Positions 1 to 64,000 of a stretch of 64,000 nucleotides of DNA are shown piece after piece. The notes under the pieces were generated by a model that saw only the letters and a list, made by a program, of their open reading frames with translations, did no database searches and was not told the DNA's origin. A program made the translations under genes and the position numbers. Location of the stretch: assembly GCA_025355165.1 (NCBI GenBank), contig JANYAD010000032.1, positions 1-64,000 of the forward strand, given 5' to 3'. Origin of the DNA: Gammaproteobacteria bacterium (lineage in GTDB: Bacteria > Pseudomonadota > Gammaproteobacteria > Steroidobacterales > Steroidobacteraceae). The first letter of the stretch is position 1. Each line of letters begins with the position of its first letter.

Positions 1-163
1 GGGAGTAACGGCCGCCGGGGGCGGCCTGAACGTGGCCTTCGAGCTCGAGGATTAGCATCTTCGAGGACACGGCTTTTGGTTTGATCCGGCACGGACGACC
101 CCTATGGAGGTCCGTGGGATCAAAGCCGAGCGCATCTAACAAGATTTTGTGTGCCTTGTCCAT
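1..163 (-). pseudogene. dprA: Remnant of the C-terminal winged-helix end of DprA/Smf, with internal frame disruption; runs off the left edge
   Basis: Minus-strand translation from the ATG at 161-163 gives MDKAHKILLDALGFDPTDL...PKAVSSKMLILELEGHVQAAPGGRYS, resembling DprA C-termini; a better match to the middle (VVRAGS) is in another frame. The N-terminal Rossmann part is not seen in the space before the LysM gene. Confidence 0.6.
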
Positions 164-621
164 GCCCGCCTCAAGAGCTGGGGTCTTCCCCGGCCTTCCG
201 ATCAAGCGCGCCGGCGCTTAATAAAACGTGAAAAGCTTGAACTTGCCCGCTCTCTCACCGTGGACATTGCCGCTGACCTGCAGCGCGTGGCTTAGAGTGA
301 AGCGCACAGGCAGGCGGGGAAAGGAGGTTTCGGTGAAGGGCTAAGATGAGGGTTCCCAGCTACAGCCCAGGCACGCTTGAGCGGGGGCTCTTGACCCCAA
401 GCAAGACAGGAACTCGCTCCCTGCCTAAGGAAGCGCAGGAAGCGTTGAGCAGGCCATCGAGGCCTGCCAACGAATCGGCATCAGTGAGTGACAGGGGAGA
501 TCGAGCTTCGGCTCGCGACCGCGCCATCCACGCGAACTGCTCCTCCACTCCTCGCATCGAGCCGATTATCGCGCGGCGAATGAGTGCCCTTTAAGCGCCC
601 TATTGCGCCGGAACGTAGAGA

Positions 622-1827
622 TTACGGGTTCTGGACCTTATCTCCGACTCGAATCAGGTTGGTGGCTTCCATGATGAGCCCGTAGCTGATGTTATCGAAG
701 GTCTTGAACACCATGAACGTGCCGGTCCGCTCAGAGGGCAGAGCGACTTTCGGTGCACCAATCCGGTCGAGGCTGAAAAAACCGTTCTTTTGCGTGTCGC
801 GCACAACCGGGCCCCTATCGAATACGCCCAAGACGTTTCCAGGAGCCAGCCCATCGCGCGCACCGCGGTTCACCACAACGACTTCGTACTGGCCGATGAC
901 GGTCACACCGTCGGAAACCGCAATGATGCGCCCGTTGGTCGCGACCCGAGGTGAGCTGGGGATGAAATCGAGCGGCACATCGACGCCGCCGGGGATCAGT
1001 TTGTCTCCAGCGCGGGATTCGCGCGTCGACTCGGTCATAATGAGGGTGGTGGGGTCACCTTGCCGCGTGACGTGACCCGACCCGGTGAAGATTCCGTCGT
1101 AGCCCAGGACGCGATGGTCATCGGGATCGACGAGCGCGTCGCCCACGCGAATCACGTTGTAGTGAGTGCCGAGCTCGGCAGGGTTGGTAAAACCCCGTGC
1201 GTACAGCGTATCGCCTTCCGACATGACGACGTGCAAATCACGGGTGGCGAGCAGGTAAGGTGCATGCTTGATTTGGTCCCGATCCAAAACAGAGGGCTTG
1301 GACATGAATGCAGCGACTGTGGCGTACGGAATGGTGGTAATCGCCGATTCAAGTGGCTGGCTGCGAACGCGCGGCTGCACCCGAGCGGCATCGCCGCGTT
1401 GCAGCATGACGACCTGGGGCCGGCCGTCGATGAATACCAATCGCAGGGTATCCCCAGGATAAATCAAATGCGGGTTCTTGATCTGCGGGTTGACCTGCCA
1501 GATTTCGGGCCAATACCACGGATCGCGCAGGAAGACCTTGGCGACGCCCCACAGGGTATCGCCCTTCTTCACGACGTAGCTGTCGGGCGCATTTTCGGCG
1601 AGGACCGGGCCTTGGCCGGTGCGCGGCATGTCGGTCGATTCAATTCTGGAGGGGCCGCCTTCGACGGCTGCTTCCATGGAAGTCTTTTCATCGCCCACCA
1701 CCGTGCCTTCCTGGGTGGACTCGTTGGACGCCACGGGTGCGGGCGCTTCGCGTCTCGGTGCCTGGGTATGGCATCCGGCGCACACCGCAACCGATAGTAA
1801 TAGGCCGAGAAAATGATGACCTTGCAT
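622..1827 (-). CDS. LysM-domain lipoprotein
   Basis: MQGHHFLGLLLSVAVCAGC lipobox-like signal; LysM motif YVVKKGDTLWGVAKVFLRDPWYWPEIWQVNPQIKNPHLIYPGDTL; sits next to def/fmt. Confidence 0.85.
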   Translation of the reverse strand: MQGHHFLGLLLSVAVCAGCHTQAPRREAPAPVASNESTQEGTVVGDEKTSMEAAVEGGPSRIESTDMPRTGQGPVLAENAPDSYVVKKGDTLWGVAKVFLRDPWYWPEIWQVNPQIKNPHLIYPGDTLRLVFIDGRPQVVMLQRGDAARVQPRVRSQPLESAITTIPYATVAAFMSKPSVLDRDQIKHAPYLLATRDLHVVMSEGDTLYARGFTNPAELGTHYNVIRVGDALVDPDDHRVLGYDGIFTGSGHVTRQGDPTTLIMTESTRESRAGDKLIPGGVDVPLDFIPSSPRVATNGRIIAVSDGVTVIGQYEVVVVNRGARDGLAPGNVLGVFDRGPVVRDTQKNGFFSLDRIGAPKVALPSERTGTFMVFKTFDNISYGLIMEATNLIRVGDKVQNP

Positions 1828-2026
1828 TCGTTCGCTCCCTTGAGTCAGCCTATGGTTGCAGACTGACTGGTATACTTCCGTCCTGCCGCTCAAGACTGGG
1901 ACGCATCGCCCGTTTTTGCCGTTTGCCTCGACCCAGCGTGCAGCTGTGCGGGGCATTAAGTTAAGCAGCGGCGGAACTTTAGCAACATTCCTCAGCCAAA
2001 AATACGATATTGCTCTCATAACTCCC

Positions 2027-2566
2027 ATGACAAAGCTCGTAATTCTCGAGTATCCGGACCCCAGACTTCGAAAGAAGGCGGCGCCGGTCACCGTGGTCGA
2101 TGACGCACTGCGTCAATTCATCGATGATTTGCTTGAAACCATGTACGCGGCCAATGGCGTCGGCCTTGCCGCCACCCAGGTGGATGTGCACAAGCGGGTG
2201 ATCGTGCTCGATGTCAGCGAGAGCCGGGATCGGCCATTGGTGCTCATCAATCCGCGGCTGCTCAGCAAGGAGGGCGAGGGTCCCGGCGAGGAGGGATGCC
2301 TATCGCTGCCCGGCATTTACGACAAGTTATCGCGTGCGATGAAAATTTGCGTGACCGCGTTGGGTCGCGATGGACAACCTTTCGAGATGAATGCGGAGGG
2401 TTTGCTCGGGGTCTGTATCCAGCACGAGATGGACCATCTGGAGGGCAAGCTATTTGTCGATTACCTCTCGGAGCTGAAGCGCACACTGATCCGGCGGCGC
2501 TTGGAAAAAGAGCGTAAACAACGATCCACAGGCGGCGATTCTCGCGCTCACGCGCCGGCTCTTTGA
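2027..2566 (+). CDS. def: Peptide deformylase
   Basis: [16 protein letters not shown] and [16 protein letters not shown] motifs; start [15 protein letters not shown]. Confidence 0.95.
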
Positions 2567-2569
2567 GCT

Positions 2570-3553
2570 TTGAGCGCGACTTCGACCTTGAGGCTGGGCT
2601 TCGCCGGCACGCCCGACTTCGCGGTTCCGGCTTTAGAGCGTCTCGCTGAACATCATAGGATTTGCGCCGTTTTTACCCAGCCCGATCGCCCCGCGGGACG
2701 AGGTCTGGCACTGCACTTGAGCCCGATCAAGCGACGCGCCCTTGAGCTGGGATTGACCGTGCACCAACCGTTGAGCTTTAAGTCGCCCGAGGCGATCGAT
2801 CAGCTGCGCGCCGCGGGCCTCGATGCGCTGGTGGTGGTGGCGTACGGGCTGATCCTGCCGCGCGAGGCCCTCGGCATTCCTAGGTGGGGTTGCATCAATA
2901 TCCATGCCTCGCTCCTGCCGCGCTGGCGGGGCGCGGCGCCGATTCAGCGCGCCGTCCTCGCGGGAGACCCGATTACCGGGGTGACCATCATGCGCATGGA
3001 AACGGGCCTCGATACCGGTCCGATGTTGCATTCCCGCTCCACGGCCATTAAACCCACCGATACCGCCAAGACGCTGCATGACCGGCTCGCCGCGGTAGGC
3101 GCCGATCTCATCGACGAATCGTTGCTCGGTTTAAGCCAGGGATCCATGCACGAAACCGTACAGCCTGCCGAGGGAGTCACGTACGCTCAAAAGATCGACA
3201 AGCACGAGGCGCTGATCCAGTGGGAGCAGAGCGAGCAGGCAATTTCTCGCCAGGTGCGTGCTTTCAATCCCTGGCCCATGGCTGAGACTCGCTGCAACGG
3301 AGAGCAGCTGCGAATTTGGGAGGCCGAGCCGCTCGAAGCGCAGCCCGTGCGCAGTGCGAGGCCCGGCGCCCCGGCGCAGGGCCTCGCACTGCCGGGCACG
3401 GTGATCAGCGCCACGGGCGAAGGGATCGATGTGGTCTGCGGCAGCGGAGTGCTGCGCATTCATCGCTTGCAGCTCGCCGGCCGCAAGTCTTTGCCCGCTG
3501 CCGATTTTGTCCGCGGACATCGGCTTGAGGGCGTCCGGTTGGCGGCCGCATGA
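2570..3553 (+). CDS. fmt: Methionyl-tRNA formyltransferase
   Basis: LRLGFAGTPDFAVPAL, CINIHASLLPRWRGAAPIQRA, METGLDTGPML. Confidence 0.95.
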   Translation: MSATSTLRLGFAGTPDFAVPALERLAEHHRICAVFTQPDRPAGRGLALHLSPIKRRALELGLTVHQPLSFKSPEAIDQLRAAGLDALVVVAYGLILPREALGIPRWGCINIHASLLPRWRGAAPIQRAVLAGDPITGVTIMRMETGLDTGPMLHSRSTAIKPTDTAKTLHDRLAAVGADLIDESLLGLSQGSMHETVQPAEGVTYAQKIDKHEALIQWEQSEQAISRQVRAFNPWPMAETRCNGEQLRIWEAEPLEAQPVRSARPGAPAQGLALPGTVISATGEGIDVVCGSGVLRIHRLQLAGRKSLPAADFVRGHRLEGVRLAAA

Positions 3554-4872
3554 GGCCTGCCGCGACTGCCCGTTCGTTGTCCGCACATGCCGTGGCTCGG
3601 GTGCTGCGCGAAGGGGTGACACTCGATGCGGCATTGAAGAATGCCCTGGTCGGCGCAGAATCCAAGCTCACCCCCTCAGTGCGATCCTTGAGCTACGGCG
3701 CGGTGCGAGGCTACTTTCGTCATGAGGCGATCCTGGGAAAGCTGTTGTCGACGCCCGTTCGGTCGCTCGATTTTCTAGTGCGGGCGATCTTGTCGGTCGC
3801 ACTGTATGAGCTGGAAGATGAACGCAGCCCGCAATATGCGGTCGTCGACGCGGCGGTACAAACGGCAAAGGCCACCGACGCCGGCCGGGCCTCGGGACTC
3901 ATCAACGCGGTGCTGCGCCGCTACTTGCGCGAGCGTAAGTCCGTGGATGCGGAGATTGCGAGCCGGCCGGCGCCGCGTCATGCAGCCCCCATTTGGATGG
4001 CGGATCGCTTTCGCGCCGATTGGCCGGTGCGCTGGACTCAGCTGCTGGCGGCAAGCGATGCGCAAGCGCCGATGTGGCTGCGCGTGAACCGTCGACTTGC
4101 CACCACCAGCGAATACGTGGCGCAGCTTCGAGCGGCGGGAATCGAAGCACGCGAAGAGCCGCGAGTGCCGTATGCCATCGTTTTGGACGCTCCCCGCGAT
4201 GTGCATGAGCTGCCCGGCTTCGCGCAAGGCGTGGTCTCGGTGCAAGACTTAGGAGCCCAGTGCGTTGCCTTTCCGTTGGCGTTGGCGCCAGGCCAGCGCG
4301 TATTGGATGCCTGTGCGGCGCCGGGAGGCAAAACTGCGCTGATGGCGGAGCGTGAGCCTAACTTGGCTAAGCTCACCGCGGTGGATATCGACCCGCACCG
4401 GCTCAGCAAGGTGCGCGAGAATCTCAATCGCGCACAATTGGATGCCGAGGTGCTCGCGGCAGATGCTGCGGCACCGGGGGCGTGGTGGCAGGGCGAGCCG
4501 TTCGATCGGATTCTGCTCGACGCGCCCTGCTCGGGGCTTGGGGTGATACGGCGGCATCCGGATATCAGGCTGCGTAAGTCACCGTCGGACATCGACAAAT
4601 TGCCCGCTCTGCAGGGCAAGCTGCTGCGCGCCACCTGGGAACTGCTCAAGGTCGGGGGCCGCCTGGTGTATGTCACCTGCACCCTGACGCGCAGCGAAAA
4701 TCGTAACGTGATTGCCGCCTTCCTGGACGAGCACAGGGAAGCATCCCTTGTCCCGGTAGAAGCCTGGGAAGGTTGGCCGGGATTCGGTGAAGACGATGGG
4801 TTCGGCCGGCAGATACTTCCCGGTGAGGCGGGTGCTGACGGCTTCTATTATGCTGCCTTAACCAAGACATGA
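3550..4872 (+). CDS. rsmB: 16S rRNA (cytosine-C5) methyltransferase RsmB
   Basis: NusB-like N-terminus; VLDACAAPGGKT, DAPCSGLGVIRRHPDIR, YVTCTL; 4-bp overlap with fmt. Confidence 0.93.
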   Translation: MRPAATARSLSAHAVARVLREGVTLDAALKNALVGAESKLTPSVRSLSYGAVRGYFRHEAILGKLLSTPVRSLDFLVRAILSVALYELEDERSPQYAVVDAAVQTAKATDAGRASGLINAVLRRYLRERKSVDAEIASRPAPRHAAPIWMADRFRADWPVRWTQLLAASDAQAPMWLRVNRRLATTSEYVAQLRAAGIEAREEPRVPYAIVLDAPRDVHELPGFAQGVVSVQDLGAQCVAFPLALAPGQRVLDACAAPGGKTALMAEREPNLAKLTAVDIDPHRLSKVRENLNRAQLDAEVLAADAAAPGAWWQGEPFDRILLDAPCSGLGVIRRHPDIRLRKSPSDIDKLPALQGKLLRATWELLKVGGRLVYVTCTLTRSENRNVIAAFLDEHREASLVPVEAWEGWPGFGEDDGFGRQILPGEAGADGFYYAALTKT

Positions 4873-5486
4873 ATGCGAGCATAAACCAGCGGAGCGTTGA
4901 TCGGCTCAAGGGGCGAGTGCTTCGTATGGCGTGGCTCATCGTCGCAGTGCTTGCCGGCCTCGTGCCGATGCAAGCCTCGTTGGCGGACGGTTTGCAGGGC
5001 CGCTTCGAGGCCCGCTCCGCGACCCTGGAACTCATCGACGGCGTTTATCATTTGAATGCGCGCTTGGACCTGCCGATCAGCGATGCGGTGCGCCGCGGGC
5101 TGGCCGAAGGTGTACCGCTGGCGCTCGAGCTCGATCTGGTCATTAAGCAATTGAGGCAGTTGCTGCCCAACTCCACGGTGGCCGAACTGACTCAGCGCTA
5201 TCACTTGCAATACAACGCCGTCAGCGCACGTTATATTTTGCGCAACGACAACAGCGGCCAGCAAGAGTCGTTGCGCTCGATCGATGAGGCGCTCGAGCAT
5301 CTGTCGGAAGTTCACAGTCTCCCGGCATTGGATCAGGCGCTCATCGCCCGAGATCGCCGCTACGAAGCGAACGTGCGCGCGAAACTTGATTTCGGCACCG
5401 TGCCATTCACGCTGCGCCTGCTGATGTTCTGGGTCAGTGACTGGCATCGCGAGACGGATTGGTACGCCTGGACGTTCCAACCATGA
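4869..5486 (+). CDS. DUF4390-type secreted protein
   Basis: Signal peptide, position between rsmB and ntrY, and sequence pattern typical of DUF4390. Confidence 0.7.
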   Translation: MNASINQRSVDRLKGRVLRMAWLIVAVLAGLVPMQASLADGLQGRFEARSATLELIDGVYHLNARLDLPISDAVRRGLAEGVPLALELDLVIKQLRQLLPNSTVAELTQRYHLQYNAVSARYILRNDNSGQQESLRSIDEALEHLSEVHSLPALDQALIARDRRYEANVRAKLDFGTVPFTLRLLMFWVSDWHRETDWYAWTFQP

Positions 5487-7699
5487 TCCGCAAATACGGT
5501 TCAACCGTCTTAGGCTGCGTTGGCGTGGCGCTGTGGTTGACGGCGTTGTTCATGCTGGCATCGGCCGTGCAGAATTCCGAGAAATTCACGATATGGCTGC
5601 CCTGGATTCTGCTCGTCAACATCGTCGGTCTACTCACGCTGGTCGTGCTGCTCGTCGGCAAGCTGGCGCGCTTGGTGCGCGACTTTCGGCGTCACGTGCC
5701 CGGATCGCGTCTCAAGGGGCGTACGGTGGCCATATTCAGCGCCTTGGCCGTGGCGCCGATTCTGGTGGTCTATTATTTTTCGCTGCAGTTCTTAAATCGG
5801 GGCATCGACAGCTGGTTCGAAAGCGAGGTGAGTCAGGGATTGATCGACACGCGCGAGCTGTCGCATGCAGCCCTCGACGTTCGGGTGCGCGAATTTTTGC
5901 AGCACACGCAGTTCGTGGCGCGTTCACTGTCGGGCCTGTCGAATTTCCAACTGGCCGCCTCGCTGGATCGGCAGCGTCGAGACAGCACCGCGATTGAGTT
6001 CACCGTGGTGGGTGCGCAAGCGCGGATCATTGCCACCAGCTCGGACCGGCCCATGGACGCCTTGCCGGTGCCCGCCACCGACGAGATGATGCTGCAATTG
6101 CGACGCGGCCGTCCGTATGTGAGCTTGGACATCGATTCGGTCGGCGGCTACTTGATTCGTGCGGCCGCACCCATCGAGGACAGCAGCTCTGGTCCCAGCG
6201 TACTGATTGCGCTCTATCCGGTGCCGCAGCAGCTCAGCCAGCTGGCGGACACGGTGCAGCGTTCCTATACTTCTTACGCCTCGCTCGTGCAAAAGCGGCA
6301 GCCACTCAAATTTGCCTTCGTCTTGATCTTGAGCTTTGTCGTGCTGATGTCCTTGATCGCGGCCGTGTACGGCGCCTTCTCTGCGGCCCAACGTCTGGTG
6401 CAACCGGTGCAGGATCTGATTGCCGGTACGCGCGCGGTGGCGAAAGGCAACTACGACACGCGCTTGCCCCTGCCCGGGCGCGATGAGCTGGGTTTTCTGG
6501 TTACCTCGTTCAACGATATGACGAAGCGTCTCGGTAGGGCTCGCGAGGAGACGCGGCGCAGCCAGCAGGCGGTGGAAGCGGAGCGCGCGGGTCTGGCCGT
6601 TATCCTGGCGCGTTTGTCCACCGGTGTGGTCTCGCTAGAACCCGATCTGAAGGTGCGCACCGCCAACCAGGCGGCCAGCGCCATCCTGGGCGTGGATTTG
6701 GAGGCGGCTATCGGCAAACCCTTCGATGAATCCATCAGCGACAGCGCCCTGTTCACTCAATTCTTAGGCGCCATCAAGCAGCGTCTGCAACCGGAGGAGC
6801 TCGATTGGCGCGAGCAGATCGAGCTATTGTCGGATTCGGGCAAGCGAGTGCTGATGTGCGCGTGCACCGCGCTGCCCAACGATGCCGGGGGCGCGGCGGG
6901 CGTCGTGCTCGTCTTCGATGACATCACGACGCTGTTGCAGGCGCAGCGCGACGCGGCCTGGGGCGAGGTGGCGCGCCGGTTGGCGCACGAGATCAAGAAT
7001 CCCCTGACTCCGATCCAGTTGTCAGCCGAGCGGATGCGGCGCAAATTCCTCGGCAGCATGAATGCCCAGGATGCACAAATCCTCGAGCGCGCTACCCATA
7101 CCATCGTCGCGCAGGTGGATGCCATGAAGCAGATGGTGAATGCCTTTAGCGAGTACGCGCGCGCACCCGACATGCAGTTCACGCGCTTCGATTTGAATCA
7201 GCTGATCACCGAAGTCGTGGATCTATACCGCGTGCAGGACAGCAGTGCGGAGATGAAACTGCAGCTAAATCCCCGCCTGCCGCTCATTACCGCCGATCGT
7301 ATGCGGATTCGGCAAATACTCAACAACCTGGCCACCAATTCCCTCGAAGCGCTCGAGGGCAGGATCGGCGCGTGCATCGAATTCGAAACTCAGCTCGCGG
7401 ACGAGGGTCAGAGGCACGCAGCGTCGGTCGCGATCGTGGTCACGGATAACGGCCCGGGCTTTCAGAAGGACTTGCTCGGTACGGTGTTCGATCCGTATGT
7501 CACCAGCAAGCCCAAGGGCACCGGCCTCGGGCTGGCGATTGTCAAAAAAATCGTGGAAGAGCACGGCGGTCGAATTGAAGCGGATAATCAACGCTCGGGC
7601 GGCGCCCGGGTGCGAGTTACCTTGCCACTCGGCGACAGCGCGCGCTCCGCAGGCACGCGCGAACCGCGCAAAGGCGAACACAGGAGAGAACGCGTATGA
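5483..7699 (+). CDS. ntrY: NtrY-like membrane sensor histidine kinase (HAMP, PAS, HisKA, HATPase)
   Basis: N-terminal TM segments, HAMP, RRLAHEIKNPLTPIQLSAERMRRKF, VTDNGPGF, GTGLGLAIVKKIVEEHGG; ATGA overlap with the upstream CDS. Confidence 0.88.
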   Translation: MIRKYGSTVLGCVGVALWLTALFMLASAVQNSEKFTIWLPWILLVNIVGLLTLVVLLVGKLARLVRDFRRHVPGSRLKGRTVAIFSALAVAPILVVYYFSLQFLNRGIDSWFESEVSQGLIDTRELSHAALDVRVREFLQHTQFVARSLSGLSNFQLAASLDRQRRDSTAIEFTVVGAQARIIATSSDRPMDALPVPATDEMMLQLRRGRPYVSLDIDSVGGYLIRAAAPIEDSSSGPSVLIALYPVPQQLSQLADTVQRSYTSYASLVQKRQPLKFAFVLILSFVVLMSLIAAVYGAFSAAQRLVQPVQDLIAGTRAVAKGNYDTRLPLPGRDELGFLVTSFNDMTKRLGRAREETRRSQQAVEAERAGLAVILARLSTGVVSLEPDLKVRTANQAASAILGVDLEAAIGKPFDESISDSALFTQFLGAIKQRLQPEELDWREQIELLSDSGKRVLMCACTALPNDAGGAAGVVLVFDDITTLLQAQRDAAWGEVARRLAHEIKNPLTPIQLSAERMRRKFLGSMNAQDAQILERATHTIVAQVDAMKQMVNAFSEYARAPDMQFTRFDLNQLITEVVDLYRVQDSSAEMKLQLNPRLPLITADRMRIRQILNNLATNSLEALEGRIGACIEFETQLADEGQRHAASVAIVVTDNGPGFQKDLLGTVFDPYVTSKPKGTGLGLAIVKKIVEEHGGRIEADNQRSGGARVRVTLPLGDSARSAGTREPRKGEHRRERV

Positions 7700-9057
7700 C
7701 CGCTTCGAGAATTTTGGTGGTGGACGACGAGGCGGATATCCGCGGGCTCCTCAAAGAGATTCTCTCCGAAGAGGGCTACGAGGTGGAAATCGCCGCCGAT
7801 GCCAGTCAGGCGCGCTCCTCGCGGGCAACGCAAGTGCCCGACCTGGTGCTGTTGGATATTTGGATGCCCGACACGGACGGCATCACGCTGCTGCGCGAGT
7901 GGTCGGCAACCGACGGCTACGATTGCCCGGTGGTGATGATGTCCGGACACGGCACCGTGGAGACGGCGGTGGAAGCGACGCGTCTGGGCGCCTTTGATTT
8001 CGTCGAGAAACCGCTGTCCTTGACCAAGTTGCTGCGCACGGTGGAACGGGCACTCGATGCGGGACGGCGCAAACGCTTATCGGCGCGCTCGCAAGGTTCG
8101 GCACTGGCCGTGCCGATCGGCAAGTCCAAGATCACGCAGACTTTGCGCGAGCAGGTGCAGCAAGCCGCCTCGAGTTCCTCTCCGGTGCTGCTCGTCGGCG
8201 AGCTCGGGTCGGGGCGCGAGGCCTATGCGCGCTACCTGCACTCCTTAAGCGCCCGGGCAGCCAAGCCATTTTTCACGGTGGTAGCGGCCAGTCTCGGGCA
8301 GGATCCGGCCGCGGCGCTGTTTGGCAGCGATCGCGACGGCAAAGTGGACCCGGGCGCTTTTGACCAGGCGACGGGCGGATCCCTCTACGTTAGCGGGCTG
8401 GAGGATCTGAACGCCAATGCGCAGCGCGCGCTGGTGGGCGCGATCGAGCAGACCGGCTACAGCCGCCTCGGCGGGCGCCAGCCCCTGCAGCTCAATGTGC
8501 GCTGGATCAGCTCCGCCCAGGATGCAGTCGAGTTGCGCTCTTCGGCCGAACCTTTCCGGCGAGATCTGCTGGCGCACCTGAATGTGATTACCCTGCGGGT
8601 GCCGCCGCTGCGCGACTATGCCGAGGACGTGCCCGATTTGTTGCGCTACTACGTCGATCGGCTGGTGGATGAGCAGCATCTGCCGTTGCGCCGATTCAGC
8701 GTGGCGGCGCAAAATCGCCTGCGCAACTACCCCTGGCCGGGCAATGTAGGCGAGCTTAAAAACCTCGTTCAACGGGTGCTTATCTTAGGGTCAGGGGAGG
8801 AGATTCGGCTCGAGGAAATCGAGCGCGAACTGTCCTTAAAAATGTCGGTGGACGAGCCGTTGGTGAAGCAGGACCTGCTGGCCCTGCCGCTGCGCGAGGC
8901 TCGCGAACAGTTTGAGCGGGCCTACCTTCAACAGCAATTGCTGTTGTGCAACGGCAAGGTCGGCCAATTGGCCAAAAGAGTGGGCATGGAGCGCACGCAT
9001 TTGTATCGTAAGTTGCGGGCATTGGGGGTCGATTTTCGCCAATTGGGTGAAGATTAG
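7696..9057 (+). CDS. ntrX: NtrX-like response regulator with degenerate AAA+ domain and Fis-type HTH
   Basis: Receiver domain ILVVDDEADIR...LLDIWMPDTDG; AAA+ remnants; C-terminal HTH NGKVGQLAKRVGMERTHLYRKL. Confidence 0.85.
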   Translation: MTASRILVVDDEADIRGLLKEILSEEGYEVEIAADASQARSSRATQVPDLVLLDIWMPDTDGITLLREWSATDGYDCPVVMMSGHGTVETAVEATRLGAFDFVEKPLSLTKLLRTVERALDAGRRKRLSARSQGSALAVPIGKSKITQTLREQVQQAASSSSPVLLVGELGSGREAYARYLHSLSARAAKPFFTVVAASLGQDPAAALFGSDRDGKVDPGAFDQATGGSLYVSGLEDLNANAQRALVGAIEQTGYSRLGGRQPLQLNVRWISSAQDAVELRSSAEPFRRDLLAHLNVITLRVPPLRDYAEDVPDLLRYYVDRLVDEQHLPLRRFSVAAQNRLRNYPWPGNVGELKNLVQRVLILGSGEEIRLEEIERELSLKMSVDEPLVKQDLLALPLREAREQFERAYLQQQLLLCNGKVGQLAKRVGMERTHLYRKLRALGVDFRQLGED

Positions 9058-9170
9058 GCGGCTAAGTGGCGTTTCGACACGGCGTGCGAGGCGTCCGCGC
9101 CTGTTGACAGAACTTCACATTTAAGTTGTTCTTTGATGGCTAATTCGCCCTCAACCAGAGAGAACAAGAA

Positions 9171-9935
9171 ATGGAAGCGATAGCGAATGCATCGGCGCTG
9201 CGCGCCGAGGGCCGCAATTTTTATCTGTGGATGGCCGGCGTGTTTTTGTTGGTGGCGTTCGGCGGCTTCACACCGACGTATTGGGCCAAAATGGCCAGCG
9301 GAACATTCCACGCGGAACCCATCATTCACATCCACGGGATTTTGCTTTTTTCGTGGACCTGTTTCTATTTTCTGCAGACATCACTGGTCGCTGCCGGGCG
9401 CACCCTCGATCATCGTGCCTGGGGACTGGCGGGGATATCGCTGTTCACTGCCATGATGGTATCGATTTTGATCGGCCAGGAGGCGGTCCTTCACCGCAAC
9501 GAGTTGCTTGGATTCGGCGATGACGCGCGCCGCTTCGCGGCCGTGACCTTAACGGCATGGCCGCTCATGGCGGTCATGTTCACGCTCGCGATCGTGCACA
9601 TACGCAAGCCGGAGGCCCACAAGCGGCTGATGACGCTTCTCATGATTGGCATGATGACGCCAGCGCTTGCCCGGGTGTTCCTCACGTTTTTTACGCCGGC
9701 CGGCGCGGCGAGTGCCGGCCCACCTCCGCCCTTCGTCGCCCTGCCGCCCTCGTTGGTGGCGGACCTGTTGTTGGTCATCGCAATCGTGCGCGATTGGCGC
9801 CTGCTCGGCCGGCCCCACCCGGTTTACGTTTACGGTGGGATAGCGCTGGTTGCGCAGCAATTGCTGACAGCGCCGGTGGCCGCAACCGCAACCTGGATGC
9901 ACATCGCCAGGGCTTTTCAAAGTCTTGCAGGCTAG
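9171..9935 (+). CDS. Multi-spanning membrane protein of unknown function
   Basis: Several hydrophobic segments; HIHG motif; coding-like composition. Confidence 0.6.
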   Translation: MEAIANASALRAEGRNFYLWMAGVFLLVAFGGFTPTYWAKMASGTFHAEPIIHIHGILLFSWTCFYFLQTSLVAAGRTLDHRAWGLAGISLFTAMMVSILIGQEAVLHRNELLGFGDDARRFAAVTLTAWPLMAVMFTLAIVHIRKPEAHKRLMTLLMIGMMTPALARVFLTFFTPAGAASAGPPPPFVALPPSLVADLLLVIAIVRDWRLLGRPHPVYVYGGIALVAQQLLTAPVAATATWMHIARAFQSLAG

Positions 9936-9950
9936 CGGAGCGCACCGCGG

Positions 9951-10520
9951 CTAGTCGCCCACCCGTATCACCAGCACGTCGACGTCGGCCTTGCGCAATA
10001 TCTGGCGCATGCGATTGAGCTCATCGAGCTTGGAAATCGGACCAATACGGATGCGATGCCAAGCATCGCTATGCGCGCCATTGTCCACCGTGACCTTTTG
10101 CACATTGGATTCGATGCCCTGCAGCGCCAGTTTGGCACGTACGCGATCGGCGTCCGAGAAGTTCTTGTAAGAGCCGGCTTGCAGCACGTAGGTTCCGCGG
10201 CGAGTTTCCGGAATGGATTTGGTGTCGGGCCTGACGTCCTTGTCCTTCTCCGGTACCACCACCTCAAATTTCGGCAGCATCTCGTAGAAGGCGTAGGACT
10301 TCGTTTCATCGCCCCCGGCATCGCCGGCCTCAGGGGGTTCGTTGCCGCGGGATTTTTTCCTGATGACTTTATCCGCGCTGACCGTCGGGGCGTCGAGCCG
10401 ATGATCTTTTAGATACACCACCAGCGCGACCGCGAGGCCGAGTCCCAACCCGCAGCCGACGCCTATCCAGCCGGCATATTTGGCAGGCTTGCTGCGTTTG
10501 GTTTTATAGTCGCGCGCCAT
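9951..10520 (-). CDS. SPOR-domain protein
   Basis: N-terminal TM anchor; C-terminal YVLQAGSYKNFSDADRVRAKLALQGIESNVQKV...WHRIRIGPISKLDELNRMRQILRK. Confidence 0.85.
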   Translation of the reverse strand: MARDYKTKRSKPAKYAGWIGVGCGLGLGLAVALVVYLKDHRLDAPTVSADKVIRKKSRGNEPPEAGDAGGDETKSYAFYEMLPKFEVVVPEKDKDVRPDTKSIPETRRGTYVLQAGSYKNFSDADRVRAKLALQGIESNVQKVTVDNGAHSDAWHRIRIGPISKLDELNRMRQILRKADVDVLVIRVGD

Positions 10521-10524
10521 ATCC

Positions 10525-12285
10525 TCACATGGTTTCGGGTGCAGAGACGCCCAACAGCTTCAGGCCGTTGCGAATCACGATTTGTGTCGCGAGCGCAAGA
10601 TCAAGCCGCGCATCGCGGGCGCCCGCATCCTCGACGATGAATTGATGCGCGCTGTAGTAGGTATGGAAGTCGTTGGCCAAATCTCGCAGGTAGTACACCA
10701 GGGAATGCGGCGCGCGCTGCGCTGCACCCACTTTGAGAACTTCAGGGTAGGCGCAGATACGCTTGATGAGCTGCTGTTCTTGCGGTTCTTTGAGGTTGCC
10801 CAACCAGGCGATACCGTGCGAGAGGTCATGCGCAAGTCCCCTATCTTTAAGTTGCCGCATGACGCTCGAGACCCGTGCGTGCGCATATTGGATGTAATAC
10901 ACCGGGTTTTCATTGGAGCGGGACTTGGCCAGCTCCATGTCGAAATCCAAATGTTGATCGTTGCTGCGCATGACGTAGAAAAGGCGCGCCGCGTCGTTGC
11001 CGACTTCTTTGCGCAAGTCCCGCAAGGTCACATAGTCGCCGGAGCGCTTCGACATCTTGGCCTTTTCACCGCCCCTGAACAGAGAAACAATTTGCACCAG
11101 CAACACTTCGAACCGTTCAGGCTGACCTTTGAGCGCAATCAACGCGGCGCGCAAACGCGTGATGTAGCCGTGGTGGTCGGCGCCCCAGATGTAGAGCAAG
11201 TGTTCATAGCCGCGCTCGAGCTTATTGAGCACATAGGCGATGTCCGAAGCGAAATAAGTCTTTACCCCGTTTTCGCGCACCATAACGCGGTCTTTCTCGT
11301 CGCCGAAATCCGTGCTCTTGAACCACAGCGCGCCATCTTTACTATACGTGTGCCCCGAGTGCTTGAGCACCTCGATCGATCTGTCGATCGCACCGCTGTC
11401 GCTCAAAGAGCGTTCCGAAAACCAACAATCGAAGGTCACACCAAACTCGCCGAGATCCTCGCGGATGTCCCCGACGATGCCATCGAGCGCCGTTCTCAAG
11501 ACGCGCTGGAATGCGGCTTCGCCGATGAGCACGCGCGCCCGACTCATGAGCGCATCGATATAGACATCCTTGTCGCCGCCTTGCGGCTCATCAGGCGGCA
11601 GGCCCTCGAACACCTGAGCCGCGGGACGTCGCAAGTCCATCCCTTCGGCGGCGAACAATTGTTCGCCCACCGCGATCAAATATTCCCCGACATAGGCGTT
11701 CGATGGAAAAGTGAAGCGTTCACCGCAACGCTCCAGATAGCGAAGCCAGGCACTGAGGGCCAAGATGTCCATTTGGCGTCCGGCATCGTTGATGTAGTAC
11801 TCGCGATGCACCGCATACCCGACAGCCTCGAGCAAGTTGCTGACCGATGCCCCGAATGCCGCATGCCGGCCGTGCGCCACGTGCAGCGGTCCGGTCGGAT
11901 TGGCTGAAACGAATTCCACCTGAACACGGCGGCCGGCTCCGAGGTCCGATCGGCCGTAGGCCTCGCCTTGCGCCAGCACCTTGCCGATTTCTTCGCTGTA
12001 GGCATCCGCGCTGAGGAAAAAATTGATGAAGCCCGCGCCGGCGATTTCCACCTTCGCGATCGCCCCGTCCTTCGGCAGAGCCGCGAGCAGAGCCTCAGCC
12101 ACCTTGCGCGGATTCCGACGTGTGGCCTTGCCCAAGCGCATCGCAAGATTGCTGGCGAAGTCACCGTGTTGCGCATCGCGTGTGCCCTGCACCTCGATGC
12201 CGACCGCGCGCGATGCGGTGGGTACCAGCTCTTCGGGCAGCGCGTCGAGCGCGCGCTTCAACAATGCTTCGATCAAGGTTTTCAT
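10525..12285 (-). CDS. argS: Arginyl-tRNA synthetase
   Basis: VEFVSANPTGPLHVAHGRHAAFG, KMSKRSGDYVTL, C-terminal ArgRS anticodon-binding domain. Confidence 0.97.
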   Translation of the reverse strand: MKTLIEALLKRALDALPEELVPTASRAVGIEVQGTRDAQHGDFASNLAMRLGKATRRNPRKVAEALLAALPKDGAIAKVEIAGAGFINFFLSADAYSEEIGKVLAQGEAYGRSDLGAGRRVQVEFVSANPTGPLHVAHGRHAAFGASVSNLLEAVGYAVHREYYINDAGRQMDILALSAWLRYLERCGERFTFPSNAYVGEYLIAVGEQLFAAEGMDLRRPAAQVFEGLPPDEPQGGDKDVYIDALMSRARVLIGEAAFQRVLRTALDGIVGDIREDLGEFGVTFDCWFSERSLSDSGAIDRSIEVLKHSGHTYSKDGALWFKSTDFGDEKDRVMVRENGVKTYFASDIAYVLNKLERGYEHLLYIWGADHHGYITRLRAALIALKGQPERFEVLLVQIVSLFRGGEKAKMSKRSGDYVTLRDLRKEVGNDAARLFYVMRSNDQHLDFDMELAKSRSNENPVYYIQYAHARVSSVMRQLKDRGLAHDLSHGIAWLGNLKEPQEQQLIKRICAYPEVLKVGAAQRAPHSLVYYLRDLANDFHTYYSAHQFIVEDAGARDARLDLALATQIVIRNGLKLLGVSAPETM

Positions 12286-12327
12286 CGGGTTCCGTCTGCA
12301 AAGGCTGCGCAGTTTACCGCAAAGCGC

Positions 12328-14568
12328 TCAATCGACTTCCAGGGGATCGACGTCGATCGACCAACGCAATCCCTTAGGCCCCCTCAATGCCTCCACATGC
12401 GGCAACCAACTATTCAAAAAGCGCTGCAGGGTAGGCCGCGCCGCGGTTTCGATCAACAAATGCGCCCGCAAGTGATCGGCCCGGCGCGCGATCAAGGCGG
12501 GCGCAGGACCTAGGATTTTGATGTCCGGCTCTCCCAGGGCATGGCCCGACCCTGCGGCCGCTTTCAAGAAGGAATCCAATGCCGCACCGTCCTTGGCTTC
12601 GGCGCGCAGCAGCGCGAGGCGCGAATAGGGCGGCCAGCCTGCCTCACGGCGCTCTTCAAGCGCGCTCGATGCAAAGCTTTCATAGCCATCGGTGATGAGC
12701 CGATTCAGCAGAGGGTGCTCCGGAAACTCGGTTTGGATCAGCACTTCTCCGGCGCGTGCCTCCCGACCGGCGCGTCCCGCAACTTGGGTGATGGTCTGGG
12801 CAAGGCGCTCGGTGGCGCGGAAATCGCTGGCAAACAGTCCCTGGTCGGCGTCCAGGATCACCACCAGGGTAACTTCGGGAAAGTGGTGACCCTTGGTCAG
12901 CATTTGCGTCCCCACCAAGATTCGCGCCTCACCGCTATGCACGCGATCAAGCACGGTCTTGATGGAGCCGCGCGCCGCTGCGGTATCGCGGTCGAGCCTG
13001 GCCAAGGGTGCCTGGGGGAACAGGCGAGTTAAGGTTTCCTCAACCCGCTCGGTACCTTGTCCCACGGGCAGCAGCGCCTGACCGCAACTCGCGCAAATCG
13101 TCGGCACGGGTTCCTGGGCACCGCAGTGGTGGCACCGCAGCTGCTGCGCTCGCCGGTGCAGGGTCATACGCGCATCGCAGTGTGCGCACGGCGCGACCCA
13201 GCCGCAGGCATTGCAGAACAAGCCCGGCGCGTAACCGCGGCGGTTCAAAAACACGATCACTTGGCCGCCGGCCCGCAGATGATGATCCATGGCCTGCATG
13301 GCGGGCGTCGACAAGCCCTGGTCGGCCGCGTGCCGGCGAAGGTCCACCAGTGACATTCGAGGCGGTTTGGCGCCTCCGGGCCGCTGCGGCAGGAGATGCT
13401 TGACATAGCGTCCGCTCAGGGCGTTTTCCAAACTCTCCAACGAGGGCGTGGCGGAGCCCAGGATCACCGGCACGCCGGCGCCCCGCGCCCGCATCACGCT
13501 CAAGTCTCGCGCCGAATAGCGAAATCCCTCGTGCTGCTTGTACGAGGCGTCGTGCTCCTCATCGACCACGATGAGCGCGAGCCTCGGCAACGAGGTGAAC
13601 ACCGCCGAGCGCGTGCCGATAACGATGCGTGCCTGGCCGCTGTGTGCGGAACGCCACGCGTCGCGGCGCTCCGCGTCCGTGAGCCCCGAGTGCACGACGG
13701 CGACCCCGGTAGTGAATCGTTGCCGAAAGCGAGCGACGAGTTGGGGCGTCAGGGCAATCTCGGGGACCAGCACCAACGCTTGGCCGCCCGCCTCGATGGC
13801 GGCCGCAATAATTCGCAAGTACACCTCGGTCTTGCCGCTGCCGGTCACGCCGTAGAGCAGGTGCACGCCAAAGCTCGACAGGGTGGCGGTGATGGTTTCG
13901 ACCGCCTGAAATTGCGCACCGGTGAGGGCGAGCCCCCCCTGACGCACCTGCAGTGCTCCTGCTTCCCGGGCCTCCTCGGTGATACTGCCTACGATCCAGC
14001 CGCGCAATTGTAAATTCCTGAGCTGTGCCGGCTTGAAGGGTTCGCTCAGTTCGTCCGTGGCTGCGTTTGGGTGTTCGGCCAGCCAGGCGAGTAGAGCGCG
14101 CTGTTGCGGCGCCCGCCGTGAGCTGGGATGGGCGAGCTCCTCGCTCCCTAACTCCGTCAGGCTCCAGTGCTCAGTGCTGCCGAGCGCGGCCTGACCTAGG
14201 CGCAAACTGACCGGCAACGCCGCGGCGTATACCTCGCCGATGGGATGGTGATAGTACTCCGATGCCCAGCGCAGCAGCTCGAAGGTGATCGGATCGTACA
14301 CCGGCCGCTCATCCAAAAACTCCAAGGCTGCCTTGAGCCTAAGTAACGGTACCGCCGACTCCGAAGCGATGCCAACCAAAATACCGATCAGCCGTTGACG
14401 GCCAAAGGGGACGGCCACGCGAACGCCGAGCGGCGGAAATTCTTGCGACTGGGTCGGCGGGAGGTAGTCGAACACCCGACGTAGCGGCGTGTCGATGGCG
14501 ACCTGTAAAACCACTGAGGTTTTTGTCCACAATTCCTGTGGATAACTCTGTGCAGAAGCGGGGGTCAT
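12328..14568 (-). CDS. priA: Primosomal helicase PriA; start uncertain (possibly near 14517)
   Basis: LLYGVTGSGKTEVYL, VVDEEHDASYKQ, zinc-binding Cys cluster CNACGWVAPCAHCDARM, VAGRAGR. Confidence 0.95.
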   Translation of the reverse strand: MTPASAQSYPQELWTKTSVVLQVAIDTPLRRVFDYLPPTQSQEFPPLGVRVAVPFGRQRLIGILVGIASESAVPLLRLKAALEFLDERPVYDPITFELLRWASEYYHHPIGEVYAAALPVSLRLGQAALGSTEHWSLTELGSEELAHPSSRRAPQQRALLAWLAEHPNAATDELSEPFKPAQLRNLQLRGWIVGSITEEAREAGALQVRQGGLALTGAQFQAVETITATLSSFGVHLLYGVTGSGKTEVYLRIIAAAIEAGGQALVLVPEIALTPQLVARFRQRFTTGVAVVHSGLTDAERRDAWRSAHSGQARIVIGTRSAVFTSLPRLALIVVDEEHDASYKQHEGFRYSARDLSVMRARGAGVPVILGSATPSLESLENALSGRYVKHLLPQRPGGAKPPRMSLVDLRRHAADQGLSTPAMQAMDHHLRAGGQVIVFLNRRGYAPGLFCNACGWVAPCAHCDARMTLHRRAQQLRCHHCGAQEPVPTICASCGQALLPVGQGTERVEETLTRLFPQAPLARLDRDTAAARGSIKTVLDRVHSGEARILVGTQMLTKGHHFPEVTLVVILDADQGLFASDFRATERLAQTITQVAGRAGREARAGEVLIQTEFPEHPLLNRLITDGYESFASSALEERREAGWPPYSRLALLRAEAKDGAALDSFLKAAAGSGHALGEPDIKILGPAPALIARRADHLRAHLLIETAARPTLQRFLNSWLPHVEALRGPKGLRWSIDVDPLEVD
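14523..14545. promoter_or_regulatory. Pair of inverted DnaA-box-like 9-mers at the 5' end of priA
   Basis: TTGTCCACA (14523-14531) and TGTGGATAA (14537-14545, reverse complement TTATCCACA) separated by 5 bp. Confidence 0.5.
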
Positions 14569-14806
14569 TTACCCTAAGTGCCCGTTCTGTTTCGGGTCCG
14601 TGTCAAATTGGTGGAAAAATGCTCTAAATCGAAATGATTCTATTAAAATCATGGGATTACAGTTCCCTCTGGATACCGCTCCGAGGTATTGATCGAAAAT
14701 ATTGCAAAGAGAGTCACATTCGATGTGCGTAAGTCGCTGATACGGCGGAGGGGCTTGCAAGCTAAGCGGCGTCAACCTTACGGCAGACAACGCGTTTATA
14801 CCTGGA

Positions 14807-15439
14807 ATGGAGATGCTGCGCATGCCCCGCTTTGATACGCTCAATTCAGCTTGGATGGTCTGGGATAGTCCCGCTCCAGCACCTGAGGGAGCGGTTCTGG
14901 AGTACACGAGAGAACTTGAAAGATTTCTGGCGGACATCGAGCGGCGCGCCTTTCGCATCGCTCAAGTGGCATTGCGCGACGCGGATGATGCCCTGGATGC
15001 CGTGCAAGACGCCATGTTCAAACTTACTAAAAGCTATGCCTCGCGCCCCAGCAGCGAATGGCGGCCGCTGTTTTTCCGAATTCTGGAAAACTGCATACGT
15101 GATTTGCAGCGCCGCAGAACAGTGCGTCAGCGGGTGATGACCTGGCTGCCCGGGCCTAAAGAGGATCCTGACAATGAAGCGCAGGATCCCTTGGACCAGG
15201 TGGCCGACTCAGCGCCACCGATACCTGAGAAACTGATGCAGGCGCAAGCGATGCAGCAGCTGGAGAAATCATTGCGGGCCTTGCCGGCGCGGCAGCGCGA
15301 GGCCTTTGTGTTACGCACTTTTGAAGGCATGGACGTGGCTGAGACGGCGAGCGCCATGGGCTGTTCGCAAGGCAGCGTGAAGACGCATTATTCGCGCGCA
15401 GTGCATGCGCTGCGCGCACAGTTGGGTGAGGTTTGGTAA
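14807..15439 (+). CDS. ECF-type RNA polymerase sigma factor
   Basis: Sigma-70 region 2 (VALRDADDALDAVQDAMFKL) and region 4 (LPARQREAFVLRTFEGMDVAETASAMGCSQGSVKTHYSRAVHALR). Confidence 0.88.
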   Translation: MEMLRMPRFDTLNSAWMVWDSPAPAPEGAVLEYTRELERFLADIERRAFRIAQVALRDADDALDAVQDAMFKLTKSYASRPSSEWRPLFFRILENCIRDLQRRRTVRQRVMTWLPGPKEDPDNEAQDPLDQVADSAPPIPEKLMQAQAMQQLEKSLRALPARQREAFVLRTFEGMDVAETASAMGCSQGSVKTHYSRAVHALRAQLGEVW

Positions 15440-15837
15440 TGAGCGAACAAGATCATCAGGCATTCGAAAAGCGCAGCCGCGAGCTGTTTCAGGAAAGCGT
15501 CGACGGGCTCGACATGCGCATTCGCTCGCGCCTGACGCAAGCACGCAGTGCCGCGCTCGAGGCCGCCTCGAGCAGCCGGCCTGCGCTGTTGGGTTGGAAG
15601 GTGTGGGCGCCGGCTGCGGGCGTGAGCGCCGCCGCCATTTTAGGTATGGTTCTCTGGCTGGGCTCCCCTGTACAGCATCGCAGTGCGATCCTTGCCGACG
15701 CACAGTCAAGTTTCGAAGACCTTGACCTCCTGGCATCTTCGGATGAAGGTTCGGGTGATGCGATTGAGATGCTACAAGACGACATCGACTTTTATGATTT
15801 TGCGGATAAGGCGGTCAATTCGGTCCCGCCCGCCTAA
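15439..15837 (+). CDS. DUF3619-like single-pass membrane protein, possible anti-sigma partner
   Basis: Acidic/helical N-terminus, one TM segment VWAPAAGVSAAAILGMVLWLG, C-terminal DLDLLAS...DDIDFYDFA; immediately follows the sigma gene. Confidence 0.65.
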   Translation: MSEQDHQAFEKRSRELFQESVDGLDMRIRSRLTQARSAALEAASSSRPALLGWKVWAPAAGVSAAAILGMVLWLGSPVQHRSAILADAQSSFEDLDLLASSDEGSGDAIEMLQDDIDFYDFADKAVNSVPPA

Positions 15838-16159
15838 CTTGCTGCTCGGAGGGGCGTGGAGGGGATGGCTGCTCGTTGCTGCGTGTGCGAGCGCCGGTGC
15901 GGGGACGCCGGGCGCCGGCACCCCGCCCGGCGCGTCTACGCAGCCCCCGGCGGTTGCTTCGGGTAGGCCCGCCAGCGGTTCGCAGCCCCCGGCTACATCG
16001 GCAGCGGGCTCGTCGGACGCGGGAGCGCCGGATGAGAGTTTGCTCGAGTTTTTAGGCTCGGACGATGTGGGTGATGCAGCGTGGTGGGAGTTTTTGAAGA
16101 AGGCGCCGCCGTTGGGAAAAAATGCTTCGGCCAGGCTGCCGCAGGACGCTAAGAAATGA
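15794..16159 (+). CDS. Low-complexity Ala/Gly/Pro/Ser-rich membrane or secreted protein of unknown function
   Basis: Overlaps the end of the previous CDS; hydrophobic segment then AGTPGAGTPPGAST... and DESLLEFLGSDDVGDAAWWEFLKK; start codon uncertain. Confidence 0.55.
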   Translation: MILRIRRSIRSRPPNLLLGGAWRGWLLVAACASAGAGTPGAGTPPGASTQPPAVASGRPASGSQPPATSAAGSSDAGAPDESLLEFLGSDDVGDAAWWEFLKKAPPLGKNASARLPQDAKK

Positions 16160-16686
16160 TAAGGGTATTGCTGGTCTGCGCGAGTCTCTGCGGTGCCGTT
16201 ACCGGCTTCGCTCAAGAACCCGTGCCCGGGGCGGACACAGCCATGCCCGCCGCTGCCCCCTCGCCAAAAGCGTGGAATTCGCTGTCGCATGAGCAGCAGC
16301 AGTTGCTGCACAATTACCAGGATAAGTGGGCTAGCTTGCCGACCGAGCGCCAGCAAACGCTCGCCAAAGGTAGCCAGCGGTGGATATCGATGACGCCGCA
16401 GCAGCGAGCCGGGGCGCAGCAACGGTTTTCCCAATGGCGCGCCATGCCGCCCGAGCAGCGGCAGGTGGTGCGTCAGCGCTACCAGCAGTACAAGACACTG
16501 CCGCCCGAGCGGCAACAGCAAGTGCGGGAATCCTTCACACGTTTTCGGCAAATGCCGCCGGAAAGGCGCACACAACTGCGCCAGCAATGGCGTCAAATGA
16601 CACCCGAGCAACGCAATCGCGCCGTGCAGCCGATGCGCACGCCGCCGCCCATGCGGGGTTCGCCGCCGCACCACGCTCCGCGGTAG
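16156..16686 (+). CDS. DUF3106-like secreted protein with 18-residue repeats
   Basis: Signal peptide MIRVLLVCASLCGAVTGFAQ; repeats such as SLPTERQQTLAKGSQRWI, SMTPQQRAGAQQRFSQWR, AMPPEQRQVVRQRYQQYK; ATGA overlap with the upstream CDS. Confidence 0.75.
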   Translation: MIRVLLVCASLCGAVTGFAQEPVPGADTAMPAAAPSPKAWNSLSHEQQQLLHNYQDKWASLPTERQQTLAKGSQRWISMTPQQRAGAQQRFSQWRAMPPEQRQVVRQRYQQYKTLPPERQQQVRESFTRFRQMPPERRTQLRQQWRQMTPEQRNRAVQPMRTPPPMRGSPPHHAPR

Positions 16687-16903
16687 GTTCGCGATGGCCC
16701 GTGGGGTGGCTACCGCGATTGTCTTTGACGTAGCCCGGGTACTTGAGGTCCGATCCGGGCTCGATGCGTCCATTTCTTAAACGTGCCCGCGCCACACCTT
16801 TCCTTTCAACAGCGACCTTTGCGCGAAGCGATCTTGAACTCGTAAATCGCCGCACGATCGCCATGCTCTAGATCTCGGTCACATCGATAAGGGATTTAAG
16901 ATC

Positions 16904-17134
16904 ATGGAAAAGATCGTTCCGCTGTTGATCGTCATGGCATTCCTGCTGATCATGGCGACGCTGTTGGTGCTCCTCATGAGATGGGCACGCAGGTCATCGC
17001 GACGCGGCGCCTTCCTCGCATGGGGAGTGCAGTTGATGGGCGCAGGGATGTCCTCTACGGCCTCCGCAGGAACAGCTCGAAGAAGTAAATCGGCAGGCGA
17101 AAATCAAAAAGTCGTCAGAGTCGGGCGGCCCTGA
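16904..17134 (+). CDS. Small membrane protein of unknown function
   Basis: One strong hydrophobic segment IVPLLIVMAFLLIMATLLVLLM followed by basic residues. Confidence 0.35.
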   Translation: MEKIVPLLIVMAFLLIMATLLVLLMRWARRSSRRGAFLAWGVQLMGAGMSSTASAGTARRSKSAGENQKVVRVGRP

Positions 17135-17270
17135 AGACCGATGAACTGGCGCCTCATTTTTCGGGCACGTAAAGGACGCCGCAAGCTTATCGCTGACCGC
17201 CATGTGGAAGGCCGTGTGAGCAGATATTCGAAAATCACCAACTTGAAGGCGACATGTGCATCACCGGCGT

Positions 17271-19487
17271 TTAAGGGCGGTAACTGCGCTCGGCGTGCGC
17301 GCGCACATCTTCGGGATAGAAAAACACATCGCGAAAACTGCCTTGCGTGAACATCAAGGCTTGGTCGGTGAAATGCGTCGATTGCGGGTCGCCGCTCGCG
17401 CCGCCGCTCATGATGGCCTTGGCGCGAATCCTCGGTCCGAATTCCACGGCGGCGACAAAGCTATTGCCCACCGAGCCATAAATTTTTCTCGTCGTGCGCG
17501 GTTTGGACCAATCAAATGAGGCCAAGGCGCCCCACTGCGCAGGCGCGAAACCCACCGGTAGACTGGGTTTTGCATCGTCCAGAGGTTGCACGATGTCGTC
17601 CGTCAGGCGTTGGAAGCGGTTGACCTCACCCCAGGGTGTTTGCCACCGGCCGAAGTCGGCGCGCAATTTGTCGAGCGCGGCCGTTAGGGCAGCGATGCGC
17701 TCGGCATCCGTCAGTTTTCCCGCCAGATAGTCGTACACCGGTTCCTCTGCGTCACGTGCCTCGGCGCCCTTGCGCTCGACCAGCTCCTGCGCCCAGAAAA
17801 TCGCCACAGTGGTTGCCACCGAGTCCGCTGAGGTACGATGGTTCCAATCCCGCAACACCTTGATCGCCGCTTGCAGGTCGGCGCGGCGCCCGGCGGCGTC
17901 TGGCCCGGCGCCCGGCGGATTCGATGCCGACGCATCGACGCTCGCGAACAGCGGCGGGAGCAATACATCAAATGCGGTGAGATGAGCGTCATAGCCGGCT
18001 GCGATCAAGCTGTCCAGCGTCACCTCGCGGATCTCGTGCAGCACTTCGGCCGCGTGAATTCCGCGTGGATTCTCTCCCTTGGTCCACATGTAGGCCGGAT
18101 AGTTCTCGCGTTTCGGACTCTGCGCTCCGGCGGCCGAGAAGGGCCAATTGTTGCTGTTGAAGATCCAGCCATTACTCGGATTGAGCAAGGTGATCGTCTC
18201 TTCGACGGCGTGCGGCCCCCGCCATTCCGTGGCAGGATTGCTGCCGTCGACCGGGTGTGTGAAATCAAAGTGCGTATCGCGCTCGGGGATGAAATTTCCG
18301 TGAAAATAAGCGATGGTGCCGTCGGCATCGGCGTACACCGTGTTGTTGGATGTGTCGGTGCGCATGTCCTGCGTCTTGCGGAAGGATGCGTAGTCGCTGG
18401 TCTTGGTGCGCAGGAACGATTGTGAGAGCGCTGAAACCGGGGCTTGCAACAGCTTGATCGCAATCCACTTGGCGTTTTCGGCGCGGATAATCGGGCCATG
18501 ATGACTGTGATACACGGTGAAGGTGCGCGTTGCCATCCCATCGTCCCGCTTGAACGGGATGCTGATTTTAGTGACGCGGAGCTTCTTAAGCTCGCTTGCG
18601 TACCGGTAGTACAGCCCATCGGGTTCATCGACGATATCTTCCGCGTATTCATCGATTGCATCGCCGCCGTACGAGGTGTGCATCCAGCCGTTGTGCGAGT
18701 TAAATCCCTGATAGACAAAGAACTGTCCCCAAGTCACCGCACCGTAAACGTTCAAGCCCTGCTCACTCGCCGCTTGCAGTTCCGAACGAAAATAATAAGA
18801 GGTGTGAGGATTGATCCAGAGCAGGGCATGACCCGATGCGCTTAAACGCGGTGCGATGGCAAATCCATTGGATCCGCCCGGATTCTCTTCCACCACGGAT
18901 TGAGCGGGGCGGGGAACCGCGGTCCGCCGGATGGCAGGCCCTCCCGGCGGGGGAGCGGCTTGCCCGTAGAATTGCTCGAGCTGCGTCAAGTCGATGCTCT
19001 CAATATCGCCTCCGATGCTGCCTTCGGTGAACGACAAGGCCATCCAGGGCTCGAATCGATGAATGACCTGGGGGTTCACGTTCGAATGTTTCCAGAGGTA
19101 GTAGTTAAGGCCATCCGACCAGGCAACCATCAGAGATTTAAGCCACGGCGGCGCCGTGCGATATTGCTCCTGCAGCTGCTCGACATCGACGAACAATCTT
19201 TCGCGCAGGTCGCTGTAAATCGCCTTTTCGCCTTCGGCCTGGGCTAGCCATCCAAGACCACTGAGATAATTGCGCTCGATCCGCTTAAAGTCGTCCTCCG
19301 CTTGCGCATAGATCATTCCAAAGACCGCATCCGCGTCGGATTTGCCATAGACGTGGGCAATGCCCCAGGTGTCGCGAACGATGCGCACGTGCTGCGAGTG
19401 TTGGCGCCATCGCGCAAGCTCGGCATGATCCGCCCTGGCCGCGGCAGGCATGCACATCAGCGCGAGTAATAATAATTTCACCTGCAT
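17271..19487 (-). CDS. Penicillin acylase / acyl-homoserine-lactone acylase family Ntn-hydrolase
   Basis: Signal peptide MQVKLLLLALMCMPAAARA; RDTWGIAHVYGKSDADAVFGMIYAQAEDDF; autoprocessing site GGSNGFAIAP. Confidence 0.88.
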   Translation of the reverse strand: MQVKLLLLALMCMPAAARADHAELARWRQHSQHVRIVRDTWGIAHVYGKSDADAVFGMIYAQAEDDFKRIERNYLSGLGWLAQAEGEKAIYSDLRERLFVDVEQLQEQYRTAPPWLKSLMVAWSDGLNYYLWKHSNVNPQVIHRFEPWMALSFTEGSIGGDIESIDLTQLEQFYGQAAPPPGGPAIRRTAVPRPAQSVVEENPGGSNGFAIAPRLSASGHALLWINPHTSYYFRSELQAASEQGLNVYGAVTWGQFFVYQGFNSHNGWMHTSYGGDAIDEYAEDIVDEPDGLYYRYASELKKLRVTKISIPFKRDDGMATRTFTVYHSHHGPIIRAENAKWIAIKLLQAPVSALSQSFLRTKTSDYASFRKTQDMRTDTSNNTVYADADGTIAYFHGNFIPERDTHFDFTHPVDGSNPATEWRGPHAVEETITLLNPSNGWIFNSNNWPFSAAGAQSPKRENYPAYMWTKGENPRGIHAAEVLHEIREVTLDSLIAAGYDAHLTAFDVLLPPLFASVDASASNPPGAGPDAAGRRADLQAAIKVLRDWNHRTSADSVATTVAIFWAQELVERKGAEARDAEEPVYDYLAGKLTDAERIAALTAALDKLRADFGRWQTPWGEVNRFQRLTDDIVQPLDDAKPSLPVGFAPAQWGALASFDWSKPRTTRKIYGSVGNSFVAAVEFGPRIRAKAIMSGGASGDPQSTHFTDQALMFTQGSFRDVFFYPEDVRAHAERSYRP

Positions 19488-19514
19488 CGATCCTCCGGCA
19501 GGTAGCATCGCTCA

Positions 19515-20474
19515 ATGCGAATCTCTTTGCCTGGTGTTTTGATGTTTGCGGTAATGATCGGAGCCCCGGCATGCGCCGCCACGACCTTCAGCGTACCCGA
19601 TGCGGCCCTGCCCGAACCGTTGGTGTTGATTGCCTACGGTGACATGCGCTTTACCGACCCTGCGCAGACCAGCGCGAGCTCGCCGGCCGCAAGGCAGGCT
19701 TTGGTGGCGCGGATCGCTCAAGAGAGCCCCGCGGCCTTATTCATCAGCGGCGATATACCCTGGCACGGTGTGGCCGCCGACTACAAGGTCTACCGCAGCG
19801 AAACTAAGCTCTGGCGCAAGAAACATTTGCGTGTTTTTCCGGCGCTCGGCAATCATGAGTTTTCCATGTGCGACAGCGCGAGCTGCCTCGATTTGTGGTG
19901 GAAGGCGTTTCCGCAACTGCGGGGTTTGCGCTGGTACTCGGTGGCGATCGGCAGCAAGGTCGTCGCTATTAGCTTAGATAGCGATAGCGCACTCAATCCG
20001 CAAAGCGAGCAGGGGGCCTGGCTTGAAGCACAAGTCGCCTCGCTCGGGGCCGCGGTGCGTGTGGTGCTGATCGTGATGCATCATCCGCCGGTTGCGGATG
20101 TTCAAACGGTCAAGCTGGTGGATCACAATCCGCGCACCAACGAAGAAACGCTGGTGCCGTTCCTTAGAAAAGCGGCGGCCGATTCCGCCGCTCGTTTCGT
20201 GGTCAGCGCGGGACACATCCATAACTACGAGCGCAACGCGCAAGATGGGGTGATGTACCTCGTGTCGGGGGGCGGCGGAGCGAGACCTTCCGAGGTGGAC
20301 CGCGACCAGCACGATCTCTATCAAGGCACGGATTTTCCAAACTTTCATTACGTGCGCTTCGAGCTGCAAGCAGGCAGCCTGAAAGGCGAGATGATCCGTT
20401 TGGAAGACTACGACGCTGCGAAGCCCGCGCAGTGGCGCAGCAGGGACCGTTTCGAGATCACCCTGCGGCCTTGA
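19515..20474 (+). CDS. Secreted metallophosphoesterase
   Basis: AYGDMRF, SGDIPWHG, ALGNHEF, MHHPP, SAGHIHNYER metal-binding motifs. Confidence 0.85.
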   Translation: MRISLPGVLMFAVMIGAPACAATTFSVPDAALPEPLVLIAYGDMRFTDPAQTSASSPAARQALVARIAQESPAALFISGDIPWHGVAADYKVYRSETKLWRKKHLRVFPALGNHEFSMCDSASCLDLWWKAFPQLRGLRWYSVAIGSKVVAISLDSDSALNPQSEQGAWLEAQVASLGAAVRVVLIVMHHPPVADVQTVKLVDHNPRTNEETLVPFLRKAAADSAARFVVSAGHIHNYERNAQDGVMYLVSGGGGARPSEVDRDQHDLYQGTDFPNFHYVRFELQAGSLKGEMIRLEDYDAAKPAQWRSRDRFEITLRP

Positions 20475-21858
20475 CGGCCTGAATCAACTGGGTCACGGCC
20501 GACTGGGCATCGCCGTACAGCATGCGCGTTTGATCCAGCCCGAACAATGCGTTGTCGATGCCCGAGAAACCCTGGCCCTGGCCGCGCTTGATCACGACGA
20601 CGTTCTTCGCCTTGTCCGCATTCAAGATGGGCATGCCGTAAATCGGACTGCTCTTATTGCTGCGAGCATCGGGATTGACGACGTCGTTGGCGCCGATGAT
20701 GAGCGCCACATCCGCGGTCTCGAATTCCGCATTGATCTCATCGAGATCCGCAATAAGATCGTAAGGCACGCCGGCCTCGGCGAGCAGCACATTCATATGG
20801 CCCGGCATGCGACCCGCTACCGGATGAATGGCGAAGCGAACCGTCACGCTGCGATCGATGAGCAACTGCGCCAATTCCCACACCTTGTGCTGTGCCTGGG
20901 CCACCGCCAAGCCGTATCCGGGCACGATAATGAGCTTGTGCGCGTACGCCATCATGACGCCGGCGTCGGACGCCTCGATGGGCTTTTGGGTGCCGGCAGC
21001 GCTGCCGCTGCCTGCGGCCGAGGTCTCGCCGAAATTAGAGAACAGCACGTTGGCGAGCGATCGGTTCATGGCCTTGGCCATCAGTTGGGTGAGCAGCGTA
21101 CCGGCTGCGCCCACCACCGTGCCGGCAATGATCATAGCGGCGTTGTCGAGCACGAAGCCCTCGAAGCCCACCGCCAGTCCCGTCAGAGCGTTGTACAACG
21201 AGATGACCACCGGCATGTCCGCGCCGCCGATGGGCAGCGTCATGGCCACACCCAAAATGAGCGCGAACACAAAGAACAACGAAACCACGGGCAACCCGGA
21301 CTCCGCCCCGGTGCCCGAGACCACCATGAAGCCGAAGCCCAATGTGATCAGCAAAATCGCCAAGTTGACGAACTTCTGGCCGCCGAAGCGCACTGATTTG
21401 GTAATCAAGCCCTGCAACTTTGCGAAGGCGATCAGGCTGCCGCTAAATGACACGGCGCCGATGAAGCCGCCGATGGCCGCCATGGTCAAATGCACCAGGT
21501 TGTGTTCGTTGCCGCTGTACAGCTCCACCGCGGCAATCGCCGCTGCCGCGCCGCCGCCCATGCCGTTGTACAGGGCGATCATTTGCGGCATGTCGGTCAT
21601 CGCCACGCGTTTGCCGCTGACCCAGGCCAGCACACTGCCGATTGCAATGGCGGCTATCACCAGAACGAAATTGAGCGATGCGGCGCGCATGAAAGCCAGG
21701 GTCACGACCGTTGCCAGCAACATGCCGACACCGGCCCAGCGAACGCCGCTTACCGCCGTCACGGGCGAGCTCATGCGCTTCAAACCCAAAATGAACAGCG
21801 CTGCCGCAATCAAATAGGAGAGCTGCGTGAGTGTTTGAATCATCGAAGCGCTCAGCAT
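20458..21858 (-). CDS. pntB: NAD(P) transhydrogenase subunit beta
   Basis: GYGLAVAQAQHKVWEL, AIHPVAGRMPGHMNVLLAEA, IGANDVVNP, VIKRG. Confidence 0.95.
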   Translation of the reverse strand: MLSASMIQTLTQLSYLIAAALFILGLKRMSSPVTAVSGVRWAGVGMLLATVVTLAFMRAASLNFVLVIAAIAIGSVLAWVSGKRVAMTDMPQMIALYNGMGGGAAAAIAAVELYSGNEHNLVHLTMAAIGGFIGAVSFSGSLIAFAKLQGLITKSVRFGGQKFVNLAILLITLGFGFMVVSGTGAESGLPVVSLFFVFALILGVAMTLPIGGADMPVVISLYNALTGLAVGFEGFVLDNAAMIIAGTVVGAAGTLLTQLMAKAMNRSLANVLFSNFGETSAAGSGSAAGTQKPIEASDAGVMMAYAHKLIIVPGYGLAVAQAQHKVWELAQLLIDRSVTVRFAIHPVAGRMPGHMNVLLAEAGVPYDLIADLDEINAEFETADVALIIGANDVVNPDARSNKSSPIYGMPILNADKAKNVVVIKRGQGQGFSGIDNALFGLDQTRMLYGDAQSAVTQLIQAVKAAG

Positions 21859-21861
21859 CCC

Positions 21862-22158
21862 TTACGATCCCTTCTTTTTGCCGGCCAGAACGAACATTTT
21901 CAACATGCGTTCGGTGACCACGTAGCCACCGACCGCATTTCCAGCCGCCAGTACCACCCCAATGAAGCCAATTACGCGCATCAACGTGGTGTCAGCCGCA
22001 GCCAGCGCCACCATCGCGCCGACCAGGACGATGCCGTGCACGAAGTTCGAGCCGGACATGAGCGGGGTATGCAAAATAACCGGCACACGCGAGATGACTT
22101 CGTAGCCGGTAAATGCGGCCAACATGAATATATAGAGCGCAATGACGCCGTCGATCAT
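21862..22158 (-). CDS. NAD(P) transhydrogenase alpha subunit, membrane part
   Basis: MIDGVIALYIFMLAAFTGYEVISRVPVILHTPLMSGSNFVHGIVL. Confidence 0.92.
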   Translation of the reverse strand: MIDGVIALYIFMLAAFTGYEVISRVPVILHTPLMSGSNFVHGIVLVGAMVALAAADTTLMRVIGFIGVVLAAGNAVGGYVVTERMLKMFVLAGKKKGS

Positions 22159-23285
22159 GTTTTCAATCCTTCCACTGCGGTTCGCGTCGCTTCGTGCTTG
22201 ATTTGCCCATCGTGTGTGAGCACTGCACCGGAGAATACCTCGTCGTTCCAATCAATGGCGAGATCCCCCTTAGGCATGGCCGGCTTTAGAAAATTGAACA
22301 GATTGCGCGAGTACATTTCGCTGGCGTGATAAGGCAGAGTCGCCGGCAGATTCACCGGGCCCAAGATCTTGACCGCGCCGTGCAGCACGGTCTCGCCGGG
22401 CTTGGTCAGCTCGCAGTTGCCGCCCTGCTCGGCGGCCAGATCGACGATGACCGCCCCGTCTTTCATACGCTCGACCGCGGCTTTGGAAATGATCCGCGGC
22501 GCAGCTCGTCCGGGAACCGAGGCCGTGCTGATGACGGCATCGCTGGCGGCGATCCTGGCATCCAAAATTTCTTGCTGCTTCACTTTCTCCTCGGCAGTGA
22601 GTTCGCGCGCATATCCGCCGGCGCCTTCGGCCGAGACGCCCGTCTCGATGAATTTCGCACCCAGCGATTTAACCTGCTCCTTGGTAGCGCTGCGGACGTC
22701 ATAGGCTTCCACCACGGCACCGAGGCGCTTTGCAGTGGCGATAGCCTGCAGTCCAGCGACTCCCGCGCCTATCACCAGAACCGAGGCAGGACGGATGGTG
22801 CCCGCCGCCGTGGTGAGCATGGGCATAAATCTTTCCAACGTATCGGCGGCAATCAAGGCGGCCTTGTAGCCGGAGACTGAAGCCTGCGAGGACAAGGCAT
22901 CCATGGACTGCGCGCGCGATATGCGCGGCACCAATTCCATGGCAAAGCTGGTGATGCCGCGCTCCTTCAGGGCCCGGACCAGGTCGGGCCGCGCATAGGC
23001 TTGCATATACCCGACGATTACCGCGCCTTTCTTTAGTGCTGCGACTTCGGTCAGAGAAGGCGGCTGCACTTTCAAGATGACATCGGCGGTGGCGAGGATC
23101 GTGGCGGCATCGCTGAATTCGACGTCCTTGTACAACGCGTCAGGGAAGTGAGCGGCGGCACCGGCACCGCGCTCGATCAGCGCGCTACACCCCAGGGCTT
23201 TGAGTTTGGCAGCAATTTCCGGAACGAGGGCAACGCGGGTTTCATTGGCAGCCGTTTCCGTGAGTACCCCGACGAGAACGGACAT
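22155..23285 (-). CDS. pntA: NAD(P) transhydrogenase alpha subunit, NAD-binding part
   Basis: ETRVALVP, VLVIGAGVAGLQAIATAKRLGAVVEAYDVR, IVDLAAEQGGNCELT. Confidence 0.94.
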   Translation of the reverse strand: MSVLVGVLTETAANETRVALVPEIAAKLKALGCSALIERGAGAAAHFPDALYKDVEFSDAATILATADVILKVQPPSLTEVAALKKGAVIVGYMQAYARPDLVRALKERGITSFAMELVPRISRAQSMDALSSQASVSGYKAALIAADTLERFMPMLTTAAGTIRPASVLVIGAGVAGLQAIATAKRLGAVVEAYDVRSATKEQVKSLGAKFIETGVSAEGAGGYARELTAEEKVKQQEILDARIAASDAVISTASVPGRAAPRIISKAAVERMKDGAVIVDLAAEQGGNCELTKPGETVLHGAVKILGPVNLPATLPYHASEMYSRNLFNFLKPAMPKGDLAIDWNDEVFSGAVLTHDGQIKHEATRTAVEGLKT

Positions 23286-23361
23286 GCAAAACTCTCCCAA
23301 GCCTTTAATTACGTGCCGAACGTTGAATTATGGCATAAGAGTCGACTATCTTTAGCAGGTT

Positions 23362-24036
23362 ATGAGCGTGAGCAGGCACGACAAGTATCAGTTGCTCGAT
23401 TGGCGGGACGACCTGGCGCTGGTTGCGCATGTCTACCCGCTATCGCAACAAATCCTGCGTACCGATGTTTCGGGCATGCCATTGGAATGGGTCGATTACC
23501 GCGAAGCTGCCAGGCTGTACCACACAGAGCAAGTGGCCTACACGTGTGGATCGCTGCTGTATCGGCTTTATGGCGGGACTTGCGCGAGGACGGGTCTTCG
23601 GACCATTGTCGATGTGAATTCGATCATCGCGACCCTCGGCGTGACGGGCAATCCCGGCAATCTGCGCGGTGCAGGGTATACGCCGCCGCTCAACAATCAA
23701 ACGCTGTTCCGCCGCGACGCCTACCTGTGCTTGTATTGCGGCGCTCGCTTTACCTATAGTTTGCTGTCTCGCGATCACGTGACGCCCTTTAGCCGCGGTG
23801 GCCACGACACCTGGAGCAACGTGGTGTCGGCTTGCCGCCGCTGCAACAACGCAAAGGCTTCGCGCACGCCGGAGCAGGCGGGCATGGAGCTGTTGGCGGT
23901 GCCTTTCACGCCGACCTATGCGGAATATATTTTCCTGAAGGGCCGGCGGGTGCTCGCGGACCAAATGGAATACTTGGTCGCGCATTTTCCGCGCTCCAGT
24001 CCGCTGCACGAGCGCATGCAACGCTGGCCGATGTGA
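23362..24036 (+). CDS. HNH endonuclease family protein
   Basis: LFRRDAYLCLYCGARF...LSRDHVTPFSRGGHDTWSNVVSACRRCNNAKASRTPEQA. Confidence 0.9.
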   Translation: MSVSRHDKYQLLDWRDDLALVAHVYPLSQQILRTDVSGMPLEWVDYREAARLYHTEQVAYTCGSLLYRLYGGTCARTGLRTIVDVNSIIATLGVTGNPGNLRGAGYTPPLNNQTLFRRDAYLCLYCGARFTYSLLSRDHVTPFSRGGHDTWSNVVSACRRCNNAKASRTPEQAGMELLAVPFTPTYAEYIFLKGRRVLADQMEYLVAHFPRSSPLHERMQRWPM

Positions 24037-24071
24037 GCGCAATTGCGGGGATTCCCGTTGCGCGGTCGGGC

Positions 24072-24962
24072 ATGGTGTATTACATCGACGCCAGCTATTT
24101 CATTTTTCGCGCCTATCACTCCATGCCGCCGGATATGGTGGACGGGGACGGCAATGCCACGCACGCCTTGTACGGTTTTGCGCGCTTCCTGTCGGATCTG
24201 CTGGAGAGAGTGCGTCCGGAACGTATCGGGGTCGCTTTCGATTTGAACCTGCGCAGCGTGACCTCGTTCCGCAACGGCATCTATCCAGCCTACAAGGCCA
24301 ACCGCGAGTCGCCGCCGGCGGATCTGGAGCGCCAGTTCGCGTTGTGCCGGGAGTTCTGCAGGCACATGGGCCTGGCCGAGTTCGCCAGCGCCGAGTACGA
24401 AGCCGACGACATCATCGGCACGTTGGCCGCGCGCTCGCGCGCCGCCGGTCTTCGCAACGTGCTAGTAACGCGCGACAAGGATCTGTCGCAATTGATCCGC
24501 GACGGCGATGTATTCTGGGATTACAGCGGTAATACGCGCTACCACTATCATGACATCGGCCCGCGATTTGGCGTCATCCCGGAACTCATCGCCGATTTTC
24601 TCGCCCTTACCGGAGATAGCGTCGACAACATTCCGGGGGTTCCGGGAGTCGGCAGGAAAACGGCCGCCCTGCTGTTTGCCGTATTCGGGTCGCTTGACGA
24701 GCTGTACGCCAATCTTGATCGGATTCCGGCGCTCAAGCTGCGCGGCGGTGCTGCCGTAGCGGCTAAGCTGCTCGCCCATAAGGAAGCTGCGTACCTTGCA
24801 CGTCGCTTGACCGGAATAGTTTGCGACATGCCCATCGAGGCAACACTGGATGACCTCAAGCCGCGGGCGCAGGATCGCAGCGGGCTCAATTTCTTTTTCG
24901 ACACCCACGGATTCGGCAACATATTAAGACAGCAGGTGCGTCGGATCGCCGCCGCTGCATAA
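24072..24962 (+). CDS. 5'-3' exonuclease / flap endonuclease; alternative GTG start at 24033 overlaps the HNH stop
   Basis: [59 protein letters not shown]. Confidence 0.9.
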
Positions 24963-24979
24963 GGAGGGGGGGGAAGAGC

Positions 24980-27139
24980 ATGGCGAAGAAAGATATTCAG
25001 TCGGTCCTCCAAGAGGACCGCGTGTTTCCCTCGCCTGCGGCATTTGCCAAGCAGGCTGCGCTCAAAGCGGCCGAGCTGAAGCGCCTGCACGCCAAGGCGG
25101 CAGAGGATTACATAGGATTCTGGGCCGATTTGGCGGTGGATGAGATCAATTGGCACCGGCCATTCACTGTCCCGCTGGATGACTCGCGCGCACCGAATTA
25201 CCGCTGGTTCGCGGATGGACAACTGAACGTTTCATACAACTGCTTGGATGTGCACTTGGAGAGCCGCGCCGACAAGGTTGCGATCCTCTTCGAGGGCGAG
25301 CCGGGGGACATTCGCAAGCTGACTTATGCGCAACTCCATCGGGCCGTATGCCAGTTTGGCAATGCGCTGAAAGATCAAGGTATCGGCCGTGGTGATCGGG
25401 TCATTATTTATATGCCCTTGATCCCCGAAGCGGTCGTGGCCATGCAGGCATGCGCGCGCATCGGAGCGGTGCATTCGGTGGTATTCGGCGGTTTCTCCGC
25501 CAATGCCGTCAAAGACCGAATCGAGGACGCCGCCGCCAAGCTGGTTATTACAGCCGATGGAGGCTGGCGCGGGGGTCACGCTATCGAACTCAAGGCAGCG
25601 GTCGACAAGGCGTTGGCCGAAGGCTGCCCATCAGTGGAAAAAGTCATCGTCTACCGGCGCACCGGCACCGCCTGTGAGATGCGCTCCGGTGTCGATGTGT
25701 GGTGGCATGAGGCGATAGCGGGCCTTGACGAGAATTGCGAACCCGAGTGGCTGGACGCGGAACACCCCTTGTTCCTGCTCTACACCTCCGGTTCGACGGG
25801 AAAGCCTAAGGGCATCCAGCATTCCAGCGGCGGCTACCTGCTTAACGCCAAACTCACCACGAAGTGGTGCTTCGACCTGCAGGACAGCGATATCTACTGG
25901 TGCACGGCCGATGTGGGCTGGATTACTGGGCACACTTACCTCGTCTATGGTCCGCTGGCGGCGGGGGCCACGATTTTTATGTACGAGGGTGCGCCGACCT
26001 TCCCGGACGGAGGCCGCTTCTGGAAGATGTGCCAAACCCACGGCGTCAGCATCTTTTACACTGCGCCCACGGCGATTCGCGCCCTGATGAAGCTCGGCGA
26101 TGCGCTGCCCGCCAAGTACAACTTGAGCAAGCTGCGAGTGCTCGGTACGGTTGGCGAACCCATCAATCCTGAAGCCTGGATGTGGTATCACCGCATTATC
26201 GGCCGTGAACGTTGCCCCATTGTCGATACCTGGTGGCAGACGGAGACCGGCGCCGCCATGATGGCGCCCATTCCAGGCGTGACGCCGACCAAGCCAGGCT
26301 CCTGCACCCAGCCACTTCCCGGAATTTTCGCGGATATCGTGGATGAGGAGGGGCGCCCCGTGAAGACCCCGGACAGCGGCGGGTATCTTGTCATCAAGCG
26401 CCCGTGGCCCTCGATGCTGCGCACGATTTGGGGCGAGAACGAACGCTACATCGACACTTACTGGAAAAGATTCAAAAACCACTACTATGTCGCCGGGGAC
26501 TCGGCGCGCCGCGATGCCGACGGCTACTACTGGATCATGGGACGCATCGATGATGTCATCAACATCGCAGGGCACCGGCTTGGCACCATGGAAATCGAGT
26601 CGGCGCTGGTCGCGCATCCTAAAGTCGCGGAAGCCGCCGTTGTCAGCAAGCCTCACGAAATCAAGGGTGAATCCGCTTTTGCCTATGTGGTGCTCAATGT
26701 GCCGCGACCGGAAGGCGCGGCTGCGAAGTCGCTGATCGAAGAGCTGCGTGCCTGGGTCGGCGAGCAGTTGAGTCCGATCGCCAAACCTGACGACATTCGC
26801 TTGACCGATAACCTGCCGAAGACTCGATCGGGAAAAATCATGCGCCGTCTGTTGCGAGCGGTTGCGCGAGACGAGCAGATTACCGAGGACATGTCGACGC
26901 TGGAGAATCCGGCGATTCTCGAGCAGTTGCGGGGCACGCAGGCTGTCAAGATCGCTGCCCCTAAGAAGACGGTAAGAAAGGCGCCGAAGAAGTCTGCGAA
27001 AAAAGCCGCAACGGCGGTCAAGAGGCGCGCAACGATGGCGAAGAAGAAGGCTGCCGGAATCGAGAAATCCGCGAAAAAGCCCGCCCAACGCGCCAAAGCG
27101 CACAGGCCTGCGGTGCGGCGCGTAGCGCGCAAAAAATGA
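24980..27139 (+). CDS. acs: Acetyl-CoA synthetase with C-terminal Lys/Ala/Arg-rich extension
   Basis: [44 protein letters not shown]; 68-residue basic tail from 26933. Confidence 0.95.
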
Positions 27140-27145
27140 CCCGCG

Positions 27146-27646
27146 CTACGGAAGACTAGAGCCGCCTTCGTTCCACATCTCGCGGCGCATACGCCATTGG
27201 CCATCGGCGCTTCGGTGCAGCACGAGCAGCATTTTTCCGCGGCCGTCGAAGGGTGGCTTCCCCTGGGAAAGTATTACGTACTGATGTTCCTCACACCATT
27301 CCGTGGCCCAGTCTTGGGCGATCTCGACATCGAAGCACTTCATTTCGAACTTCTGCATGCGGGCGCCGGGCAGCTGAGCCGAAATCTGGTCGAGAAACTT
27401 GCCGATCGCCTTTTTCCCGGATATCGGCGTGGTTTGCGGCAGCAGTGCAATGCCGTCCTCTTCCCAGAGAGCCAGCACGGCGGCGTTGTCCATGCGGGTA
27501 GTCGCCTCGATCAGGGCGCGATTAAAGTTTTCGATCCCTGCACCGGCATCGGGCCGCGTATCGGCCGGGCCGCCTAAGGCGGATCTTGCGACTGCGGCGC
27601 AGGCCACGAGAATTGAAAGTCTTGAGCTGAGTCTCGCGTTCATCAT
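27146..27646 (-). CDS. SnoaL/DUF4440-like secreted protein
   Basis: Signal-like N-terminus; NFNRALIEATTRMDNAAVLALWEEDGIALLPQTTPISGKKAIGKFL; WRMRREMWNEG. Confidence 0.75.
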   Translation of the reverse strand: MMNARLSSRLSILVACAAVARSALGGPADTRPDAGAGIENFNRALIEATTRMDNAAVLALWEEDGIALLPQTTPISGKKAIGKFLDQISAQLPGARMQKFEMKCFDVEIAQDWATEWCEEHQYVILSQGKPPFDGRGKMLLVLHRSADGQWRMRREMWNEGGSSLP

Positions 27647-27964
27647 GTTTCCTCAGAGGTCGATGTGTATGCACTATAGCATCACGTTCGAGGCATCGAC
27701 TAATCGACTAGCGGCGAGCCCGATGCCAAGCGCTGCAAAGTTGGAAGTGCTCGAGCGCTGCGAATCCCAAGGCTACAACTTCGCTGCGTTTTTTTGAGAA
27801 CACGGAGCGCAGGGTGCCTCGGGTTGCGCCTAGGTTTTCGAAATCACCGTGACCGCGAAGGGTCGCGCCCGTGGTCATGAGGCGGGCGTTCCCCGCGGGG
27901 GTGTGTTACCGCCGAGTCGGGTGGATAATCGCATCATCGGCAGCTGCCGCTGAAGGGCCTTCGC

Positions 27965-28354
27965 ATGAATATGAACCAAGTCACCTTGCCATCGACCGAT
28001 GTCGAACGATCAGCGGAGTTCTATCGGCGTTTGGGATTCATTCAGATTGTCAGTGCGCTGCCGCGCTATGCAAGATTCGAGTGCCCGGACGGCGCCACGT
28101 TTTCGCTGCATGCATTCAAGTCGCTGATACCCTCTCGAACGGTGGTCTATTTTGAGTGCGATGACCTGGATGCGACCTACCAAAGGCTCAAGGGAGTCGG
28201 CGTAGAATTCGATCAGGCGCCTCAGGACCAGATTTGGCTGTGGCGCGAAGCCTACTTGCACGATCCCGACGGCAATATTTTGTGCCTTTATCACGCCGGC
28301 CATACCCGGCGCTTTCCGCCTTGGCGACTGTCCGAGGATTCCCCGAGGATGTGA
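27965..28354 (+). CDS. VOC/glyoxalase family protein
   Basis: MNQVTLPSTDVERSAEFYRRLGF...YLHDPDGNILCLYHAG. Confidence 0.85.
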   Translation: MNMNQVTLPSTDVERSAEFYRRLGFIQIVSALPRYARFECPDGATFSLHAFKSLIPSRTVVYFECDDLDATYQRLKGVGVEFDQAPQDQIWLWREAYLHDPDGNILCLYHAGHTRRFPPWRLSEDSPRM

Positions 28355-28416
28355 TCCGCGCAGCGAAAAACCACTGCGACGCGCGTTTTCGACGCCCAAA
28401 GGACGAAAAGCGCAAA

Positions 28417-28532
28417 TTGACCCTCCAGCTCGGCTAGAATATAGGCGTCGAATTAGGCGATTTGCAGCCTAGACGCCTCGCGTGCCTTGCCGCACGCAGC
28501 GACCGGCACCCCCTTTTTGACGGGCTTTTTTT
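28417..28532 (+). promoter_or_regulatory. Possible promoter and structured leader upstream of the ABC-F gene
   Basis: TTGACC (28417-28422)-17 bp-TATAGG (28440-28445); hairpin GCGTGC-cttgcc-GCACGC (28480-28497); seven-T run at 28526-28532. Confidence 0.4.
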
Positions 28533-28579
28533 AAGACACTCGTGGCCGCCGCGGCCGCATTTTTCTTTCTTGGGACACT

Positions 28580-30184
28580 ATGCTTTCTACTTCCAACGTC
28601 GCCGTTCAATTCGGCGCCAAGCCGCTTTTCGAGCAGGTGACGGTTAAATTCTCCGACGGCAACCGCTACGGCCTCATTGGCGCGAACGGCTCCGGGAAAT
28701 CCACGCTCATGAAGGTGCTGGGCCGGGATCTTGATCCCAGTGCGGGCGATGTGATGCTGCAGGTGGGCATGCGCCTCGGCAAGCTGAATCAAAACCAATT
28801 CGGCTACGAGGATGAGCGGGTGCTCGATGTGGTCATGCGCGGCCATACGGAATTGTGGGCCGCGATGCAGGAGCGCGATCGCATTTACGCGGACCCGAAT
28901 GCGAGCGATGAGGATTACATGAAGGCGGCGGAACTCGAAGGGGTTTTCGCCGAGTACGGCGGCTATGACGCCGAGGCCCGGGCCGGCAGCATTCTCACCG
29001 ACGCGGGCATCCCCGAAGCCAGGCACAACGGCCCTATGCGGGAGGTGCCGCCCGGACTGAAACTGCGCGTGCTGCTGGCCCAGGCGCTGTTTTCCAAACC
29101 CGATGTGCTGCTGCTCGATGAGCCCACCAATAACCTGGACATCAACTCCATCCGTTGGCTTGAAAGGGCGCTCAACAACTATGACGCCACCATGGTGATC
29201 ATCAGCCACGACCGGCATTTTCTGAACCAGGTATGCACGCACATCGCCGACTTGGATTTCCAACAGCTTAAGGTCTATCCCGGCAACTACGACGATTTCA
29301 TGTTGGCCTCGGTACAGGCGCGCGCACGGGTCGAAGCGGCGAACGCAAAGGCCAAGGACCGCATCTCGGATCTGCAGGAATTCGTGCGGCGCTTTTCAGC
29401 CAATGCATCCAAGGCGCGCCAGGCCACCTCCCGCAAGAAGCAGCTGGAAAAAATCAAGATCGAAGAGATCAAGCCTTCCTCGCGGCAAAATCCCTACATT
29501 CGGTTCGAGCAAGGCAAGAAACTGTACCGCTCGGCGCTGTCGGTGGAACGCGTGAGCTTCAGCTACGCCGGCTCGGACGAAAAGGTGCTGGATAACCTGT
29601 CCTTCAATGTCGAGGGCGGCGAGCGCATCGCCATCATCGGTCCGAACGGTGTCGGTAAAACCACCCTGATGCGCTGTCTCGCCGGAGAGCTGCGTCCCAC
29701 CAGCGGACGTATCGTGTGGGTGGAAAACGCGCAGCCAGGCTATATGCCGCAGGATCCGCAGGCGGAGTTCGAGGACAAGATAGACTTGTTCGCGTGGATG
29801 TCGCAGTACACGGGTAAGGCCGACGATGACCAAATCGTGCGCGCCACCTTGGGCCGGCTGCTGTTTTCCGGGGAGGAGACCAAGAAGTCGGTGAAGGTGT
29901 TATCGGGCGGCGAGAAAGGCCGCATGATTTACGGCAAGCTGATCCTCACCAAGCCCAACGTGCTCCTTATGGATGAGCCTACCAACCACATGGATATGGA
30001 AACCATCGAGTCGTTGCAAATTGGACTCGAGCACTACGCCGGCACGCTGATTTTCGTCTCGCATGACCGCGAGTTCGTCGGCGGCCTCGCAACCCGCATC
30101 ATCGAACTGCGCCCCGGAGCGCCAATCGTCGATTTCAGGGGTACTTACGATGAGTACTTGAAGGCCCAGGGGCTGGAAACATAG
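28580..30184 (+). CDS. ybiT: ABC-F ATPase, YbiT-like
   Basis: [21 protein letters not shown], two ABC cassettes, ABC-F linker [39 protein letters not shown] resembling YbiT. Confidence 0.9.
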
Positions 30185-30218
30185 CGCGCGAGCGCTACTC
30201 TCTGGCACTATTCGTGCG

Positions 30219-31157
30219 ATGCACCTGGTCGCTGACCGTCTCGAAAAGAAATTCGGCGCAATTACAGCGGTGGCGGATGTGTCCTTTACCGCGGTGCCGG
30301 GCCAGGTTCTTGGGCTGCTGGGTCCCAATGGCGCCGGTAAGTCGACCACCATCAGCATGTTGGCGGGACTGACCAAACCCGATTCGGGTTGCGTAACCAT
30401 CGACGGCGTCACCCTCGGCACGGGCGCCGACCCCACGAAGCGGCATTTGGGCTTGGTCACCCAGGAGATAGCCCTGCTCGAGGAGCTACCCGCGCGCATG
30501 AACCTGGAATTCTTCGGCGGGCTGTATGGACTGCGCGGCCGCCCCCTTGCATCGAGAATAGCCTCGGTGCTGGAGTTGACCAGCCTTGCGGACCGCGCGG
30601 GAGATCCTCCCAGTCAATTCAGCGGCGGCATGCGCCGGCGATTGAACATTGCCTGTGCGCTGCTGCATGAACCGCAGATATTGCTGCTCGATGAACCCAC
30701 CGTCGGCGTGGATCCGCAAAGCCGCAATGCGATATTTGACACCATCGAAGTTCTGGCCGGCGAAGGGCGGGCCTTGGTCTATACCACGCACTATATGGAG
30801 GAAGTGGAACGGCTGTGCGACCGCATCGTCATCATCGATCATGGCAAGGTGCTTGCCGATGATTCCCTGGCAGGCTTGCTGGCGAGCACGGCGGTGAGCA
30901 ACAAGCTGACATTAAAATATGATCTGCCACCCGACGGCGTGGCGCTCACCGAAATCGCCCAACTGGCGGGCGTCACTCAAATAGATCTCGCCGGCACCGA
31001 ATTATCGGTGTCAGCGGCGGACCTGGGAACGGCGGCGCCACGGGTGCTCGAGCGGCTTGCCGCGAGGGGTTTTAGCTGTCAGGAGCTGACCAGCCGCCGC
31101 GCCAATCTCGAGGATGTCTTTCTATCCTTGACCGGCCGCACGTTGCGCGATACATGA
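30219..31157 (+). CDS. ABC transporter ATP-binding protein (ABC-2 type)
   Basis: [45 protein letters not shown]. Confidence 0.92.
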
Positions 31158-32302
31158 GCCACACCGTCGCCGCATTTCGGGCATTGGTGCGCAAGGACAT
31201 CGCTATTTTCCTTCGCGACCGCAGGGCGCTCATCGTCAGCGTACTGACCCCGATTGTGGTGGCGGCATTCTTCGGGTTTCTATTTGGCGGCACGGGCTCG
31301 GGCGGTAACGCCATTTCTCGCTTGCCCGTGGGCATTACCGACCTGGACAACAGCGCATTGAGCAAGGCCGTCGTGGACAGTCTGAAGCACGATGCGTCGC
31401 TGGAAACGCAGTTGGTCTCAGAGGAGCGAGCACAACAATTGGTTCGCGCCGGCAAGCTGCGCGCGGCCATTGTATTTCCCGGCGGGTTCGAGGCCCAGGC
31501 CACCGGCGCTTTGCTCGACGCCGGCAGTCAACACCCCGAAGTCAAGCTTCTTTATGACCCCTCCCAGTCCATGGTGCAGCCGGTGGTGGCCGGACTGCTG
31601 ACTCAGCATGTCATGCAGCGCATCTCGCGACCGAACTTCACCGGGAATGCAAGGGCTGCGCCGTTCACTCTGGACAGAATTGCCGTCGCCACCGGTCCGC
31701 GCTACAACGGCTACGCCCATTCGTTCGCCGGCATGAGCATTCAATTCGTTTTGTTCATGGGCATCGACGCCGGCGTGGCCTTGTTGCTGATGCGCCAGGA
31801 AGGGATGTGGCGCCGATTGCGCGCCGCGCCTTTGTCCCGCGCGGTTTTACTCGGCAGCCGAGTAGTGAGCACGACGATCATCGCCATGTTCATCCTGACG
31901 GTGGTGTATCTAGCCGCGTGCCTGATCTTCGGCGTACGCATCTCAGGCAGCGTGCCGGGCTTCATCATGGTGGCATGTTCATTCGCCCTGCTTGCGGCGA
32001 CCACCGGGTTGATGATTGCCTCGGTCGGCCGCACGGTAGCCGCGACGCGCGGGGTGGCCATTTTTGCGGTGCTTCTACTCGTCATGTTGGGCGGCGCGTG
32101 GGTGCCTGCGTTCCTATTTCCCGAATGGCTTCAGCACGTGACCGAGTTCGTGCCTACCCGTTGGGCGGTCGATGGGCTCGACGCCATGACGTGGCGCGGT
32201 CTGCCGCTGCAAGCGGCGCTGGCTCCTACTGCCGTTCTACTGGGTTTCTCCGCTTTGTTCGCGCTCATCGCCATTTGGCGGTTTAATTGGGAAGATGGTT
32301 GA
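31154..32302 (+). CDS. ABC-2 type transporter permease
   Basis: FRALVRKDIAIFLRDRRALIVSVLTPIVV; six hydrophobic segments; ATGA overlap with the ATPase gene. Confidence 0.9.
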   Translation: MSHTVAAFRALVRKDIAIFLRDRRALIVSVLTPIVVAAFFGFLFGGTGSGGNAISRLPVGITDLDNSALSKAVVDSLKHDASLETQLVSEERAQQLVRAGKLRAAIVFPGGFEAQATGALLDAGSQHPEVKLLYDPSQSMVQPVVAGLLTQHVMQRISRPNFTGNARAAPFTLDRIAVATGPRYNGYAHSFAGMSIQFVLFMGIDAGVALLLMRQEGMWRRLRAAPLSRAVLLGSRVVSTTIIAMFILTVVYLAACLIFGVRISGSVPGFIMVACSFALLAATTGLMIASVGRTVAATRGVAIFAVLLLVMLGGAWVPAFLFPEWLQHVTEFVPTRWAVDGLDAMTWRGLPLQAALAPTAVLLGFSALFALIAIWRFNWEDG

Positions 32303-33932
32303 GGGGGGTCTTGTGCTGGCAAAATTGTGCGTTTCCGTGGTTTGTTTTCTTCTTGGTACGGCATCGATGGCAGCCGTCGCGGTCAAAGCGACTGACTCCA
32401 TCACGATCAATCGCATTTCCGATGCAGGTTTCAATCACAGCGAAGTCGTCGATACCGCCGCTTATCTGGCGGATCGAATAGGCGGACGAATGACCAATTC
32501 TCCCGCGATGCGCAAGGCCGAGCGCTGGACGCAGGAGAAGTTCAAAAGCTGGGGATTGAAAAACGTCAACGCTGAGCCGTTCGATTTCGGCAGAGGCTGG
32601 TGGATCGAATCCTCGCGCGTGCGCATGATTGCGCCTCGGCCGCTGGAGCTGCGTGCCATTCCGATCGCTTGGACTCCCGCAACGGAGGGCATCGTCTCGG
32701 CGCCGGTGATCGTCGCTCCGATGGTCAGCGAAAAAGACTTCGGCGAGTGGAAAGGAAAGTTGGCCGGCAAGATCGTCTTGGTGACTTGGCCGGCACCGCC
32801 GAAAGATGATGGCGAGGCACCTTTCCACAGGTTCGGGGAGGCCGACATTGCCAAACTCGATAAATTCGAGCAGCCGACATTCGATCCGACGCAGCGCCAA
32901 AAACGCATCGAGAGGTTTCACTTTCGGCCGAATCTGGACGAATTCTTGGCGCAGGAGCACGCAGTTGCAGTGGTCCAGATGTCGCGCAGCGACGGCAGAT
33001 TGGTGCACGGCGAAGGCTATGCCTATCGTGTCGGAAAAACCGCCAAGCTTCCGGCCGTGGAGTTGGCAGCGGAAGATTATCGGAAACTCGCGCGCCTGGC
33101 CAAGCGCGGTGAGGTACGGCTCGAAATTGAAAGCCGCGTGCATTTCGAGGACGCAGATCATAACGCCTACAATATTTTCGCCGAGCTTCCGGGCGAGGAC
33201 ACGCGCGCGGGCTATGTCATGGCCGGTGCACATCTGGATAGCTGGGTTGCCGGTGATGGCGCTGCCGACAACGGCGCGGGCAGCGCGGTGGTGATGGAAG
33301 CGGCGCGCATTTTGGCCAGCATCGGTGTGCGGACCAGGCGCACGATCCGCTTTGCCCTCTGGTCCGGCGAAGAACAAGGTCTATTGGGTTCGAGCGCCTA
33401 TGTCGACAGCCATCTCGCGCATCGCCCCCCGCCGGCGGATCCGAATGAAGCCGAGCTGCCGCCGCATTTTTTTACCGATTCGTATCCCGTGCAGACGTTG
33501 CCCGGCTTCGCCGACCTCGCCGGCTATTTCAACATCGACAACGGTTCCGGCAAGATCCGCGGCATTTACACGGAGGGGAACTTCGCGGTGGTACCGATCT
33601 TTCGCGAGTGGCTGTCGCCATTTTCGAGCCTTGGCGCGAGCACGGTGGTGGCTGAACCCACGGGCGGGACAGACCACGTGTTCTTGAGCCGTCTCGGCTT
33701 GCCGGCCTTCCAATTCATACAAGATCCGTTGGATTACGACACTCGGGTTCACCACACCGACCTGGACACGTTCGATCATTTGCGTCCCGAGGACTTGCGG
33801 CAAGCGGCGGTGGTGCTGGCGACGGTGCTGGTGGCTGCCGCGAACACCGACAAGCCGCTGCCTCGGAAAATTCTCCCCACCCAGCCAGCGGTGACCGATC
33901 CTTTTCAGTACCCCGATCCGTCGAAAAAGTAG
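32295..33932 (+). CDS. M28-family metallopeptidase, secreted; start uncertain
   Basis: AHLDSWVAGDGAADNGAGSAVVMEAARIL, IRFALWSGEEQGLLGSSAYV, HHTDLDTFD. Confidence 0.9.
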   Translation: MVEGGLVLAKLCVSVVCFLLGTASMAAVAVKATDSITINRISDAGFNHSEVVDTAAYLADRIGGRMTNSPAMRKAERWTQEKFKSWGLKNVNAEPFDFGRGWWIESSRVRMIAPRPLELRAIPIAWTPATEGIVSAPVIVAPMVSEKDFGEWKGKLAGKIVLVTWPAPPKDDGEAPFHRFGEADIAKLDKFEQPTFDPTQRQKRIERFHFRPNLDEFLAQEHAVAVVQMSRSDGRLVHGEGYAYRVGKTAKLPAVELAAEDYRKLARLAKRGEVRLEIESRVHFEDADHNAYNIFAELPGEDTRAGYVMAGAHLDSWVAGDGAADNGAGSAVVMEAARILASIGVRTRRTIRFALWSGEEQGLLGSSAYVDSHLAHRPPPADPNEAELPPHFFTDSYPVQTLPGFADLAGYFNIDNGSGKIRGIYTEGNFAVVPIFREWLSPFSSLGASTVVAEPTGGTDHVFLSRLGLPAFQFIQDPLDYDTRVHHTDLDTFDHLRPEDLRQAAVVLATVLVAAANTDKPLPRKILPTQPAVTDPFQYPDPSKK

Positions 33933-33943
33933 CGCTTCAGGGC

Positions 33944-35590
33944 TTACTCTGGGCGCGCGTGCGCCGCTTTGAATCGGCCGCTGCGAAAATCCGCGATAAT
34001 TTCGCGCGCCGCGTTGTGGCCCGGCGCGCCCGTCACACCGCCGCCGGGGTGCGTGCCTGACCCGCACATGTATAACCCCTTGAGCGGCCCTCGATAATCT
34101 GCATGCCCCAACATAGGCCGCGCCGAGAACAGCTGATCCAGGCTCAACGCGCCATGAAAGATGTCACCGCCGGTGAGCCCGAAGGTGCGCTCGAGATCGA
34201 GCGGACTCATGATCTGGCGCCCCAACACGGAAGCCTTGAAATTGGGCGCATGGCTATTAACCAGATCAATCATCAGGTCCGCCACTTCTTCACGATGGGT
34301 GTCCCAGGATGCATCGTTGGGCAACACCGGGGCGACATGTTGGCAGAACAGGCTCGCCACGTGCTGACCTGCAGGCGCAAGGCTGTCATCGAGAGTCGAG
34401 GGTATGAGCATCTCGACGATGGGCCTCTTGGACCAGCCGCCGGCCCGCGCGTCGAGATAGGCTTGATCCATATACGCAAGGCTCGGGGCCATAATGATGC
34501 CGGCCGTGTGATGCTCCGCGGCTGCCCGCCCCGGTAACGCCTTGAAATCGGGCAACTCGGCCAGGGCGACATTCATTCGAAAGGTTCCGGAGCCGCAGCG
34601 CCAGCGGCTGATGCGCTCGCGAAAATCCGGCGGCAGCACCGATGCGTCGATGAGGGAACCGTAGAGCAATTTCGGATTTAAATTCGATACGACGCTGCGT
34701 GCCCTAATGGCCTCGCCGCTCTCCGTGACCACTCCGACGGCGCGACCGGATTCGACCAGGATCTCGCGCACCGGGCTCGCGACTCGAATTTCCACGCCGC
34801 GCGTCGCGGCGGCTCGCGCCATGGCCTGGGTAATGGCGCCCATACCGCCGATGGCGTGACCCCAAACGCCTTTCTTGCCGTTGACTTCGCCGAACACGTG
34901 ATGCAACAGTACGTAGGCGGATCCGCTCGCATAGGGGCTCGCATAGTTGCCGACGATGCCGTCGAAGCCATACGCGGCTTTGATGGGTGCGCTCTCGAAC
35001 CAGGCGTCCAGGTAATCTCCGGCCGACTTGGTGAACAAATCGAGCAGCTCGCGGCGCATCGGCAGGTCAAGTCTGGCCAAGCGCTTTCCTAAGCGCGCGC
35101 TGCTCAGCAGTTCGGGTAATGCCTGAAGCCAACTGCCGGCCGTCACATTTGGCGGTGTTTCCAGGACCATATCGCGCAACACGTCGGCGATCACGTCGAG
35201 CCGCTCGGCATAGGCGTCCAGGCGTGCGGCATCGCGCGCGGAAAACTTTGCCACTTCGGCCTCGGTGACGCCTGCGCCCACTTTAAGATAAGTGCTGTCA
35301 TCCAGAGGCAGAAAATTCGCCAGCCTGCGCTCCACGATGCGCAAGCCATGGTGCGGCAAATCCAAGTCGCGGATGATTTTTGGATTGAGCAGCGAGACGG
35401 TATAAGCCGCCACGGAGTTCTTGAATCCCGGGTGAAATTCCTCGGTAACCGCGGCCCCGCCCACCACGCCGCGCCGCTCCAGAACTGTAACTTTGAGCCC
35501 GGCCGCCGCCAAGTACGCCGCACACACCAGGCCGTTGTGGCCGCCGCCGACGATCACCGCATCGCGGGTCAGGTCAGCCACCGCGCTCAC
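33944..35590 (-). CDS. Phytoene dehydrogenase-like FAD-dependent oxidoreductase
   Basis: AVIVGGGHNGLVCAAYLAAAGLKVTVLERRGVVGGAAVTEE; LYMCGSGTHPGGGVTGAPGHNAA. Confidence 0.9.
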   Translation of the reverse strand: MSAVADLTRDAVIVGGGHNGLVCAAYLAAAGLKVTVLERRGVVGGAAVTEEFHPGFKNSVAAYTVSLLNPKIIRDLDLPHHGLRIVERRLANFLPLDDSTYLKVGAGVTEAEVAKFSARDAARLDAYAERLDVIADVLRDMVLETPPNVTAGSWLQALPELLSSARLGKRLARLDLPMRRELLDLFTKSAGDYLDAWFESAPIKAAYGFDGIVGNYASPYASGSAYVLLHHVFGEVNGKKGVWGHAIGGMGAITQAMARAAATRGVEIRVASPVREILVESGRAVGVVTESGEAIRARSVVSNLNPKLLYGSLIDASVLPPDFRERISRWRCGSGTFRMNVALAELPDFKALPGRAAAEHHTAGIIMAPSLAYMDQAYLDARAGGWSKRPIVEMLIPSTLDDSLAPAGQHVASLFCQHVAPVLPNDASWDTHREEVADLMIDLVNSHAPNFKASVLGRQIMSPLDLERTFGLTGGDIFHGALSLDQLFSARPMLGHADYRGPLKGLYMCGSGTHPGGGVTGAPGHNAAREIIADFRSGRFKAAHARPE

Positions 35591-36749
35591 CGACGGTATG
35601 GGCCGTTCGCCAGCCGCTGGCGGGCGCGTGCGCCAACCGGCTTTCAGGAATCAGCTCGCGCATACGGCGGGCAAAGCTGCGCAATGACACCTCATTGTTT
35701 CCAAGGGGCCCCGGACTGTAACTGCGCGAGCTCATGCCGGCCTGGACGCGTTCGATGAGCATCTTGTCTTCCAAACTGACGCTGCGATTGATGCGCCAGT
35801 TCAGGTAGCGCGCTGCACGCATCTCGCTGCGGCCATCCGGATGCGCATAGGCAATCTCGCGCACCAGGGTTTCGGTGGGGGAAATGGGAATCATCTGCAT
35901 GAAGTCGACCTGATCCGGATAAAGGTCGAAGGCCACATTGGGCCAAAGCTTAAAATAGGTCCATGATCGCTGCTTGTCAGACGGCAGATGCGATGCACTG
36001 GGCAGCAGGGCTTGGTACAGGCGCTCCGACAGCTGCGAGGAGGGTGCCTCACGCAGCTGGCCCCACATTTTGTCCACCCAGAATTGCGCCTCCACTCCAT
36101 AGCTCTGGCCGAAAAGGCGCGATAAACCGGGGTGCGCCACAGGGACGTGCATGGCGTCCGAATAATTGTCGGTGACATTCTTCCAGTTGACCATGCGGGT
36201 TCGCAGCGTCACGCGTCCGAGCGGCTGAAGCTCCTCGAGACGGTAGGCGGCCAACTCGTTATGGTAAGGCGCCAACATCTCGGCGACACTCGGCAACCCC
36301 GCCTTTAGCCGAACGAAAATGAAGCCTTGGTAGATCTGCGCTTCAATCGGCTTGAGGCCGAAGTGTTCCATGGAGAAATTCACGAATTCCTTGCGGTGAG
36401 GAATGGCAGCCAGCGTTCCGCCCAGATCGTAGGCCCAAGCATGATAGGGACAGACGATGCGGCCGGGACAATTTCCGGAGGCGCCGTCGAGAAGCCTAGA
36501 ACCGCGATGGCGGCAGACATTGTAAAACGCCTTGACTGCCAATTCTGCGCCGCGAATCACCACGATGGGCTCGCCGAGGAAATCAAGCGTGTGGTAGTCG
36601 CCGACTTTCGGGATATCGTTCAGATGACAAACGATCTGCCATGATGCGGAAAAGATCTGCTCTCTTTCAGCTTGCAGGAAATCCGCGTCTCTGTATATCC
36701 ATCCGGGCAGACTGAAGTCTTCGTCCCGGCCTTGGCGCTGTGCATCCAT
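35574..36749 (-). CDS. Rieske-type aromatic ring-hydroxylating oxygenase alpha subunit
   Basis: Rieske motif CRHRGSRLLDGASGNCPGRIVCPYHAW; mononuclear iron site region NWKNVTDNYSDAMHVPVAHPGL. Confidence 0.92.
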   Translation of the reverse strand: MDAQRQGRDEDFSLPGWIYRDADFLQAEREQIFSASWQIVCHLNDIPKVGDYHTLDFLGEPIVVIRGAELAVKAFYNVCRHRGSRLLDGASGNCPGRIVCPYHAWAYDLGGTLAAIPHRKEFVNFSMEHFGLKPIEAQIYQGFIFVRLKAGLPSVAEMLAPYHNELAAYRLEELQPLGRVTLRTRMVNWKNVTDNYSDAMHVPVAHPGLSRLFGQSYGVEAQFWVDKMWGQLREAPSSQLSERLYQALLPSASHLPSDKQRSWTYFKLWPNVAFDLYPDQVDFMQMIPISPTETLVREIAYAHPDGRSEMRAARYLNWRINRSVSLEDKMLIERVQAGMSSRSYSPGPLGNNEVSLRSFARRMRELIPESRLAHAPASGWRTAHTVGERGG

Positions 36750-36798
36750 ATACGCTCTTCGCAACTCTTGTTGAACGATAGTATAACAACATGGGCTG

Positions 36799-37458
36799 TC
36801 AAGATCTGTGAGGTTTGTCGCGCAGCATCCGCGCAAAGGCGCCGGCGCACAGTGCGTTCACCCAGTCCTCGCAAATGGCGATGGCCTCGCTTGGCTTGAA
36901 TGTCTCGGAGCTTAAGCTCAATTCAACCCATAGTCCGTCGAGCAGGGCGCTCAATGCGATCGCGGCGGCGCGCAGCTTCAATGGCGGCGCAGCACCCGAC
37001 TTGGCGAGCTCGGCCAACAGGGCCTCCAAGATCGAGCGGTATTTTACGTAGGTACGATCATGCACGGCGCGAATCTCGGGCGAATGCGCCACCATGCTCC
37101 AGAACACCACCCACACGTTGAACAGCTGCGGGTCGAGGAGCTCGGGCGCGAAGGATGCGCGGAAGAAGTCGCTCAAGCGCTTGCGCGGCGATGTCTTGCG
37201 GTTTTTCGCACTGGCACGCAGCGAGTCCTGCAGGGACAGCGCCAAAGTCTCGTAGGTTTCGGCGATCAATCCGGATTTATTGGGAAAATGATGGTTGATC
37301 AAACCGATCGAGACGCCGGCCGCGGCGCTGATGCGGCGTACCGACATTCCATCGTGGCCGTATTTTTTCAGGCAGCCGAGCGTGGCCTCGATCAGGGCTT
37401 CGCGGCGTAGCGCAGGCGTCGCACGACGAAATTTCGGGACATGCCGCTTTTTCTTCAT
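36799..37458 (-). CDS. TetR-family regulator (BetI-like)
   Basis: RREALIEATLGCLKKYGHDGMSVRRISAAAGVSIGLINHHFPNKSGLIAETYE HTH. Confidence 0.88.
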   Translation of the reverse strand: MKKKRHVPKFRRATPALRREALIEATLGCLKKYGHDGMSVRRISAAAGVSIGLINHHFPNKSGLIAETYETLALSLQDSLRASAKNRKTSPRKRLSDFFRASFAPELLDPQLFNVWVVFWSMVAHSPEIRAVHDRTYVKYRSILEALLAELAKSGAAPPLKLRAAAIALSALLDGLWVELSLSSETFKPSEAIAICEDWVNALCAGAFARMLRDKPHRS

Positions 37459-37511
37459 CCTCTGCCCCTGAGCTTATCGAACTTCCTTCCTAGAGTTCTG
37501 CGGCGCAGCGG

Positions 37512-38621
37512 CTACGCGGCGCGATATGCCCGGTAATCCAAACCCAACGCGCTGGCGACCGCTTCGTGCGTCAGTTGGCCGGCGTGCACGTTAAGGCCTT
37601 GAGCCAATCCTGGGTCCTTCGCGATCGCCGCGCGCCATCCGTAGTCCGCGAGCGCCTTGACGTAGGGCAAAGTCGCATTGGTGAGGGCAAAGGTAGAGGT
37701 TCTGGGCACGGCTCCCGGCATGTTGGTCACCGCATAGTGAATGACGCCGTCGAGCACATAAGTCGGTTCCGCATGAGTGGTCGGACGGCTGGTTTCGAAA
37801 CAGCCTCCTTGATCGATAGCGATGTCCACCAACACGGCACCGGCTTTCATGGTTTTGACCATAGCCCCGGTTACCAGCTTGGGCGCCGCGGCGCCGGCGA
37901 TCAGGACCGCCCCGATGACCAGGTCGGCATCGCGAACCAGCTCTTCGATCGCGTGCGCCGTGGAGTACACGGTCTTCAACTGACTGCCGAATATGGCCGA
38001 CAATTCTCGCAGGCGCTTGACCGAGCGGTCCACCACGGTGACATCCGCGCGCAGTCCAACCGCCATCTCCACCGCGTGGGTTCCGGAGACGCCGCCGCCC
38101 AAGACCAGGACCTTGGCCGGTGCCACGCCGGGCACCCCGCCTAACAGCACGCCGAATCCGCCGTTGGCTTTCTGCAGGCAATTGGCGCCCACCTGCACGG
38201 ACATTCGGCCCGCGACCTCGCTCATGGGCGTCAATAGAGGCAAGGAGCCATCCGGCGCCGTGACCGTCTCGTAGGCGATGGCGGTCGCCCCGGAGGCGAG
38301 CAGGGCGAGGGTCTGTTCGCGGTCGGCCGCCAAGTGCAGGTAAGTAAACAAGGTTTGGTTGGTGCGCAGCATCTTGCATTCATTCAGCTGCGGCTCCTTG
38401 ACCTTCACGACGAGATCGCTCGCGTTGAATATGTCTTCCGCTTTCTTCGAGATCGAGCCGCCCGCGGCTTGATAATGCGAATCGTCGAAGCCTATGCCCG
38501 CCCCCGCGCCGCTCTGCACCAGCACCTGATGCCCCGAATCAACGAGCTCGCGGACCCCTGCGGGTACCAGGCCTACGCGGTATTCATGAATCTTGATTTC
38601 CTTGGGCACGCCGATTTTCAT
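37512..38621 (-). CDS. ald: Alanine dehydrogenase
   Basis: MKIGVPKEIKIHEYRVGLVPAGVRELVDSGHQVLVQSGAGAGIGFDD; VLVLGGGVSGTHAVEMAVGLRADVTVVDRS. Confidence 0.95.
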   Translation of the reverse strand: MKIGVPKEIKIHEYRVGLVPAGVRELVDSGHQVLVQSGAGAGIGFDDSHYQAAGGSISKKAEDIFNASDLVVKVKEPQLNECKMLRTNQTLFTYLHLAADREQTLALLASGATAIAYETVTAPDGSLPLLTPMSEVAGRMSVQVGANCLQKANGGFGVLLGGVPGVAPAKVLVLGGGVSGTHAVEMAVGLRADVTVVDRSVKRLRELSAIFGSQLKTVYSTAHAIEELVRDADLVIGAVLIAGAAAPKLVTGAMVKTMKAGAVLVDIAIDQGGCFETSRPTTHAEPTYVLDGVIHYAVTNMPGAVPRTSTFALTNATLPYVKALADYGWRAAIAKDPGLAQGLNVHAGQLTHEAVASALGLDYRAYRAA

Positions 38622-38708
38622 AATTCGCTCCGCTTAGATTGCCGGGTTGCAAGGTTACTCACCCGCGGGCCTGGACACAATCGGGCTACGACGAAGATGC
38701 ACGCCATG

Positions 38709-39278
38709 TTAAGGTGCCGGCTTCAGCACCAATGAGAAGCTGACTTTCACCGCATTGCCGGCCCATTCTGTGCTCTTCCAATCGCCTTGGCCCACGCCGA
38801 AATCCAAGCGATTGAGTTTGGCGGTGCCGTTAAGCTTTGGCCCCCCGACATCCTGAAATTGAAAATCAATCGGCACCTCCTTGGTGACTCCGTGCAATGT
38901 CAGCGACCCGAGCGCACTGTAGCCGGCAGGCGTCTTGCTGATGCTCTTGGTCACATAGTGCGCGGTAGGCTGATGCGCAGCGTCGAACATGTCCTTGCCG
39001 CGGATCGTCGTGTCGCGATCCTTGTCCAGCGTATCGATCGAATTCAGATCGATCAGCACCTCGATATGCGAGCTTGGCAGCGCCTCGGGGGCGAAGTCGA
39101 CCGTCGCAGTGAATTTATGGAATACGCCCTTGAACTCAGCACCCGCTTGGACGCCGATGAATTCGAGGCGGCTCGCTTGCGGATCCGCGGCAAATTCATG
39201 GGTCGCTGCGGCGGCCGTGACCGTGGCAGCCGCGAGGGACAGCGCGACTGCGCTCGCGGTGAAGATGAGTCTCGTCAT
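38709..39278 (-). CDS. YceI family periplasmic protein
   Basis: Signal peptide; ASRLEFIGVQAGAEFKGVFHKFTATVDFAPEALPSSHIEVLIDLNSI. Confidence 0.9.
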   Translation of the reverse strand: MTRLIFTASAVALSLAAATVTAAAATHEFAADPQASRLEFIGVQAGAEFKGVFHKFTATVDFAPEALPSSHIEVLIDLNSIDTLDKDRDTTIRGKDMFDAAHQPTAHYVTKSISKTPAGYSALGSLTLHGVTKEVPIDFQFQDVGGPKLNGTAKLNRLDFGVGQGDWKSTEWAGNAVKVSFSLVLKPAP

Positions 39279-39838
39279 GATCGCTTCTCCGACTTGGTGA
39301 ACGGCAACATCCGCCTCAATACATCGTCTTTATTCCAGAAATGATGCTTCATTGCCGCCAGAATGTGCAATATCGCGATTGTCAGCAGCAGCCAGCTCAA
39401 GGTCTGATGCGTTGTTTTCAGTACCTCGAAGGCCCGTTCGTTTGGGGCGAGCAGATCCGGCCAGGTAAAGCGGCCAAACCAGCTTACTGAATAGTTCTTC
39501 GCCGATGACATCATCCACCCCGTCAGGGGCATGGCAAACAACAGTACGTAAAAAACAATGTGCGTCGCACGGGCCAGAACCCGTTCGATCGGCGACATCC
39601 CTGCGGGAAAATTTGGAGCACGATGAAACACTCGCCATAGCAGGCGCAGGATCGCCAGCATGAGCACAGTCATGCCGAAGCTCTTGTGGCGCGCCAACAT
39701 CGCAAGCTTCTGCATGCCTAAGGGAAGATCATCGGCCATCCATGCGAGCGTGAATTGTGCAACGATCAAGCCGGCGATAAGCCAATGCAATCCCTGGGCA
39801 ACCACACCGTAGCGGTCCGGGACACTTTGATTTGGCAT
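39275..39838 (-). CDS. Cytochrome b561
   Basis: YGVVAQGLHWLIAGLIVAQFTLAW, HKSFGMTVLMLAILRLLWR, TTHQTLSWLLLTIAILHILAAMKHHF. Confidence 0.92.
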   Translation of the reverse strand: MPNQSVPDRYGVVAQGLHWLIAGLIVAQFTLAWMADDLPLGMQKLAMLARHKSFGMTVLMLAILRLLWRVFHRAPNFPAGMSPIERVLARATHIVFYVLLFAMPLTGWMMSSAKNYSVSWFGRFTWPDLLAPNERAFEVLKTTHQTLSWLLLTIAILHILAAMKHHFWNKDDVLRRMLPFTKSEKRS

Positions 39839-39900
39839 CGATAACCCCCGGGCGCAAACTGCGTTGAGCAGTGTAACAAGTCAGCGAGGCGGAAAAATCG

Positions 39901-40593
39901 GTGTTCAACAAGTTCGCGATCATCGTTCTGGCTTTGAGCATGGCTTCTTGCGTCATCCCCCGACACCGGCCGTCCGCACCGCGCAGCCAAGCCGGTTCGG
40001 TCGGCGGCCTGCTACCGCCGCCCGGACGATACGCAATCGACTCGAATGATTCCAAGCTCGAGCTTTTGATCTACCGCGCAGGTCCGCTCGCCGGCCTAGG
40101 ACACAACCACGTCGTGGTCAGCCGCGCCGTGACGGGGCACGTGCAAGTCGGCGGCAGTGTCGAGGAGTCGTCATTCTCACTGCGTGTGCCGGTTGAAAGT
40201 TTTGTGGTGGACGAGAGCCAGGCACGACGCGAGGAGGGCAGCGAATTTCCGGGCGACATTGCCCCCGAGGCGAAAGCGGACACACGCCGCAACATGCTGA
40301 GCAGCGCCTTGCTCGATGCGGCTCACTACCCGGCGATCAGCGTGACCAGCTTGACAATGAACGGCACGGCTGAGGGCCCCGTTGCGCATCTGCGCATCGA
40401 GATCGCGGGACACGTGGCCACGGTATCGGCGCCGTTTGATTTGCAGCGCGACGCGCATCGGATGACGGCAACGGGGGCAATGGAATTGCGCCAGAGCACC
40501 TTGGGTTTGACCTCCCCGAGCCTCTTGCACGGTGCCTTGCAGGTTCAGGACGCCATGCAGCTCAAATTCAGTTTCACCGTTCCCCTTGACTAG
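39901..40593 (+). CDS. YceI-like lipoprotein, GTG start
   Basis: Lipobox-like LSMASC; YAIDSNDSKLELLIYRAGPLAGLGHNHVV and ...RNMLSSALLDAAHYPAISVTS. Confidence 0.75.
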   Translation: MFNKFAIIVLALSMASCVIPRHRPSAPRSQAGSVGGLLPPPGRYAIDSNDSKLELLIYRAGPLAGLGHNHVVVSRAVTGHVQVGGSVEESSFSLRVPVESFVVDESQARREEGSEFPGDIAPEAKADTRRNMLSSALLDAAHYPAISVTSLTMNGTAEGPVAHLRIEIAGHVATVSAPFDLQRDAHRMTATGAMELRQSTLGLTSPSLLHGALQVQDAMQLKFSFTVPLD

Positions 40594-41296
40594 TCAACAG
40601 AATGGGCGTGCCCTCCGGCGCCACCAATACCGCGGCGGGCGCGCAGTTCAACGCCGGCGGTAGTTCGCTGTTAACCTCGATCCCTTTGTCAGTGAGATGC
40701 GCGAGCGCATCGGCCATCGCATCCACTTCGAAGCGCAAGGTGGCGCGGCGAAAAACCGCAGGATGATAGAGCCCAACATCGATGAAATCGCTGGTACAGG
40801 AGATATGCGGCATGGGCTCTTCGGGCTCGTCCATTCCAACGAATCCGAAATCTTCCCAGTAAGCTTTCGCCAACTCGCGATCGGGCGTTGGCATCGCAAT
40901 TTCCAGGAAATAACCGCAACTCGACCTATCGTTGGCGAGTCGCTTGCTCGGCGAGAACGTGCGTGCCTCGATCAACCTGATCAGCTGGCCGGACGGGTCC
41001 AACCAGCCGACCTCATTGAACACGTCATTGCCCAAATACCGAAATTCAAGCTCGACTCCGCGTTGCTCGAGCGTACTTAAGTACTTGAGCAGATCGGGTT
41101 TCACGAACGTGAGCGATGGGGCAGGAAGTGAGCGCTGGTGCAGTCCCAGGCAGATTCGTCCATCGGTGACCACGGCATAAGGATGCGCCCAGGCATCGCC
41201 GACTTCGACCGCAGAGAATCCCAAGCTCAGGTAAAAATTAAGGGAAGCCTGGATGTCGGGCGTGGCGAGTGAATATTCGAGGAATCGTCCCAGCAC
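40574..41296 (-). CDS. VOC/glyoxalase family protein, two domains
   Basis: FLEYSLATPDIQASLNFYLSLGFSAVEVGD... and second repeat IAMPTPDRELAKAYWEDFGF. Confidence 0.8.
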   Translation of the reverse strand: MLGRFLEYSLATPDIQASLNFYLSLGFSAVEVGDAWAHPYAVVTDGRICLGLHQRSLPAPSLTFVKPDLLKYLSTLEQRGVELEFRYLGNDVFNEVGWLDPSGQLIRLIEARTFSPSKRLANDRSSCGYFLEIAMPTPDRELAKAYWEDFGFVGMDEPEEPMPHISCTSDFIDVGLYHPAVFRRATLRFEVDAMADALAHLTDKGIEVNSELPPALNCAPAAVLVAPEGTPILLTSQGER

Positions 41297-41303
41297 GCGG
41301 CGA

Positions 41304-42764
41304 TCAGCTCACTCCGCCGACGCAGACATATTTGATTTCAGTGTAATCGAGGATCCCGTATTTGGACCCCTCGCGTCCCATCCCCGACTCTTTGATGCCG
41401 CCGAAAGGAGCCATCTCGGTGGAGATGATGCCCGTGTTCAGCCCGACGATGCCGTACTCGACCGCCTCCGAGACTCTCCAACTGCGGGCCAGATCGCGCG
41501 TGTAGATGTAAGCGGCCAAGCCGAACTCGGTATCGTTGGCCATGCTGATGGCCTGCGCTTCGGTGTGGAACTTAAATAGCGGCGCCACGGGGCCGAAAGT
41601 TTCTTCCCGCGCCACGAGCATCGCGGGTGTGACCTCAGTGAGGATGGTCGGCTCGAAGAACGATCCGCCCAAGGCGTGACGCTTGCCGCCGAGCATGACT
41701 TTCGCTCCGTGCGAGAGCGCATCGGCAATGTGCTCCTCGACTTTAGCCACCGCTTTGGCATCGATCAGAGGTCCCTGGTCGGTTGGTCCGGCCAGTCCAT
41801 CCCCGACGCGCAGTTGTGCGACGGCGGATTTAAGCTTCGAGGCAAACTCATCGTAAACCCCCGCCTGAATCAGCAGCCGATTGGCGCAAACGCAGGTTTG
41901 TCCGGTGTTGCGATATTTGCTCGCCAAGGCGCCCTGTACCGCCGCATCCAAATCCGCATCGTCGAAGACGATAAAAGGCGCATTGCCGCCAAGCTCGAGT
42001 GATAATTTCTTGATCGTGCCGGCGCATTGGGCCATGAGTCTCTTGCCGACTTCGGTAGAACCGGTGAAGGTGAGTTTTCGTACCGTTGAGTTGGCCGTCA
42101 ATTCACCGCCTATCGACGCTGCGTTGCCCGTGATCATATTGAACACGCCCTTAGGGCAGCCGGCCCGATGCGCAAGCTCAGCCAGAGCAAGGGCGGAATA
42201 AGGCGTCTGCGTGGCGGGCTTGCAGACCATAGTACAACCCGCGGCCAGCGCCGGGGCCGCTTTGCGCGTAATCATCGCCGCTGGGAAATTCCATGGCGTG
42301 ATCGCCGCCACTACGCCCACCGGCTGGCGCAACACCATGATGCGCTTGTCGACCTGGTGACCGGGAATGATGTCGCCATATATTCGTTTGCCCTCCTCCG
42401 CGAACCACTCGATGAAGGAAGCCGCATAGGCTATTTCCACCTTCGACTCGGCCAGAGGCTTGCCCTGTTCCGCGGTCATGATGGTGGCAAGATCGTCTTG
42501 ATTCTCCAACATCAGATCGAACCAGCGTCGCATGATGATGGCGCGTTCTTTGGCGGTGCGCGCCCGCCAGCCAGGCAGCGCCGCTGCCGCGGCCGCAATC
42601 GCGCCGCGCGTTTCGACCGCCCCCATGTTTGGAACCGAACCGAGCTTCTGCGCCGTGGCTGGATTTCGTACCTCCACTACCGCGGCGTTATCCGCACCTA
42701 TCCAGTTGCCGTCAACAAAGCACAGCTCGCGCAGCAATGTTGGATCTTTAAGGTTAATGGCCAC
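41304..42764 (-). CDS. gabD: Succinate-semialdehyde dehydrogenase family; probable GTG start
   Basis: LRELCFVDGNWIGADNAAVVEVRNPATAQ; LELGGNAPFIVFDDADLDAAVQGALASKYRNTGQTCVCANRLLIQ. Confidence 0.92.
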   Translation of the reverse strand: MAINLKDPTLLRELCFVDGNWIGADNAAVVEVRNPATAQKLGSVPNMGAVETRGAIAAAAAALPGWRARTAKERAIIMRRWFDLMLENQDDLATIMTAEQGKPLAESKVEIAYAASFIEWFAEEGKRIYGDIIPGHQVDKRIMVLRQPVGVVAAITPWNFPAAMITRKAAPALAAGCTMVCKPATQTPYSALALAELAHRAGCPKGVFNMITGNAASIGGELTANSTVRKLTFTGSTEVGKRLMAQCAGTIKKLSLELGGNAPFIVFDDADLDAAVQGALASKYRNTGQTCVCANRLLIQAGVYDEFASKLKSAVAQLRVGDGLAGPTDQGPLIDAKAVAKVEEHIADALSHGAKVMLGGKRHALGGSFFEPTILTEVTPAMLVAREETFGPVAPLFKFHTEAQAISMANDTEFGLAAYIYTRDLARSWRVSEAVEYGIVGLNTGIISTEMAPFGGIKESGMGREGSKYGILDYTEIKYVCVGGVS

Positions 42765-42771
42765 CGCCTCT

Positions 42772-43400
42772 TCATCCCATGTGTTGGTGAAAGAAATCAA
42801 CGCTTCTCTTGAGCGCCAGTCTGGCGCCCGCCGGGTCATAGCTCTCGCGATCAAGGCAGTTAAATCCATGCCCGGCCCGATATGTGTCAAGAGTTCCTTC
42901 CGGCAGTTGCTCTTTGAGCTTTTCCAGCGTCGATACGGGTATGTGCATGTGTTTTTCGCCGAAGTGAAACATGGTCGGGCAGCGCGGCTTTTCAGCAAGG
43001 TATTGATCGACGCCGCCTCCGTAGATGACCGCCGCGGCCACCTCGAGCCGCGCAGCAACTAGGTAAGCCATGGTACCACCCAACTATAGCCGACCACGCC
43101 GACATTTCCGGCGGCGTTCCGCCAATTGATGGCCGCTGGCACATCGAGCATGACCTTCTCGTTTTTGAGCCGCCGCATGTACTGATAGCCTCTTAGGCCA
43201 GGCGAATAAGGAACATTGATATTGCGCTCCACGCCCTCGAAAGTCCGGAGCACCGCGGTCAAACGGGTGGCCGCATATTGATCACTCACCGCGAATGTGG
43301 CGGTTGACCCCGAATATTTCCTGGATAAACAATCCCGCCGCACGGCGCATCCATTGGATGAGAAATGTAGGCCGGGGAGCGATGGCGGTGGCTTGCGCTC
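42772..43400 (-). pseudogene. Dienelactone hydrolase family gene broken by several frameshifts
   Basis: Family motifs spread over frames: FIQEIFGVNRHIR, then VSDQYAATR...VERNINVPYSPGLRGYQYMRRL...AAINW...VGVVGYSW, then GGTMAYLVAARLEVAAAVIYGGGVDQYLAE...FHFGEKHMHIP...YRAGHGFNCLDRESYDPAGARLALKRSVDFFHQH. Confidence 0.8.
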
Positions 43401-43456
43401 AATTCGATATCGAGCCAGCGAGGATAGCAAGATCAATGCTCGGCGCCCAAGCAAGC

Positions 43457-44743
43457 TCACCGTTCGAGAATGGCCGTCACCCCCATGCCGCCCGCGGTGC
43501 ACACTGAGATCAATCCACGCTTGGCTTTGTTCTCATCGAGAACCTTGGCCAATGTGGCCACAATGCGCGCCCCGGTCGCCGCGAAAGGATGTCCTATGGC
43601 GATGCTGCCTCCCTTTACGTTCAGTTTAGATCGATCAATGGCGCCCAGAGCTCCTGGCAGCCGTAATTGGTCGCGGCAATATCCCGGGTCGTTCCACGCC
43701 TTCAAGGTGCAAAGGACCTGCCCGGCGAACGCTTCGTGGATTTCGTAGAAATCGAAGTCGTGCAGCGTTAAATTCGCATCCGCCAGCATGCGAGGCACCG
43801 CGTAGGCGGGTGCCATCAGCAGTCCTTCTTTCTTTTCGATGTAATCCACCGCTGCGACCTTGCCGTAGCTTAAGTACGCCAGAACAGGAAGATTGCGCTC
43901 CCGCGCCCAAGTTTCCGATGCCAGCAGCACGGCCGACGCGCCGTCCGTCATCGGCGTGGAATTGCCCGCGGTCAATGTTCCTGCACTGGAGGAATCAAAG
44001 GCGGGCCGCAGCTTGGCGAGCTTGGCCATGGAGGTGTCGGGGCGAATATTGTTGTCCTGAGATAGCCCGAGATACTCGATGACCAGGTCCTGATAAAAGC
44101 CCTGTGCATAGGCAGCCGCCGCCTTTTGATGGCTCTCTAGAGCCAGTTGATCCTGTTCCGCGCGCGTGATGCCCCAGCTCTTCACCATGAGCTCCGTGCT
44201 TTCGCCCATCGACAGGCCGGTTCTTGGCTCGGTGACCCCCGGCAGCACCGGCATGAAGCTCCTCGGCCGCAACCCAAACCACGGTAGGACTTTGGCCGAC
44301 GCAGTTCTGCCGCGGTAACTGCGCAGCAGAATCTGCTGAAAACTTCGCGGAAACACCACGGGTGGGTCACTCACCGTGTCGACCCCACCGGCGATTGCGC
44401 AGTCGATTTGGCCGAGCGCAATCTTATTGGCCAATAAGATGGCCGCCTCAAGACTGGTACCGCAGGCTCGCTGCAGATCTAGACCCGGTGTCTCGGCGGC
44501 CAGGCCGCACCCGAGCACCGCTTCGCGGGTCAGATTCCATTGACTGGAATGTTTCATCACCGCGCCCGCCGCAACCTCGTCGATGCGCTGACCACGTAAT
44601 CCGAAACGCTCGACGACCCCGCGCAAAGCGGCAATCAACATTTCTTGATTCCCGATCTGGGCGTAGGCGCCGCTGCCGCGCGCGAACGGGATGCGCGCGC
44701 CGCCGACGATGGCGACCGGCCGCGGACTTGCTCCTACCAACAT
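43457..44743 (-). CDS. Acetyl-CoA C-acyltransferase (thiolase)
   Basis: LQRACGTSLEAAILLANKIALGQIDCAIAGGVDT; NVKGGSIAIGHPFAATGARIV; VCTAGGMGVTAILE. Confidence 0.93.
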   Translation of the reverse strand: MLVGASPRPVAIVGGARIPFARGSGAYAQIGNQEMLIAALRGVVERFGLRGQRIDEVAAGAVMKHSSQWNLTREAVLGCGLAAETPGLDLQRACGTSLEAAILLANKIALGQIDCAIAGGVDTVSDPPVVFPRSFQQILLRSYRGRTASAKVLPWFGLRPRSFMPVLPGVTEPRTGLSMGESTELMVKSWGITRAEQDQLALESHQKAAAAYAQGFYQDLVIEYLGLSQDNNIRPDTSMAKLAKLRPAFDSSSAGTLTAGNSTPMTDGASAVLLASETWARERNLPVLAYLSYGKVAAVDYIEKKEGLLMAPAYAVPRMLADANLTLHDFDFYEIHEAFAGQVLCTLKAWNDPGYCRDQLRLPGALGAIDRSKLNVKGGSIAIGHPFAATGARIVATLAKVLDENKAKRGLISVCTAGGMGVTAILER

Positions 44744-44806
44744 AGTTGCCTCCGTTGAACGGTAAGCTTTGAATTATGACCCTACACACCGGCCTATAAT
44801 CCATCC

Positions 44807-46471
44807 ATGAGCGTTTTTTATCTCAGAGCTTCCTGTGGACTTGTGCTTTTGGCATTGAATGGGTGCGGCGCGGCGCCGAGTCCGCCGACCGTGGTGGAGC
44901 AGAAGGCGATCCCCGCGGCTGAGCAGCTTTCACAGCTGGTCGAGCGCTATTGGGATGAGCATGTCGCGCCCGAAAACCAGATCTCGCCGCAGTTGTTGGC
45001 CGATTCCTTAAGCATCGAGCGCCGCTACCTAGCCGAGGTAGGCGGCGTTAAGCGCGAGAGCCTGGATGCGGCCTCGAGGCTGACTTACGATATTTTCAAG
45101 GCACAGCGTGAACTTCTCATCGAAGGCTTCACCTATCCGTCTGAATTGCTGCCTGTCAATCCCTTTTGGGGAATGCCGCAGAGATTCGCAGCGGGTGCCG
45201 AAAGATTGGCCCAGCAGCCGCGGGCGAGCGTCGCAGACTACCGAAGCTGGTTGAAAAGCATCGATGAGTACGTGCGGTGGACTCAGCAAGCAACGCTCAA
45301 TATGCGTGCAGGGGTGCGTCGCGGGTATAGTACCTCGCGAATTTTGATCGAACGCATGTTGCCCATCCTCGAGCGACTTGGGCTGGATGAGCCGGCCAGT
45401 GTATTTTATGCGCCGTTGCGCGCCCTGCCCGATAGCATCAAACAACCGGAGCGGGGCTCCTTGAGCAAGGAGCTCAATGGCGCGATCTCGGAAAAACTGC
45501 TGCCGGCAAACCGGGCCTTGCATGATTTTCTGCAGAAAGAATATCTGCCGCGTGCCAGAGCAGGCATTGCGTTGTCTGACTTGCCGCTGGGCGCTCAGTG
45601 GTATCTCTATCGGGTCAAGCGCGCCAGCGGGACCCTGCTCTCGCCGGAAGAGATCAACCGGCTCGGCGTCGCCGAAGTGGATCGCATCGGCGCACTGCCG
45701 GCCGCCGCGCCGGCCGTTAGCACGCCGGCTGCGCCCGCAGAATTGGTCGGCGCTTACAAGGAGCTGAAAATCGGGGTGTTAGCTGCCCTGCCCAGCCTGT
45801 TTTCCGAGCTCCCCCGGGAAGATTTTGATATTCGCGCTGCAGAATGGATGCCAACGCCCGCGGGCGCACTGGTCTACCAACGCGCCGGGCTGGAGGTGCC
45901 TGCGGTGTTGTACGTCAAACGGGGAGGCCCGGTCTCAATTTCAAGCTTTTTGCAGCAGGCCGTGCCGGGTCATCATCTGCAACTCGCGCTTCAGCAGGAA
46001 CACGCGGACCTGCCGCGATTCCGCCGCTTCGGGTCTGAGCCGGCGTTCACGGAAGGCTGGGGCGTATACGCAGCTTCGCTCGGCGAAGCGCTGAGGTTGG
46101 ATTTGGGGGAGTCGGCTAAATCAGGCGCGGCAACGGCTGAAATGCGCTGCGCGGCCGCTCTGGTGGTCGATACTGGCGTGCATGCGAAGGGTTGGACGCG
46201 GCGGCAGGGCATTGAATACCTGCGTGCGCATTTGGAAATCGACGACCGAGATGCCCAAGAACTGATTGATTACTATGCCGCCAACCCGGCTGACGCGCTG
46301 GCGTGCATGGTGGGAGGGCTTAAATTCCGAGCATTGCGCACGCGAGCCCAGCAATCGCTGGGCGGGCGTTTCGACATTCGCGAATTTCACCGTGAAATTC
46401 TGAGGGATGGCGCAATGCCCTTGGACATCCTCGACCTTAAGATGAAAATCTGGACGGACGCCTCGAAATGA
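44807..46471 (+). CDS. DUF885 family lipoprotein (putative metallopeptidase fold)
   Basis: LLALNGCGAAP lipobox; LQQAVPGHHLQLALQQE (HHLQ in place of HExxH) and AFTEGWGVYAASLGE. Confidence 0.85.
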   Translation: MSVFYLRASCGLVLLALNGCGAAPSPPTVVEQKAIPAAEQLSQLVERYWDEHVAPENQISPQLLADSLSIERRYLAEVGGVKRESLDAASRLTYDIFKAQRELLIEGFTYPSELLPVNPFWGMPQRFAAGAERLAQQPRASVADYRSWLKSIDEYVRWTQQATLNMRAGVRRGYSTSRILIERMLPILERLGLDEPASVFYAPLRALPDSIKQPERGSLSKELNGAISEKLLPANRALHDFLQKEYLPRARAGIALSDLPLGAQWYLYRVKRASGTLLSPEEINRLGVAEVDRIGALPAAAPAVSTPAAPAELVGAYKELKIGVLAALPSLFSELPREDFDIRAAEWMPTPAGALVYQRAGLEVPAVLYVKRGGPVSISSFLQQAVPGHHLQLALQQEHADLPRFRRFGSEPAFTEGWGVYAASLGEALRLDLGESAKSGAATAEMRCAAALVVDTGVHAKGWTRRQGIEYLRAHLEIDDRDAQELIDYYAANPADALACMVGGLKFRALRTRAQQSLGGRFDIREFHREILRDGAMPLDILDLKMKIWTDASK

Positions 46472-46558
46472 TGAGCGCCGCCGCAGTCATTTTCGAGCGG
46501 AACCGCCAGGCGGCGATCCCTATCGAACGGTATTTATCCGTCGGAGTCAGACTACTCA

Positions 46559-47176
46559 GTGCGCACCTTATTGTTGGTTTCTTGGATTGTTGCCCCTTTG
46601 GCCGCCACGGCTTGGACCGCCACGGCGTTGGCTGCCAGGGCAAGCTCCGCTGCCGGCTCGCTTGCCCAAGAGAGCGCATTGAACTCCGATCTCAAAGTGA
46701 CCGTGGCTTTGGACTCGGCCGAGCAAAGCGGTACGGCCAGCGCGACGGTAAGAATTCACGCGCTCCCGGAGGTCGTGTGGTCATTGATCACCAGCTGTCC
46801 AGAATCGCTGCGGATGGTTCCGGGCCTGGAGGCTTGCGATGTGCTGGAGAGCGCGCCGGACCAGTCGTGGCAGAGAATTCGACACATCATGAATTATTCT
46901 TGGTACGTTCCCAAAGTGACCTACGTCATTCGCGCCGTATACGACCGGCCCTCGAAAGTCACGATCGAGCGCATCGCGGGGGACCTTCGGACGCTGCGCG
47001 GCTCCTGGGAATTGAAGAGTGATGGGGATTATACAATTGCGCAGTACATGGTCGATTTGGCCCCCGGATTCTGGGTACCTCAATGGATCGTTCGATCCGC
47101 GCTGCGCGAAGATCTGCCGAAAATGCTACGCGCGCTGCGCTCGCGTGCTGAAGCGGCGCCGAACATCAAACCCTGA
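46559..47176 (+). CDS. SRPBCC/START-like secreted protein
   Basis: Signal-like N-terminus; VRIHALPEVVWSLITSCPESLRMVPGLEACDVLE... polyketide cyclase/START pattern. Confidence 0.7.
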   Translation: MRTLLLVSWIVAPLAATAWTATALAARASSAAGSLAQESALNSDLKVTVALDSAEQSGTASATVRIHALPEVVWSLITSCPESLRMVPGLEACDVLESAPDQSWQRIRHIMNYSWYVPKVTYVIRAVYDRPSKVTIERIAGDLRTLRGSWELKSDGDYTIAQYMVDLAPGFWVPQWIVRSALREDLPKMLRALRSRAEAAPNIKP

Positions 47177-47660
47177 TCGGTCGCGCCGGCTGAGAAGTGC
47201 GTGGCTAACGGCGGCGGCGCTCTCAGTTCTTGCGCTGAGCGCCTGCGAGCGCGAGGCGGAAACCCCTCCCATGCGGGTCAAGCGGGTGTTTCACTTGAAT
47301 CCTTACGAGAAGGACTTCGGCTATTCGCAGGCCGTCCTCGTCGATAAAACGCTGTATATTTCCGGTACGGTCGCCGTGGATGCAACCGGCCGGCTGGTGG
47401 CGCCCGGCGAGATGGCCGGGCAATTGCGCGCTGCCTATTCCAATATTCGTCGTACCCTGCAGGGTCATGGGGCCGATTTCGACGAAGTGGTTAAAGAGAC
47501 GATTTACACGACCGACATGGACGCATTGCTGAAAGCATCGGATTTACGCTTCGAGTATTACAACAAGGAGCGCTTGCCGACGACTTCCTGGGTGCAAGTG
47601 CAGCGCCTGGTCGACCCCGGATTTCTCGTACAAATCGAAGTCGTTGTAGAGCTGCCGTAA
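47145..47660 (+). CDS. RidA/YjgF-family protein with lipoprotein-like N-terminus; start uncertain
   Basis: LTAAALSVLALSAC lipobox; YSQAVLVDKTLYISGTVAVDATGRLV...VVKETIYTTDMDAL. Confidence 0.8.
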   Translation: MLKRRRTSNPDRSRRLRSAWLTAAALSVLALSACEREAETPPMRVKRVFHLNPYEKDFGYSQAVLVDKTLYISGTVAVDATGRLVAPGEMAGQLRAAYSNIRRTLQGHGADFDEVVKETIYTTDMDALLKASDLRFEYYNKERLPTTSWVQVQRLVDPGFLVQIEVVVELP

Positions 47661-47679
47661 GCGCAGCGCCGAGGAAGCT

Positions 47680-49260
47680 TTGCGTAACGTGATGGATAGA
47701 ATCTTCGAGCGACGCGTGGCCGGGCTCATCAACTCAGGCGAGCGTGCGGTATTGCGCGGCGGCCGCAAGGGGGTCGAAAAGGAGTCATTGCGCGTTTCTT
47801 TGCAAGGCGACATCGTCGCTACGCGCCATCCGGAAGCCTTGGGCTCGCCGCTCACCAACGAACACATCACCACCGATTTTTCCGAATCGCTGATCGAACT
47901 GGTCACGCCGCCGTTCGGCGAATCCTGGGAATTGCTGCAATATCTGTGCGATATCCATCAGTTCGTTTATCGGCATCTGAACGAAGAGTTGTTGTGGGCA
48001 ACCAGCATGCCGTGCGCCATCAGCGGCGATGAGAGCATTCCGCTGGCGCAGTTCGGCAGCTCCAATGTCGGGCGCATGAAGACGGTGTATCGGCACGGAT
48101 TGGGCGTGCGCTACGGGCGCGTCATGCAGGCCATTTCGGGCGTGCACTTCAATTATTCCTTCAGCGCGAAACTCTGGGGCGTTCTGGAAGCGGTCAATCA
48201 ATCCAAATTGAAGCGACAGGACTTCATCTCGGAGCAGTACTTCGGAGTGTTGCGCAATTACCGCCGCTACGGCTGGCTGGTGCTATATCTTTTCGGCACC
48301 TCACCCGCTGTGTCCAGCAGCTTCTTCGCGGGCCGCGAGAATACCCTGCCCGCCCTGGACCACGATACGGTGTACGAACCCTACGGCACCTCGCTGCGCA
48401 TGAGCGATATCGGTTACCGCAATAAGAATCAATCGACGTTAAGCGTATCGGTCAACAGCTTGGCCGAGTATGTGCGCGACCTGTCCAACGCCATCCACAC
48501 TCCGTATCCGCCGTACGAGAAAATCGGAGTCAAGGTCGATGGCCTCTACCGGCAGCTGAACGCCAACATCTTGCAAATCGAGAACGAGTATTACAGTTAC
48601 ATACGCCCCAAGCGGATCGCCCGCTCTGGAGAGCGACCCACCAAGGCACTGTCTCGGGCAGGGGTTGAATACGTGGAAGTGCGCGCCTTGGATGTGAGCG
48701 CATTCGATCCGGTCGGCGTGAATCAGAACAAGTTGCGTTTTCTCGAAGCCTTTCTTGCCCTGTGCCTGTTGCGGGAAAGTGCGCCGATCAGCATCGGCGA
48801 ACAGGACGCGTTGGATGCGAATCATCAGTTGGTCGCAAGGCGCGGACGAGAGCCGAATCTGATGTTGCGGCGCGAAGGGCGCGACTTCTCCATGAGCGAA
48901 TGGGCGCGCGAACTGCTCGATTCCATGCAGGGCGTGTGCGAAATGCTGGATCAGGGCGAAGCCGCACGGCCGTATTCAACGGCGCTCGAGCAACAGCGCG
49001 CCAAAATCGATGACGTGGAACGTACTCCGTCGGCGCGGCTGCTTGCGGAAATGCGTCAGACGGGCGAGACCTTCCATCAGCTCGCCCTGCGCATGTCGAA
49101 GCTGCACAAGGATTACTTTCTCGGTCTGTATCCGCCCAACGAAAGCCGGCTCGGTGAGTTCGGGGCGCAAGCGCTGGAATCCCACGACGCTCAGCGCAAA
49201 ATCGAAGCCGCCGACCGCACCGATTTCGACGCATACCTTGCGCACTACCTCGAGGATTGA
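47680..49260 (+). CDS. gshA: Glutamate-cysteine ligase
   Basis: GVEKESLRV, ITTDFSESLIELVTPPF, GVRYGRVMQAISGVHFNYSF, YVEVRALDVSAFDPVG. Confidence 0.95.
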   Translation: MRNVMDRIFERRVAGLINSGERAVLRGGRKGVEKESLRVSLQGDIVATRHPEALGSPLTNEHITTDFSESLIELVTPPFGESWELLQYLCDIHQFVYRHLNEELLWATSMPCAISGDESIPLAQFGSSNVGRMKTVYRHGLGVRYGRVMQAISGVHFNYSFSAKLWGVLEAVNQSKLKRQDFISEQYFGVLRNYRRYGWLVLYLFGTSPAVSSSFFAGRENTLPALDHDTVYEPYGTSLRMSDIGYRNKNQSTLSVSVNSLAEYVRDLSNAIHTPYPPYEKIGVKVDGLYRQLNANILQIENEYYSYIRPKRIARSGERPTKALSRAGVEYVEVRALDVSAFDPVGVNQNKLRFLEAFLALCLLRESAPISIGEQDALDANHQLVARRGREPNLMLRREGRDFSMSEWARELLDSMQGVCEMLDQGEAARPYSTALEQQRAKIDDVERTPSARLLAEMRQTGETFHQLALRMSKLHKDYFLGLYPPNESRLGEFGAQALESHDAQRKIEAADRTDFDAYLAHYLED

Positions 49261-49353
49261 TGCCCCCATTCAGCGATAGGCTTTTGTTTGACATAATCCT
49301 AGTAACGGTCGTTCGAGGTCCTAGGAGTACGTCGATCTTTTGCTTTCGAAACA

Positions 49354-50634
49354 GTGCCCCAGGTCATTGAGCGCGCAAGGCAGGGCCGCTACGGTGTACG
49401 CGTGAGCATTGCCCACGGATTATCCAACGAGGATCTACCCAGTTCGCCGCACGCACGTCAATTGCGCGGGGGATTTCCTTGGCTGACTTTCGAGAGCGCG
49501 CTCGAGGCGGAATTCCGCCTGCAAAATTTCGACGATAACCTGTCGCATACGCGTGTGAACCTGTGTTTGGCGGTACTGATCATCATCGCCTTTTCGGCCA
49601 TGGATGCCATGGTGCTGGGACCTCAATTGGATCGCATTCCGAGCAAGGTCTACATCCTGGTGATCATCCCGATGCTGCTCATCGGACTTGCATCGAGTTT
49701 CTCTGCGCAGCGGCATAAAATCCACGCGCCCCTGACCATCGTGACCATGACGGTATTTGGCTTGAGCGTGGCGAGCATCCAAATCATTGCCTCGACCGGC
49801 GGGATCTCGATTCTCATTGCCCCGCTGATGTTGAGCATCGTATTCATCTATTTCATGAGCGGTCTGATTTTCTACCACGCCGTGGCGGCGAATGTGGTGG
49901 TGATGTTGCTGTATCTGGCCGCCGGCACCGCGCTTATCCTGCCGGGACGGGAATTTAGCTACAGCGCATTGAGCATCGTCGCTGCCAACTTGTTCTGCGC
50001 ATCGGTGACCTACATGCACGAAAAGACCAGCCGTCTGCGCTTTCTGGAGGCCTGCCTGCTGCGTGAAATGGTGGCGCGCGACGGCCTTACCGGTATCCAG
50101 AACCGGCGCATGTTCGACCAACACATCAGCAGAGTTTGGCAACAGGCGGTGCGCGAGGAGGAACGCGTGGCGGTGTTGCTGGCCGACGTGGATTGTTTCA
50201 AGGACTACAACGATCGATATGGCCATCAAGCGGGCGATGAATGCTTACGCGCCGTGGCCGTGTCTTTGAGCCAGTGCGCGCGCCGCCCGCTGGATTTTGT
50301 CGCGCGCTACGGCGGCGAGGAGTTTGCGGTGGTCCTGTACGAGGCCAACCGCGAATACATTGCAGAGGTACTGACCCGCATTCAGCGATCCATTGCTGAG
50401 CTGAACATTCCCCACGAGGCATCCAAAGTCGCCAGCCGGCTCACCCTGAGCATTGGCGCAGCCTTTGTACTGCCCGCCGCCAACCGCACCCTGGAGGGAT
50501 TGATCCAACTGGCCGACGAGGCACTGTATTGCGCCAAGGAAGAGGGCAGAAATCGAGTCATCGTACTGGAGGCTGAATATCACACGATGCGGACCGGCCG
50601 CTTCGAGAAACGCCGCCACCCGGTCGGGGCCTAA
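49354..50634 (+). CDS. Membrane-bound diguanylate cyclase (GGDEF)
   Basis: Hydrophobic N-terminal sensor region; RDGLTGIQNRRMFDQ; RPLDFVARYGGEEFAVVL (RxxD I-site plus GGEEF). Confidence 0.92.
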   Translation: MPQVIERARQGRYGVRVSIAHGLSNEDLPSSPHARQLRGGFPWLTFESALEAEFRLQNFDDNLSHTRVNLCLAVLIIIAFSAMDAMVLGPQLDRIPSKVYILVIIPMLLIGLASSFSAQRHKIHAPLTIVTMTVFGLSVASIQIIASTGGISILIAPLMLSIVFIYFMSGLIFYHAVAANVVVMLLYLAAGTALILPGREFSYSALSIVAANLFCASVTYMHEKTSRLRFLEACLLREMVARDGLTGIQNRRMFDQHISRVWQQAVREEERVAVLLADVDCFKDYNDRYGHQAGDECLRAVAVSLSQCARRPLDFVARYGGEEFAVVLYEANREYIAEVLTRIQRSIAELNIPHEASKVASRLTLSIGAAFVLPAANRTLEGLIQLADEALYCAKEEGRNRVIVLEAEYHTMRTGRFEKRRHPVGA

Positions 50635-50644
50635 GGCGGACCTT

Positions 50645-51559
50645 TTAGCGATAGATCGCGATTTTGGCCTCTTCTCCCTGTACGCGGCTGGCGCGGAACA
50701 TCCCTTCGGAATTAAATTCGATCGCGATGGCTGCATTGGCATCGATGGCGATGACGCCCCCCTCTCCCCCCAGGGCAGGCAATTCTTCAAGCACCACTTC
50801 GCGCACCGCTGCGCCGATGCTGCGGCCGCCGAAACGCATCCTGGCGCAGATGTCGTGGGCCACTGCCGCGCGAATGAAAATCTCGCCATGACCTGTTGCC
50901 GATACCGCGCAGGAGCGATCGTCCGCGTAGGTGCCCGCGCCGATAATCGGCGAATCGCCGACGCGCTGATAGCGCTTGCCGGTCATACCGCCGGTGGAAG
51001 TCGCCGCGGCCAGCCTACCGCGGGCATCGAGGGCCACCGCGCCCACAGTGCCGATATGCGAAATAGTCAGAGGGGATAGACCCAAATCGCCCGCTAGAAT
51101 GCGCTCGAGCTGCCGCCAACGCTCGGGGGTATGAAAATAGCTCTCTGGCACCAGAGAAAAGCCTTGGCTCGAGGCAAATTCCTCAGCCCCGGCGCCCACC
51201 AGCATGACGTATTGCGACTTGTCCATCACGGCGCGCGCCAACTCTACTGGATTTTTAATGTGAGTGACGCCGCACACTGCGCCGGCCCGCAAGGTTTCGC
51301 CATCCATGATCGCAGCGTCCAATTCGTTGCGGCCCTCGAGCGTGAAGACAGCGCCTCTCGCGGCATTGAACAAGGGGTTATCCTCGAGCAGCATGACGGC
51401 TCGCGTCACCGCATCCAAGCTTGAGCCGCCGCATTCAAGCAGGCCGAATCCAGCATCGATCGCTTCACTTAAGCCGGCGCGGTACTTGTCTTCCCCCTCG
51501 AGGGACATCTCTGCGCGCGGCAGCGCGCCGGCGCCGCCGTGAATTGCCATACCGTACAT
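50645..51559 (-). CDS. Isoaspartyl peptidase / L-asparaginase
   Basis: MAIHGGAGALPRAEM; autocleavage region HIGTVGAVALDARGRLAAATSTGGMTGKRYQRVGDSPIIGAGTYAD. Confidence 0.93.
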   Translation of the reverse strand: MYGMAIHGGAGALPRAEMSLEGEDKYRAGLSEAIDAGFGLLECGGSSLDAVTRAVMLLEDNPLFNAARGAVFTLEGRNELDAAIMDGETLRAGAVCGVTHIKNPVELARAVMDKSQYVMLVGAGAEEFASSQGFSLVPESYFHTPERWRQLERILAGDLGLSPLTISHIGTVGAVALDARGRLAAATSTGGMTGKRYQRVGDSPIIGAGTYADDRSCAVSATGHGEIFIRAAVAHDICARMRFGGRSIGAAVREVVLEELPALGGEGGVIAIDANAAIAIEFNSEGMFRASRVQGEEAKIAIYR

Positions 51560-51561
51560 GA

Positions 51562-51888
51562 CTAAATCGCTCCTTGCCGCTGTGGGACGGTGACTTCCAA
51601 ACCATCCATGTCCGATGTGATGTGGACCTGGCAACCCAAGCGGCTGTTCTCGCCGGGCTCCCAGGCACACTCGAGCATGCCTTCCTCCATTTCTTCTTTA
51701 TCCCCCAGAGAAGGCAACCACGCCGCATCGACATACACATGGCATGTTGCGCAGGCACAGGCACCGCCGCACAGCGCAAGAATGCCTTGCACGCCGTTTT
51801 GCATGGCTGCTTCCATCAAGGTGATGCCGACCGGGGCGTTGATGACCCGCCGGAAGCCGTCCGGCTCGATGAAAGTGATGCGCGGCAT
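51562..51888 (-). CDS. [2Fe-2S] ferredoxin, adrenodoxin type
   Basis: CGGACACATCHVYVD cluster motif; MLECAWEPGENSRLGCQV. Confidence 0.93.
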   Translation of the reverse strand: MPRITFIEPDGFRRVINAPVGITLMEAAMQNGVQGILALCGGACACATCHVYVDAAWLPSLGDKEEMEEGMLECAWEPGENSRLGCQVHITSDMDGLEVTVPQRQGAI

Positions 51889-53102
51889 CAAACGGCTTCT
51901 TTGAGCGGCAGAGTCGCATCTGAGATCTTCGCCGGGCACATGTGCGTGCGCTCGGCGATCAACTTGCGCGCAGCCATGTAGTCTTTGGAATGATTGATCG
52001 CCTCCACCGCAATCAGTTCGCCCCCTTTGAGGTAACAGACGCTAAAGCTGCGGGATGCGGGATCGCCGCGCAATATCTGCTGGTCGAAATCCTGAGCCAG
52101 GCCTGCGATCAAGAGCTTGCAGTCGAATTGATCGGACCAAAACCAAGGTACGCGGTCGTGGGTCACGTTGCGATCCAACAGGTTGAGCGCGGCCGTCTTG
52201 GCCTGTTCAAAAGCATTGTCCACCGATTCGATCCGCACGCGCCGGCCGAAGCGCGGCGAGGGATGGTTCGTACAGTCACCCGCCGCGAAAATCGCCTCGT
52301 CTTGAGTGCGGCAGTACTCATCGACGATGATGCCATTCTCGCAGGCCAGTCCGGCCTCGCTGGCGAGCGCCGAGTTGGCGGCGGCGCCCACACCCACGAT
52401 CACCACATCCGCTCGGATCTCGCTGCCGTCGGCACACATCACGCGCTGCACGCTGTCGGAGCCTTCGAGTCGGATTACTCGAGCGTTACAGTTGATTTCA
52501 ATGCCCTTGGCGCGGTGCTCATGTTCAAAAAACTGCGATACGACGGGTGCGGCCACACGATTCAAAACGCGATCGGCAAGTTCCAAAACCGTCACTTCAC
52601 AGCCCATCTGGCGGCAAGTCGCGGCGGTTTCAAGTCCGATGTAGCCGCCGCCGATGATGACCACCCGCCTCGCCGCCTTGATGGCCGCCTGAATGGCGGT
52701 GACGTCAGCGAGGCTGCGCAAATAGTGCACTCCCGCAAGCTCAGCTCCCGGGCATGTCAAGCGGCGCGCCGCGGCGCCAAGGCACAACAATAATCGGTCG
52801 TAGGCGAGTGCTTCTCCGCCGGCAAGCTCTACTCGTCGGGCACGCGGGTCGAGGGACACAGCCCGCGCGCCCAATTTAAGCTCGATCCGATGCTCATCAT
52901 AAAAGGGCCGATGCCGAAACGGCAGCCTGTCAGCCGCCAACTCGCCGGACAGGTACTTTTTCGATAAAGGCGGCCTTTGGTAGGGCAGCAACGGTTCCTC
53001 GCAGACTAGCAACACGCGGCCCGCGAAACCTTCACGTCGCAGCGTATCGGCGGCTTGGGCCCCTGCCTGCCCGCCCCCTACAATCACGATAGTGGAGATC
53101 AT
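51888..53102 (-). CDS. FAD-dependent ferredoxin reductase
   Basis: TIVIVGGGQAGAQAADTLRREGFAGRVLLVCEE, VVIIGGGYIGLETAATCRQMG, IFAAGDCTNHPS. Confidence 0.92.
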   Translation of the reverse strand: MISTIVIVGGGQAGAQAADTLRREGFAGRVLLVCEEPLLPYQRPPLSKKYLSGELAADRLPFRHRPFYDEHRIELKLGARAVSLDPRARRVELAGGEALAYDRLLLCLGAAARRLTCPGAELAGVHYLRSLADVTAIQAAIKAARRVVIIGGGYIGLETAATCRQMGCEVTVLELADRVLNRVAAPVVSQFFEHEHRAKGIEINCNARVIRLEGSDSVQRVMCADGSEIRADVVIVGVGAAANSALASEAGLACENGIIVDEYCRTQDEAIFAAGDCTNHPSPRFGRRVRIESVDNAFEQAKTAALNLLDRNVTHDRVPWFWSDQFDCKLLIAGLAQDFDQQILRGDPASRSFSVCYLKGGELIAVEAINHSKDYMAARKLIAERTHMCPAKISDATLPLKEAV

Positions 53103-53121
53103 TGTGTGCCCCCGGCTGAAT

Positions 53122-53136
53122 CGTAATAGTATTACG
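53122..53136. promoter_or_regulatory. Perfect 15-bp palindrome in the divergent intergenic region
   Basis: CGTAATA-G-TATTACG between starts at 53102 (-) and 53163 (+). Confidence 0.5.
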
Positions 53137-53150
53137 CAGACGGCCTCTGA

Positions 53151-53501
<351 letters not shown>

Positions 53502-53513
53502 CGCACGCCCAAA

Positions 53514-55193
53514 ATGAGATTCTCCGGCGGCGGATGCCTGATCGCATTCACTGCTCTGAGCGGGGCGATCACCCAGTCGGCCTTTGCAGCCAAGCTCACG
53601 GACCTCGAACATACCCGAATCGAGGAACCGCGTCCGGCGGATGTGCCGAGTGATCGGGAACTGGAAGCAGCGGGCGCAATCATCGGCAATGTAGAAATTG
53701 CCACGCGCAATATCTTCGATGAGAGCGATCCCCGCGAGAGGAACGGTTTGTTCAGCCTCGCCGACCGCTTGCACATCCGAACCAAGCACGCCACGGTTCA
53801 AGCGCAATTGCTGTTCGCGAGCGGCGATCGGTACCTCGGGCGCAAGCTCGCGGAGACTGAGCGCAACATTCGTCTTTTGTCGTATGTGTATGACGCACGC
53901 ATCGTGCCGGTGCATTTCGCCGACGGCAAAGTCGATATCAGGGTCATCACCAACGATGTTTGGACTCTCAGCCCCGGCATCTCCTTTTCCCGTTCGGGCG
54001 GCACCAACGACACCAAGTTCAATTTGCAAGACACCAATTTCCTGGGATGGGGAAAGACCTTGCAGGTGTCCCGCGGCAGCACGGTGGATCGCACCAGCAA
54101 CACCGTGTCTTGGACCGATCCCAATGTGCTCGGCTCAAGGTGGGCCTCGGACCTCACCTATGCGAACTCCACTGACGGCTCGCAGCGCGCGGTGCTGTTG
54201 GGACATCCTTTCTATTCGCTGGATGCGCCCTGGAGCACGAAAATTTCTGCGATCAGTTTCGATCGAACCATTTCACGCTACAACCTGGGCAACATCGTCG
54301 ATCAATTCAAGGACAACCAGACCTCCTATGAGCTGAGCGGCGGGGTCTCGAGCGGCTTGGTCGACGGATGGACCAAACGCTGGACATTCGGTATGCGCTA
54401 CGACCGCAATTTGTTTCAGGCGGCACCGCTCAGCTCCGCGCCCGCCAAGATTTTGCCAACGGATAGGACCCTCTCCTATCCGTTCGTTGGCTTCGATGTT
54501 CTACAGGACGCCTACAAGAAAATCGGCGATGAAAATCAGATCGGCCGGACGGAAGACCTCTATTTCGGCACGCAAGTCACCGGCGAGATCGGCTATTCCA
54601 GCAGCGTTTTCGGCGCGGACCGCACCGGGGTGGTGCTGAGCGTGAAGGGCCTTCGCGGCCTCGAATTGCCGGTGCAGCAACAGCTGTTTCTGACGGGCGA
54701 TATCTCCTCGCGAATCGAGGGCGGCAATGTGCGCAATTTAATCGCAGATGCCGCCGCCAAATATTATTGGCGATGGCGCCAGAATTGGCTGCTTTTTGCC
54801 GCCATCTCGGGAACGACAACCTCTTCGCTCGATCCGGATAAACAGCTGCTGCTCGGCGGGGATAATGGGCTTCGCGGATATCCGCTGCGCTTCGAATCGG
54901 GTACCTCGAGGGGAATTTTTACCGTAGAACAGCGCTTTTACACCGATTGGTATCCGTTTCGCTTGGTACGCGTGGGCGGCGCGGTATTCGCCGATGTCGG
55001 GCGAACTTGGGGTAGCGGTGTCATTGGCAACAGCGACCCGGGGTTGCTCAAGGACGTGGGCTTCGGTATGCGCTTGGGAAACACACGTTCGGGCTTGGGG
55101 AACGTACTGCACGTTGATTTTGCGTTTCCTCTCAACACCATCGCCGGCATCTCCAGATTTCAATTTCTGGTGCAAACGATGCAGAGCTTTTAA
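53514..55193 (+). CDS. BamA/TamA-like outer membrane beta-barrel protein
   Basis: Signal peptide; POTRA-like N-terminal part; LLLGGDNGLRGYPLRFESGTSRGIFTVEQRFYTDWYPFRLVRVGGAVFADVGRTW; C-terminal F. Confidence 0.85.
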   Translation: MRFSGGGCLIAFTALSGAITQSAFAAKLTDLEHTRIEEPRPADVPSDRELEAAGAIIGNVEIATRNIFDESDPRERNGLFSLADRLHIRTKHATVQAQLLFASGDRYLGRKLAETERNIRLLSYVYDARIVPVHFADGKVDIRVITNDVWTLSPGISFSRSGGTNDTKFNLQDTNFLGWGKTLQVSRGSTVDRTSNTVSWTDPNVLGSRWASDLTYANSTDGSQRAVLLGHPFYSLDAPWSTKISAISFDRTISRYNLGNIVDQFKDNQTSYELSGGVSSGLVDGWTKRWTFGMRYDRNLFQAAPLSSAPAKILPTDRTLSYPFVGFDVLQDAYKKIGDENQIGRTEDLYFGTQVTGEIGYSSSVFGADRTGVVLSVKGLRGLELPVQQQLFLTGDISSRIEGGNVRNLIADAAAKYYWRWRQNWLLFAAISGTTTSSLDPDKQLLLGGDNGLRGYPLRFESGTSRGIFTVEQRFYTDWYPFRLVRVGGAVFADVGRTWGSGVIGNSDPGLLKDVGFGMRLGNTRSGLGNVLHVDFAFPLNTIAGISRFQFLVQTMQSF

Positions 55194-55672
55194 GCCTTCG
55201 CTGCCTTGCGCCGCAGCGAGATCAACCACAAAACGCCGAAGCACACGCCGAAGTTCAACACCCACCACCACAGCTGGCGGGCACTGTTGCCATCCTCGGC
55301 TTCACCCGCCGCACGCGCGATATCCAAAGTCCCTTTAAGGCTGGTAATTGCGCCGCCCTGGCTCACTTGAAATTCCACCGCCGCCGCTCCGGGCAATGCC
55401 AGATCTTGGGTCTCGAGGGCGTAGCTGCCGTCGATCTGGGCCGTGGTGGGGTGCGCCGTTCCCCGCAGCACGACGGTAACGACGGCATCTCGCACCGGCG
55501 CATTGTCGTTGATGCGGCTGACGTGAATGCTCATTTTGGCGTCATGAACCACGCCCACGGCCAGCAAATCCTGCGAGCGCGCCTCAACGCGTGCCGGCGA
55601 GGCCGGCGTGTCGGCGCCCAGTGGTGCCGCCGTCAGTGCGGCCAAGGCGATGCAGGTGAGCACTCTCCTCAA
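55190..55672 (-). CDS. Secreted/membrane-anchored protein of unknown function
   Basis: Signal peptide MRRVLTCIALAALTAAPLGA, beta-rich middle, C-terminal TM WWWVLNFGVCFGVLWLISLRRK. Confidence 0.65.
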   Translation of the reverse strand: MRRVLTCIALAALTAAPLGADTPASPARVEARSQDLLAVGVVHDAKMSIHVSRINDNAPVRDAVVTVVLRGTAHPTTAQIDGSYALETQDLALPGAAAVEFQVSQGGAITSLKGTLDIARAAGEAEDGNSARQLWWWVLNFGVCFGVLWLISLRRKAAKA

Positions 55673-56190
55673 AGCAGCGCGCCCAATACGCCCAAACCCA
55701 CCCCGGCAATGCTCGCGATCACCCCGAGGGCGGGAAAAAATACCTTACGCGCCAAAAAATACAGGGAGCACAGCACCAAGCCCAATTCCAGCAAGCCCTC
55801 GCCGAGGTCGAAATAGAGCGCGCGATGCTCTTCCACCGCGGTTTCCTTGTCCTTGGCCCGCGCCTCTTCCTGAATCTTGTCCGCATCCGCGGCGTACTTG
55901 GCGCGTGCAGTCTCCAGCTTCTGCACCAGCGCCTCTGTCTTGGCAGGATCCAATGCCAGCGCCTTCATCAGCGTGAGCGCAACCTCCTCGGTATTTTCGC
56001 GGGTTTTTTTTGCCTGGTAATAGGTCCATTGATCGTTCGATTCGGTGCGGTGGATCACCGCCTGGGTATGTGCGCGATGCGAGGCGATGGTGACGACCGA
56101 CAACAAAATGCCGACAACCCCTACCAAAATACCGACGCGACGGGAGTTCGGATCGGCGGCATGTTCCGGCGTGAGTTCAATTTCAGGCAT
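55669..56190 (-). CDS. DUF4337-like membrane protein
   Basis: TM near N-terminus, NDQWTYYQAKKTRENTEE, two C-terminal hydrophobic segments. Confidence 0.7.
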   Translation of the reverse strand: MPEIELTPEHAADPNSRRVGILVGVVGILLSVVTIASHRAHTQAVIHRTESNDQWTYYQAKKTRENTEEVALTLMKALALDPAKTEALVQKLETARAKYAADADKIQEEARAKDKETAVEEHRALYFDLGEGLLELGLVLCSLYFLARKVFFPALGVIASIAGVGLGVLGALL

Positions 56191-56231
56191 GAAGTTCGAG
56201 GTTCCTTTGGGGCTTGACGAATTTTTCGAGT

Positions 56232-56663
56232 CTAGGGATTTTCGGCCGTGATCTTAACGATCACGTGCTCGACATAGTGCAAGGCTACGTTGGTGAGCAG
56301 CGTGACACCGGCCACCATGCAGGCGAGCAGCGGCCTGTCCACCCCAGCGAGCACACCCAACGCCGACGTGCACCAAAGGGTGGCAGCGGTATTGAGGCCC
56401 CGGATGTCGGTACCCTGATGCAGGATCACGCCGGCGCAGATAAAACCGCTGCCGGTCACGACTTGGGCGGCGACCCGAGATACGTCTCCGCCGAGTGACA
56501 AACCCGCGACCACGAAAGCGGCCGATCCTAAGGATACCAATGCATTGGTGTGAATGCCGGCCGGGTGGCCGCGCAAGCGCCGCTCCAGCCCGACGATGGC
56601 GCCCAATCCCAATGCCAAGAGAAACTCCAGCGCTTCCCTGGTCGAATCCGTACCTATATGCAT
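56232..56663 (-). CDS. MgtC/SapB family protein
   Basis: LLALGLGAIVGLERRLRGHPAGIHTNALVSLGSA; GSGFICAGVILHQGTDIRGLNTAATLWCTSALGVLAG. Confidence 0.9.
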   Translation of the reverse strand: MHIGTDSTREALEFLLALGLGAIVGLERRLRGHPAGIHTNALVSLGSAAFVVAGLSLGGDVSRVAAQVVTGSGFICAGVILHQGTDIRGLNTAATLWCTSALGVLAGVDRPLLACMVAGVTLLTNVALHYVEHVIVKITAENP

Positions 56664-56834
56664 GCTTTACACCCGGAGCGGTTTGTTATGCGCACCTTGC
56701 ACAAAAACTCGGCGAATTTTAACGCAAAATGACCGGCACGAACGCCGATAGGCCCGCGTGGCAGATCTATTGCAGAGAATTTCCTTCAGGCGCCGTCTTG
56801 GCGGCTGTCGCGAAGCTCGATGAGAGCAGAGCGG

Positions 56835-57335
56835 TCATTTGGCCATGTGCAAGCGCGGATGGCTGCGCGCAATGCCGAGAACGCCGCTGCGCACCACCTC
56901 GATGATTTTGCCGGACTCGCTGATCAGCGCAATAAATTCCCCTATTTCCAATTCCGTGCCCACGAGCTCGACGATGTAGCTCGAGGGATTGGCGGAGAGC
57001 ACCTTGCCGCCGGCGCGCGCCACCGAAGCGCCGGCGGATTCGAGGTGCTGCGCATCGATCTGCAGTTTGATCAGCAGCAACTCGCGCGCAAAGTGATCGC
57101 CGCTGGTCATGTCATCGACCGCGACCACGTCGACCAGCTTCAGCAGTTGCGCATTGATCTGTGAGATCACCGCATCGGAACCCATCGTCACCAGGGTCAC
57201 GCGCGAGACGGTGGAGTCGTCGGTGGGGGCAACCGAGAGGGATTCGATGTTGTATCCGCGCGCCGAAATCAAGCCCGTGACCCGGGTGAGCGCGCCAGCT
57301 TCGTTTTGTAAAAGTATTGCGATGACATGACGCAC
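56835..57335 (-). CDS. ilvH: Acetolactate synthase small subunit
   Basis: MRHVIAILLQNEAGALTRVTGLISARGYNIESLSVAPTDDSTVSRVTLVT. Confidence 0.95.
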   Translation of the reverse strand: MRHVIAILLQNEAGALTRVTGLISARGYNIESLSVAPTDDSTVSRVTLVTMGSDAVISQINAQLLKLVDVVAVDDMTSGDHFARELLLIKLQIDAQHLESAGASVARAGGKVLSANPSSYIVELVGTELEIGEFIALISESGKIIEVVRSGVLGIARSHPRLHMAK

Positions 57336-57400
57336 AGCACTTAGCAGGATACGGAAGGCGGCACGTGGGCGCCAGAGCCTAAAACTGCTAGTCTTTCCTC

Positions 57401-59236
57401 GTGAACGACCCGCACGACCAAAAACTCCAAGGCGCCCACTCGCTGTCAGGCGCAGCGATGACCGGCGCCGACATACTTGTTCAAGTTTTGGCCGATGAAG
57501 GTGTGGATACGATTTTCGGATATAGCGGCGGCGCGATATTGCCGATCTATGACGCCGTTTTCCGTTACAACCAAGAACACGGCACGGCCATGCCCCTGAT
57601 TGTGCCGGCCAACGAGCAAGGCGCTGGTTTCATGGCGGCAGGGTATGCCCGGGCCAGCGGCAGGGTGGGCGTGGCAGTGGTTACTTCCGGCCCGGGTGCC
57701 ACGAACACGGTGACACCGGTGCGCGACAGCATGGCCGATTCAGTGCCCATCATCGTGATTTGCGGCCAGGTGCCGACCACGGCGATCGGCACCGACGCGT
57801 TTCAAGAAGCACCGGTGCCGAGCATCATGGGTGCTGTGGCCAAGCACGTGTTCCTGATCACCGATCCGACCAAACTCGAGGCCACAGTGCGCACCGCGTT
57901 TGAAATTGCACGTACCGGACGTCCCGGTCCCGTGGTGCTCGATGTGCCGAAAGACGTGCAGAACTGGAAGGGCGTGTTTCACGGTTCAAGCCGCCTATCC
58001 GTGCCCGGCTATCGGCAGCGTATGAGCAGACTGGAAGCTGCCAAGCTGCCGCAGGCGGCTTGCGCCGAGTTCTTCGCCGCTCTAAAGGTGGCGAACCGTC
58101 CACTCATTTATGCCGGCGGCGGCGTCATCAATGGCAGGGCCGCGGATGCGCTGCGCGAATTTTCCAGGGAATTCAAGATTCCCGTGGTCACCACCCTCAT
58201 GGGAATCGGCGCGGTCGATACCACCGATCCTTTATCGATGCGTATGCTCGGCATGCACGGCACCGCATTTGCCAATTATGCGGTTGATGATTGCGATTGC
58301 TTGCTGGCGGTGGGGGCGCGTTTCGATGATCGGGTCGCCGGCAACGTGCCGAAGTTTGCGAGCGGCGCCAAGTTCATCGCACATTTTGACATCGATGCAT
58401 CGGAAATCGACAAGGTCAAACGCGTTCATTGGAGTCACGTGGGCTTGATGGCCGAGGCGCTGCTGCAACTGCTGGCTTACGGCAGGGAGCATGAATTTCG
58501 GCGCGACTGGTCGGCGTGGCAGCGGCACTGCGAGGAGCTTCGCGTCAACCACGCGATGAACTACGACCGAGACAGTCCCTTCATCCAGCCTTACTTCGTC
58601 ATAGAGGAAATCAATCGGTTGACTCGCGGCGAGGCGGTCATCACCACCGGCGTCGGCCAGCATCAAATGTGGGCCGCGCAATACTTTGATTTTCGCAGCC
58701 CAAGGCTTTGGCTGACCTCAGGCAGCATGGGCACCATGGGGTTCGGCCTGCCGGCCGCGGTCGGCGCGCAATTCGCGCAGCGCAATCGCCTGGTGATCGA
58801 TATCGACGGCGATGCCAGCATCCGCATGAACATCGGCGAATTGGAAACCGTCACTACCTACGATTTGCCCATCAAGGTCGTGGTGCTCAATAACTTTGGC
58901 GACGGTATGGTTCGTCAATGGCAAAAGCTGTTCCATAAAGGCAGGATGAGCGCGAGCGACAAAAGCTTGCATACCAAAGATTTCATCAAGGCGGCGATGG
59001 CCGACGGCTTCAAATACGCCGTGCGCCTCGATCAGAAGGCCGATGTGCGGCGGGTCGTCTCAGAGTTCATCAATTTCAAAGGACCTGCATTTCTGGAAGT
59101 CATCATCGACCGAGATGCCGGGGTCTATCCCATGGTGGGGCCAGGTCACGGCTACAGCGAAATGATCACCGGCGATCACATTTCCTCGCGCACCGAGGTC
59201 AAGGCCAAGACCCCGGACGCATCGGAAATGTTCTAA
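57401..59236 (+). CDS. ilvB: Acetolactate synthase large subunit; start may be at 57458
   Basis: MTGADILVQVLADEGVDTIFGYSGGAILPIYDAVF; ThDP motif GDASIRMNIGELETVTTYDLPIKVVVLNNF. Confidence 0.95.
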   Translation: MNDPHDQKLQGAHSLSGAAMTGADILVQVLADEGVDTIFGYSGGAILPIYDAVFRYNQEHGTAMPLIVPANEQGAGFMAAGYARASGRVGVAVVTSGPGATNTVTPVRDSMADSVPIIVICGQVPTTAIGTDAFQEAPVPSIMGAVAKHVFLITDPTKLEATVRTAFEIARTGRPGPVVLDVPKDVQNWKGVFHGSSRLSVPGYRQRMSRLEAAKLPQAACAEFFAALKVANRPLIYAGGGVINGRAADALREFSREFKIPVVTTLMGIGAVDTTDPLSMRMLGMHGTAFANYAVDDCDCLLAVGARFDDRVAGNVPKFASGAKFIAHFDIDASEIDKVKRVHWSHVGLMAEALLQLLAYGREHEFRRDWSAWQRHCEELRVNHAMNYDRDSPFIQPYFVIEEINRLTRGEAVITTGVGQHQMWAAQYFDFRSPRLWLTSGSMGTMGFGLPAAVGAQFAQRNRLVIDIDGDASIRMNIGELETVTTYDLPIKVVVLNNFGDGMVRQWQKLFHKGRMSASDKSLHTKDFIKAAMADGFKYAVRLDQKADVRRVVSEFINFKGPAFLEVIIDRDAGVYPMVGPGHGYSEMITGDHISSRTEVKAKTPDASEMF

Positions 59237-59242
59237 CCGTCC

Positions 59243-59662
59243 TCACCATCGGCCCACATTCTGCATTGTGGTCCAGGGCACCTCGGGTGTCAGTGCCGGG
59301 CCCTTTTGCAGCAATTCGATGGAAATCCCGTCGGGGGAGCGCACGAAGGCCATGCGGCCATCGCGGGGCGGCCGAGAGATCGTAACTCCATGCTCCATGA
59401 GGCGCCGGCATGCGGCATGAATGTCATCGACCGCATAGGCCAAATGACCGAAGTTGCGCCCTCCTGAATATTCCTCAGGGTCCCAATTGTGCGTGAGTTC
59501 GACTTGCGCTTCCTCATCGCCCGGTGCCGCCAAGAACACCAGCGTATAGCGGCCCTGCGGATAATCCTCGCGCGATAATTCCTTCAAACCAAGCGCATCG
59601 CGATAAAAGCGCAGTGATCGCTCGATATCCGCAACGCGCACCATTGTGTGTAGATACTTCAT
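59243..59662 (-). CDS. gloA: Lactoylglutathione lyase (glyoxalase I)
   Basis: MKYLHTMVRVADIERSLRFYRDALGLKE...GRNFGHLAYAVDDIHAACRRL. Confidence 0.9.
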   Translation of the reverse strand: MKYLHTMVRVADIERSLRFYRDALGLKELSREDYPQGRYTLVFLAAPGDEEAQVELTHNWDPEEYSGGRNFGHLAYAVDDIHAACRRLMEHGVTISRPPRDGRMAFVRSPDGISIELLQKGPALTPEVPWTTMQNVGRW

Positions 59663-59795
59663 TGGCCCCTCTTCTGATGCTTTCAATCTGGAGGATAGAG
59701 TCCCCAAAAGCAACTCGCGGGAGTGACACCGATGAGCGTTCATGGACGGTGCGCCACGCGCCCGCGGAAACTGGTGTCACCATTTGGCAACACAT

Positions 59796-59825
59796 TTGAC
59801 ATAGTGCAGCAAGGGCGGTTAATAA
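59796..59825 (+). promoter_or_regulatory. Sigma-70-like promoter for a noncoding transcript or long leader
   Basis: TTGACA (59796-59801), 17-18 bp spacer, TTAATA/TAATAA (59819-59825). Confidence 0.55.
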
Positions 59826-59831
59826 TCGTTT

Positions 59832-60043
59832 AACTATTGGATTTGGATAGATTATCGCCTATGATGAGCGTGACGAAGATGGTATGTGTTTCCTCCAGCG
59901 TTACTTAGTTGCAACACTGGGCGGCACCAACAAGGTCGAACGTTTAGGCACTTTTGTGCGGCGTATCCGCCACCCATGGACGTGTAGGTATTTACCCATC
60001 ACCTGTTCCACTCGATTCCCCGGCACGTCCGGGGATTCTTTTT
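59832..60043 (+). ncRNA. Candidate structured RNA or 5' leader of unknown family
   Basis: Bounded by promoter and terminator; local stems GCAC-TTTT-GTGC (59948-59959), GCGG-CGTAT-CCGC (59958-59970), GGTA-TT-TACC; only a 15-aa ORF (59861-59908). Confidence 0.4.
60018..60043 (+). terminator. Intrinsic terminator
   Basis: CCCCGG-CACGT-CCGGGG followed by ATTCTTTTT. Confidence 0.75.
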
Positions 60044-60098
60044 GAAATCCTTATAAAGTTTGTGCACTGAAAGCGCGCGAATCGCGTAAATTTTGTGC

Positions 60099-61379
60099 GT
60101 GAAAAACCTATATCGCTCGCTATACGTCCAAGTGCTGGTCGCTATCGGTCTTGGCGTGTTGCTGGGATATTTCTACCCACAGCTTGGCGCCAGTATGAAG
60201 CCGCTTGGCGATGGCTTCATTAAACTCATCAAAATGCTGATCGCGCCGGTCATCTTTTGCACCGTCGTGCTGGGCATTGCCGGCGTTCAAGACATGAAAA
60301 AAGTGGGCAAGACCGGCGGTCTCGCGCTCATTTACTTCGAGGTCATGAGTACCGTGTCGCTGATCCTTGGACTGGTCGTGATCAACGTATTACATCCGGG
60401 CAGCGGCATGAATGTCGATCCCCAGTCGTTGGACACCGGCCCTTTGAAAGATTACACGGCACCAGGCAGATTACAGTCGGTGACGGACTTTGCGCTCAAC
60501 GTCATCCCCTCGCAAATGGCCGATGCGTTCGCCAAAGGTGAAATCCTGCAGATTCTGTTGATCGCCCTGCTGTTCGGCTTCGCGCTGCAACAGCTCGGGA
60601 GCCGTGCCGCCGCGGTGATGAGCTTCATCGAGTCGCTTTCGCACGTGATTTTTTGGATTGTCGGCATCGTCATGCGATTGGCGCCTATCGGTGCATTCGG
60701 CGCCATGGCCTTCACCATCGGCAAGTATGGATTCCATTCGCTAATCGCCTTGGGCGCGCTGATGGTAAGTTTCTATGCGAGTTGTCTGCTGTTCATTTTT
60801 GGGGCATTGGGAATCGTTGCCCGCGTGCACGGTTTCAGTATTTTGCGATTCATCAAATACATCAAGGATGAGCTGCTCATTGTGCTCGGCACCTCCTCCT
60901 CGGAAACCGTGCTGCCGCGAATGATGGCCAAACTGGAAAACCTCGGTGCCGCCAAGCCCGTGGTCGGATTGGTGATTCCCGCCGGTTATTCCTTCAACCT
61001 CGACGGCACCTCGATCTATCTGACCATGGCGGCGCTCTTCATCGCGCAGGCGACCAATACGCCCATGAATCTATATCAACAGTTTGCCCTGCTCGCCGTC
61101 TTGTTGCTGACGTCCAAGGGCGCCGCCGGCGTGACGGGCAGCGGCTTCATCGTCCTCGCTGCCACGCTCTCCGCCGTGGGTACGCTGCCGGTGGCCGGCC
61201 TCGCTCTCATTCTTGGGATTGACCGATTCATGTCCGAAGCGCGTTCTCTCACCAATGTGATCGGCAACGGTGTCGCGACGCTGGTCATCGCCAAATGGAC
61301 CGGCGAGCTGGACGTTGCAAGATTGAATAGCGAACTTCATCCAGCTGCGCCCATCGCCCTGCGGCCGGCGATTCCATGA
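60099..61379 (+). CDS. DAACS-family (dicarboxylate/amino acid:cation) symporter; GTG start, TTG at 60093 possible
   Basis: [70 protein letters not shown]. Confidence 0.93.
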
Positions 61380-62359
61380 GCATCCAAGACGGGTTTGTTG
61401 GCGCGGTCGGCAACACGCCCCTGATCCGCCTGCGCGGCGTCAGCGAGGAAACCGGCTGCGAGATTCTGGGAAAAGCCGAGTTCATGAATCCCGGCGGCTC
61501 GGTTAAGGACCGCGCGGCGAAATGGATTGTGCTCGACGCGGAACGGCGCGGCACGCTAAAGCCTGGCGGCACGGTGGTCGAGGGCACCGCCGGCAATACC
61601 GGAATTGGGCTTGCGCATGTTTGCAACGCGCGCGGCTACAAATGCGTCATCGTGATGCCGGACAATCAAGCGGCGGAAAAATATCAGATCATCGAAGCGC
61701 TGGGAGCGGAACTGCGCAAGGTGCCTGCGGTACCCTACAGCAATCCGAATCAGTTTCAAAAGGTGGCGGGCCGCCTCGCACAAGAATTACCCAATGCCAT
61801 TTGGGCCAATCAATTCGACAACATCGCCAACCGCGAGGCGCATTTTCAAAGCACCGGACCTGAGTTGTGGCAAGGCACCGGCGGAAAGATCGACGTCTTT
61901 TGCGCCTCCACCGGCACCGGCGGCACTCTGGCTGGGACCGCACTCTATTTGAAATCACAATCCGCCGCAGTGCGCATCGTGCTGGTGGATCCTCCCGGCA
62001 GTGCCTTGTACCACTACATCAAGGAGGGCGAACTGAAGACCGATGGCGGTGCTTCGATCACTGAGGGTATCGGCACCGGTCGCGTGACCGCGAATTTGCA
62101 AGGGGCGCCCATCGATGACGCCTTGCGCATATCGGACGCCGAGACCCTGCGCTTCGTCTACCGGCTGATGCGTGAAGAGGGTTTGCTGCTGGGCAGCACA
62201 TCCGGAATCAATGTCGCCGCGGCGGTGAAGTTGGCGAAGCAACTGGGCCCGGGTCACACCATCGTCACCATCCTGTGCGACGGGGGTGCAAAGTATCAAT
62301 CGCGCTTGTTCAACAATTCTTGGCTGTCCGAGCGCGGATTTCTCGAGGCAATCGCCTAA
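61376..62359 (+). CDS. Cysteine synthase (PLP-dependent)
   Basis: [77 protein letters not shown]. Confidence 0.93.
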
Positions 62360-62373
62360 GCAGTGAGCATTAA

Positions 62374-63788
62374 CTACGCCGACCGCGAGGCTTCGATGGG
62401 CACCGCGGAGTTGAACCACGCGAGCGAGTCGTGCAGGGAAACGACTTCTCCTATCACCAGCAGGGCCGGGGATTGCACGCAGGAGTGCTTCGTCAGGCCG
62501 GGAAGGGTGGATAAAGACCCTTTGATGACGCGCTGATCCGAAAGTGTTCCCTGGGCAATGAGGGCGGCCGGCAAGTTTGGCGATGCGCCGTGCTCGACGA
62601 GTCGAGCCGCGATGTGCTCGAGGCGCGCCAGGCCCATATAAAACACCGCTGTCATGCCGGGTTGGCCCAGTGCCCGCCAATCCGGTTCGCGGCCGTCCTT
62701 GTCCACGTGCCCGGTCACGAACGTGACGCTGTGCGCGTGGTCGCGGTGCGTAGCGGTATTCCGGCATAGGCGGCGCAACCGGAGGCGGCGGTGACGCCCG
62801 GGATGACGGAAAACGGAATGTGTGCCTTGCTGAGCGCTTCCAATTCCTCGCCGCCCCGGCCGAATATAAAAGGATCGCCGCCCTTCAGCCGTACCACCCG
62901 TTTGCCCCGAAGAGCGTGCTCGATGAGCAGCGCGTTAATCTCTTGTTGGGAGCTGCCGATACTGCCGGCCGCTTTACCCACGCAAATCCGCGCCGCGTCG
63001 CGGCGCGATAGGTCGAGCAGCGCCTCGGGCACGAGCCGATCGTGCAAGATGACATCGGCGTCCTGTAGAGCCCGCAGCGCTTTCAATGTCAGCAGTTCCG
63101 GATCTCCCGGTCCCGCCCCGACCAACGTCACATCGCCCGCGGCGCGCGGCGAGCTCGCGGCGCCTGCCAGCAATTGCTGCGCTAAGCGCTGCGCACCGTG
63201 AGCGTCGCCCTCGATGAAACGGCGGGCAGCGAGTCCATCCACGATGGTCTCGAAAAATCGCCGCCGCTCATCGGTATTGCGCAAGCGCCGCCGCGCGCTG
63301 TGTCGCAAAGCCCGCAGCCACAAAGCCAAGTCACCAATTTTTTTCGGTATCGCGGCCTCCAGCCGCTCTCGCAAGCGCCGCGCCAAAACCGGCGATGTGC
63401 CAGCTGTGGAAATTGCCACCAGCACCGGGTCCCGATCGATGATCGCAGGCACGATGAAGCGCGATGCCTCGCGGTCATCCACCACGTTCACCGGAATGTT
63501 GCGCGCTTCGCTCAAGGCAGCGATCCAGCGATTTACGGCGCGGCGTGAGGTGGCGACGATCACCAGTCGCGCTCCCTTAAGATCGTCGGGAACGAATTCC
63601 CGCACGGCCAGTTTGATTTTGCCCGCCGCGGCGCGCTCTTCGAGCTCAGGGTGCACTTGCGGAGCTACCAAGGTTATGGCTGCGCCGCTTCGCTCCAGCA
63701 GCAGCACCTTGCGCAACGCCACCTCGCCGCCGCCCACCACCAGCACGGCTTGTTGCGTCAGGTCGAAGAAGACGGGAAAATAATTCAT
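62374..63788 (-). pseudogene. cysG: Siroheme synthase CysG split by one apparent single-base deletion near 62752
   Basis: N-part MNYFPVFFDLTQQAVLVVGGGEVALRK...SVIPGVTAASGCAAYAGIPL then off-frame; C-part THRDHAHSVTFVTGHVDKDGREPDWRALGQPGMTAVFYMGL in the next frame. Confidence 0.85.
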
Positions 63789-64000
63789 TCGGCGAATGCT
63801 ACCTGACGCCGCGGATGCAGGCCGCACTCGCGGGATTCGCCGCGCTCCCACCACCACCTTCCGGAACGCGGGTCCGCTCCGGGCTCCACGGCGCGCGTGC
63901 AGGGCGCGCACCCAATGCTGGGAAAACCGCTGTCATGCAGGGTATTGTAGGGCAGGCGCTTCTTGCGGATGTATTCCCAAATCTCCTGCTCGGTCCAATC
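63785..64000 (-). CDS. cysH: Phosphoadenylyl-sulfate (PAPS/APS) reductase, C-terminal part; runs off the right edge
   Basis: Minus translation DWTEQEIWEYIRKKRLPYNTLHDSGFPSIGCAPCTRAVEPGADPRSGRWWWERGESRECGLHPRRQVAFAE*; stop overlaps the cysG start. Confidence 0.9.
   Translation of the reverse strand, partial: DWTEQEIWEYIRKKRLPYNTLHDSGFPSIGCAPCTRAVEPGADPRSGRWWWERGESRECGLHPRRQVAFAE

Follow-up and report, generated by a model that had tools for sequence, protein, structure and literature searches.

Genomic Context and Extent of the RNA Gene

The window, by which we mean the whole 64,000-nt stretch of DNA analyzed, carries a short non-coding unit on the plus strand at 59873-60043 that is very probably a real free-standing sRNA gene. 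It lies between two genes that are themselves outside the RNA, a divergently oriented VOC/glyoxalase-family gene (59243-59662, minus strand; Pfam Glyoxalase, 6.5e-26) and a sodium:dicarboxylate symporter gene (60099-61379, plus strand; Pfam SDF, 5.7e-111). The unit was delimited using blastn, covariance-model searches and alignments of relatives, its 5′ end being placed from the -10 element and its 3′ end from an intrinsic terminator. The terminator (60018-60043, plus strand) consists of a CCCCGG stem-loop at 60018-60034 followed by a U-tract, with the T-run extending to 60043, and corresponds to the strong GC hairpin with a T-run described in the original prediction. That prediction had also placed the terminator ~55 nt before the symporter, and the distance from the end of the unit to the GTG at 60099 is indeed 55 nt.

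The promoter had been assigned to a TTGACA-TTAATA pair. TTGACA is present at 59796; however, TTAATA agrees with the -10 consensus at only two of six positions, a scan of the region that did pick up the terminator-like site left the pair unreported, and relatives have not kept it; we therefore rejected it as the main promoter. The conserved promoter sits ~40 nt downstream and follows the pattern TTGGAT-17-TATGAT (59838-59866), common to the relatives. At its -35 element, TTGGAT (59838-59843, plus strand), the aligned relatives carry TTGGA or a near variant, always 17 nt from the -10 element, TATGAT (59861-59866, plus strand), which in relatives is mostly TGnTAnnnT, a TG-extended -10. Based on the location of this conserved promoter, the transcript most likely starts near 59873 and would have a length of ~170 nt.

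Further upstream, a conserved block (59775-59812) comprises an imperfect palindrome, TGTCACCATTTGGCAACA (59775-59792), followed by TTTGACATAGTGCAGCAA, which contains the TTGACA at 59796. In general form, a palindrome-like TGTCAC-N6-G(C/T)GACA and a TTTG(A/C)-N6-GCAAA-like block precede the promoter. Alignments showed the block to be recognizable in most relatives at a variable distance from the -35 element, and it probably serves either as a binding region for a regulator (center about -90 to -70) or in the promoter of the divergent VOC gene. The strict pattern TGTCRC-N6-GYGACA was found at a single location in the genome, elsewhere than this locus, and the palindrome was rejected as a genome-wide regulon site on the basis of this single perfect site. 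Relatives of one clade (L016, L017, L018, L065) carry the sequence TTATCCACA, an exact match to the DnaA-box consensus of E. coli, directly at the -10/start region of their RNA gene; the window copy lacks it.

Distribution and Conservation

A blastn search with 59790-60092 detected the unit in 18 of the 23 genomes of the genus, with most matches stopping at the terminator; at the sensitivity of blastn the other genera sampled gave no match. The covariance model R1 extended the set by two further members of the genus (G007, G022) and, in a second genus belonging to the same family, by two genomes (G024, G071), resulting in 20 of 23 genus genomes plus the two from the second genus; the genus genomes without a match were G005, G012 and G017. 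A pattern scan of the genomes recovered the same group, which the covariance model confirmed, and wherever the RNA gene was found by the covariance-model search it was present as a single copy per genome. When the refined model was run against 296 genomes of the order, no convincing member was found beyond these two genera. A search of 30 genomes at higher sensitivity confirmed G071 and otherwise returned weak matches only. Genomes of further genera, among them G154 and G325, gave weak covariance-model matches (E 3e-4 to 1) that were not accepted as members, the one in G154 being short and resembling a terminator only.

Conservation covers the RNA and ends with it. Across the seven genomes in which the RNA neighbors the symporter, pairwise identity was 0.56-0.98 over the RNA and 0.16 over the 20 nt past the terminator, rising again into the symporter gene. 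The whole RNA is conserved, with identity collapsing once the terminator is passed.

Secondary Structure and the Invariant Hairpin H3

A covariance analysis across relatives had been suggested with the original prediction, and compensatory changes support a common fold in these genomes. A 34-pair structure was derived from the alignment of relatives, and its four hairpins were supported by 14 of the 34 pairs changing on both sides in 22 sequences, compared to 7.2 in shuffles with none of 500 reaching this count, while sliding the partner columns reduced pairing from 91% to 51% or less; both figures come from a model-fitted alignment, which biases pair counts towards the structure. Among 18 sequences aligned with MAFFT, 90.5% of cells paired and 23 cells had changed on both sides (8.3 in shuffles; 0/500). 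The number of pairs changed on both sides in this alignment was seven compared to 4.9 expected (55/500), a weaker result than the model-aligned count. The folding energy of the window copy was unremarkable compared to shuffles (z of -0.26 and -0.51 in two runs), and the mean z over the transcripts of 22 relatives was -1.9.

Hairpin H1, CCAGCGUUACUUAGUUGCAACACUGG (59895-59920, plus strand), is variable in sequence with pairing mostly retained; six of its seven pairs changed on both sides among the 22 sequences and 76.5% of cells were paired. Hairpin H2 (59934-59971, plus strand) has a conserved lower stem, GG..GARCGY / RCGYAUC..CC, below a variable apical hairpin, with 98.3% of cells paired and an A-U/G-C exchange at one pair in 9 of 22 sequences. 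Hairpin H3 (59978-60009, plus strand), the hairpin proximal to the terminator, has a lower stem, GGACGUG / CACCUGUUCC, that is invariant and an upper stem that covaries, and was missing from the minimum free energy structure of the window sequence taken alone. Its seven lower pairs were identical in 22/22 sequences, with four upper pairs changed on both sides. Since these seven pairs never change, H3 is constrained in its sequence itself, and it is a candidate seed or protein-binding element. The terminator was predicted with a probability of 0.96 or more in 22/22 relatives. On comparative grounds the conservation of the unit, its sigma-70-like promoter pattern, the four-hairpin fold and the predicted intrinsic terminator are thus established.

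The invariance of H3 is also what speaks for an sRNA acting mainly by protein binding, through titration or as a scaffold, with the H3 stem as the protein site: seven pairs fixed in sequence while their neighbors covary are expected of a paired element that is read by a protein. A CsrB-type sponge, however, needs many GGA loops, whereas only one conserved GGA is present here and it lies in a stem, and a distinct 6S RNA is encoded elsewhere in the genome. We consider this mode of action unlikely.

Neighboring Genes and the Leader Hypothesis

The VOC/glyoxalase gene lies divergently upstream of the RNA in the window and most relatives. The downstream side is more varied. A co-directional symporter gene follows at 38-55 nt from the RNA in the window and about half of the relatives, and in one relative cysM is downstream of the RNA without the symporter. 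Other relatives carry an SDR dehydrogenase gene and then a cysB-like gene, a gene for a DUF2157 protein, or others, and in some the downstream genes are convergent (e.g., siroheme synthase, pyridine nucleotide-disulphide oxidoreductase).

This arrangement bears on whether the unit is a free sRNA or an attenuated leader, both of which had been put forward in the original prediction. As a leader, riboswitch-like or of the leader-peptide type, it would control the symporter-cysM operon, a role suggested by its position shortly upstream of the co-directional symporter in about half of the relatives and once upstream of cysM alone. The conserved co-directional linkage to a regulated gene that such a leader should display was, however, not found, the next gene being unrelated or facing the opposite way in other relatives (siroheme synthase, oxidoreductase, SDR dehydrogenase, DUF2157 protein). 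Because the downstream genes vary and some are convergent, control of one fixed downstream operon is unlikely to be the selected function. Furthermore, the terminator is predicted strongly in all relatives, with no competing antiterminator evident in folding predictions made free of ligand and ribosome, and neither a conserved leader ORF nor an Rfam riboswitch match was found. We consider the leader improbable overall, and of the two possibilities the free sRNA is the one supported by varied and convergent neighbors, a terminator in all relatives and 16% identity past it. Within the symporter clade, to which the window belongs, read-through into the symporter could nevertheless matter.

That the unit instead encodes a small protein, either as a dual-function gene or as a plain small ORF, is very improbable, since the sense ORFs of 20-63 aa seen in several relatives (e.g., 59884-60045 in the window) appear to be chance occurrences that differ in frame and sequence among relatives, with indels that are not multiples of three and no Pfam match. 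The original prediction had likewise seen no convincing ORF, and this view was borne out: the longest sense ORF (53 aa) was without a match in Pfam and no ORF within the transcript was kept among the relatives.

Some further observations concern the surroundings of the RNA. Within the genus of the window, ilvB and the VOC/glyoxalase gene converge. Elsewhere in the family, the ilvB coding sequence adjoins the 5′ side of the VOC gene in many genera (loci L069-L095). The RNA fills the region lying upstream of the VOC gene; in the loci read from other genera, most of which have ilvB coding sequence next to the VOC gene, no RNA was found in that region except in genus g3. Sulfur-metabolism genes recur beside the RNA, namely cysM, a cysB-like LysR gene and the siroheme synthase gene cysG (60099-62359; L063, L047, L048), and are possibly remnants of one ancestral cluster.

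Proposed Mode of Action

Our preferred reading, to which we assign a probability of about 0.8, is a single-copy free-standing sRNA gene with its own promoter, four hairpins and a terminator, the product of which is probably bound by Hfq and acts by base pairing in trans. Several features expected of an Hfq-type sRNA were found: a short conserved non-coding unit delimited by a predicted promoter of its own and an intrinsic terminator, a conserved secondary structure with covariation, and Hfq encoded in the same genome (PF17209; 103.6 bits, E 1.6e-29). For the mode of action taken separately, given that the sRNA gene is real, we lean towards Hfq-type trans base pairing.

Under the free sRNA reading, transcription would run from ~59873 to 60043, and expression would likely be set by a regulator acting at the conserved block ~70-90 nt upstream of the start. 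The transcript would probably be bound through its U-tract by Hfq, the gene for which is present. The RNA would then act in trans by base pairing, with the CACCUGUUCC region as a putative seed. The invariant GGACGUG...CACCUGUUCC(A/C)CU is a likely seed or protein-contact element because CACCU/GUUCC is complementary to Shine-Dalgarno-like AGGUG/GGAAC.

Targets were searched for across the genus with one narrow pattern, GAACAGGTG-N(2-9)-ATG, alongside a reversed control. The pattern was commoner than the reversed control. In most of the 80 regions fetched with it the sites fell within open reading frames, and a shared encoded protein was seen for only two pairs of regions, so that this pattern yielded no recurrent ribosome-binding-site target with complementarity to the H3 strand in the genus.

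Comparison with Known Systems and Significance

An Rfam search, likewise proposed with the original prediction, returned no family at gathering score anywhere in the window (Rfam 15), in agreement with the view that the unit is not a 6S RNA, tmRNA, RNase P RNA, SRP RNA or known riboswitch. A permissive Rfam search of the region gave two chance-level matches only, to NsiR1 and P36. The RNA unit was unmatched in the plasmid collection, and, judged by title and the opening of the abstract, none of the papers retrieved in a literature search on Steroidobacter small RNAs describes such an RNA.

With its promoter, structure and terminator defined comparatively, the RNA brings a well-supported sRNA family to a little-studied and largely uncultured family of soil Gammaproteobacteria, and it illustrates that comparative genomics alone suffices to locate such sRNA genes. 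The invariant hairpin H3 offers a concrete testable element. In other respects the biology is of a familiar, ordinary type, with a gene-regulating role probable. A more far-reaching view would be that of an undescribed lineage-restricted sRNA family in which the GGACGUG/CACCUGUUCC hairpin is a new protein- or mRNA-recognition module and the RNA is a core regulator of an uncultured lineage; we regard this as unlikely.

Among known RNAs, 6S RNA (RF00013) resembles the RNA in its similar length and single chromosomal copy, whereas the four-hairpin layout with a terminator differs from it and the 6S model was without a match here. An identity as 6S RNA was rejected, as no 6S match reached the gathering threshold at this locus and a 6S gene is located elsewhere in the genome (C4:27679-27865). 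NsiR1 (RF02399) and P36 (RF01679) share a terminator-like GC hairpin with a U-tail, but the matches are at chance level, NsiR1 with 14.3 bits compared to a gathering score of 39 (E 3.5) and P36 with 13.1 bits compared to 36 (E 5.5) and on the other strand. Attenuated leaders and riboswitches of cysteine or amino-acid transport operons are similar in having a terminator just upstream of a transporter-cysM operon, and differ in that no antiterminator, leader peptide or set of downstream genes is conserved here. The closest likeness is to the class of Hfq-dependent trans-acting sRNAs found in Gammaproteobacteria; no Rfam sRNA family matches the RNA by sequence or covariance, and both Hfq binding and an mRNA target are putative. 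Like members of this class it is intergenic, has its own putative promoter, falls within about 100-200 nt, folds into several stem-loops, ends in an intrinsic terminator with a U-tract, contains an invariant short segment and occurs in a genome with hfq. While outside every Rfam family tested, the RNA is best filed, as a class, with the free-standing trans-acting sRNAs.
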